Shown here: one piece after another, positions 1-36,812 of the stretch
Position numbering within the stretch: position 1 is the first letter of the stretch
Layout: every line of letters starts with the position of its first letter
Origin: Rhodospirillales bacterium
Lineage (GTDB): Bacteria; Pseudomonadota; Alphaproteobacteria; Rhodospirillales; UBA2165
DNA length: 36,812 bases
Assembly (NCBI GenBank): GCA_012960465.1
Contig: DUBF01000032.1
Location: 1 to 36,812 of the forward strand
Direction of reading: 5' to 3'
The notes under the pieces: generated by a model
Databases searched by the model: none
Seen by the model: the letters and a program-made list of their open reading frames with translations, nothing else
Told to the model about the DNA's origin: nothing
Program-made: the position numbers and the translations under genes

Positions 1-87
1 CGTTTGCGGTCGAAGCCGCGATCCCAATCCTGCAGCTAGAATCAGAGCTATCTCCGGCGTTGCGTTTACTCCATCAGTCTTTTCCAT
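1..87 (-). CDS. Sugar/cyclitol-phosphate nucleotidyltransferase, N-terminal fragment (cut by window edge)
   Basis: Only the first 29 codons are present; the gene continues past base 1. An ATG at 87 opens a frame that contains ALILAAGLGSRLRPQT at residues 14-29, with no stop before the edge. This is the nucleotide-binding signature (LAAGxGxRLxPxT) of the NTP_transferase family, which joins NTPs to sugar-1-phosphates or related phosphates. The start overlaps the end of the upstream phosphatase by 14 bases, so the two are probably translated together. Behind inositol-phosphate synthase and an inositol-phosphatase-family gene, an inositol-1-phosphate cytidylyltransferase (alone or fused to a CDP-alcohol transferase) is a reasonable guess. 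A mannose- or glucose-1-phosphate nucleotidyltransferase fits the fragment equally well. The family call is firm; substrate is inference. Confidence 0.75.
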   Translation of the reverse strand, partial: MEKTDGVNATPEIALILAAGLGSRLRPQT

Positions 88-937
88 GGCTCAAAACATC
101 CACGATTTCATCGCACAGTTCCCGGCTAGACGCCGCGATCAGGCGGATGCGATCGGTTAAATTTTTCGCTGCCGCTAGGGGTCTGCCATCGAGACCGACG
201 ACCCAGCCCCCCGCCTCGATCACCATCCGGGCGCCGGCAAGGTAGCTTTCCGCCGTCAGACGGCCACGCACGTCCACATGGGCGTCGGTCGCACCCTCGG
301 CGACCAGGGCAAGCGCTCGCGAGGCGCAACCGTAGCTTCGCACGCCTTTGACGGTGGCCATCAGGCTGGAAAGGCCTGGCGACGGAGAATGATGATTGAG
401 TTCAACCGAGATCATGGCTCCGGTAACCGTGTGCACCTTCGAAGTTTTTAACCGGTGCTTCTCGCGCCAAGCGCCGGAGCCTTTGAGTGAGATAAGGGGA
501 AAATCCTGTCTGAGCGATCCGACCAGAGCAGCCTCGACCCAATCGGGATGGAGGGGGGCGTCGAGGGGTAGTACAGCACAGGATAAGGCCGCCAACGGCA
601 ATCCTCGTGACCAATTGTCGGACCCGTCTACGGGATCAAGGACGAGCCGGTGTTTGGGCATGCGGGAACCGATTTTTTGACGTACGCTCTCCTCGGAATC
701 GACGACGACCGGCACCTGGAGTTCCCGAAGGACGGCCACAGCAGCGTTGTTGGCCGTAAGGTCAAACCGCTTGACGTCATCTCCCTTCGCGTTCTTGGTG
801 CCACTTTCTTCGTGCCCTGATTCCAGGACCGCGTCCCGCACTCGCTGATGAAGCGTGAGCAATCGCTCTATCCACGCTGAGTCCACGCTTCGGGTATTAT
901 TTTCGCTGCCCGAAGTGTTGGTGATGACCCTATTCAT
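74..937 (-). CDS. Inositol monophosphatase family protein
   Basis: A Mg-dependent phosphatase of the IMPase/FBPase-like fold, likely acting on inositol phosphate or a related sugar phosphate in the cytoplasm. Visible motifs are a metal-binding acidic stretch (DSEES) and the hallmark DPVDGSDNW, followed near the C-terminus by an EAGG segment. The usual Trp-Asp pair ten to eleven residues before EAGG reads Glu-Ser, so one metal-ligand Asp seems replaced. I chose the ATG at 937 because it overlaps the ino1 stop by eight bases, as expected in a coupled operon; in-frame ATGs at 982 and 979 would add 14-15 residues with no homologous look. It sits between ino1 and a nucleotidyltransferase that begins inside its last codons. 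Function could be dephosphorylation of inositol-1-phosphate, or of a phosphorylated di-inositol or lipid intermediate. Confidence 0.85.
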   Translation of the reverse strand: MNRVITNTSGSENNTRSVDSAWIERLLTLHQRVRDAVLESGHEESGTKNAKGDDVKRFDLTANNAAVAVLRELQVPVVVDSEESVRQKIGSRMPKHRLVLDPVDGSDNWSRGLPLAALSCAVLPLDAPLHPDWVEAALVGSLRQDFPLISLKGSGAWREKHRLKTSKVHTVTGAMISVELNHHSPSPGLSSLMATVKGVRSYGCASRALALVAEGATDAHVDVRGRLTAESYLAGARMVIEAGGWVVGLDGRPLAAAKNLTDRIRLIAASSRELCDEIVDVLSHGKD

Positions 938-2054
938 CGGCAACCGATTGCAATTTTCTTTCTTTGGCTTCTTCCCCATCAATGAATTCGTTGCACAAAT
1001 CGTAAGCCACCGAATCGCGCATCTGTTCAGGTGGGCTTTTCATGTAATAGGCGGATGGGGCTTCCAAAGGACCGCCGATGCCGCGCTTCAATCCCAGCTT
1101 GGCGCAACGGATCGCATTGATGACCACCCCCGCGCTGTTGGGAGAATCCTGGACCGACAATCTGAGTTCGAGTTCCAATGGCACGTCCCCGAAGCCGCGA
1201 CCTTCCATGCGGATAAAGGCGACTTTGTTGTCGTCCTGCCATGGCACGTAATCGGATGGCCCGATATGGATGTCTGCGGAATCCATCCGTTCGTCTAACT
1301 GCGACTGCACGGATTCCGTCTTGGAAATCTTCTTGGATTTCAGACGGACGAGAGCCTTCATGTTGAGAAAATCCGTATTGCCACCGGTATTCAACTGATA
1401 GGTCCGGTCAAGCGGTACGCCGCGGTCTCCAAACAGACGGGCCAGGGTCCGGTGCACGATGGTGGCACCAACTTGGCTCTTGATGTCGTCGCCGACGATG
1501 GGTAGTCCGGCTTTACGGAATTTCTCAGCCCATTCGGGATCGGAGGCGATAAACACCGGTACGCAGTTGACTAAGGCTACGCCTGCCTCCAGGCAAGCTT
1601 GGGCATAAAACCGACCCGCATCTTCCGAGCCAACCGGTATATAGCAGACCAGGACTTCCGCCTCGGCGTCTTTGAGGGCCTGGACAACGTCGACCGCTTC
1701 CTCGTCGGATGGCCGGAACGCCTCGTCATCGGAATAATCGGCCATGTGGGGTGCAATACCGTCTAGAATTGGACCCATTTGCACCATCACGTCGGATGCT
1801 GGCAGAGCACTCTGGAAAACTTTCGTACAGTTAGGTTTGGCAAAAATTGCCTCTTCTACCCGCCTGCCCACCTTGCGGTGGTCGACATCGAAGGCAGCCA
1901 CGATCTCGATGTCGCTCGGGCTCCACCCCCCTATCTGGGCATGCATGAGGCCTGCAAATGCTTCCTCGTTTCTCCCTTTGTAGTATTCTATACCCTGGAC
2001 AAGCGAACTAGCGCAGTTGCCAACACCGGCGATGGCCACTCTTATTTTTTTCAT
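930..2054 (-). CDS. ino1: Myo-inositol-1-phosphate synthase (bacterial type)
   Basis: Converts D-glucose-6-phosphate to L-myo-inositol-1-phosphate (1D-myo-inositol 3-phosphate) using bound NAD. The 374-residue length matches the short bacterial/archaeal form rather than the ~500-residue eukaryotic one. The N-terminal Rossmann motif AGVGNCASSLVQG is at residues 9-21. The conserved central segments GDDIKSQVGATI and LNTGGNTDFLNM and the lysine-rich catalytic stretch KSKKISKTE follow in order. A strong Shine-Dalgarno (AGGAGA, 2067-2062 on the minus strand) lies seven bases before the ATG. It is the first gene of a minus-strand operon with an IMPase-family gene and a nucleotidyltransferase. GC content is much higher than in the DNA just upstream, consistent with acquisition from a higher-GC relative. 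The family assignment is secure; the end product of the operon is not known. Confidence 0.95.
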   Translation of the reverse strand: MKKIRVAIAGVGNCASSLVQGIEYYKGRNEEAFAGLMHAQIGGWSPSDIEIVAAFDVDHRKVGRRVEEAIFAKPNCTKVFQSALPASDVMVQMGPILDGIAPHMADYSDDEAFRPSDEEAVDVVQALKDAEAEVLVCYIPVGSEDAGRFYAQACLEAGVALVNCVPVFIASDPEWAEKFRKAGLPIVGDDIKSQVGATIVHRTLARLFGDRGVPLDRTYQLNTGGNTDFLNMKALVRLKSKKISKTESVQSQLDERMDSADIHIGPSDYVPWQDDNKVAFIRMEGRGFGDVPLELELRLSVQDSPNSAGVVINAIRCAKLGLKRGIGGPLEAPSAYYMKSPPEQMRDSVAYDLCNEFIDGEEAKERKLQSVADE

Positions 2055-2752
2055 ACAAATTTCTCCTAATATTATGGTGTTTCAGTTACTAAAAGTCCTC
2101 CCGATGGAAGGTCGCAATATGGTTAAACAATAATTTTTATTCCGAAAATCTGGCAAAGGCGCGAATACTGTATTCTATAAAAGCGCCGAAAATCGCTCAT
2201 ACGGGAAGGCTAAAATTGAATTTTCCTTAGCTCAAGTTTTTTCAGCGACAAGAATACTCAAATTCTACCCTAAATACATCAAAGCATGCGTTCGTTCGGC
2301 CAGATTGTGCATAAGAATAATTGTGATCAGAGAATTATAATATCTCACTTACAAAAAAACTACTCTTTCTTCTGCCGAGTGACAAGACGTCAAGGCAAGT
2401 ATTTTGTCCTAAAATGGGTTGGTTTCGATTGAGAATGCAAAGATACTAGATTTTTTATGTTTATTCTCGTCCTAAAAAAACGACATTAAGCCTATTTCAT
2501 GGTCAGGTGTTTTTTTGCCCTCATAATACATTCGCAAGATAACTGCGACTTCCGAAAGTATTTTTCCTTATAGTCAGCACACGAAATAAGTTGGCAAACC
2601 AAAAGACAAACTGTGATTGTACGCTTTAATTTTTCATTTTAACAAAAGGTGCCTTACCCCTCTCTGACGTAATTATTAGACATGGGGGATCTAAAATCCA
2701 ATTTTCGAAAGAAATTTTTTTTCCAGTTCGGACCATGGGCACCGCTTATTGT
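2055..2752. other. AT-rich intergenic region, no gene seen
   Basis: About 700 bases between the start of ino1 and the end of the methyltransferase gene, both on the minus strand. Apart from the ino1 Shine-Dalgarno at 2062-2067 I see no convincing ORF, tRNA, hairpin terminator or decayed protein in any frame. The ino1 promoter must lie here. A TATAAT read on the minus strand at 2339-2334 lacks a matching -35 box, so I do not call it. Composition changes sharply near its left end: 38 of 60 bases are G or C at 1081-1140 against 18 of 60 at 2401-2460. Confidence 0.6.
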
Positions 2753-3502
2753 CTATAGCGGTAGATTATCACTTAGAATGTTTTCAGTGAATAGGACTGG
2801 GTTGCCAAACCATTCAATATCAGAACAACTTTTTACGCTTTCAATATTGGTAAATTTCTCTAACAACAAACGATACCTGAAATAATCCTCTTTAGTCGTG
2901 AGAAAGACTTTGTTGCCCCCTGAAATTAAAATTGCTAACCGATCATTATTATTTTCTAAAAAGTACCTGGTCATGCCAACACTGACACCTGGACTATATC
3001 GATCAAAATAATCGTCGACCGCAATAATACCACCATTTATCAGTAACTTTTGTGCTAATACCAAGTCGTTTAGAACATAATTTTCAGTGTGATTGCCATC
3101 TATACTGAAAAAACGAATTCCCGGCGACCCATCCCTCTCAAACATTTCCAGGGATAAATCTAGAGATGATTCATATACAAAATGAACCTGATTCTTCAAT
3201 CCATATCGCGATTGAAAATCAAGTTTGACCTTTTCTTTTAAATTTGGGAGTTCAGTATAAGGGTCAATGGCATAGCAAATTTCTTTTTCATTTAAAAATG
3301 AATAAAGTTGCCGTAAATAAGATCCTTCTAGGACTCCAATCTCAACCACATCACCTCGCAGGCCGATGTAAGCCTGCAAGCGCATCAAAACATCGGTTAT
3401 TGATGCTGCAGCGATATACACCCCCCCACCATAAGGTCCCGAACCAAATGGGGTATTTTTAAGTTCTATATCTTTTTTTATAATTGAAATTTTTTTTATC
3501 AT
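2753..3502 (-). CDS. Class I SAM-dependent methyltransferase (Methyltransf_24-like)
   Basis: A predicted soluble methyltransferase of 249 residues; the acceptor is unknown. The SAM-binding motif I is DVVEIGVLEGSY at residues 51-62. An acidic residue ends strand 2 (YAID at 77-80). The segment FFSIDGNHTENYVLNDL at 131-147 carries the Asp-Gly-x-His typical of the Methyltransf_24 family, and GGIIAVDDY at 157-165 follows. Members are often found in polysaccharide and glycan clusters. The gene starts 19 bases after the stop of the upstream TPR-glycosyltransferase on the same strand and is probably its operon partner, so a glycan- or glycopeptide-modifying methylation is plausible. No clear Shine-Dalgarno precedes the ATG. 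Confidence 0.82.
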   Translation of the reverse strand: MIKKISIIKKDIELKNTPFGSGPYGGGVYIAAASITDVLMRLQAYIGLRGDVVEIGVLEGSYLRQLYSFLNEKEICYAIDPYTELPNLKEKVKLDFQSRYGLKNQVHFVYESSLDLSLEMFERDGSPGIRFFSIDGNHTENYVLNDLVLAQKLLINGGIIAVDDYFDRYSPGVSVGMTRYFLENNNDRLAILISGGNKVFLTTKEDYFRYRLLLEKFTNIESVKSCSDIEWFGNPVLFTENILSDNLPL

Positions 3503-3521
3503 ATGCGTATATTATGTTTAT

Positions 3522-5501
3522 TCAGTTATTTTGAACACAATAAGTTTTCCACATCTGACGATAAGCCAGCTCCAATTCATTCACGTGAACCTTTCCATTA
3601 AATATAGTTCCAAGAGCAAGCCTACGTATTTCAGTTTTAAATTTCTGAATTTTATCAACATCATGTGCCAAATTTATAGCAATCTGAACATAATCTTCCT
3701 TACTATAAGCTATCAACTCATGCATATTAAGTCGCGATAATTTGCTTTTACCCATACACCCCATTTCTATGTTACCCGACAAAGTAACTAATGGCACACC
3801 CATATAAATAGTCTCATCTGACACAGTGCCACCAGTAAATGGGAATGGATCCAAAGCTATATCAATTAAGTTATACTGACTTAGATATTCCGTTCTGCCG
3901 AGGATGGTTGTAACAAACTCAATTCTATTTTGATTAATTCCGTAGCCCTTAAATAACTTAAGGTACCGGGCTTGCATGGTTTTGTCATTAAATCCACCAG
4001 CTATCAGCTTGATTCGAGAATTTGGAACGGAAAGAAGAATATCTGACCACTTTGATATGACCGTTTGATTCAATTTAGCCAAATTATTAAAACATCCAAA
4101 TGTAATATACCCATTCTCAATTACCGGAGGGGGCTTAATCTCAACTTCCAACTCAGGTGGATAATAACAAATAAAATCACTCAGCCTTATAAGATTTTCA
4201 ACAAAAAACTTATCCGCGCTTTCAGCCGGGGAAATACGATCGTCGGTAATTAAATAATCAACATTTGAAAGTCCGGTAGATGATACTTGGTTCATATACG
4301 AAACAATTATCGGAGCTGGCTGATGCGCCGAGATAATACGATTACTTGGCAAAAAATTAGTTGTCCCAACAAATATATCTATTTGATCAGACCCAATCTC
4401 ATGCGCAATTTGATGGGGTTCCATTTTCGAGACAACCCTCCAAAAATCAGAATTTTGCTGCAGGTGTGCTGTCACCTCATCTGGTTCAATACAATCGGAA
4501 TAACAATAAATCTCAAAAAATTCGCGATCATGGTATCTCAATAACGTTTCAAAGAAAAAACTGGTAACATGCGAATAAAACTCTCTTGAATAATATCCAA
4601 TTTTAATTTTCTTATTAGGATTAAGAGAAAAATCAGTAAAATCGGATGACACAGCGATTTTGTTCTCAATTTCTGCCGCCCATCGTTTATTTTCTTGAAA
4701 GATGACCTCTCGATCACTAGTTTCACTGAATACCAAAGCAAATAAATAACGGTCCCAATTGAGCTGATTGTCTGGATCTATTTCAAGACATTTCTTAAGA
4801 TAAATTAGGCCCTGCTCAGCACGTCCACTCGCGTGGAGAGCGTGCCCGAGGTTACTGAGAGTTGCCACTTCATTTGGTTTTAGTTTCAAAGATTTTTCGT
4901 AAAATTGAATAGAATCATCTAATCTCCCTACTTTTTCTAAAGCGAAGGCCAGACCATTAAATAGATCCGCATTCTCAGATTCAAATTTAAGTGCTTGTTG
5001 GAAAAAATTCACTGCTTCAACAAATTTACCTAATTTCAACAAAATACGCGCCAAAGAGAAATTACTTTCAAAAGAAGTAGGGGATGAGTGAATGGCCTCA
5101 GTTAAGTGATATTTAGCATTCTCTAAATTCCCATTTTTTTCAAAAAGTTTCCCTAAATTATGATGTGCTTCATGTAACCGCGGATCAATTTCTAGAGCTG
5201 AAAAATAGGCACGTTCAGCTTGTTCACTTTTATTATTTAATTTGAGGACGTTACCAAGACTATTATAAAATATTGCTTGGTTTGGTATTGCTGTAATGGC
5301 CTTTTGTATCTTTTCCATAGCATCCTCTAAATCACCAACCGACAAGCTTATAAGGCCTGATAAATGATTAGCATCTGGGTGATCACCATGCTTTGCCAGT
5401 ATTTTATCATACAGTCTGTTAGCTTTTTCCAAGTCATTGGCATTGTGAAACTTGAGAGCTAATTTGAAAGTTTCTTCAACATCCATATTCTTATCAGTCA
5501 A
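3522..5501 (-). CDS. TPR protein with O-GlcNAc-transferase-like (SPINDLY/GT41) domain
   Basis: A 659-residue putative cytoplasmic protein glycosyltransferase. Residues ~8-245 are about seven tandem TPR repeats, the substrate-recruiting superhelix of this family. The catalytic half starts near residue 299 with IKIGYYSREFYSH, whose His311 aligns with the essential His of OGT. It continues with the UDP-sugar-binding segments ITFGCFNNLAKLN (466-478) and IALDPFPFTGGTVSDE (548-563). The usual G-(H/Y)-T element between them is missing: the stretch around 376-387 reads DIFVGTTNFLPS. The frame opens with TTG at 5501; an ATG at 5486 is an alternative start, and neither has a good Shine-Dalgarno. A tiny ORF ends two bases upstream and a methyltransferase gene follows. 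In related bacteria such proteins modify flagellin or other proteins; the target here is unknown. Confidence 0.88.
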   Translation of the reverse strand: MTDKNMDVEETFKLALKFHNANDLEKANRLYDKILAKHGDHPDANHLSGLISLSVGDLEDAMEKIQKAITAIPNQAIFYNSLGNVLKLNNKSEQAERAYFSALEIDPRLHEAHHNLGKLFEKNGNLENAKYHLTEAIHSSPTSFESNFSLARILLKLGKFVEAVNFFQQALKFESENADLFNGLAFALEKVGRLDDSIQFYEKSLKLKPNEVATLSNLGHALHASGRAEQGLIYLKKCLEIDPDNQLNWDRYLFALVFSETSDREVIFQENKRWAAEIENKIAVSSDFTDFSLNPNKKIKIGYYSREFYSHVTSFFFETLLRYHDREFFEIYCYSDCIEPDEVTAHLQQNSDFWRVVSKMEPHQIAHEIGSDQIDIFVGTTNFLPSNRIISAHQPAPIIVSYMNQVSSTGLSNVDYLITDDRISPAESADKFFVENLIRLSDFICYYPPELEVEIKPPPVIENGYITFGCFNNLAKLNQTVISKWSDILLSVPNSRIKLIAGGFNDKTMQARYLKLFKGYGINQNRIEFVTTILGRTEYLSQYNLIDIALDPFPFTGGTVSDETIYMGVPLVTLSGNIEMGCMGKSKLSRLNMHELIAYSKEDYVQIAINLAHDVDKIQKFKTEIRRLALGTIFNGKVHVNELELAYRQMWKTYCVQNN

Positions 5502-5503
5502 AG

Positions 5504-5674
5504 CTAATAGATCATGTGTTTCTGGGAGATATCAGGTTTAACCTGGTTCGGTAAAATGCTTTTCAAAGACTTCTGAATTTCGGATATGGCTTCTGTTCGG
5601 GGTATAGCTAACATCTTACTAATCATCACGCCAACTTCTGCATTACCATCTTTTTGATACCAAAATACCCGCAT
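5504..5674 (-). CDS. Small hypothetical protein, 56 aa
   Basis: An ATG-started frame of 56 codons ends two bases before the TTG start of the TPR-glycosyltransferase on the same strand. An AAGGGA stretch about ten bases upstream of the ATG could serve as ribosome binding site. The peptide is mixed charged and hydrophobic, has no membrane segment or cysteines, and I do not recognise it. The tight spacing suggests either a leader ORF coupled to the glycosyltransferase or a fragment of an older gene. It may also be chance; there is no family evidence. Confidence 0.35.
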   Translation of the reverse strand: MRVFWYQKDGNAEVGVMISKMLAIPRTEAISEIQKSLKSILPNQVKPDISQKHMIY

Positions 5675-5858
5675 ATTAGATTTTTCCCTTTATTTCAGAA
5701 AAATTTAAAAATAAATATTTAAAATAAATGAGTTAAAAGTCAAGTATTTTCAACGGATTAACGGAAGAGTCCCCAATTAATCATAGTAGGTATGCAAAAT
5801 TTACATAGGTATTTTTATAGAATTCCCTTATAACATGCATCACATATCCCAGTCTGGG

Positions 5859-5888
5859 TTGACGTGGCAAGAAAATTAAATTTATTTT
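5859..5888 (+). promoter_or_regulatory. Possible sigma70-type promoter for the zinc-ribbon gene
   Basis: TTGACG at 5859-5864 and TATTTT at 5883-5888 are 18 bases apart, about 95 bases before the chosen ATG at 5984. The -35 box is good and the -10 box is weak. The DNA is AT-rich, so a chance match is possible. Confidence 0.3.
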
Positions 5889-5983
5889 GAGATTAAATGC
5901 TCGTTTTTGCGCGAAGATGTGGCCTATCTGGGGAGGAATATAAATTTCGTATAAACGAAAAAATTAAAAATGGAGAGAATTCC

Positions 5984-6154
5984 ATGGCATCACGTTCGGA
6001 AATGAACAAAAAACCGCAATCAGATAAATTAGTTGCTAAACGTCGTAAATGCTTAATGTGTATGGATGAGTTTCAGTCTAGCCATATAGGCGAGCGCGTT
6101 TGTCCCGATTGTAAAGGCACTTCTACTTGGCGCCAGACCGGTATTGCAATTTAA
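5984..6154 (+). CDS. Small CxxC...CxxC zinc-ribbon protein
   Basis: A 56-residue basic protein with a four-cysteine zinc-ribbon: CLMC followed 16 residues later by CPDC, preceded by a lysine/arginine-rich stretch (KRRK). Similar very short proteins with a basic N-terminus and a CxxC...CxxC core recur in alphaproteobacteria, and their role is not established. I chose the ATG at 5984 because GGAGAG lies seven bases upstream; the frame is open from 5897, but that extension has no ribosome site and no conserved look. A hairpin terminator stands 47 bases downstream. Zinc binding is a family-level inference; nucleic-acid or ribosome association is only a guess from its charge. Confidence 0.75.
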   Translation: MASRSEMNKKPQSDKLVAKRRKCLMCMDEFQSSHIGERVCPDCKGTSTWRQTGIAI

Positions 6155-6200
6155 TGTTAAACTCAGATCTTTATATCTAGTTTAATAATTTATATTAAGT

Positions 6201-6231
6201 TAAAGGGGCGTTCACCTTGTTCGTCCCTTTA
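6201..6231. terminator. Hairpin terminator, probably bidirectional
   Basis: TAAAGGGGCG (6201-6210) pairs with CGTCCCTTTA (6222-6231), one G-U wobble, around an 11-base loop, and is followed by a T-rich stretch. It lies between the end of the zinc-ribbon gene on the plus strand and the end of the OsmC pseudogene on the minus strand, so it could have served both. Confidence 0.6.
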
Positions 6232-6241
6232 GTTTATTAGA

Positions 6242-6665
6242 TTACCTAACGTCAATATCTATAATTTCAATCTCATGTAGTATTTCAGCAGTCTTCCCAA
6301 GTATGATGAAGACTGAGCAATACTTCTCCCTTGAGAGATGCATAGCCCGGTCTACTTTTATACATTCAATTTTGCGACCCGTTAGAATATAACGAACAAG
6401 GATCTCTATAAATACCTTGGTGTTTTATCAGCGCGCTTGGCTTCGATTTCTATAGAACAACCAGTCGCATCTCACCCCGATTTCTGCAACATATCAACAA
6501 CATTAAAAACGGTACAACCGCTCAAACCGAGAAAAAAAACTTCGTAGGACAAAATCCGATATTGCGTCCACCAGTCACTGGATAGTCATCCATAACCATT
6601 GAATGGCCGCTACAAAATTCACCTACGAAAGTTCTATTCTGGATCCACTTAATACGTGCTTTCAT
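6242..6665 (-). pseudogene. Decayed OsmC-family peroxidase-like gene
   Basis: Three reading-frame segments in order on the minus strand spell a recognisable OsmC-family protein. The first runs from ATG at 6665 (MKARIKWIQNRTFVGE...) to CPTKFF. The second begins with FLGLSGCTVFNVVDMLQKSG. The third runs from ILVRYILTGRKIE through REKYCSVFIILGKTAEI to a TAA at 6244-6242. Joining them needs one frameshift at an eight-base A run (6532-6539), another near 6407-6413, and read-through of an in-frame TGA at 6474-6472. Total length, about 140 codons, is normal for the family, and both active-site cysteines are still readable. OsmC proteins reduce organic hydroperoxides. The gene looks recently inactivated. 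One frameshift lies in a homopolymer and could be a read error, but the second frameshift plus the stop argue for real decay. Confidence 0.85.
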
Positions 6666-6829
6666 TTTTTACTCGTCCTTATAAATTGCAGTATCAATAT
6701 AAACTCATACCTAAAGCAATAAAAATAACCAAACTTATATATATTGTAACCGTAACATTTAACTCGAGTTTCTATTTGAATTTTGCTTTAATTAGTCTTG
6801 TTCGAGAATCTCCATCAAAGGACCGCAAA

Positions 6830-7888
6830 ATGCTATTCAATAATTTTGGCCTAACCTTTTATGATAAGAAAAGGGCAACACCAGGGTTTACTCTATTTGC
6901 TCCGATTAATCATAATACCGCTTACCTTATAAATATTGATGGTAAAATAGTTCATGAATGGGAGCTACAAAAAGGTGGAAACAACCTCTCAACGCTACTT
7001 CCAAATGGCAACCTTCTTATAACGGAACTTACCGACGAGGGTCCGGCACTTCCGGCCGGTAAGTGTGGTTGGCTTAGAGAATATAGCTGGGATGGTAATA
7101 TTGTTTGGGAACACCACGATGAAAATCAACACCACGATGCGAGACGTCTACCCAATGGAAATACAGTTTATCTAGCCTGGAATAAACTTGATGATAAAAT
7201 AGCAAAAAAAATCAAAGGTGGCCGGGTAGGTACTGAATATCATCTAGATGGTGAAAGTATATTTGAAGATGTTTTAAGAGAAATAGATAGTGATGGAAAA
7301 ATTATTTGGGAGTGGCATTCGTCTGCCCTCGATATGGACAGATATACGATTTGTCCTCTATGTAAGCGCCACGAATGGGCACACGCCAATACCTGCGCCC
7401 CTCTGCCAAACGGCGATATAATGGTTAGTTACAGGGTACTAAACCTGCTAATAATTGTTGACCGCAGGACAAGTAAAGTAAAATGGGAATACCACGATCA
7501 GGATTTGGGTCATCAACATGATTCCCATATTTTAGATAATGGTAATGTTTTAGTCTTTTCTAATGGGTGGCATGGAAAGGATATTAATTTTTCTCGAATC
7601 GTAGAGTTTGATCCTAAAACTAAGGAGATAATTTGGGAATATAGAGGTAAACCTGCTCTTAGCTTTTTTAGCCCTCATATCAGTGGAATGCAGAGGCTAG
7701 ATAGCGGTAACACATTGATTTGTGAAGGCAGCAAAGGTTGCATTTTTGAAGTAACCCCCAGTGGAGATATCGTTTGGGAATATGTGTCGAATTTTTGGAC
7801 CGAAAATCCACTTCACGGTAACGTCAATTGGATATTCCGGGCTCAAAGATATGCTGCCGATAGTCCTCAAATTCAGAACAGGGCGTAG
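6830..7888 (+). CDS. Arylsulfotransferase (ASST) family protein
   Basis: A 352-residue beta-propeller protein of the arylsulfotransferase family, which moves sulfate between phenolic compounds without PAPS. The blades show as repeated G-x-I-x-W-E motifs (GNIVWE, GKIIWEW, SKVKWEY, KEIIWEY, GDIVWEY), each followed by an L(P/D)NGN turn. Clustered histidines (HHDENQHHDARRLPNG, HEWAHANTC, HQHDSHILDNGN) are where the catalytic His of this family would be expected. I chose ATG 6830 because AAAGGA lies just upstream; the frame extends back to 6656, but that stretch overlaps the OsmC pseudogene and has no ribosome site. With this start there is no signal peptide, unlike the periplasmic enterobacterial enzymes, so a cytoplasmic site or a non-sulfotransferase role is possible. 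It converges with the Rieske oxygenase gene. Confidence 0.8.
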   Translation: MLFNNFGLTFYDKKRATPGFTLFAPINHNTAYLINIDGKIVHEWELQKGGNNLSTLLPNGNLLITELTDEGPALPAGKCGWLREYSWDGNIVWEHHDENQHHDARRLPNGNTVYLAWNKLDDKIAKKIKGGRVGTEYHLDGESIFEDVLREIDSDGKIIWEWHSSALDMDRYTICPLCKRHEWAHANTCAPLPNGDIMVSYRVLNLLIIVDRRTSKVKWEYHDQDLGHQHDSHILDNGNVLVFSNGWHGKDINFSRIVEFDPKTKEIIWEYRGKPALSFFSPHISGMQRLDSGNTLICEGSKGCIFEVTPSGDIVWEYVSNFWTENPLHGNVNWIFRAQRYAADSPQIQNRA

Positions 7889-7926
7889 GTGATCCCAGTT
7901 TATTTAGCAGCTTCCCATTTTTCAAT

Positions 7927-8925
7927 TTATTCCTCAGTCATAAGCCGTCTCATTAAACGATCCGATGCTATAACACCCTTATCATGTGGAAAGGGAATGG
8001 GTTTAGCATCCGGGACGGTATCCCACATATTTTGCTGCTGCTCAATAATTGCTTTATCCTCTGAAAAAGCAAATGTATTGGCCTCATGAAGAAACGTTTC
8101 CATTTCTTCATCGTCTAAAGCAAAACATCTGACTAAACTCCAAAAGTAATTTGTTGTTTTAGAAGTTTCCGGCGTTAAGGCGTTCAATATTCGAATATCA
8201 GCTATTTTGTTCTCCGATGAAGCTTCAGCCGATTTAACCGTGGTATTAATCGAAATATAGCAAGGTGGGGTAAATATAACATGCTGACGATGATCAACGG
8301 GTTCAGTAAAACCCCCGGCGCGGGTAAAAAGTGGCGAAGATTTAATACCAGACATCTCGCGTCTTGCTACTACAGTATCGCCCACCTCCTCAATTTCTAA
8401 TGGAAATTCTGTCACATCATTAGTGGCCAGTGTTGTCTTGTGGACAAATTTGGCATGTGTCAAATCAAGCAAGTTTTCATAAACCAGGTTATAAGCACAC
8501 TTAAGATTTAAAGTTTCACCTTTTCCCGCCCACTCGGGATCATCCAAATAGTGAAAATCGGGAATTTTAGCTTCATCAGCTTTTTCTTCGTTACCCATCC
8601 AGACCCATATCCATCCCCATTTTTCAACAACAGGATAGCTTTTAACTCCGGCTTTTTTTGGCGCTCGGTCTACACCCGGTATAGCTATGCAATTACCATT
8701 TGGAGCATAAGTGAACCCGTGATAACCACAGACAATATTATCTCCTTCAAGACAACCTGCAGATAAAGGGGCAAAACGATGAATACAGCGATCATCCAAT
8801 ACAACTGGCTTACCGGATTCAGTCCGATAGAAGACTAGGGGTTCATCCAACAAAAAGCGTTGAAAAGGTTTCCTGGTTAATTCATGCGACCATGCACCCA
8901 CATACCACGAATTTCTCAAATACAT
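7927..8925 (-). CDS. Rieske non-heme iron oxygenase, VanA-like (aromatic O-demethylase type)
   Basis: The 332-residue oxygenase component of a Rieske-type system. The [2Fe-2S] ligands are C47-x-H49 and C66-x-x-H69 (DRCIHRFAPLSAGC, CGYHG). The mononuclear iron site is in NLLDLTHAKFVH: Asn151, Asp154, His157, His162; the third ligand is probably the Asp in FAFSEDKAIIEQQQ. This arrangement and length match the vanillate O-demethylase oxygenase group, which removes methyl groups from methoxylated aromatics or hydroxylates related substrates. It needs a reductase partner, and none is encoded in this window. AAGGAT lies seven bases before the ATG. The gene is divergent from an IclR regulator across 111 bases, the usual layout for an inducible catabolic enzyme. 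The true substrate cannot be read from sequence. Confidence 0.88.
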   Translation of the reverse strand: MYLRNSWYVGAWSHELTRKPFQRFLLDEPLVFYRTESGKPVVLDDRCIHRFAPLSAGCLEGDNIVCGYHGFTYAPNGNCIAIPGVDRAPKKAGVKSYPVVEKWGWIWVWMGNEEKADEAKIPDFHYLDDPEWAGKGETLNLKCAYNLVYENLLDLTHAKFVHKTTLATNDVTEFPLEIEEVGDTVVARREMSGIKSSPLFTRAGGFTEPVDHRQHVIFTPPCYISINTTVKSAEASSENKIADIRILNALTPETSKTTNYFWSLVRCFALDDEEMETFLHEANTFAFSEDKAIIEQQQNMWDTVPDAKPIPFPHDKGVIASDRLMRRLMTEE

Positions 8926-9036
8926 TTTTTATCCTTATATAAATCCGGCTTCGGAACAGAGCGTATTGGAACTTTTATTAAAAATTAAATTGCATTAAAG
9001 TCTTCACATTGAAAACAAGAACGGCCATAAAGTCAA
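8926..9036. promoter_or_regulatory. Divergent promoter/operator region between Rieske oxygenase and IclR genes
   Basis: This 111-base gap must hold both promoters and probably the IclR operator. I see an inverted repeat TCCG-gctt-CGGA at 8944-8955 and a GGAAC direct repeat at 8953-8957 and 8968-8972. Either could be part of an operator, but both are short. Confidence 0.4.
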
Positions 9037-9855
9037 ATGTTAGGAAATAATAAATCGCAACCGAAAACCATTCGCGCATTAGAGCGTGGGCTCGATATAA
9101 TGCAAATTTTACAGCAAAAGGGTTCGGCAACACTGAATGAAATATACCAAATATCAGGTTTGCCGCGTCCTACTATCTTGCGAATATTGAGAACGCTAAA
9201 GGGTGCAGGCTGGGTGCGCCGAGGGTTAGATGATGGCCTCTACCGTAATAGCTTTAAAATTGAGGGCATGGTCGATGGCCTTGACGATACCGATAGACTA
9301 GCGGAAATATCGGCTCCATACTTAGATGGGCTTTGCCAGAAAGCATCTTGGCCTTCAGATCTAGCCATACTTAACTCAGGCGGCTTGTATATGGAACTAA
9401 AGGAGACGAGCCGCTCACTTACTCCCTTTTTTCTTAACCGAGACAGTATCGGGCATAAGATCAACTTACCCCTCTCTGCAGTAGGACGCGCCTATCTTGC
9501 ATTCTGTGCTACGAATGAATGCACGACAATTTTGTCTCGGCTAAGAAAATCACGAAATATTGCTAATAAACTTATTCATGATGAAAAAAAATTCTCTGCC
9601 GATTTGGAAGAAATTCGCCGGGTCGGCTATGCTACCCGCGAGCCCTCCTTTGGGGGAGGTCAGAAACCCCTTAGATCTGAATTTGATGACGGTTTGGAGG
9701 CCGTCGCTGTTCCAATTCGGTTAAACGAGAAAATATTAGGCTGTATTTCGTTGGTCTGGGTCAGAAATGCCATCTCAATTCAAAGCATCGTCAGCGAATA
9801 TTTACTAGATCTCCAAAACACTGCTATGGATATAAGCAACCAATTTAAGAAATAG
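9037..9855 (+). CDS. IclR-family transcriptional regulator
   Basis: A 272-residue DNA-binding regulator. Residues ~12-72 form the winged helix-turn-helix (IRALERGLDIMQIL ... ATLNEIYQISGLPRPTILRIL). The rest is the IclR effector domain, with the typical LPLSAVGRAYLAF and the late SEFDDGLEAVAVPI stretch. IclR proteins commonly control aromatic and small-acid catabolism. Its divergent position next to the VanA-like oxygenase makes that gene the most likely target, with an aromatic compound or a breakdown product as effector. There is no strong Shine-Dalgarno before the ATG, so the exact start is a little uncertain. Confidence 0.88.
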   Translation: MLGNNKSQPKTIRALERGLDIMQILQQKGSATLNEIYQISGLPRPTILRILRTLKGAGWVRRGLDDGLYRNSFKIEGMVDGLDDTDRLAEISAPYLDGLCQKASWPSDLAILNSGGLYMELKETSRSLTPFFLNRDSIGHKINLPLSAVGRAYLAFCATNECTTILSRLRKSRNIANKLIHDEKKFSADLEEIRRVGYATREPSFGGGQKPLRSEFDDGLEAVAVPIRLNEKILGCISLVWVRNAISIQSIVSEYLLDLQNTAMDISNQFKK

Positions 9856-10062
9856 CTGGGTTCTTTAACCAAATCCTGGGGAAAATACTATCTCCTAGTT
9901 ACAATATTCCCTGGATATTAACATTCAAAACTTCTTTTTTCTATCTTCGCTGCAGAATCATAAAACAAAAATACATAACAAGTCTTATACAAATTCTAAT
10001 TTAACGCTAATTTTGATTGTTGAAGGCAGTTGTGAACACTATCATTACATTATATTTAATTC

Positions 10063-10070
10063 AAAGGAGG
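10063..10070 (+). promoter_or_regulatory. Strong Shine-Dalgarno ahead of an ATC codon
   Basis: AAAGGAGG is a near-perfect anti-16S match followed by eight bases and then ATC at 10079-10081, in frame with the glycosyltransferase. No ATG, GTG or TTG lies at a usable distance. It points to the true start being ATC, or a former ATG that has mutated or been misread. Confidence 0.6.
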
Positions 10071-10078
10071 AAACTCTT

Positions 10079-10795
10079 ATCCAACGTTACGCTCTTGTTT
10101 GCCCAACCAGAGGCAGGCCGAACCGGATAAAACAATTTATTGAAAGCGCTTTAATCACAGCCGCACATCCAAAGCGCATTGAAATATTATTGTACATTGA
10201 TGACGATGATCCAGAGTTTAAATATTATGAGGCTAGTATAACTAATCTCGAAAAAAAATTCAGTTGCAGCTTGATTTCAATAACACTCGGTCCTTCTGTT
10301 GGAGTTCCGAGAGCAGCTAATATTCTATTTCAAAAATCAACTGCGGATGTCTTCCTGGTATCAAATGACGATCAAGTGTTTATCGATTACGGTTGGGATG
10401 CACGACTTGATAAGGAAATTATTAAATTTCCTGATAACATATTCTGCATATGGTTTAACGATAAATGGGAATCAAAAAATTTTTGCACCTTCCCCATAAT
10501 AAGCCGTAAATGGATAGAGACCTTAGGTTATTTGCAATTCCCTTTTTTTGAACACTTCTTTACCGATGCTTGGATATGGATGCTCGCTAAAGCTATTGGA
10601 CGCGATCACTATATTGATGACATCATCATCGAACACCGTCATTGGAAAACTGGAAAATCAGAGAAAGATGCAACTTATGAGAAACATCTAACGACAGAAA
10701 GCAAGTCAAGGTATACTCGAGATAGGTCTGTGATTGATAAATTTGAACGTTATTTCCATGCGGATGTTGGGGCCTTAAAGGAGGTTATGGATTAA
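10079..10795 (+). CDS. Glycosyltransferase-like protein (GT-A fold, GT2-like)
   Basis: About 238 residues resembling a nucleotide-sugar glycosyltransferase. It begins with YALVCPTRGRPNRIKQFI, the usual first strand and helix of GT-A enzymes. A cluster YIDDDD at the end of a strand and FLVSNDDQVF further on look like nucleotide-sugar and metal sites. The C-terminal part (FTDAWIWMLAKAIG, IEHRHW) is rich in aromatic residues and histidines. I place the start at ATC 10079 because of the strong Shine-Dalgarno at 10063-10070 and because the recognisable fold starts there. The frame is also open from a TTG at 10013, which would add 22 residues without a ribosome site. It stands alone on the plus strand and converges with a GT61 gene. 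The sugar and acceptor are unknown. Confidence 0.65.
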   Translation: MQRYALVCPTRGRPNRIKQFIESALITAAHPKRIEILLYIDDDDPEFKYYEASITNLEKKFSCSLISITLGPSVGVPRAANILFQKSTADVFLVSNDDQVFIDYGWDARLDKEIIKFPDNIFCIWFNDKWESKNFCTFPIISRKWIETLGYLQFPFFEHFFTDAWIWMLAKAIGRDHYIDDIIIEHRHWKTGKSEKDATYEKHLTTESKSRYTRDRSVIDKFERYFHADVGALKEVMD

Positions 10796-10866
10796 GTATT
10801 TAAAATGAAAAAAATATAATTACTGTTACAATATCACTTGGTTAGAAGAGCAAACAATCTCATAAA

Positions 10867-12054
10867 TCAAGTGTCTGATCTGGAAGCCAAATTGTTGGTT
10901 GCCATTTCAATCGCCAATTCAATTTTGGGCAACGAAACAGAGTAATCATGGCGTTCCGTCTCACCATCGCCAATTACAAACATATAATTTTGCCCGCACA
11001 AATTCGAGGAATAGTAATAACATCGGTTGATAAAAGTATCAGGTTGAATCTCAATCAATGTTGCAGACATCGGAGCAAAAATATGGTTGGTCATTCCGGA
11101 TCCACTGGGGCCACAAATAATCTCAGCCTCATTAAATAGTCTGATTTGATCTACAAACGACAACGTGCCCGGCATAACGACTTCAAAATTATAGGATTGG
11201 AGAAAATCAACAACTATTTTCTCATTTGAAATATTACGGGTTCCTACATCTCCTCTTGAGACATACAAACGCCGCTCACCTACTTCTTTTTGCTTAATAC
11301 CATACGCTGTAAAAAATTTCTCTCTTAGCCAATCCATTTGCCGCCGAGAGTGGCCTCCTGGAGCCAAAAAGGTTGGAACAAAAAGACGTTCAAACAACCA
11401 GTTTGATCCATCATAAGGAAGCAACCGATCTTCACTCACACCCAAAGCATCCAATGAAGCCAGTTGAAAATCTGACAAATCTCCTGGCACTACAACTGGA
11501 TAATTTTTTAATTCGGGAAAATGATCTAAAACCCATAATCTAGAAATATCCTCGATAAGCCAATGATGATAAATCCAAGACCATGGTCCCAGCATAAGGA
11601 TAGCAGGGCTTTCAATTGTCTGCGTTGACCCGCTTTTGAGGAGACCGGCCGATAATATTGTTTGCACTTCACGAAGAGGGATTTTTACCATCTCCTGATT
11701 ATGGTAACTCTCCGCAATTAAACGATGGTGGCCGTCAAACAGCAATCCGTGCGGTGTAGCCAGAGACACATCTGTTAGAGCCGCTATACCTACTGGACCA
11801 GCTTTATGCACCAAATCGTATAAATGTGGTATTGGGGAATTCAAAAATAAAGGGGCATCAGGATTAGATGATAAATTTAATGGTGGATTACAATCAAACC
11901 GAACCTCAGGCAACAATTCAGTCCACATGTTTAGACCGTCTTTTGGCAATAGGCTATGATAGTCTTCCGAGGTTTCACAAAATAGACTAAATGAGATAAT
12001 ATCCAAGAGACTGCCTAATTCCATATGAGATAGCATATTTGGCGATTTTACCAA
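10867..12054 (-). CDS. Glycosyltransferase family 61 (DUF563) protein
   Basis: A 395-residue putative glycosyltransferase. The DUF563 hallmarks are YHHWLIEDISRLWVL in the first half, then RRLYVSRGDVGTRNISNE, then a late stretch from FNEAEIICGPSGSGMTNHIF to ATLIEIQ, which forms the donor-site region. No signal peptide or membrane segment is evident. The frame opens at a TTG (12054); ATGs at 12036 and 12024 are alternatives and none has a clear Shine-Dalgarno. It is divergent from a TPR-OGT-like gene, with only 53 bases between them, so their promoters must overlap. In bacteria GT61 proteins are found in capsule, lipopolysaccharide and protein-glycan clusters; the role here is inferred from neighbours only. 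Confidence 0.85.
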   Translation of the reverse strand: MVKSPNMLSHMELGSLLDIISFSLFCETSEDYHSLLPKDGLNMWTELLPEVRFDCNPPLNLSSNPDAPLFLNSPIPHLYDLVHKAGPVGIAALTDVSLATPHGLLFDGHHRLIAESYHNQEMVKIPLREVQTILSAGLLKSGSTQTIESPAILMLGPWSWIYHHWLIEDISRLWVLDHFPELKNYPVVVPGDLSDFQLASLDALGVSEDRLLPYDGSNWLFERLFVPTFLAPGGHSRRQMDWLREKFFTAYGIKQKEVGERRLYVSRGDVGTRNISNEKIVVDFLQSYNFEVVMPGTLSFVDQIRLFNEAEIICGPSGSGMTNHIFAPMSATLIEIQPDTFINRCYYYSSNLCGQNYMFVIGDGETERHDYSVSLPKIELAIEMATNNLASRSDT

Positions 12055-12107
12055 GAATGCTATACTATTTTTATTTAATAACCTTCAATAGATAGCTGAT
12101 CTAAAGC

Positions 12108-13907
12108 ATGAATTCCACTACTGAAAAATTCTTAAAAACTGCCATTGAACAGCAGTTATCTGGTAACACAGATGTGGCATCTGAGTTATATAATAAAGTT
12201 CTGTTAGCAAGTCCTGATAATGTAACTGCTTTGGTTAACCAAAGCGCTATTTTTATGGATCTTCAAAATTTTATAGATGCCGCATACTTGCTCGAGCGGG
12301 CATTAAAGATTTCACCAGAAGACATAGAAGCGATCAATAATTATGGAAACTCCCTAGTAGAATTAGGTCAATCAAATAAAGCGATCGAACAATTTCAATT
12401 TGCCCATAAACTTGCGCCAGATAATAGCACCATCTCTAGTAATTTAGGACGCGCTTTGCTCCGAAGGGGCGACTACAAAACGGCAATTAAAATATTCGAA
12501 TCCGCTATCCAATATAATACAAATAACGCAGGGCTTAGGTTTATTAATGCGCTGGCATTACCCACAATTCCGGAAAATTTAAGCCAATTAAAAGAAGCAA
12601 GAAAGCGGCAATCCTCGCTGATTCGTGCTCTTCTTAAAAATAATGTTCAACTGACCGATCCACTCACCGAGGTTGGCATGACAAATTTCATAGCAGCATA
12701 TCAAGGACACGACGATCGTGAAATTCAAGAACAACTCGCCACCTGTTATCGTACTGCTTGTCCCGAACTAAATTATATAGCCCCCCATATTGGTCAACAA
12801 CGTAAACATGAAAAAATTAGGGTAGGTTTTGTTTCAGCACACCTCGGGAGCCACACAATCGGTAAGCTCAACCATACTCTAATAACAGGCTTGAATAAAA
12901 ATAAATTTGAATTATTTCTATTTTGTCTCGGAATGAACAAACGCAGAAAAGATCAAATTACTGACAAATTTGCGCGCAATGTTGATAAAATATTTTTCCC
13001 GGATCCAACGCTCGCTCATATGCGTTCTACCATAGCCGAAGCAGCGCTCGATATCATATATTATCCCGATATAGGAATGGAACCACTCTCTTATTTTCTA
13101 GGGTTTTCCCGCTTAGCCAACGTACAATGCGTTACCTGGGGGCACCCTATAAGTACGGGAATTTCGACAATCGATTATTTTATTTCAAGTGAGACAACCG
13201 AAACCAAAACAAGTGATACCCATTATACAGAAAAACTATTGTGTCTAAAATGCTTCTCAACAGATTACGCAAAGCCTAATTTACCTATTTTAAAAAAATC
13301 GCGAGAAGACTTTAAACTTAAAGTTGGAACTAATCTCTATGTATGCCCTCAAAGTCTATTCAAATTTCACCCAGATTTCGATAAGATTTTAGGCGGAATT
13401 CTCCGAGCCGACCCCAATGGTGAGATTATTTTACTAGAAGGCCAACACCAAGAATGGGCCATCAAATTAAAAGCTCGATTCGAAAAAAAAATACCAGATG
13501 TAATCGCTCGTATTAATTTTCTACCTCGATTAAGCGGTTCGGATTTTCTTCAATGTATTGCACTTGCGGACGTCATACTCGATACACCACATTTTTGTGG
13601 TGGCAACACAAGTTATGAAGCATTTTCACTTGGGAAAATTGTAGTGACTTTACCAAGTAAGTTTCTTCGTGGACGGCTTACCCTGGGTCTATATCGTCAA
13701 ATGGGCATAGATACACTGATTGCAAAAACACCCGAAGAATATATTAAAATAGCCGTTAAATATGGGGACAATAAAGACGCCCGAGCTTTAGTTGAAGAAC
13801 GTATCCATAACGCCCAAAAAACTATATTTGATACCAAGTCTGCAATCAAAGCTCATGAGAAATTTTTTTGTGAAGTAATTGAATCTGTCAGCCATTTAGC
13901 GCCCTAA
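12108..13907 (+). CDS. TPR protein with OGT-like glycosyltransferase domain (second copy)
   Basis: A 599-residue relative of SPINDLY/OGT proteins. Residues ~5-140 hold about four TPR repeats, fewer than in the other two TPR-glycosyltransferases here. The catalytic half opens with KIRVGFVSAHLGSHTIGKL, where His249 is at the conserved position, and shows VTWGHPISTGISTIDYFI (342-359). The nucleotide-sugar site region (408-532) contains YVCPQSLFKFHPDFD, LDTPHFCGGNTSYEAF and PSKFLRGRLTLGLY. Those C-terminal signatures are well kept, so the enzyme is probably active, perhaps on proteins. It is distinct in sequence from the copy at 3522-5501, so it is not a recent duplicate. The transporter gene 35 bases downstream may be co-transcribed. 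Confidence 0.87.
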   Translation: MNSTTEKFLKTAIEQQLSGNTDVASELYNKVLLASPDNVTALVNQSAIFMDLQNFIDAAYLLERALKISPEDIEAINNYGNSLVELGQSNKAIEQFQFAHKLAPDNSTISSNLGRALLRRGDYKTAIKIFESAIQYNTNNAGLRFINALALPTIPENLSQLKEARKRQSSLIRALLKNNVQLTDPLTEVGMTNFIAAYQGHDDREIQEQLATCYRTACPELNYIAPHIGQQRKHEKIRVGFVSAHLGSHTIGKLNHTLITGLNKNKFELFLFCLGMNKRRKDQITDKFARNVDKIFFPDPTLAHMRSTIAEAALDIIYYPDIGMEPLSYFLGFSRLANVQCVTWGHPISTGISTIDYFISSETTETKTSDTHYTEKLLCLKCFSTDYAKPNLPILKKSREDFKLKVGTNLYVCPQSLFKFHPDFDKILGGILRADPNGEIILLEGQHQEWAIKLKARFEKKIPDVIARINFLPRLSGSDFLQCIALADVILDTPHFCGGNTSYEAFSLGKIVVTLPSKFLRGRLTLGLYRQMGIDTLIAKTPEEYIKIAVKYGDNKDARALVEERIHNAQKTIFDTKSAIKAHEKFFCEVIESVSHLAP

Positions 13908-13942
13908 TAAAATCCTGAAAATCTATAAAGGAATATAATTGT

Positions 13943-14863
13943 TTGAAAGATCCTGAGCACGCCCCAAAAATTAGTATAGCTTTAGCCTATTTGATGGCTA
14001 CCGGAACAGTCCTGGGATGGGCAATCGGTATAGTCATTGGTCGCGGAATTCACGACTCCACACCGCCAATCGGCCTATCTTTTTGGCGATGGTTTATCCC
14101 AGCTATATGTCTTACTCCTTGGGTAATCCCAAAACTAAAACACGAAGGCAGAATTTTGCTTAATGCTTGGAAACCTATTTGTGCAATGGGGATTTTTATG
14201 GTCGGATCCAGCACTCTTTCATTGCTTTCTGTGAATTACACTACAGCTACAAACGCATCACTCGTTAATGCTGGACAGCCATTAACTACGGCAGTTATTG
14301 CCTGGATCATCTACAGAGATCAACTAACTTTGATTCAGACCTTAGGGATTATAGCTGGCGCGATAGGAATTATTACGATGATATCACGTGCAGATCTTCT
14401 GGTTCTTCAATCACTTGAGTTCAACGGAGGTGATTTGATAATGTTATTTGCCATCATTGGATTTGGATCCTATGCCAATACACTTAGAACTATACCTCGC
14501 AATCTCAGTCTTACCGTATTGATATTTGCTGTTTGCGTCGCTGGCTGTATTGAATTACTACCTTTTTATATCTATGAGAGTTTTACCTACATGACGATGC
14601 CAACAAATTGGATAACCGTCATGTGGGTTACTATATTAGCACTTATAACAACGCTAATTCCAACCTATTTGTGGAATACAGCCGTTTCGGTTGTCGGCGT
14701 TAATCGCTCAGCAATATTTGTTAATTTAATTCCAGTTTTTGGTGCGGCGCTTGCCATAACATTTTTAAATGAACAAATCTTTCTTTATCATATTTTAGGC
14801 GCGAGTTTGATTTGTATTGGGATTTTTCTGGTAATAAGGGGTCACGAGTCAAAATCTTCTTGA
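13943..14863 (+). CDS. EamA/DMT-family transporter
   Basis: A 306-residue inner-membrane protein with about ten hydrophobic segments in two EamA repeats. The typical end of the first repeat, TTATNASLVNAGQPLTTAVI, leads into the helix IQTLGIIAGAIGIITMI; the second ends with FVNLIPVFGAALAITFL and ILGASLICIGIFLVI. The family exports amino acids, nucleobases, drugs or other metabolites, and the substrate cannot be predicted. The start is a TTG at 13943, with AAAGGA about ten bases upstream; no better ATG precedes the first helix. The last 22 bases overlap the end of the convergent TPR-GT9 gene. Confidence 0.85.
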   Translation: MKDPEHAPKISIALAYLMATGTVLGWAIGIVIGRGIHDSTPPIGLSFWRWFIPAICLTPWVIPKLKHEGRILLNAWKPICAMGIFMVGSSTLSLLSVNYTTATNASLVNAGQPLTTAVIAWIIYRDQLTLIQTLGIIAGAIGIITMISRADLLVLQSLEFNGGDLIMLFAIIGFGSYANTLRTIPRNLSLTVLIFAVCVAGCIELLPFYIYESFTYMTMPTNWITVMWVTILALITTLIPTYLWNTAVSVVGVNRSAIFVNLIPVFGAALAITFLNEQIFLYHILGASLICIGIFLVIRGHESKSS

Positions 14864-16821
14864 GCCAGCGCTAACGCTATCTGATCAATGACTTCGTCCC
14901 AACAACCAGCGTTCTTTTGACGAAACACACGCATACTTCCATACCACGGGCTATAATCCTTATTTAATAACCACCTCCAGTCGGGGGTAGCAGGTAATAA
15001 CAACCAAACAGGTGCACCTAAAGCTCCTGCTAAATGCGCTATTGCAGTATCGGTAGTAATCACGAGATCAAGATTTTCCATAATTGCCGCGGTATCTATA
15101 AAAGCCGCAGACATATCAACATCTTCTCCTAAGACGTTAATATTGTCAGAAAAATCAGTAAGCTGCTCACACCCAAATCCTTGTTGTAAGGAAATAAATT
15201 TATAATTCTCAGCTAAAAATAACGGGCGCAGATAAGATAACGGAATTGAACGCTGATAATCGGCTTCGTACGTTGGATTACCTTGCCATGAAATACCTAT
15301 CCTGGGCTTATCTCGATGCCCTAAAATTTTATCCCACCGAGTGATAAGACTACCATCAGCGAATAAATAAGGACCAGGATTGAGTATTGTTTCTACTCCC
15401 AATAAATACGGCAAACTCATCAGTGGCACATTAAAATCTGCATCAGGAGTAAAATCACCGCTACTTAAAATAGTTATGGGATCATCAAAACTATTCAATA
15501 GTAATTTTAGACGATCGGGGCATGACAAAGTTATTTGTTTTGCCTTAACAGCAACTAACGATACAAATCGCAAAAACTGTATCGTGTCTCCAAGGCCTTG
15601 TTCGCACCAAATTAGAAGGTGTTTACCCGCTAAATCCTGCCCCTGCCAAATAACACCTGGCATAGTACTCTGCTTGGTAGCTGTCTCCAGTGAATTCAAA
15701 CGGATCTCAAATTCCCGCCAACCCTCTTTAAAATACCCTCCTAACAAAAGTGCTTGAGCAAAGTTTGATTTAACATCTTCATCACAAGGGTCTGCTATTA
15801 CAGCTAGTTTGTAGGTAGCTATTGCATTTTCTATCTGCCCAGAATGTAAAAAGGTTAATGCCTTATTCCCTAATAATTTAGTGTTTCTGGGGGAAAAAAA
15901 GATGGCTGCTTCTATATCACCGACGGCTTCATTAAACCTTCCGAGATCACGATAAATATTTGCTCGTCCACCTAAGAACTGGGCTTTTTTTTCAATGTCT
16001 CTGCCGGAATTAGCAACCAAGTTATTCATAATATCAAGTGCCTTCTCATATTCTTTTAACTTTTGCATACAAAGCGCTAAGTGATAGTTTGCTGCCTGAT
16101 TATTTTCTTCCAGGTCTAATGCCTTTTGAAAATATTCAGCTGCAACCTGATAATTCATCTCCATCCAATACACGTTACCTAAATTATAATGTGCATCAGC
16201 ATAATTTGGCTCAACAGTTAATGCCGTCTGAAATGCAATTTTTGCTGCAGATAAATTGTCAAGCTCAGTCTCAACAATGCCAATATTGTTCTGCGCAGCT
16301 ACATTTTTTGGATCCACGTTAATAATTTCTTGTAAATAATTACGAGCATCCCTGAGACGGCCCATTTTTCTTAAAGCAACACCTATATTGATCCGTGCTC
16401 CGAAACTATCAGGATCTTGTTCTAAAACTTTCTCAAAAGCACTAACCGCATCGGCAAACTGATTTCTAAGAAGCTCCATCTCGCCAAGGTTATACCAACT
16501 ATCAATCTGCGTTGGCGCAGCCTTGACAGTTTGACGAAAAGCTAAGGCAGCCGCCTCAAACTCTCCTTTGTCTTTCAAAGCTAGCCCATAGTTGTGTAAA
16601 ATCCCTACCTGCGGCCCACCGAGGGCTAGAGCTTGCTTCAAGATATCTATGGCTTGACTATTAAGACCTATCTTATGGAGAATTATGCCGAGTAAATGAA
16701 GTGCTTCGTAATCATTGGGGTCAGCTTTAACCAGTTCACGGCAAATTTCAGCAGCCTGATTAAAATCACCAAGTTGGTAACTCTCAGTCGCGCATTCAAT
16801 TAATAAGTCATTAGAAGCCAT
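14842..16821 (-). CDS. TPR-repeat protein with GT9/heptosyltransferase-like C-terminal domain
   Basis: 659 residues. About ten TPR repeats fill residues ~5-350. The remainder is a GT-B type domain: HLLIWCEQGLGDTIQFLRF (401-419), PRIGISWQGNPTYEADYQRS (506-525), and the donor-site stretch LDLVITTDTAIAHLAGALGA (584-603), with PVWLLLPATPDWRW (604-617). This TPR-GT9 architecture is common in alphaproteobacteria and cyanobacteria; members are presumed glycosyltransferases, few of them tested. An AGGAAG sits very close to the ATG. It is the third TPR-glycosyltransferase in 14 kb, all with different catalytic domains or subfamilies. It overlaps the convergent transporter gene by 22 bases. The ~265 bases to ribF hold nothing I can recognise. 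Confidence 0.87.
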   Translation of the reverse strand: MASNDLLIECATESYQLGDFNQAAEICRELVKADPNDYEALHLLGIILHKIGLNSQAIDILKQALALGGPQVGILHNYGLALKDKGEFEAAALAFRQTVKAAPTQIDSWYNLGEMELLRNQFADAVSAFEKVLEQDPDSFGARINIGVALRKMGRLRDARNYLQEIINVDPKNVAAQNNIGIVETELDNLSAAKIAFQTALTVEPNYADAHYNLGNVYWMEMNYQVAAEYFQKALDLEENNQAANYHLALCMQKLKEYEKALDIMNNLVANSGRDIEKKAQFLGGRANIYRDLGRFNEAVGDIEAAIFFSPRNTKLLGNKALTFLHSGQIENAIATYKLAVIADPCDEDVKSNFAQALLLGGYFKEGWREFEIRLNSLETATKQSTMPGVIWQGQDLAGKHLLIWCEQGLGDTIQFLRFVSLVAVKAKQITLSCPDRLKLLLNSFDDPITILSSGDFTPDADFNVPLMSLPYLLGVETILNPGPYLFADGSLITRWDKILGHRDKPRIGISWQGNPTYEADYQRSIPLSYLRPLFLAENYKFISLQQGFGCEQLTDFSDNINVLGEDVDMSAAFIDTAAIMENLDLVITTDTAIAHLAGALGAPVWLLLPATPDWRWLLNKDYSPWYGSMRVFRQKNAGCWDEVIDQIALALAQEDFDS

Positions 16822-17087
16822 AACTTCCTAATCAACAGAATTCAGCATCTACGTGCGGAAAATCTGTATCTAAATTGGTAAAGATGATAATGTTTTTGTA
16901 TCTGGACAGCATTACAATAATTCTTTGCGTTATAGACCCAAACAAGCGATATAACTTCAAACCACACCCACAAACGCCCACCGTGAGACGATTAAACCCT
17001 CTAATTTATTAAAATTTAATAACAAAATGCATAATTGAACAGAATATTCTTGACCACTAAGTTCTCCACAGGCAATTTCCGGGCCCA

Positions 17088-18035
17088 ATGCGTATTTACA
17101 AACATTATATCAAACTACCAGAAAAATTTCGCAATAGCTCTATCGCTATTGGTAACTTTGATGGGATGCATCAAGGCCATTGTAAGGTTATCAGCCGAGC
17201 AGGTATTTTTGCTCATGAACGCGGAGTACCTTGGGGTGTTTTAACTTTTGAGCCTCACCCACGAGAAATATTCGACATAGATAAACCACTTTTTAGATTA
17301 ACACCATTTGATATGAAAGCTCGTCAAATTGAAGCTATGGGAGTAGAGTTTTTAGTAGTAATCCATTTTGACACCGAATTTGCTAAAATTACAGCTGAAG
17401 AATTTGTCGACCAAGTTATTGTTCAAGGCTTTGAAGCCTCCTATGTCGTATCCGGTTTCAATTTTGCGTTCGGGCATAAACGTGCTGGCAATACTAGTTT
17501 TCTGCAAATAAAAGGTGAGCAATTTGGCTTTGGTACCACTGGAATTAAGCAGGTTTTGGATGACACAGGTGAAATAATATCATCGACCCGTATACGTAAA
17601 TTTCTATTAGATGGTAATCCACGAGCCGCAGGTAACCTTTTAGGCAGAAATTATGAAATTGAGGGTATAGTATCGCAAGGGGACCAACGAGGGCGTAAAA
17701 TCGGCTTTCCGACAGCTAATATAAAACTAGATGATCATATGCGTATAGCCAATGGTGTGTATGCCATTAAAGCCAGAATTGATCGTGGTCCGGATACGGT
17801 TTGGCATGACGGAGTTGCAAATTTGGGGTATAGACCGACCTTTAACGGAAGTCAATGTGTACTCGAAACGCATTTATTTGACTTTGATGAAGATATATAT
17901 GATGCATATTTAAGAGTTGCATTAATTGATTTTATTCGCCCAGAGCAGAAATTTGATGGTGTCGAAGGCCTAACAGTTCAAATTAAAAAAGATATTTCCC
18001 AATCAAAATCTATTTTAATAGATAAGCAAGATTAA
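17088..18035 (+). CDS. ribF: Bifunctional riboflavin kinase / FAD synthetase
   Basis: Makes FMN from riboflavin and then FAD, in the cytoplasm. The 315-residue length is normal. The N-terminal FAD synthetase half has the nucleotidyltransferase motif GNFDGMHQGH (22-31; Met replaces the commoner Val), then FEPHP, and ends with STRIRKFLLDGN. The C-terminal riboflavin kinase half has GRKIGFPTANIKLD and GVYAI, with NLGYRPTFNG and LETHLFDF after them. The chosen ATG is supported by the start of the fold soon after; the ribosome site is weak. It leads the ribF-ileS-lspA block (13 bases to ileS), a common bacterial arrangement. I see no FMN riboswitch upstream. Confidence 0.95.
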   Translation: MRIYKHYIKLPEKFRNSSIAIGNFDGMHQGHCKVISRAGIFAHERGVPWGVLTFEPHPREIFDIDKPLFRLTPFDMKARQIEAMGVEFLVVIHFDTEFAKITAEEFVDQVIVQGFEASYVVSGFNFAFGHKRAGNTSFLQIKGEQFGFGTTGIKQVLDDTGEIISSTRIRKFLLDGNPRAAGNLLGRNYEIEGIVSQGDQRGRKIGFPTANIKLDDHMRIANGVYAIKARIDRGPDTVWHDGVANLGYRPTFNGSQCVLETHLFDFDEDIYDAYLRVALIDFIRPEQKFDGVEGLTVQIKKDISQSKSILIDKQD

Positions 18036-18047
18036 AGAGAATATTTC

Positions 18048-20879
18048 ATGAGTATAGACTATAAAAATACTGTGTATCTTCCAAAGACTGATTTCCCAAT
18101 GAAAGCTGGTTTAAACAAACGTGAGCCTGAATTACTGGAACGCTGGAAAAAACTTAATCTTTATAAAAGACTTAGAGAAAATGCTAAAGGCCGTGAAAAA
18201 TTTATTCTCCACGATGGGCCCCCTTACGCAAATGGAAATTTACACATTGGTCATGCTCTAAATAAAATTTTAAAAGATGTTATTGTGCGCTCGCAGCAAA
18301 TGCTGGGGAAAGACGCTAACTATGTGCCGGGTTGGGATTGCCACGGCCTTCCAATTGAATGGAAAATCGAAGAAAAATATCGTAAAAAAGGCAATAATAA
18401 AGATGATGTTCCAATCTCAGAATTCCGCCAAGAATGTCGGGAATTTGCTGAACACTGGATTGATGTTCAGCGCGAAGAATTCAAACGCCTCGGTATTGAG
18501 GGGGACTGGGATAACCCATACACGACAATGACGTACCCAGCTGAAGCTCAGATTGTACGCGAACTAGGAAAATTTTTAATGAATGGCAGCCTGTACCGAG
18601 GTGCCAAACCTGTTATGTGGTCAGTAGTTGAAAAGACTGCCTTAGCAGAAGCAGAAGTTGAATATCAAGATCATGAGTCAAATACAGTATACGTTCGATT
18701 TAAAACAACAAACTCATCAAAATCAAACAGCGCAAAAGAAGCCGATATAGTCATCTGGACCACCACACCGTGGACAATTCCTGGTAACCGCGCTATCGCC
18801 TATAGCGCAAAAAGTAAATATTGTAAGATTAGAATTACAAGTATCGATGAGAATACTTTAGCTAAAGTAGGCGATGAAATCGTTGTCGCTGAAGCATTGC
18901 TAAACCAAGTTATTACAGATGCAGGCATCTCTGGCCATCATGTTGTTGAAACGTTCATAGGTAGCAAACTCGCGGGTACAATTTGCGAACACCCATTTAA
19001 AGGTCAAGGCTATGAATTTGACATACCCTTACTGGCAGCCGATTTTGTCGAAATGGATACTGGTTCTGGTTTCGTACATATAGCTCCTGGCCATGGCTCA
19101 GACGACTGGGAACTCGGTATAGCTAATGATATAGCCGTACCTGATACTGTTGGAGGAGATGGTTTATACTATAAAGATGTTCCTATTTTTGCCGGCATTC
19201 ATGTCTTTAAAGCTGACGAAGTAGTAATAAATAATCTACGGGATGCTGGGGCCTTACTAGCAAACGGTAAAATCACTCACTCCTACCCTCATTCCTGGCG
19301 CTCAAAGGCTCCTCTAATTTTTCGTAATACACCCCAATGGTTTATCTCAATGGATAATAATAATTTGAGAGATAAGGCTCTAAGTGCTATCGCTGATACG
19401 ACATTCTATCCACCGACGGGACAAAAGCGCTTAAGGGGAATGATCGAAACCCGGCCCGACTGGTGTGTATCACGCCAGCGTGCCTGGGGGGTACCTATCA
19501 CAGTATTTGTGAATAAGGAGAGTGGCGAGATACTGCGAGATCAGAAGGTATTAAATAGAATTATAGAAGCAGTTGAGGCAGAAGGTGCAGATGCCTGGTT
19601 TAGCTCTGATGCCTCAAGGTTCTTAAGTCCTAATCACAAACCGGAAGAATTTGAACAAGTAACTGATATCCTGGATGTGTGGTTTGATTCTGGATCCAGC
19701 CATTCGTTTGTTTTAGAACAACGCGAAGATTTAGCCTGGCCAGCGTCACTATATCTTGAAGGCTCAGACCAACATCGGGGATGGTTCCACTCTTCATTGC
19801 TGGAAAGTTGTGGCACACGAGGCCGAGCCCCTTATGAGAGCATCTTAACACACGGATTTGTCATGGCTGAAGATGGGCAGAAAATGTCCAAATCGTTAGG
19901 CAATATAACATCTCCGCAAGAAATCATTGAACAACACGGCGCTGATATACTTCGTCTTTGGGTTGTAGGATCAGATTATTCTGACGATCTCCGAATTGGC
20001 AAAGAAATTATCAAACATCACAGCGATATTTATCGGCGGCTCAGAAATACGTTGCGATTTTTACTTGGTAATTTAGATGGATTTAACGAGTCAGAGAAGC
20101 TGCCATACGATGCAATGCCTGAACTTGATCGCTGGGCATTACACCGAATTTTTGAATTAGATGAGATGATAAGAAAATCTTGCGATAGTTACGAATTCCA
20201 CTCACTTTTTACTGAACTCCATAATTTCTGTGCCGTTGACTTATCTTCATTTTATCTCGATATTCGAAAAGACTCACTCTATTGCGATCGACCAGATTCT
20301 ATACAAAGACGCGCCGCTCGAACTGTCCTTGATCAATTATTTAATTGCTTAACATCATGGTTCGCGCCATTTATATGTTTTACCGCCGAGGAGGCTTGGT
20401 TGACAAGATTCCCGAATGAGAGCGATAGCATTCATTTAAAACTATTCCCAAAGATTCCAATTATATGGAAAAATGAAAAACTAGCAGAAAAGTGGTCAAA
20501 AATCCGTGAAATCAGGCGCGTTGTTACAGGTGCACTTGAAATTGAACGTGCCGAGAAACGTATAGGTTCAAGCCTCCAGGCGGCGCCTACTGTTTATGTA
20601 ACTAAAGAATACATTAATGCTATGACAGGATTAGACTTGGCAGAAATCACAATCACTTCCAGTGCAGAACTTCTTGAGGGCCAATCCCCTAGTAGTGTGT
20701 TTACCATTGAGGATGTTGAAGGTATTGGAGTTTTGCCTCAAATTGCAGAAGGAAAAAAATGCATCCGCTGTTTTAAGGTCTTGCCAGAAGTTGGTTCAAT
20801 TGTAGGCCACACCGAAGTTTGTAATCGCTGTGCAGACGCTGCAGACAATTTTTTTTCGGTCGGCAATGCAACCTCTTAA
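18048..20879 (+). CDS. ileS: Isoleucyl-tRNA synthetase
   Basis: Charges tRNA-Ile; class Ia synthetase, 943 residues, full length. The HIGH motif is in GNLHIGHA (63-70, H66-I-G-H69). The editing domain includes the WTTTPWTIPGN stretch. KMSKS is at 612-616 (DGQKMSKSLGN). The C-terminal zinc-binding end has C-x-x-C pairs (KCIRC and VCNRC), as in the bacterial form that is naturally sensitive to mupirocin. It lies between ribF and lspA with very short gaps, so it is part of one transcript. Confidence 0.97.
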   Translation: MSIDYKNTVYLPKTDFPMKAGLNKREPELLERWKKLNLYKRLRENAKGREKFILHDGPPYANGNLHIGHALNKILKDVIVRSQQMLGKDANYVPGWDCHGLPIEWKIEEKYRKKGNNKDDVPISEFRQECREFAEHWIDVQREEFKRLGIEGDWDNPYTTMTYPAEAQIVRELGKFLMNGSLYRGAKPVMWSVVEKTALAEAEVEYQDHESNTVYVRFKTTNSSKSNSAKEADIVIWTTTPWTIPGNRAIAYSAKSKYCKIRITSIDENTLAKVGDEIVVAEALLNQVITDAGISGHHVVETFIGSKLAGTICEHPFKGQGYEFDIPLLAADFVEMDTGSGFVHIAPGHGSDDWELGIANDIAVPDTVGGDGLYYKDVPIFAGIHVFKADEVVINNLRDAGALLANGKITHSYPHSWRSKAPLIFRNTPQWFISMDNNNLRDKALSAIADTTFYPPTGQKRLRGMIETRPDWCVSRQRAWGVPITVFVNKESGEILRDQKVLNRIIEAVEAEGADAWFSSDASRFLSPNHKPEEFEQVTDILDVWFDSGSSHSFVLEQREDLAWPASLYLEGSDQHRGWFHSSLLESCGTRGRAPYESILTHGFVMAEDGQKMSKSLGNITSPQEIIEQHGADILRLWVVGSDYSDDLRIGKEIIKHHSDIYRRLRNTLRFLLGNLDGFNESEKLPYDAMPELDRWALHRIFELDEMIRKSCDSYEFHSLFTELHNFCAVDLSSFYLDIRKDSLYCDRPDSIQRRAARTVLDQLFNCLTSWFAPFICFTAEEAWLTRFPNESDSIHLKLFPKIPIIWKNEKLAEKWSKIREIRRVVTGALEIERAEKRIGSSLQAAPTVYVTKEYINAMTGLDLAEITITSSAELLEGQSPSSVFTIEDVEGIGVLPQIAEGKKCIRCFKVLPEVGSIVGHTEVCNRCADAADNFFSVGNATS

Positions 20880-20902
20880 ATAACTTTATAGGAGCGGTGT
20901 TT

Positions 20903-21385
20903 TTGTTATTTATCTCACGTTTTGCCCGATTAGGATACCTTACCGCAATCATGGCAATTCTTGCTGATCAGTTTACTAAATGGTGGATACTTGAAAAAGT
21001 AATGCAACCGCCGCGTGTCATCACTTTTAATGAGTATTTTAACATAGTATTAACGTGGAACAATGGAATAAGTTTTGGGTTTTTTAACAACGAAAACAAA
21101 ATTAATGCACTGGTAATTTCATTGATAGCAACCGCTATCATAATTTTTCTAATACGATTACTGTCTAAAATAGAGACAAAGGAACCAGCTATTGGACTAG
21201 GTCTTATTGTCGGCGGAGCTATCGGAAATGTAATTGATAGAAGTATCCACGGCGCTGTCATGGACTTCCTTGACGTTCATATCAACGTCTATCATTGGCC
21301 AGCATTTAATATCGCTGATAGCTGCATAACGGTTGGTGCGATAATATTAGTTATAGATTCTCTATTTTCTCGGAGGCAAAACTAG
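20903..21385 (+). CDS. lspA: Lipoprotein signal peptidase (signal peptidase II)
   Basis: An inner-membrane aspartyl protease that cleaves the signal peptide from prolipoproteins after lipid attachment. About 160 residues with four hydrophobic segments. Conserved motifs are DQFTKWW, TWNNGISFGFF, GNVIDR with the first catalytic Asp, and FNIADS with the second. The frame opens at GTG 20897, but GGAG at 20891-20894 is too close to it, so TTG 20903, eight bases from the GGAG, is the better start. It follows ileS by a short gap and is followed by a lipoprotein gene that is one of its own likely substrates. Confidence 0.95.
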   Translation: MLFISRFARLGYLTAIMAILADQFTKWWILEKVMQPPRVITFNEYFNIVLTWNNGISFGFFNNENKINALVISLIATAIIIFLIRLLSKIETKEPAIGLGLIVGGAIGNVIDRSIHGAVMDFLDVHINVYHWPAFNIADSCITVGAIILVIDSLFSRRQN

Positions 21386-21432
21386 TCTAAAATCTCCAAC
21401 ACTGTACTTTATCAAAAATGTTGAGGATTATT

Positions 21433-22011
21433 ATGCACTCAAAATTTAATTTCTTGTACGTCATTCTTACTATCTCCGCTTTACTTAGTGGTTGTGACAA
21501 AGCAAAACAAGTTATGGGTCAAACTAAAGAGGGACCAGATGAATTTGCTGTATTTCAACGTGCACCTTTAAGCCTTCCACCTGATTCTAGGTTAAGGCCG
21601 CCGAAGCCAGGTGCCAAACGCCCGCAAGCTGTCAACCCGAGAGATCGTGCAGTTAAAGCCCTAGGTATCAAAGAAGATACATCCAATCAGCCAACAAAAA
21701 CTAAAAACAACCTATCCTCTCTAAGCCCCGGAGAGCTCTCTGTCCTTCAATTGACTGGGGCAACTAAAGCCGACCCATCGATTCGTATGAAGATTGAAAA
21801 AGAGACTGGCATCTTAGTTACAGCTAGCAAAACTTTTACCGATAAAATTGCCTTTTGGCAAAGCCCGCGTAAAGTTGGTATAATCGTGGATCCAGCTAAA
21901 GAAGCAAACCGTATCCGCAAAAACCAAGCGTTGGGAAAGCCACTCAACAAAGGAAATATCCCGGTAATTAAGCGTAAAAATAAAGCTATATTTGAAGACG
22001 TCTTCCGCTAA
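21433..22011 (+). CDS. Alphaproteobacterial lipoprotein, DUF3035-like
   Basis: A 192-residue predicted lipoprotein. The signal peptide ends in a lipobox LLSGC (Cys21 from the chosen start), with a basic residue and a hydrophobic stretch before it. The mature part is proline-rich (APLSLPPDSRLRPPKP) and then charged, with no enzyme motif; this pattern matches DUF3035, known mainly from alphaproteobacteria and found downstream of lspA. An in-frame ATG at 21418 is possible, but TGAGGA sits six bases before ATG 21433. Residue 23 is Lys, so outer-membrane sorting is more likely than inner-membrane retention. Function is unknown. The end overlaps the proposed start of pgi by 20 bases. Confidence 0.8.
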   Translation: MHSKFNFLYVILTISALLSGCDKAKQVMGQTKEGPDEFAVFQRAPLSLPPDSRLRPPKPGAKRPQAVNPRDRAVKALGIKEDTSNQPTKTKNNLSSLSPGELSVLQLTGATKADPSIRMKIEKETGILVTASKTFTDKIAFWQSPRKVGIIVDPAKEANRIRKNQALGKPLNKGNIPVIKRKNKAIFEDVFR

Positions 22012-23392
22012 TGCTTTAAATTACTCCACAACATTAGATTTCCCCAGGCCGGTTTATAAACCTGGCAATATTTCTTCTTTTAGGAATACTGAATTGTCAC
22101 AAAGTTATTACAACCAAGATATAAGCGCGGGCGTTTTAGCGTTAGATATGGCTAAATATCAGACCTATTTGGACCTAGGCGATAAAGCACTTGTTTCATT
22201 AAAAGCTCTTTATGATTCGAATTCATTACCACTTCTCGAATTGCCAGAAAAAACATCGGATCTAGAGGCAATTGAGCCGATAGCAGAGCGTTTCTGCGAG
22301 AATTTTGATGATGTTATAATCTTGGGTACGGGAGGGTCAAGCTTAGGCGGGCAGACCCTTTGTGCATTAGCCGTGCCTTCAGCTTCCACAAGGCCCAACC
22401 TTCATTTTATGGATAATATTGATCCGCATAGCTTTGATCTTTTATTTCGAGGAATCACACCTGAACGAACCGGCTTCATCGTTATTTCAAAATCAGGTGG
22501 TACTGCTGAAACCCTAGCACAATTTTTATATTGCCTAGATGTCTTTAGGTCTCAAAAAATCTCAGAAAATTCTGCATTAAACATAGAAAATCATTTTCTC
22601 ATTATTACCGAACCTGGAGATCGTCCACTTAGAAGACTTGCTGAAAAATGGAAAATTGAAATAATTGACTATGATCCCGGCATAGGCGGAAGATATTCAG
22701 CTCTGGCTATTCCTAGTCTTTTACCGTCTCTGATTGCTGGCGTAAACGCCTATGAAATAAGAAAAGGCGCAACTAAAGTTCTAAAACAAATGGCTTCTGC
22801 CAACACCGTTGATGAATGCCCTCCCGCATTGGGCGCAATACTAAATGTTGCCCTCGCTAAGGAAAATAATATCAATACAACTGTCCTAATGCCGTATTTA
22901 GATCGCCTTAATTGTTTTGGTTCATGGTTCCAACAGCTTTGGGCAGAAAGCCTCGGGAAGAATGGAAAGGGAACTACTCCTATACGAGCTCTTGGCGTAG
23001 TTGATCAACATAGTCAACTGCAACTCTATCTAGATGGTCCTAAAGATAAACTGATTACACTTCTTATCGCAAATCAAAATAATAAAGGAGGGCTAATCCC
23101 AAAAGATCTTACTGATGACCCTGAACTTAAGTTCATTGCAGATAAAAGAATGGGCGATTTAATGGCTGCTGAACAACGAGCTACAGCAGCCACCTTAATA
23201 AAAAATAATTGCCCAACAAGAATCATAAAAATAAATTCTCTCGATGAAAGAAGCCTTGGGTCCTTGTTAATGCATTTTATGTTAGAGACAATTATTGCCG
23301 CCGATCTACTGGGATTGAACGCATTTAACCAACCAGCCGTTGAAGAAGGCAAGGCAATGGCAAAGCAATATCTCATATCTGAGGGCAACTAA
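21992..23392 (+). CDS. pgi: Glucose-6-phosphate isomerase
   Basis: Interconverts glucose-6-phosphate and fructose-6-phosphate; 466 residues, the short bacterial form. Substrate-binding motifs are VIILGTGGSSLGGQTL (108-123), FIVISKSGGTAET and, around the catalytic glutamate, QQLWAESLGKNGKG. A GVVDQHSQLQLYLDGP stretch carries the usual C-terminal His. The frame opens at TTG 21992 inside the end of the lipoprotein gene; no Shine-Dalgarno is clear and the first residues are not conserved, so the real start may lie somewhat later. It shares one base with mutL (TAATG), implying coupled translation. It would supply or draw on the same hexose-phosphate pool used by ino1. Confidence 0.92.
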   Translation: MKTSSANALNYSTTLDFPRPVYKPGNISSFRNTELSQSYYNQDISAGVLALDMAKYQTYLDLGDKALVSLKALYDSNSLPLLELPEKTSDLEAIEPIAERFCENFDDVIILGTGGSSLGGQTLCALAVPSASTRPNLHFMDNIDPHSFDLLFRGITPERTGFIVISKSGGTAETLAQFLYCLDVFRSQKISENSALNIENHFLIITEPGDRPLRRLAEKWKIEIIDYDPGIGGRYSALAIPSLLPSLIAGVNAYEIRKGATKVLKQMASANTVDECPPALGAILNVALAKENNINTTVLMPYLDRLNCFGSWFQQLWAESLGKNGKGTTPIRALGVVDQHSQLQLYLDGPKDKLITLLIANQNNKGGLIPKDLTDDPELKFIADKRMGDLMAAEQRATAATLIKNNCPTRIIKINSLDERSLGSLLMHFMLETIIAADLLGLNAFNQPAVEEGKAMAKQYLISEGN

Positions 23393-25206
23393 TGACAATA
23401 CGCCTTCTCCATACGACCACCATTAATCAAATTGCTGCCGGCGAAGTGGTTGAAAGGCCTGCCTCTGCTATTAAAGAATTAGTGGAAAACAGTATAGATG
23501 CGAATGCAAAACGTATAGACGTAAAAATCAGGGATGGCGGAAGAACATTTATATCTGTCAGTGATGATGGGCAAGGCATGAGCCCAGACGACTTATCTCT
23601 AGCAATTGAACGCCATGCGACGTCTAAATTACCCAACGATAATTTAGAAAATATAAAAACCCTAGGTTTTAGAGGCGAGGCTTTACCGTCTATCGGCTCT
23701 GTCAGCAGAATGACAATTACCAGCCGATTACAGGATGCACATACTGCTTGGATGATCTCAATTGAGGGGGGCAAAAAAGTAGCACCCGCGCCTGCGGCGC
23801 TAACCAAGGGCACCACGATTGAGGTAAGGGATCTTTTTTATGCTACACCAGCACGACTTAAGTTCTTAAAAACACCCAAGACAGAAAACTCTCACGCCCT
23901 TGATGCCATCAAACGTCTCGCAATGGCTCACCCTGAAATAGCTTTTACTGTCACTGATGATAAGCGAACAATGCTAAAACTTTATCAATCGCAGAACGAT
24001 CTCCTAAATTCGCGACTTGACCGTCTTGACGCAATTATGAGTAATGACTTTGCCTCGAATGCTTTGGCAATTGATGCCAAGCGAGAAGATTTATTTCTTA
24101 CAGGACATATTGGCCTACCAACTCTCAACCGTGGGAATGCTTCGTTGCAATTCCTGTTCGTTAATGGCCGACCGGTCAAAGATAAATTACTTTTTGGAGC
24201 CGTCAGGGGGGCTTATCGTGATTTTTTAGCTCACAATCGGCATCCACTATTAGCACTATTTTTAGAGATTCCATCAGAAAGCCTAGATATCAATGTTCAT
24301 CCAGCAAAGACTGAAGTTCGCTTTAGAGATCCAGGATTGGTGCGAGGCCTGATCGTTAGTGCGTTGAAAAACGCATTGGCGGGAGCTGGGCACCGAGCTT
24401 CAACCACTATTAGCAATCAAGCGTTAGGAGCGATGCAACCGGAAAAAGGCACCTTTTATCACGGCGGATATCAGAAAAAGGCATCATACCCCGTCAAACA
24501 AGAATATTTTAAACAACAAGAACTTTCAAAAAAAATCCAGACACCAATTGACCAGCTTACCGATTTAGAGCTTGCTCGTTCGGTAAAATATGTTTCTGAA
24601 GATGAAAAGGAAGAAATTTCAGAAGATTGGCCATTGGGCGTCGCCCGAGCACAATTACATGAAACTTATATTGTAGCCCAGACCGTGAACGGAATTGTAA
24701 TTGTTGACCAACATGCAGCTCATGAACGCCTTGTATATGAGAATATGAAAAAAGCCATAAATGAAGGGGGTATCAAACGTCAAGTATTACTAATCCCTGA
24801 AATTGTTGAGCTGGATCAAAGTGCTGCAGATAGATTAACTGAACGATCGGGACAACTGAATGAACTTGGTTTAGTTATTGAGCCCTTCGGTCCTGGTGCT
24901 ATAATAGTCCGAGAAACACCTGCCATGCTTGGTGAGCTTAATATCCGCGGCATAATTAATGATCTTGCAGATGATTTAGCCGAGAGCGACGAAGCCATAG
25001 ACCTGAAAGATCGATTAGCAAATGTTTCAGCTACAATGGCTTGTCATGGCAGCATTCGAGCAGGCCGCCGGTTAAATGGTAGAGAGATGAATGCCCTGTT
25101 ACGTCAAATGGAAGTGACACCTCATTCCGGCCAATGCAACCACGGGCGCCCTACATACGTCGAACTAGAACTAAAAGATATTGAAAAGTTATTCGGCCGC
25201 CGGTAA
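23392..25206 (+). CDS. mutL: DNA mismatch repair protein MutL
   Basis: Mismatch-repair coordinator, 604 residues. The GHKL ATPase domain has NQIAAGEVVERPASAIKELV, the DDGQGM loop, GFRGEALPSI and KGTTIEVRDLF. A poorly conserved linker follows (~330-400). The C-terminal domain carries DQHAAHERLVYE at 439-450, which fits the DQHA(X)2E(X)4E nicking-endonuclease motif, plus ACHGSIRAG and CNHGRP zinc-site segments. It is therefore the endonuclease type found in bacteria without MutH. The ATG overlaps the pgi stop by one base. It converges with rsmD, four bases away. Confidence 0.97.
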   Translation: MTIRLLHTTTINQIAAGEVVERPASAIKELVENSIDANAKRIDVKIRDGGRTFISVSDDGQGMSPDDLSLAIERHATSKLPNDNLENIKTLGFRGEALPSIGSVSRMTITSRLQDAHTAWMISIEGGKKVAPAPAALTKGTTIEVRDLFYATPARLKFLKTPKTENSHALDAIKRLAMAHPEIAFTVTDDKRTMLKLYQSQNDLLNSRLDRLDAIMSNDFASNALAIDAKREDLFLTGHIGLPTLNRGNASLQFLFVNGRPVKDKLLFGAVRGAYRDFLAHNRHPLLALFLEIPSESLDINVHPAKTEVRFRDPGLVRGLIVSALKNALAGAGHRASTTISNQALGAMQPEKGTFYHGGYQKKASYPVKQEYFKQQELSKKIQTPIDQLTDLELARSVKYVSEDEKEEISEDWPLGVARAQLHETYIVAQTVNGIVIVDQHAAHERLVYENMKKAINEGGIKRQVLLIPEIVELDQSAADRLTERSGQLNELGLVIEPFGPGAIIVRETPAMLGELNIRGIINDLADDLAESDEAIDLKDRLANVSATMACHGSIRAGRRLNGREMNALLRQMEVTPHSGQCNHGRPTYVELELKDIEKLFGRR

Positions 25207-25210
25207 AGGA

Positions 25211-25771
25211 TTATCTTTTAAATTTAATGGTATAAATCATGGTTCGACCATACCTTCTCTCATCAACTCGTTCAAATTCTGCACTACAATTAAAGGTTTC
25301 TTTAGCAGACATCTCAATAACACACAGAGCATCTCTTGCTAACCACTCATTATCGATCAAGGATTTAAGAGCGGTGGTAATCAAATTTTTCCCGTAAGGT
25401 GGGTCAAGGAAAACAATATTAGCATTCAAATGGCTATTTGGGATGGAGCCTATACGAGTGGCATCACGCTTCAGCACGAAGGTATTCTTTTCTTCATTAA
25501 AAATCTGCACATTTTTCTGTATAAGTTTGATGGCTTCAGGTTGGTTGTCCACCAAGATCGCGGAGTGTGCTCCCCGAGATAAGGCCTCTATACCAAGAGC
25601 ACCTGTACCGGCAAATAAATCAGCAACAACTTTATCATAAAATCCGTGCTCCAGATACGAATTCAATATATCAAAAACCGATTCACGAATCCGGTCAGAA
25701 GTTGGACGGATCGTAGATCCTTTTGGTACCAATAATTTACGGCCACTATTTTTTCCGCCGATAATTCGCAC
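25211..25771 (-). CDS. rsmD: 16S rRNA (guanine(966)-N(2))-methyltransferase RsmD
   Basis: Methylates G966 of 16S rRNA in the 30S subunit. 186 residues, normal length. It begins RIIGGKNSGRKL and RPTSDRIRESVFDIL; the SAM-binding motif is VVADLFAGTGALGIEALSRG and the catalytic motif is FLDPPYG. The start codon is GTG at 25771, inside the end of the pseudouridine synthase gene (26-base overlap), so the two are translationally coupled. Confidence 0.94.
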   Translation of the reverse strand: MRIIGGKNSGRKLLVPKGSTIRPTSDRIRESVFDILNSYLEHGFYDKVVADLFAGTGALGIEALSRGAHSAILVDNQPEAIKLIQKNVQIFNEEKNTFVLKRDATRIGSIPNSHLNANIVFLDPPYGKNLITTALKSLIDNEWLARDALCVIEMSAKETFNCSAEFERVDERRYGRTMIYTIKFKR

Positions 25772-26711
25772 TTTGACTACTTTCTATCTTATAGGCACCC
25801 TTATTTGATTTCCGATAGAATTCGCTCGGTTTTGGGTCATTTATTGGTTCAATTTTGGATAATTTATCATGTCTGTAGGATTTTCTAGAATTTGACTTTT
25901 TATCCCTTGTGTCTGATGAACGATATGATTTTTTCTGGACCTTTTCTGCGAATCCAGAACGATCTTGAACGCCAAGTTGTTCTTTTAAAACCTTACCGCG
26001 CACCTCATCAACCTCACCTTTTTTTAATGCGCCCAATTGGAAAGGACCATAAGCCGTGCGAATTAATCGACTAACATGCCAACCAAAATACTCCATTACA
26101 CGACGAATTTCTCGATTTTTTCCCTCCACAAGTGAAACGGTTAACCAAGCGTTTGCACCTTGTTGTCGATCAAGTTCAGCCTGAATGGATTTATAATGGA
26201 CACCATCAATCGTAACGCCATTTATCAAGTCATTGAGTGTTTTCTTGTCAGGTCGGCCATGAACACGGACCCGGTATCTGCGAAGCCAACTATTGACGGG
26301 GAGTTCTAATTCACGCGCAAGTTCCCCATCATTAGTTAACAGCAAGAGGCCTTCAGAGGTTAGATCCAAGCGTCCAATCGATATAACTCGCGGCAAATCA
26401 TTAGGCAAACTATCAAATAAATTGGGGCGGCCCTCGGGATCTTTGTGAGTCGTCAGAAGCCCCACCGGCTTGTGATATCGCCATACTTTTAATTTTTCTG
26501 GCCCAGGCAATAATTCACCGTCGACAACTATCTTGTTATTATGGGTTACTGTAATGGCAGGGCTATCCAAAACCTTGCCATCAAGCATTACACGTCCTTC
26601 GGAAATCCAACGTTCAGCCTCACGCCGAGAACAAAGTCCCGCCCGGGCGATCACTTTAGCAATACGCTCAGCTTTAACAGATTTTTCAGAGTTTGTTTCA
26701 GCGCGCAGCAT
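25746..26711 (-). CDS. rluB: rRNA pseudouridine synthase (RluB/RsuA family)
   Basis: Makes pseudouridine in 23S rRNA (RluB type). Residues ~15-60 form an S4 RNA-binding domain (RIAKVIARAGLCSRREAERW). The catalytic domain has KPVGLLTTHKDPEGRP and GRLDLTSEGLLLLTNDG, with the catalytic Asp116, then VEGKNREIRRVMEYFG. The last ~70 residues are a basic, low-complexity tail rich in Ser, Lys and Arg, common in alphaproteobacterial members and probably RNA-binding. The start overlaps the upstream hydrolase gene by 14 bases and the end overlaps rsmD by 26. Confidence 0.9.
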   Translation of the reverse strand: MLRAETNSEKSVKAERIAKVIARAGLCSRREAERWISEGRVMLDGKVLDSPAITVTHNNKIVVDGELLPGPEKLKVWRYHKPVGLLTTHKDPEGRPNLFDSLPNDLPRVISIGRLDLTSEGLLLLTNDGELARELELPVNSWLRRYRVRVHGRPDKKTLNDLINGVTIDGVHYKSIQAELDRQQGANAWLTVSLVEGKNREIRRVMEYFGWHVSRLIRTAYGPFQLGALKKGEVDEVRGKVLKEQLGVQDRSGFAEKVQKKSYRSSDTRDKKSNSRKSYRHDKLSKIEPINDPKPSEFYRKSNKGAYKIESSQSANYRRKK

Positions 26712-27465
26712 TAATAAACGCTATAAAAATACGGATATCACCAGCATCAATCTCAAATTCCGGATGCCATTGAATACCGAGACAAAATTTTCGGTTCCGG
26801 GCCTCAATACCTTCAATCACGCCATCGGCTGTTCGAGCATTAATAATCGCTCGGTCGGATACAGTTTTAACTGCTTGATGATGTGCAGTATTAACATTCA
26901 TTTTTTTAGTATTAACGATATCACGCAATAAAGTTCCCTTTTCAATTGAAACAATATGACCAGGCTCATTTCTTGGATTTTTTTGTTCATGAAGAAAAGC
27001 ACCTTCAATTTCATCCGGTATATGTTGAATAAGCGTGCCACCCAAGACCACGTTCAAAAGCTGCTGACCTCCACAAATACCTAGGATGGGCATATCACGT
27101 TCCAATGCATCTTTCGTAATGCTCATTTCGAACTCGGTGCGTTTTGGCTTAAGCTTTACTGTTTCGTGGTTCGTATAGTCCCCATACATTGACGGATCAA
27201 CATCAAAATTGCCACCAGTAATTATTAGCCCATCAATTAAATCAAGATAAACGTCAATGAGACTTAGCTCATGTGGCAGTACTACTGGAATACCACCCGC
27301 TTTGACAACCACACTGGCATAATTCTTACGGAGGGCGTACCATGGATAATTAGAATAGCCTTCCTCAGAAGCATCCTCTGAATCAAGAGTAATGCCAATT
27401 AAGGGAACTTGTGCCTTCTTATATCTATCAGCCATTCTGTATTTTAAGTTGGCTTGGGTGTTCAC
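26698..27465 (-). CDS. Class I amidotransferase-like gamma-glutamyl hydrolase (peptidase C26, PuuD-like)
   Basis: A 255-residue hydrolase that probably cleaves gamma-glutamyl bonds, as PuuD does with gamma-glutamyl-GABA. The nucleophile Cys131 is in GICGGQQLLNVVLGG, and His234 and Glu236 of the triad are in QWHPEFEID. The GLIITGGNFDVDPSMYG segment is typical of the C26 family. The start is GTG 27465, with GGAAAG just upstream; an ATG ten codons in is an alternative. It heads the rluB-rsmD operon, overlapping rluB. No other putrescine-catabolism gene is in the window, so the natural substrate is uncertain. Confidence 0.87.
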   Translation of the reverse strand: MNTQANLKYRMADRYKKAQVPLIGITLDSEDASEEGYSNYPWYALRKNYASVVVKAGGIPVVLPHELSLIDVYLDLIDGLIITGGNFDVDPSMYGDYTNHETVKLKPKRTEFEMSITKDALERDMPILGICGGQQLLNVVLGGTLIQHIPDEIEGAFLHEQKNPRNEPGHIVSIEKGTLLRDIVNTKKMNVNTAHHQAVKTVSDRAIINARTADGVIEGIEARNRKFCLGIQWHPEFEIDAGDIRIFIAFINAAR

Positions 27466-27535
27466 GCAATCTTTCCATAAATTTGTTTTAAATTTTGTAT
27501 TGAAATAACAATAACTCTTCTACAATCTGTCAATC

Positions 27536-27994
27536 ATGCAGAATATAAAATCTCCATTTTTTAATCTAGCGATTGAAGAAGCCCGCCTTGCAAGCAATCG
27601 CGGCGAAGTTCCTGTTGGTGCGGTAATAGTTGAAGCTCCAACTGGCAGAGTGCTAGCGAAAGCAGGGAACCTCATTGAAAAAAACAAGGATCCAACTGCC
27701 CACGCAGAAATATTGGTGATCCAGGCGGCAGCCTGCATAGTTGGCTCACCCCGACTCGAAAATTGTGACCTCTATGTGACCTTAGAACCGTGCCCAATGT
27801 GTGCCGCAGCAATTTCGTTAGCACGGCTTAGGCGTCTTTATTTTGGCGCATTTGATCCGAAAAGCGGCGGAGTAGATCATGGCCCAAAGATTTATACACA
27901 TCCAACTTGCCATCACATACCGGAGGTCTATGGTGGCATTGAAGAAACCCTCTGCAGTCTTCTATTAAAAGAATTCTTCCTCAAAAGACGCTAA
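27536..27994 (+). CDS. tadA: tRNA-specific adenosine deaminase (A34 to inosine)
   Basis: Deaminates adenosine 34 of tRNA-Arg(ACG). 152 residues, full length. The zinc deaminase motifs are HAE (His56, Glu58) and EPCPMC (Cys86, Cys89); VPVGAVIV and GAFDPKSGGVDH also match the family. The ATG at 27536 is 70 bases from the divergent hydrolase start. Divergent tadA next to rluB-rsmD is common in alphaproteobacteria; here an extra gene lies in between. Confidence 0.94.
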   Translation: MQNIKSPFFNLAIEEARLASNRGEVPVGAVIVEAPTGRVLAKAGNLIEKNKDPTAHAEILVIQAAACIVGSPRLENCDLYVTLEPCPMCAAAISLARLRRLYFGAFDPKSGGVDHGPKIYTHPTCHHIPEVYGGIEETLCSLLLKEFFLKRR

Positions 27995-28032
27995 TGTAAC
28001 ACCGTTTCAACAATCAAATTTACTCAAACCAG

Positions 28033-28974
28033 TTAACCGCCAAACCTCGGCTCCTGTACACCCTTGATACCAAGCCCACTGATCTTAAAAACAGACCCTG
28101 CACCAAATTGTGGTTTAATTTCCTTAATAAATGTATCGTGATGCTCAGAACCAGGATGATCAATTCTAGCCATTGAAGTTACGTAAATTTCATCCAACCC
28201 ATCACCACCAAACATGACAGACGTAACATTTTTCACGGGCATACCAATGCGACGCTCTTCGATACCATCAGGAGTACGTCGTACTACATCACCCGTAACC
28301 AGTTCTGCGGTCCAGATACAGCCTTCAGCGTCTACAGTTGAGCCATCACATACACCTGCAAGGTCCTTGGTGGATACAAACTCGCGACGATTAGAAATTA
28401 TTCCGGTTTCGATATCATAATCATACGCCCACATGACATCCTTAAAGGTACAGGTAACATAAAATACTTTATCATCTGGAGACCAACTAGGACCATTTGT
28501 ACAAATAATTCCACTACCTATTTTAGTCACAGCTAAATCCGGATCAAGTCTCCATAAACCACAAATATCTAATTCTTCTTGATCGTCCATACTACCGGCT
28601 ATAAACCGGCCTCGTCGGTCAACTTTGCCGTCATTTAAGCGTGTCCGATGTAGGTCTTCTTCAACCAATTGAATGAGGTCAAGATTACCATTATCAAAAT
28701 CATAAAAATAAAACCCGTCATCAACCGCCAAAATCAGTCCACCATCTTTGCGCAACGCCAGTGCCCCAATATCATGGTCCGGGATTAAACGGGATTCGCA
28801 GCTGCCCGTACGAGGATTGAGCCTAAAAATATTATTCTTTCCCTTTCGCCTTCCTGTACCATCAACCCAGTAAAACATCCCACTATCAACATCCCAAATC
28901 GGGCTTTCACCAAGATAATTTTCACACTCAACAACACATTCTATTTTATAAGTCACATCAAATACCTTGTCCAA
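28033..28974 (-). CDS. SMP-30/gluconolactonase-family protein
   Basis: A six-bladed beta-propeller metal-dependent lactonase, 313 residues or slightly fewer. The usual metal ligands are recognisable: Glu23 in LGESPIWD, Asn114 in RLNDGKVD, Asn160 in CTNGPSWSPDD and Asp210 in GVCDGSTVD. Such enzymes open sugar lactones (for example gluconolactone) in sugar acid pathways, though many members have other substrates. The frame opens at a TTG (28974). GTG 28956 is an alternative with AAGG nine bases before it. It converges with tadA and has no operon partner in view, so the pathway is unknown. The 165 bases upstream hold no recognisable gene. Confidence 0.85.
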   Translation of the reverse strand: MDKVFDVTYKIECVVECENYLGESPIWDVDSGMFYWVDGTGRRKGKNNIFRLNPRTGSCESRLIPDHDIGALALRKDGGLILAVDDGFYFYDFDNGNLDLIQLVEEDLHRTRLNDGKVDRRGRFIAGSMDDQEELDICGLWRLDPDLAVTKIGSGIICTNGPSWSPDDKVFYVTCTFKDVMWAYDYDIETGIISNRREFVSTKDLAGVCDGSTVDAEGCIWTAELVTGDVVRRTPDGIEERRIGMPVKNVTSVMFGGDGLDEIYVTSMARIDHPGSEHHDTFIKEIKPQFGAGSVFKISGLGIKGVQEPRFGG

Positions 28975-29139
28975 GGGCTGAGTAATCCCTACATAAGGGA
29001 AAATTAAAACACCAAGATTCTAATAATTAATTTTTACATTAAGATGATGAAATTACATAAAAGACTGGTATATTTAGTAATATTTAGGGTAATCCGCTCA
29101 AGTATCTAGCAGCCCTAAATGTTTATTAACTAGAATAAT

Positions 29140-30738
29140 TTAAACTATTTTCTCCCCAACCAGTACCTTCTTTATTAAAACTTGAGTTTCCTCAAGACCA
29201 TACAACGCAATAAATGAGCCCATTCTTGGACCAGTCGACTGACCAAGTAAAATTTCATAGAGACATTTAAACCATGTTTTAAGGTCATCAAATTCATGAC
29301 GTTTTCCGACCTCATAAACCTCGGTTTGAATTTCAGACCCTTCTGATCCTTTTGGAATTGCACTTAACGTTTTTAAAAGATCTTCCAACGCTGCACATTC
29401 CATATCATTCGGTATACGATATTCTTTGTTCGGTTTAATAAAGTCTTGAAAATAATTTACTGCATATTCAGTTAGTTTATCTAACATTGGAGCATTCTCA
29501 GGGGTTGCTTCCGGCACGTAACGAGAGATAAAGTGCCACAATACCGCTTTGTCTTCGGTATTAACCACAGAAGCAAGATTAAGCAATATATTATAAGATA
29601 TATAAGCCTCTTCGGCAGGTGGAGTGCCGCCATGAATATGAAAGGCGGGGTTGCTTAACTGAGTTTTAGTATCCTGATCTCTAAAATTTGAAATATTCTG
29701 GAGATATTCATCAACATTTTTAGGTATAACATCAAAGAAAAGGCGCTTCGCTTGTGTTGGCTTTTGATACATAAACTGACTTAAAGACGTTTGTGGTGCA
29801 TACCTCAACCATTCTTCCATAGAAATACCATTACCAATGGATTTTGAAATTTTATGGCCTTCATTATCCAAGAACAACTCATAGGTAAAGCTTTGCGGTG
29901 GTGTAGCGCCAAGTAGGCGTGTAATCGCTGATGACAACTTGACCGATTCGATCAAATCCTTACCAGACATCTCATAATCAACACCCAACGCGACCCAACG
30001 CATGGCCCAATCAACTTTCCATTGCATCTTACAAGCACCGCCGGTGACAGCAGTAGTGACTTCTTCGTCATATTCATCCTTATAAGTAATTGTCCCCGCC
30101 TCAACGTCATGGGCAATTACCGGCGCCTGCAATACAACACCGGTTCTAGAGCACACTGGTAAGAAAGGTGAATAGGTCGCTCGGCGTTCTTCACCAAGTG
30201 TTGGTAGAATTATATTGGTGACTTTTTCATAATTCGCCAAAATTAGCAGGAGGGTCTCATCAAACTCACCAGCCTTATAAGTATCAGTCGCTGATTTGAA
30301 ATCATAGTCAAAACCAAATTCATCTAGAAACATCTGAAGGCGGGCATTATTATGCTCGCCAAAGCTATTATGAGTACCAAACGGATCTGGGACTTGGGTC
30401 AGTGGTTTACCGATATTCTGTTCGAGCATTTCTTTTTCGGGGACATTATCCGGCACTTTCCGGAAGCCGTCCATATCATCTGAAAAAGCAATTAGTTTAG
30501 TTGGAATATCACTCAGGATTTCAAAGGCACGGCGCACCATCGTCGTGCGCGCGACCTCGCCAAAAGTACCGATATGTGGCAAGCCGGAAGGACCATAACC
30601 GGTCTCAAACAAGACATAGCCTTTTTTTGGGCATTTGTTCTTGATTCGCTTTAAAATCGAGCGTGCTTCCTGAAAAGGCCAGGCTTTTGAATCTGCCGCA
30701 AATTCTTTTTGTTTATCAGTAATTGGCATTTCGGTCAT
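29140..30738 (-). CDS. lysK: Lysyl-tRNA synthetase, class I
   Basis: Charges tRNA-Lys using the class I fold, as in archaea and many alphaproteobacteria, not the class II LysS. 532 residues. The HIGH-type motif is GLPHIGT (52-58) and the KMSKS-type motif is GHKISKSIGNG (KISKS at 296-300). The frame is open from a TTG at 30786, but ATG 30738 has AGGA just upstream and starts the conserved part, so I prefer it. It is divergent from the helicase gene. A plausible promoter lies just upstream. Confidence 0.95.
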   Translation of the reverse strand: MTEMPITDKQKEFAADSKAWPFQEARSILKRIKNKCPKKGYVLFETGYGPSGLPHIGTFGEVARTTMVRRAFEILSDIPTKLIAFSDDMDGFRKVPDNVPEKEMLEQNIGKPLTQVPDPFGTHNSFGEHNNARLQMFLDEFGFDYDFKSATDTYKAGEFDETLLLILANYEKVTNIILPTLGEERRATYSPFLPVCSRTGVVLQAPVIAHDVEAGTITYKDEYDEEVTTAVTGGACKMQWKVDWAMRWVALGVDYEMSGKDLIESVKLSSAITRLLGATPPQSFTYELFLDNEGHKISKSIGNGISMEEWLRYAPQTSLSQFMYQKPTQAKRLFFDVIPKNVDEYLQNISNFRDQDTKTQLSNPAFHIHGGTPPAEEAYISYNILLNLASVVNTEDKAVLWHFISRYVPEATPENAPMLDKLTEYAVNYFQDFIKPNKEYRIPNDMECAALEDLLKTLSAIPKGSEGSEIQTEVYEVGKRHEFDDLKTWFKCLYEILLGQSTGPRMGSFIALYGLEETQVLIKKVLVGEKIV

Positions 30739-30757
30739 CGTTCCTATGAGAGAGCGG

Positions 30758-30786
30758 AAACTAGGTTGGGAAAGCCTGCAGGTCAA
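30758..30786 (-). promoter_or_regulatory. Possible sigma70-type promoter of lysK
   Basis: On the minus strand TTGACC (30786-30781) and TAGTTT (30763-30758) are 17 bases apart. Transcription would start about 12 bases before the chosen ATG at 30738, giving a very short leader that still includes the AGGA. Confidence 0.35.
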
Positions 30787-30851
30787 CGAAATTTATTGAA
30801 ATTTAATAAACTTTGTTGGTGGCTTTGGTCACCGACCGTTAGTATGTACCC

Positions 30852-33605
30852 ATGGATCAGGCACCCTCTTTCACTCCGCAAATAAGGCTACCAAACACAC
30901 CCGTACTGATTGCCGATCATCGGGGCGCTGCTATGCTAACAACAGACGGTGAATTGGTCACGCTTGATAAAAGCCAGGCTATACGGCAAGCTAAGACCAG
31001 CCCACCAATTTTGTGCCATGCCAAAGCAACGGCACGCTATCTGCAAACTAACGATTTTCCAGCTTTTGATCTTTTGGAACTCTTTGCTTTTGTGCGCCCG
31101 GCTCAATTTGCAGTGCCGACACCCCGGGGTCTTGCCAGTGTATTTGGCCTACCACGGCCAGACACCCCCGAAGAGGCTGCCGAAACACTTTTAACAATTG
31201 CCCACTCTTTGTTGAGTGAATTATTGACAGCCGAGACCCGGGTTTACACTCTCGCGTGGGGGATGGCACAGGCTGGATGGTCCTGGGGGCCTTCTGTCCT
31301 AAATGTCTTAGAACATAACAAACCAAAACGTCAGCCTAATAGCGCCCTCGAAGGCTTCAAGGTTTGGAACCATCTCTTAGAATGGGAAGAAGGCGCACCG
31401 GAGCCCCCTCCCGGTCACCTGAACGTCAATGTCACCGAGGTGACCGAGCGCTTGATAAAACTGCTAGGGGATAACTCTGAAGAACGTCCGCAACAGACAG
31501 AATACGCCATCGGAACAGCCGCAGCTTTCGTAGCAGCAGAAAAAGTAGGCACGCCAAAAATCGTCATAGCGGAGGCTGGCACTGGTGCTGGCAAAACTCT
31601 AGGGTATATCGCACCAGCCAGTGTATGGGCTGAAAAAAACGAAGGTCCAGTCTGGATATCAACTTTCACACGAAACCTGCAGCGCCAGTTAGAGAGCGAA
31701 CTCGATCGGTTGTACCCCGATCCGGTCGAGAAATCTATACGGGCAGTTGTCCGCAAAGGTCGCGAAAATTATCTTTGCCTGCTAAATCTGGAGGAATCCA
31801 TCGGCCAAGGTTCAGCGAACCAAAAATCCGGCAGCCAAAATGCTGAACTTATCACCCTTGGCCTGGTTGCCCGGTGGGTACAAGAAAGCAAAGACGGTGA
31901 TATGGTTGGGGGAGATTTTCCGGCTTGGCTATCCGATTTGATGGGTCGACGCCGCACAATTAATCTCACCGACACCCGTGGCGAATGTGTTTATGCGGCC
32001 TGTAGCCACTATAGAAAATGTTTTATTGAGAAATCATTACGACGAGCCAGGCGCGCCCGATTAGTAATTGCTAATCATGCCCTCGTTCTGATCCAATCCA
32101 TCTTAGAGGTCGATGATTTATACCGACCAACCCGATATGTCTTTGATGAAGGACATCATCTCTTTGATGCAGCTGATAGTGCTTTTTCAGCTCACCTTAC
32201 CGGCGTCGAAACCTCAGAGCTACGACGCTGGATTATTGGGGCGGAAGGACGGAGTAATTCGCGGGCCCGCGGCTTACAAAGCCGCATCAAAGACCTAATC
32301 TCCGATGATGACGATGCTATGGCAGCATTGTCACACACTATAGCAGCCACCCGTATCCTGCCAAACCAAGGCTGGCAAGAGCGCATTGCAAACGACAACC
32401 CCCACGGCCCAGCAGAGAAATTTTTAGCCCTCACGCGGCAGCAAGTATATGCTAGGGATAAAAATGCCAATGGCCTTTATGATATAGAAACTGCTGCTCA
32501 CCCGCCCGTTGATTATTTGGTAATTGCTGCAAAAGAGCTTGCAAATTCTCTAGGCGAAATATTACGACCTATTAAAAATCTGGTGCAAATTTTAAAAAAT
32601 AAATTAAACGACGAAACAGATGATCTTGATACATCAACCCACCATCGCATCGAGGCAATTTCAAAAAGTCTTGATCGGCGCTGCATTGGTCAAGTGACGG
32701 GATGGCAAAATATGCTGGAGAACCTCGCTAATGAGACGCCTAAAGAATTCGTCGATTTTATGTCGGTTGAGCGCCATCAAGGCCGCGAGTATGACGTTGG
32801 CTTACACCGCCATTTTATTGACCCGGCAAAGCCATTTGCCGAAAACATCTTAAACCGCTCCCACGGTGCTTTGATCACATCGGCGACCCTACGTGATAAC
32901 ACGAGTTGGGATTTTGCAACCGCTCGTACCGGTCTTAATTATATACCGGAGCCACCCTCACAAACTACGGTGCCATCGCCTTTCGACTACACCAAACAAA
33001 CACGGGTTTTTGTCGTGAGCGATATCGATAAAAATAATTTGGACCAATTAGCATTTGCCTACCGAGAACTCATGGTCGCGAGCGGTGGGGGGGCGCTTGG
33101 CCTATTCACCTCGGTTTTCAGATTGCGCCAAGTCCATCAACGGCTGGTTCAAAGGTCTGAGATGGATAAATTAATGCTACTCGCCCAGCATGTTGATCCA
33201 TTGGATACCGGTACACTCGTGGATATTTTCAGGGCGGAAAGGAATGCATGTTTGTTGGGCACCGATGCTGTTAGAGATGGGATTGATGTGCCCGGGCGGG
33301 CCTTGAGATTAATAATCTATGACCGGGTGCCGTGGCCACGGCCAACAATTCTCCACAAAGCTCGAAAAAACTATTTTGAATCAGAAGAATCAGATCTCAA
33401 ATATGATGATGCATTAACTCGCCTAAAGCTCAAACAAGCTTTTGGCAGACTAATACGCCGGATTGACGATTACGGTATTTTTATCATGCTAGACAGGGCG
33501 ATGCCTTCGCGTCTTAAAAGTGCGTTCCCTGAAGGGGTAGAAATTCAAAGATTGGGATTGGCAGAAATAGTTAAAGAGGTTAAAAACTTTCTTATCCAAT
33601 CATAA
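30852..33605 (+). CDS. DinG/XPD-like iron-sulfur DNA helicase
   Basis: A 917-residue superfamily 2 helicase. An N-terminal ~200-residue region of unknown role precedes the motor. Walker A is AEAGTGAGKT near residue 240. Four cysteines between Walker A and the DEAH box, C309, C379, C384 and C390, fit the [4Fe-4S] cluster of XPD/DinG helicases. The DEAH-type box is DEGH (432-435). The last motifs are TDAVRDGIDVPG and KQAFGRLIRR. DinG-type enzymes unwind DNA 5' to 3' and resolve R-loops or recombination structures. Its GC content is higher than that of lysK or the radical SAM gene on either side. The ATG at 30852 gives a sensible N-terminus. The stop lies inside a hairpin. Confidence 0.9.
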   Translation: MDQAPSFTPQIRLPNTPVLIADHRGAAMLTTDGELVTLDKSQAIRQAKTSPPILCHAKATARYLQTNDFPAFDLLELFAFVRPAQFAVPTPRGLASVFGLPRPDTPEEAAETLLTIAHSLLSELLTAETRVYTLAWGMAQAGWSWGPSVLNVLEHNKPKRQPNSALEGFKVWNHLLEWEEGAPEPPPGHLNVNVTEVTERLIKLLGDNSEERPQQTEYAIGTAAAFVAAEKVGTPKIVIAEAGTGAGKTLGYIAPASVWAEKNEGPVWISTFTRNLQRQLESELDRLYPDPVEKSIRAVVRKGRENYLCLLNLEESIGQGSANQKSGSQNAELITLGLVARWVQESKDGDMVGGDFPAWLSDLMGRRRTINLTDTRGECVYAACSHYRKCFIEKSLRRARRARLVIANHALVLIQSILEVDDLYRPTRYVFDEGHHLFDAADSAFSAHLTGVETSELRRWIIGAEGRSNSRARGLQSRIKDLISDDDDAMAALSHTIAATRILPNQGWQERIANDNPHGPAEKFLALTRQQVYARDKNANGLYDIETAAHPPVDYLVIAAKELANSLGEILRPIKNLVQILKNKLNDETDDLDTSTHHRIEAISKSLDRRCIGQVTGWQNMLENLANETPKEFVDFMSVERHQGREYDVGLHRHFIDPAKPFAENILNRSHGALITSATLRDNTSWDFATARTGLNYIPEPPSQTTVPSPFDYTKQTRVFVVSDIDKNNLDQLAFAYRELMVASGGGALGLFTSVFRLRQVHQRLVQRSEMDKLMLLAQHVDPLDTGTLVDIFRAERNACLLGTDAVRDGIDVPGRALRLIIYDRVPWPRPTILHKARKNYFESEESDLKYDDALTRLKLKQAFGRLIRRIDDYGIFIMLDRAMPSRLKSAFPEGVEIQRLGLAEIVKEVKNFLIQS

Positions 33606-33613
33606 TTGGATAA
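33592..33613. terminator. AT-rich hairpin over the helicase stop codon
   Basis: TTATCCAAT and ATTGGATAA form a perfect nine-base-pair stem around a CATA loop. The helicase TAA (33603-33605) spans the loop and the right arm, and TTATT follows. With only two G-C pairs it is a weak terminator; it could also influence translation of the next gene or protect the transcript end. Confidence 0.35.
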
Positions 33614-33663
33614 TTATTAATGTGCTATACGCTCGTGTTTCGCTTTATTATTTGAGGTATAAT

Positions 33664-35205
33664 TTGCCTAGACCAATTAAAATTTGCCTGATCCGACCGT
33701 CAATCGTTGTCCCAGCCAGTAATGCGATAACAATATTTACGCCGCCCCTTGGATTGGCTTATATCGCAGGTTCACTACGATCAGCCAAATTTGAGGTCCA
33801 AATGATTGATGCAGTTGGCGAATCATTAGATACTCGTCATCCATCCAATAATGACTGTTTTATTTATGGCCTTTCGCAAGAGCAAACGATTGATGGTATT
33901 GACCCGAATACCGATATTATTGGCATTGCTTTAGGCTTTTCTTTTGAATGGCCAACCTGCCGTGATTTAATGAATGCGGTCCGCACACGTTTTCCAAAGG
34001 CTCTGCTGATCGGCGGTGGCGAGCATATTACGGCTGTCCCGACCCAAAGCCTGGAAGACAGTGCGATTGATATTGGTGTCCTTGGTGAAGGGGAAGAAAC
34101 TGCAGTTGAAATCGCAATTGCTGTTTCTGAAAATAGGCTTAACCCGGAAGAAATCTCAGGCATCGTCTTTCGCAATGAATTGGGACAAATTCATATCAAT
34201 GAACGCCGGCCGCGAAAACGAGATCTTGATGATATTGCCCTTCCAGCCTGGGACTTAATGCCAATAGAAAATTATTTAGAGCGCGGTTATGGATTTGGCG
34301 TTAATCGCGGCCGTTCGATGCCTATGATGGCCAGTCGCGGTTGCCCCTATCAATGTACGTTCTGCTCCAACCCATCTATGTGGACAACTCGGTGGATAGC
34401 GAGAGACCCTGATTTATTACTTGATGAAATGCAGCTATATCAGGAAAAATATAATATTGAGAACTTTGATTTTTACGATTTAACAGCTATTGTAAAAAAA
34501 TCATGGATAGTTGACTTTTGCAAAAAGATCGAAGAACGCAACATGACTTTTACTTGGCAACTGCCAAGTGGAACACGCTCTGAAGCCATAGATAATGAAG
34601 TAGCGTCCCTACTATATAAATCAGGTTGCCGAAACATGTCCTACTCCCCGGAAAGCGGATCAGTCGGTGTATTAGAGCGTATAAAGAAAAAAATTAGTCT
34701 CGACTCAGTGATTAGGTCAATCGACGCTAGCTTTATAAATCATATGAATATTAAAACGAATATTATCTTTGGTTTTCCCGGGGAAACACTAAAAGAAATC
34801 TTTGAGTCATATCGCTTTATCATAAGAATGGCGATTGCAGGTGCTTATGATATCAGCATCTGGGCCTTTTCCCCATATCCTGGATCAGAACTTTTCAACA
34901 ACATTTCTACGACTGGGAAATTAAAAATGGATGATGCCTATTATGATAGTCTGCGTTCATATGCGGACCCATCTAAAACTGTTTCTTACAGTGTCCATAT
35001 CTCCGATAAACTTCTTAAAATTCTCCGATTTATAGGTACAGCATTATTTTATGTTGCCTCATGGAGCAGACGTCCAAATCGACCATTTAAAATAATTTGG
35101 AACTTGATGAATGGTAAACAAGAATCGAGAGCTGAACTTGGACTTTATAACCTATTACGCCATAATCGATTAGCAAAAATATTTACAAAACTGAGAAAAT
35201 CATAA
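33664..35205 (+). CDS. Radical SAM protein with N-terminal B12-binding domain
   Basis: About 513 residues. The N-terminal part (PPLGLAYIAGSLRSAKFEVQ, IIGIALGFSFEW, LLIGGGEHITA, GEGEETAVEI) is a cobalamin-binding domain. The radical SAM core has its cluster motif at C227, C231 and C234 (SRGCPYQCTFC), followed by FDFYDLTAIV and NIIFGFPGET. Such proteins do methylations or rearrangements on lipids, hopanoids, tetrapyrroles or natural products. The frame is open from a GTG at 33622, but TTG 33664 has GAGG six bases upstream and begins the conserved core, so I prefer it. A SAM methyltransferase gene follows 60 bases later. The substrate is unknown. Confidence 0.87.
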   Translation: MPRPIKICLIRPSIVVPASNAITIFTPPLGLAYIAGSLRSAKFEVQMIDAVGESLDTRHPSNNDCFIYGLSQEQTIDGIDPNTDIIGIALGFSFEWPTCRDLMNAVRTRFPKALLIGGGEHITAVPTQSLEDSAIDIGVLGEGEETAVEIAIAVSENRLNPEEISGIVFRNELGQIHINERRPRKRDLDDIALPAWDLMPIENYLERGYGFGVNRGRSMPMMASRGCPYQCTFCSNPSMWTTRWIARDPDLLLDEMQLYQEKYNIENFDFYDLTAIVKKSWIVDFCKKIEERNMTFTWQLPSGTRSEAIDNEVASLLYKSGCRNMSYSPESGSVGVLERIKKKISLDSVIRSIDASFINHMNIKTNIIFGFPGETLKEIFESYRFIIRMAIAGAYDISIWAFSPYPGSELFNNISTTGKLKMDDAYYDSLRSYADPSKTVSYSVHISDKLLKILRFIGTALFYVASWSRRPNRPFKIIWNLMNGKQESRAELGLYNLLRHNRLAKIFTKLRKS

Positions 35206-35265
35206 AAAGAATAGTGATATATTAAAAAACGTTAATTTTAAAAAATTTATGCTTAAGTAGAACTT

Positions 35266-36012
35266 ATGTTCAATCAAAATAAAATTGATGCAATCCTAAC
35301 AAGCTATCCTCGAGTACGGCCGCCTTTAACGTCTGAACATGAAAAATTATACGTACGAGAATATAAGAATAACCGCGAAGGCGGCCGCAAGGTTGATAGT
35401 TTAGCACAAAGACTTGAAACCTGGATGCATCGTCAAATAATTACGTGTAAATCTTCAGATTTGCTTGAACTCGGAGCAGGCACCCTCAATCACATAAGGC
35501 ATGAAAATCAAAATAAAATTTATGATATTGTTGAACCTTTCGCAGAGCTTTACCAAAATAGCTCACGATTAGATCAAGTGCGCGATATTTACAGTTCGTT
35601 AGAAGAAATTTCACAAGATAAGATATATTCAAGAATTGTATCAATCGCAACACTGGAACACATGACAAATTTACCGCGAGAGATTGCCCTGAGTGCTACA
35701 CATATGGGAAATAATAGTATATTCCAAGCTGGCATTCCGAGCGAAGGCGGGGTTTTATGGTGGCTAGGTTGGCGCTGTACAACTGGCCTTTCTTATTGGC
35801 TTAGAAACCGTCTAGATTATGGTGTCCTTATGCGCCACGAACACGTTAACAAAGCAACTGAAATCATCGCAATCGTAGAGTACTTTTTTGAGAATGTGAA
35901 AATTAAGCGATTCCCGATGCCGTTCCACTTTCTAAGTTTTTACACTTATCTTGAAGCAACAAAACCACATATGGATCGCGTTGAACAGTTAATTACTTCT
36001 ACAAAAGAATAG
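35266..36012 (+). CDS. SAM-dependent methyltransferase-like protein
   Basis: 248 residues. A SAM-binding motif I, DLLELGAGTLNHI, lies at 65-77, followed by an acidic position (IVEP) and IVSIATLEHMTNLP, a usual post-motif stretch of class I methyltransferases. The later part is rich in aromatic residues (LWWLGWRCTTGLSYWL, HFLSFYTYLE) and may form a hydrophobic acceptor pocket or touch the membrane. It follows the radical SAM gene on the same strand, so both may act on one lipid or glycan substrate. It ends four bases before the convergent membrane protein gene. The precise reaction is unknown. Confidence 0.72.
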   Translation: MFNQNKIDAILTSYPRVRPPLTSEHEKLYVREYKNNREGGRKVDSLAQRLETWMHRQIITCKSSDLLELGAGTLNHIRHENQNKIYDIVEPFAELYQNSSRLDQVRDIYSSLEEISQDKIYSRIVSIATLEHMTNLPREIALSATHMGNNSIFQAGIPSEGGVLWWLGWRCTTGLSYWLRNRLDYGVLMRHEHVNKATEIIAIVEYFFENVKIKRFPMPFHFLSFYTYLEATKPHMDRVEQLITSTKE

Positions 36013-36016
36013 GTGC

Positions 36017-36812
36017 TTAGTACTTATGGTTTTTTGGCTTTTTCCAATCATGAACCAATAACCAACTCCTCCCTTTTTTTTGAAATAAGTATGATTTATC
36101 CCTGCTAAGGCTTACGCCAAAATATTCAGGCAGACCAGATATAAGCGAGTGCACAACAACATAGGTTTTGTTTGCAATACTATCTAACCGAGATCGAACT
36201 TTTGCAGGGGTTGGCTGTGTAAATGCAGAAATATAACCAGTACCAAGCTGATTCAAATAATAATATGTAATCTTATTAGATTCTCCAGTCCCCATAGGAT
36301 CTAGGACAAAGACTAATCCTTTTCTCGGAATTAAAGTCCTCAAATCTTTTGCTACATCAGTGAAATGTGGTTTAGGTGGTTCCAAATCAAATCGTATTTT
36401 ATGAGCAAACCCTAGAGGCAATATAACTACTAGGACAATAGCTGTTACTTTTACCAAATTAGGAAACTCATTTAAAATATTTCGGTGTTTCAAAAAATAC
36501 AACCCGCCAATAGAAATAAATGCGGTAGCGACCATTCCATTATGTGTACTATAACGCCAAAAAGAAACCGCAGTTGCAGCGGAAGATGCTGGAAAGGCTG
36601 CAACATAGGCTAAAAACAAGAACGCCATATAAATTAAAAATATGCTCGCTGCCAAAATAGATATCATATCAAAATCTGTTTTGAATTTAATCAATCCTTT
36701 TACACCAAAATAACATGCAATTACCATTGGACCAAAAAATCCAATTTTTTTAAAAGCAACATAACCCATACTCTGCAAAATTTCAGGGATCACCTCGAAA
36801 TTCCACGAATTC
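36017..36812 (-). CDS. Polytopic membrane protein, C-terminal part (cut by window edge)
   Basis: The frame is open to base 36812 with no stop, so the N-terminus is missing; a GTG at 36793 is only an internal possibility. Four hydrophobic segments are visible (around MVIACYFGVKGL, ILAASIFLIYMAFLFLAYVA, ATAFISIGGLYFL and TAIVLVVILPLGF). A soluble C-terminal domain of ~120 residues follows (FTDVAKDLRTLIPRKGLVFV, TYYYLNQLGTGYI). Many TM helices followed by a small soluble domain resemble the end of a GT-C type glycosyltransferase or of an O-antigen-processing protein, but no hallmark motif lies in this part. The family is unassigned. Confidence 0.65.
   Translation of the reverse strand, partial: NSWNFEVIPEILQSMGYVAFKKIGFFGPMVIACYFGVKGLIKFKTDFDMISILAASIFLIYMAFLFLAYVAAFPASSAATAVSFWRYSTHNGMVATAFISIGGLYFLKHRNILNEFPNLVKVTAIVLVVILPLGFAHKIRFDLEPPKPHFTDVAKDLRTLIPRKGLVFVLDPMGTGESNKITYYYLNQLGTGYISAFTQPTPAKVRSRLDSIANKTYVVVHSLISGLPEYFGVSLSRDKSYLFQKKGRSWLLVHDWKKPKNHKY

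Follow-up and report, generated by a model that had tools for sequence, protein, structure and literature searches.

The DNA analysed here, referred to below as the window, is a stretch of 36,812 nucleotides from a Rhodospirillales bacterium whose genome (G000) comprises 3.74 Mb in 245 contigs. It carries the gene of a predicted glycosyltransferase together with the features collected in Table 1. The Pfam family PF00535 (glycosyltransferase family 2) matched this enzyme below the curated threshold (E 0.0019, 18.6 bits versus a cut-off of 23.3), and NCBIfam returned no family for it. AlphaFold2, run on an eight-sequence alignment, gave a best model with a pLDDT of 81 (the other four 55–68) in which residues 4–9 form the first beta strand. 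The best Foldseek match of the model was 6p61_C, a bacterial glycosyltransferase (E 9.6e-8, TM 0.58/0.71, 12% identity), followed by PcManGT, TarP, SpsA and others, all solved bacterial and archaeal glycosyltransferases. We take 6p61_C, PcManGT, TarP and SpsA to be GT-A enzymes, and the model points to a GT-A fold for the protein encoded in the window.

Table 1. Features at the glycosyltransferase locus (positions in the window)
Feature	Position	Strand	Basis
TTGATT, probable -35 element; includes TTG 10013	10013..10018	+	In 4/4 copies, 18-base spacer to CACTAT
CACTAT, probable -10 element	10037..10042	+	4/4 copies, fixed spacing; footprint only; weak match to TATAAT
Extended Shine-Dalgarno AAAGGAGG	10063..10070	+	Direct reading; 8 bases 5' of ATC
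ATC, very probable initiation codon	10079..10081	+	ATC in 4/4 same-genus copies; purifying selection sets in here
Glycosyltransferase gene, predicted GT-A fold, 238 codons + TAA	10079..10795	+	Pfam, AlphaFold2 model, Foldseek
Glycosyltransferase family 61 (GT61) neighbour, syntenic	10867..12054	-	PF04577; 53% identical to L032 neighbour
TPR / glycosyltransferase family 41 (GT41) neighbour, syntenic	12108..13907	+	PF13844; 58% / 57% identical in L032 / L030

The enzyme had matches in 6 of the 9 genomes of the genus (its own included), in 13 of the 24 genomes of the family and in 18 of the 317 of the order, many of these matches being paralogues or distant relatives. The copies nearest to that of the window are L005 (genome G004, JABIIH01; 71% identical) and L006 (G002, CAJWAR01; 70%). 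A further copy, L009 (G007), is a pseudogene that is 55% identical to the window over 150 residues, has stops in frame and has lost its 3' part; it was placed in the same-genus ATC group on the strength of its leader. Three loci appear under two labels (L030 = L006, L032 = L005 and L036 = L011). The search of viral contigs gave no relative at first and later one at 24%, the plasmid search one record at 24%, and the phage search 71 records, the best 20 of which were all at 31% or less.

The genes downstream of the enzyme are shared with L032, where the EamA gene that accompanies the GT61 and TPR/GT41 genes is 70% identical to that of the window. The upstream neighbour differs, being a gene for an IclR-type regulator in the window and a divergent ABC transporter gene in L030 and L032. 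With GT61 and GT41 genes as syntenic neighbours, the enzyme may act in glycan or protein glycosylation. TPR-repeat proteins are encoded at three places in the window (3522–5501, 12108–13907 and 14842–16821), two of them with a GT41 domain among the matches listed.

With regard to the start of the gene, the preliminary description had proposed a strong Shine-Dalgarno sequence followed after eight bases by ATC, with a TTG at 10013 as the only standard start in frame, and direct reading of the sequence agreed on both counts. AAAGGAGG at 10063–10070 is separated by an 8-base gap from ATC 10079–10081, from which the frame stays open for 238 codons up to the TAA ending at 10795, and from the upstream stop to where the fold begins TTG 10013 is the sole in-frame ATG, GTG or TTG. 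Taken alone, the combination of Shine-Dalgarno and ATC is at chance level, as AAGGAG-N5-10-ATC occurs at 2 sites in the window versus 1.95 expected (and AAAGGAGG 4 times versus 1.36 expected), so that its significance must come from homologues. Among three copies compared, no RNA hairpin conserved over the start emerged (z-scores -0.38, 0.09 and 1.57), and only in the window does the predicted fold place the Shine-Dalgarno inside a five-pair hairpin.

To compare the start codon we used 16 copies, the partial L018 and distant matches below 30% identity being left out. The codon located seven codons 5' of the cysteine of the CPTRGRP motif is ATC in all four members of the same-genus group (window, L005, L006 and L009). 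Reading from the upstream stop to this cysteine meets no ATG, GTG or TTG in L005 and L009, and one TTG each, 5' of the ATC, in the window and L006; this TTG is conserved as DNA and its frame is not kept across the copies. Outside the genus, L014 (65% identical) and L022 (49%, a piece at a contig end) carry ATG at this codon and L015 (59%) carries TTG preceded by AGGAGG, while two other relatives start upstream of it. Because L014 and L015 have further NTG codons upstream (ATG and GTG in L014, GTG and TTG in L015) their own starts are not certain. An NTG lies one codon away in L010, L011, L007, L017 and L019 (L010 also has one at the very codon) and further upstream in L016, L021, L008 and L020. 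The identity of the ATC is kept within the genus group alone, and its position is also marked by ATG or TTG in relatives outside. The Shine-Dalgarno sequences of the other same-genus copies, at a similar place, are weaker (GGGAG in L005 and L006, GAGAG in L009), the extended form being confined to the window copy. In a tree of 14 rows (L009 and L022 left out) the three intact ATC copies (window, L005 and L006) cluster with a support of 86/86. A single origin of the ATC fits this tree, so that its sharing by the three intact copies, which form one clade, partly reflects common descent. L010, L011 and L007 represent a paralogue, 44–47% identical, in G004, G002 and G006, where the nearest standard start is TTG.

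The onset of coding constraint was judged from the window, L005 and L006, which were aligned without gaps over the 238 codons. The window compared with L005 and L006 gave pS values of 0.89 and 0.86 (saturated) and pN values of 0.18 and 0.19, and the pair L005 and L006 a dS of 0.76, a dN of 0.05 and a ratio of 0.07. Codons 2–36 by themselves showed a pN of 0.07–0.17 versus a pS of 0.44–0.84, and the 15 codons 5' of the ATC a pN of 0.49–0.78 versus a pS of 0.56–0.92, in a count that ignores indels. As pN is low from codon 2 on and not in the 15 codons before, coding constraint begins at the ATC. Ten Ile codons are common to the three intact copies; one is ATA in all, one is ATT in all, seven vary, and codon 1 is the only one that is ATC in all three. 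A start inside the gene was rejected, since going on from the ATC the next NTG in frame comes at codon 38 in the window (a TTG), at codon 76 in L005 and at codon 37 in L006, beyond the first strand of the window model, which would be lost by starting there. On the strength of these comparisons we are highly confident that ATC 10079 is the start codon. The preliminary description had weighed a rare natural ATC start against a mutated ATG in a crippled gene; the same ATC in four of four same-genus copies, together with strong purifying selection on the three intact ones, argues against a recent crippling mutation and makes a natural, conserved AUC start the most likely reading of the sequences.

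Upstream of the Shine-Dalgarno, the pattern TTGATT-N18-CACTAT is present in all four same-genus copies and ends 34–45 bases 5' of the ATC. When the window is compared with each of the three other copies, the two hexamers are identical at 12 of 12 positions versus 5–6 of 18 in the spacer. A simple sigma-70 scan found 4 sites, versus 4.1 expected, and did not list this pair, so that the case for a promoter rests on conservation. The pair is probably a promoter whose transcript starts 3' of the TTG, and TTG 10013 is then probably not translated. In L009 (positions 1500–1900) the enzyme gene has decayed, yet the ATC and the promoter-like hexamers are intact.

For comparison we also examined infC, the gene for IF3, which was found in eight of the nine genus genomes (loci L038–L045). 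All eight have a frame that begins beyond a stop, where AAGGAG or GAGGAG is followed by ATC GCA, and no NTG stands between the stop and the ATC. In the order, infC was found in 116 of 120 genomes searched, and the conserved Ile codon, read by eye, was ATA in 22 and ATC in 7 of 29 readable loci (30 were returned, L055 being unreadable); this reading is less strict than that for the genus, many loci also having an in-frame NTG upstream or an ATG five codons after. Among six family genomes searched, two of which had been searched earlier, infC was found in three, with ATC in G017 and G018 (G017 having an in-frame ATG upstream as well) and ATA in G012. Near-cognate infC starts look normal in these bacteria, and AUC looks to be the one used in the genus.

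Taken together, we consider it reasonably probable that the locus encodes a working glycosyltransferase with a natural AUC start at 10079 and with the TTG in its promoter, produced at a low level that rises as IF3 gets scarce. Transcription from the TTGATT-N18-CACTAT promoter would begin about 30 bases 5' of the AUC; with its start 3' of TTG 10013, the transcript would lack the TTG, as judged by the footprint. The AUC would then be picked through the Shine-Dalgarno at 10063–10070. Pairing of AUC with the initiator tRNA fails at the third base, for which reason initiation on the enzyme gene is expected to be weak and to be counteracted by IF3, an effect shown for non-canonical starts in other bacteria. 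The enzyme would thus be held at a low level, and, as infC in the genus likewise appears to start with AUC, it would probably become more abundant at a low ratio of IF3 to ribosomes.

The strongest competing explanation, which we consider unlikely though still to be reckoned with, is that the ATC is genuine and neutral: in a gene that is dispensable and on its way to being lost, an ATG (or TTG) would have drifted to ATC, a codon without any part in regulation. The orthologue was not found in five of the nine genus genomes, of which G001, G003 and G008 had no match and G005 and G006 had paralogues only, several genomes being incomplete, and this, together with the pseudogene in G007, indicates that the gene is dispensable. 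Neutral drift would also agree with the single origin of the ATC that fits the tree. However, the intact copies bearing the ATC are under strong purifying selection, and the ATC has been kept although it is one base from ATG, while seven of the nine other shared Ile codons vary. Translation from TTG 10013, giving an N-terminal extension of 22 residues, appears very improbable. In its favour, the window and L006 have the TTG in the frame of the gene, which is open from there. However, the distance from TTG to ATC is 66, 65, 75 and 64 bases in the four copies, placing the TTG out of frame in two of them (L005 and L009), so that it cannot be a shared start; moreover, 3' of the TTG the ATC frame of L005 is interrupted by a TGA, and the TTG sits within a conserved promoter-like hexamer. 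The preliminary description had regarded conserved residues encoded by 10013–10078 as evidence against the ATC, and we found none at the protein level, the 15 codons before the ATC included; the extension was rejected on these grounds, which favours the ATC. That a base-call or assembly error has replaced an ATG is scarcely credible, as nothing apart from the rarity of ATC starts speaks for it and the same ATC occurs in four genomes (G000, G004, G002 and G007).

The favoured reading, a natural AUC start with low output, can be set beside known systems. The gene dsg of Myxococcus xanthus has an AUC start, and pcnB of E. coli reportedly starts with AUU, a finding said to be that of Binns and Masters 2002. 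Like the gene studied here, pcnB would encode an enzyme whose output is held down by a near-cognate start; it differs in using AUU and in being another gene in another lineage. The likeness to infC lies in a near-cognate AUH start under a Shine-Dalgarno that is kept across species (ATC also in the infC of the genus); in contrast, infC encodes an autoregulated translation factor, whereas the enzyme is an accessory glycosyltransferase for which no part in a feedback loop is apparent. According to one study, few non-canonical starts have been characterised so far, IF3 represses translation from such starts, E. coli infC starts with ATT and that of Streptomyces with ATC, and the GTC start of Streptomyces sigR was repressed by IF3 in experiments (PMC5472188). 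The gene sigR resembles the enzyme gene in being a non-translation gene whose start codon is rare and which has, close by upstream, a canonical codon that attracts annotation; it differs in using GUC rather than AUC, and IF3 repression is experimental for sigR and inferred for the enzyme. For the conserved starts of S. aureus ccpN (AUA) and cvfC1 (AUU), which have an extended Shine-Dalgarno, another report gives about 10% of the AUG output in poor medium, and up to 30% for ccpN in rich medium (PMC13009471). These genes share with the enzyme gene a start at a conserved Ile codon and an extended Shine-Dalgarno, but they were profiled and measured, whereas the enzyme start comes from sequence and has the extended Shine-Dalgarno in the window copy only. 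By likeness to infC, sigR and ccpN, we infer low, IF3-sensitive initiation of the enzyme gene.

Other sources bear on how rare and how weak such starts are. A reconstruction of 61,358 ancestral AUG starts lists one switch to AUU and, in the excerpt available, makes no mention of AUC (PMC5622118). The incidence of AUC starts is described, in a further source, as variable across species, and changing AUG to AUU or AUC in petD of the Chlamydomonas chloroplast is said there to cost only 10–20% of initiation (PMC9845219), which argues against assuming that AUC is very weak. No AUC-start glycosyltransferase was among the matches listed in our literature search, in which subscription journals were thinly covered.

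More tentatively, and with some doubt, we suggest that the AUC may be a regulatory device, subjecting a gene of surface or protein glycosylation to an IF3-dependent control that it would share with infC and so tying glycan output to the ratio of IF3 to ribosomes, i.e. to growth state. The interest lies in an unusual start common to an accessory enzyme and infC, which would be a new case in an already known class. The clean footprint (start position, promoter-like pair and onset of selection) and the matching infC start make IF3 control a simple reporter question. Moreover, annotation by standard starts hides non-canonical ones: the L032 copy is opened only at GTG codon 76, whereby the first third of the enzyme is lost.

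A search for other genes lacking an NTG start covered 243.7 kb (the window and 20 further stretches of the same genome) and 172 coding-like open reading frames, of which 4 were flagged and none was convincing by eye; one of these, L086 on the minus strand, has a Shine-Dalgarno and ATA, but an ATG soon after. It should be stressed that this search is blind to genes with an in-frame upstream NTG, as in the window, and therefore gives no rate.

A second AAAGGAGG occurs at the end of the glycosyltransferase gene (10777–10795), directly 5' of the ATG GAT TAA that closes it. In L030 the TPR/GT41 gene follows the enzyme gene directly, beginning at this gene-end position through an ATGA overlap. The second AAAGGAGG is possibly the remnant of an ancestral operon that the GT61 gene has split in the window and in L032.
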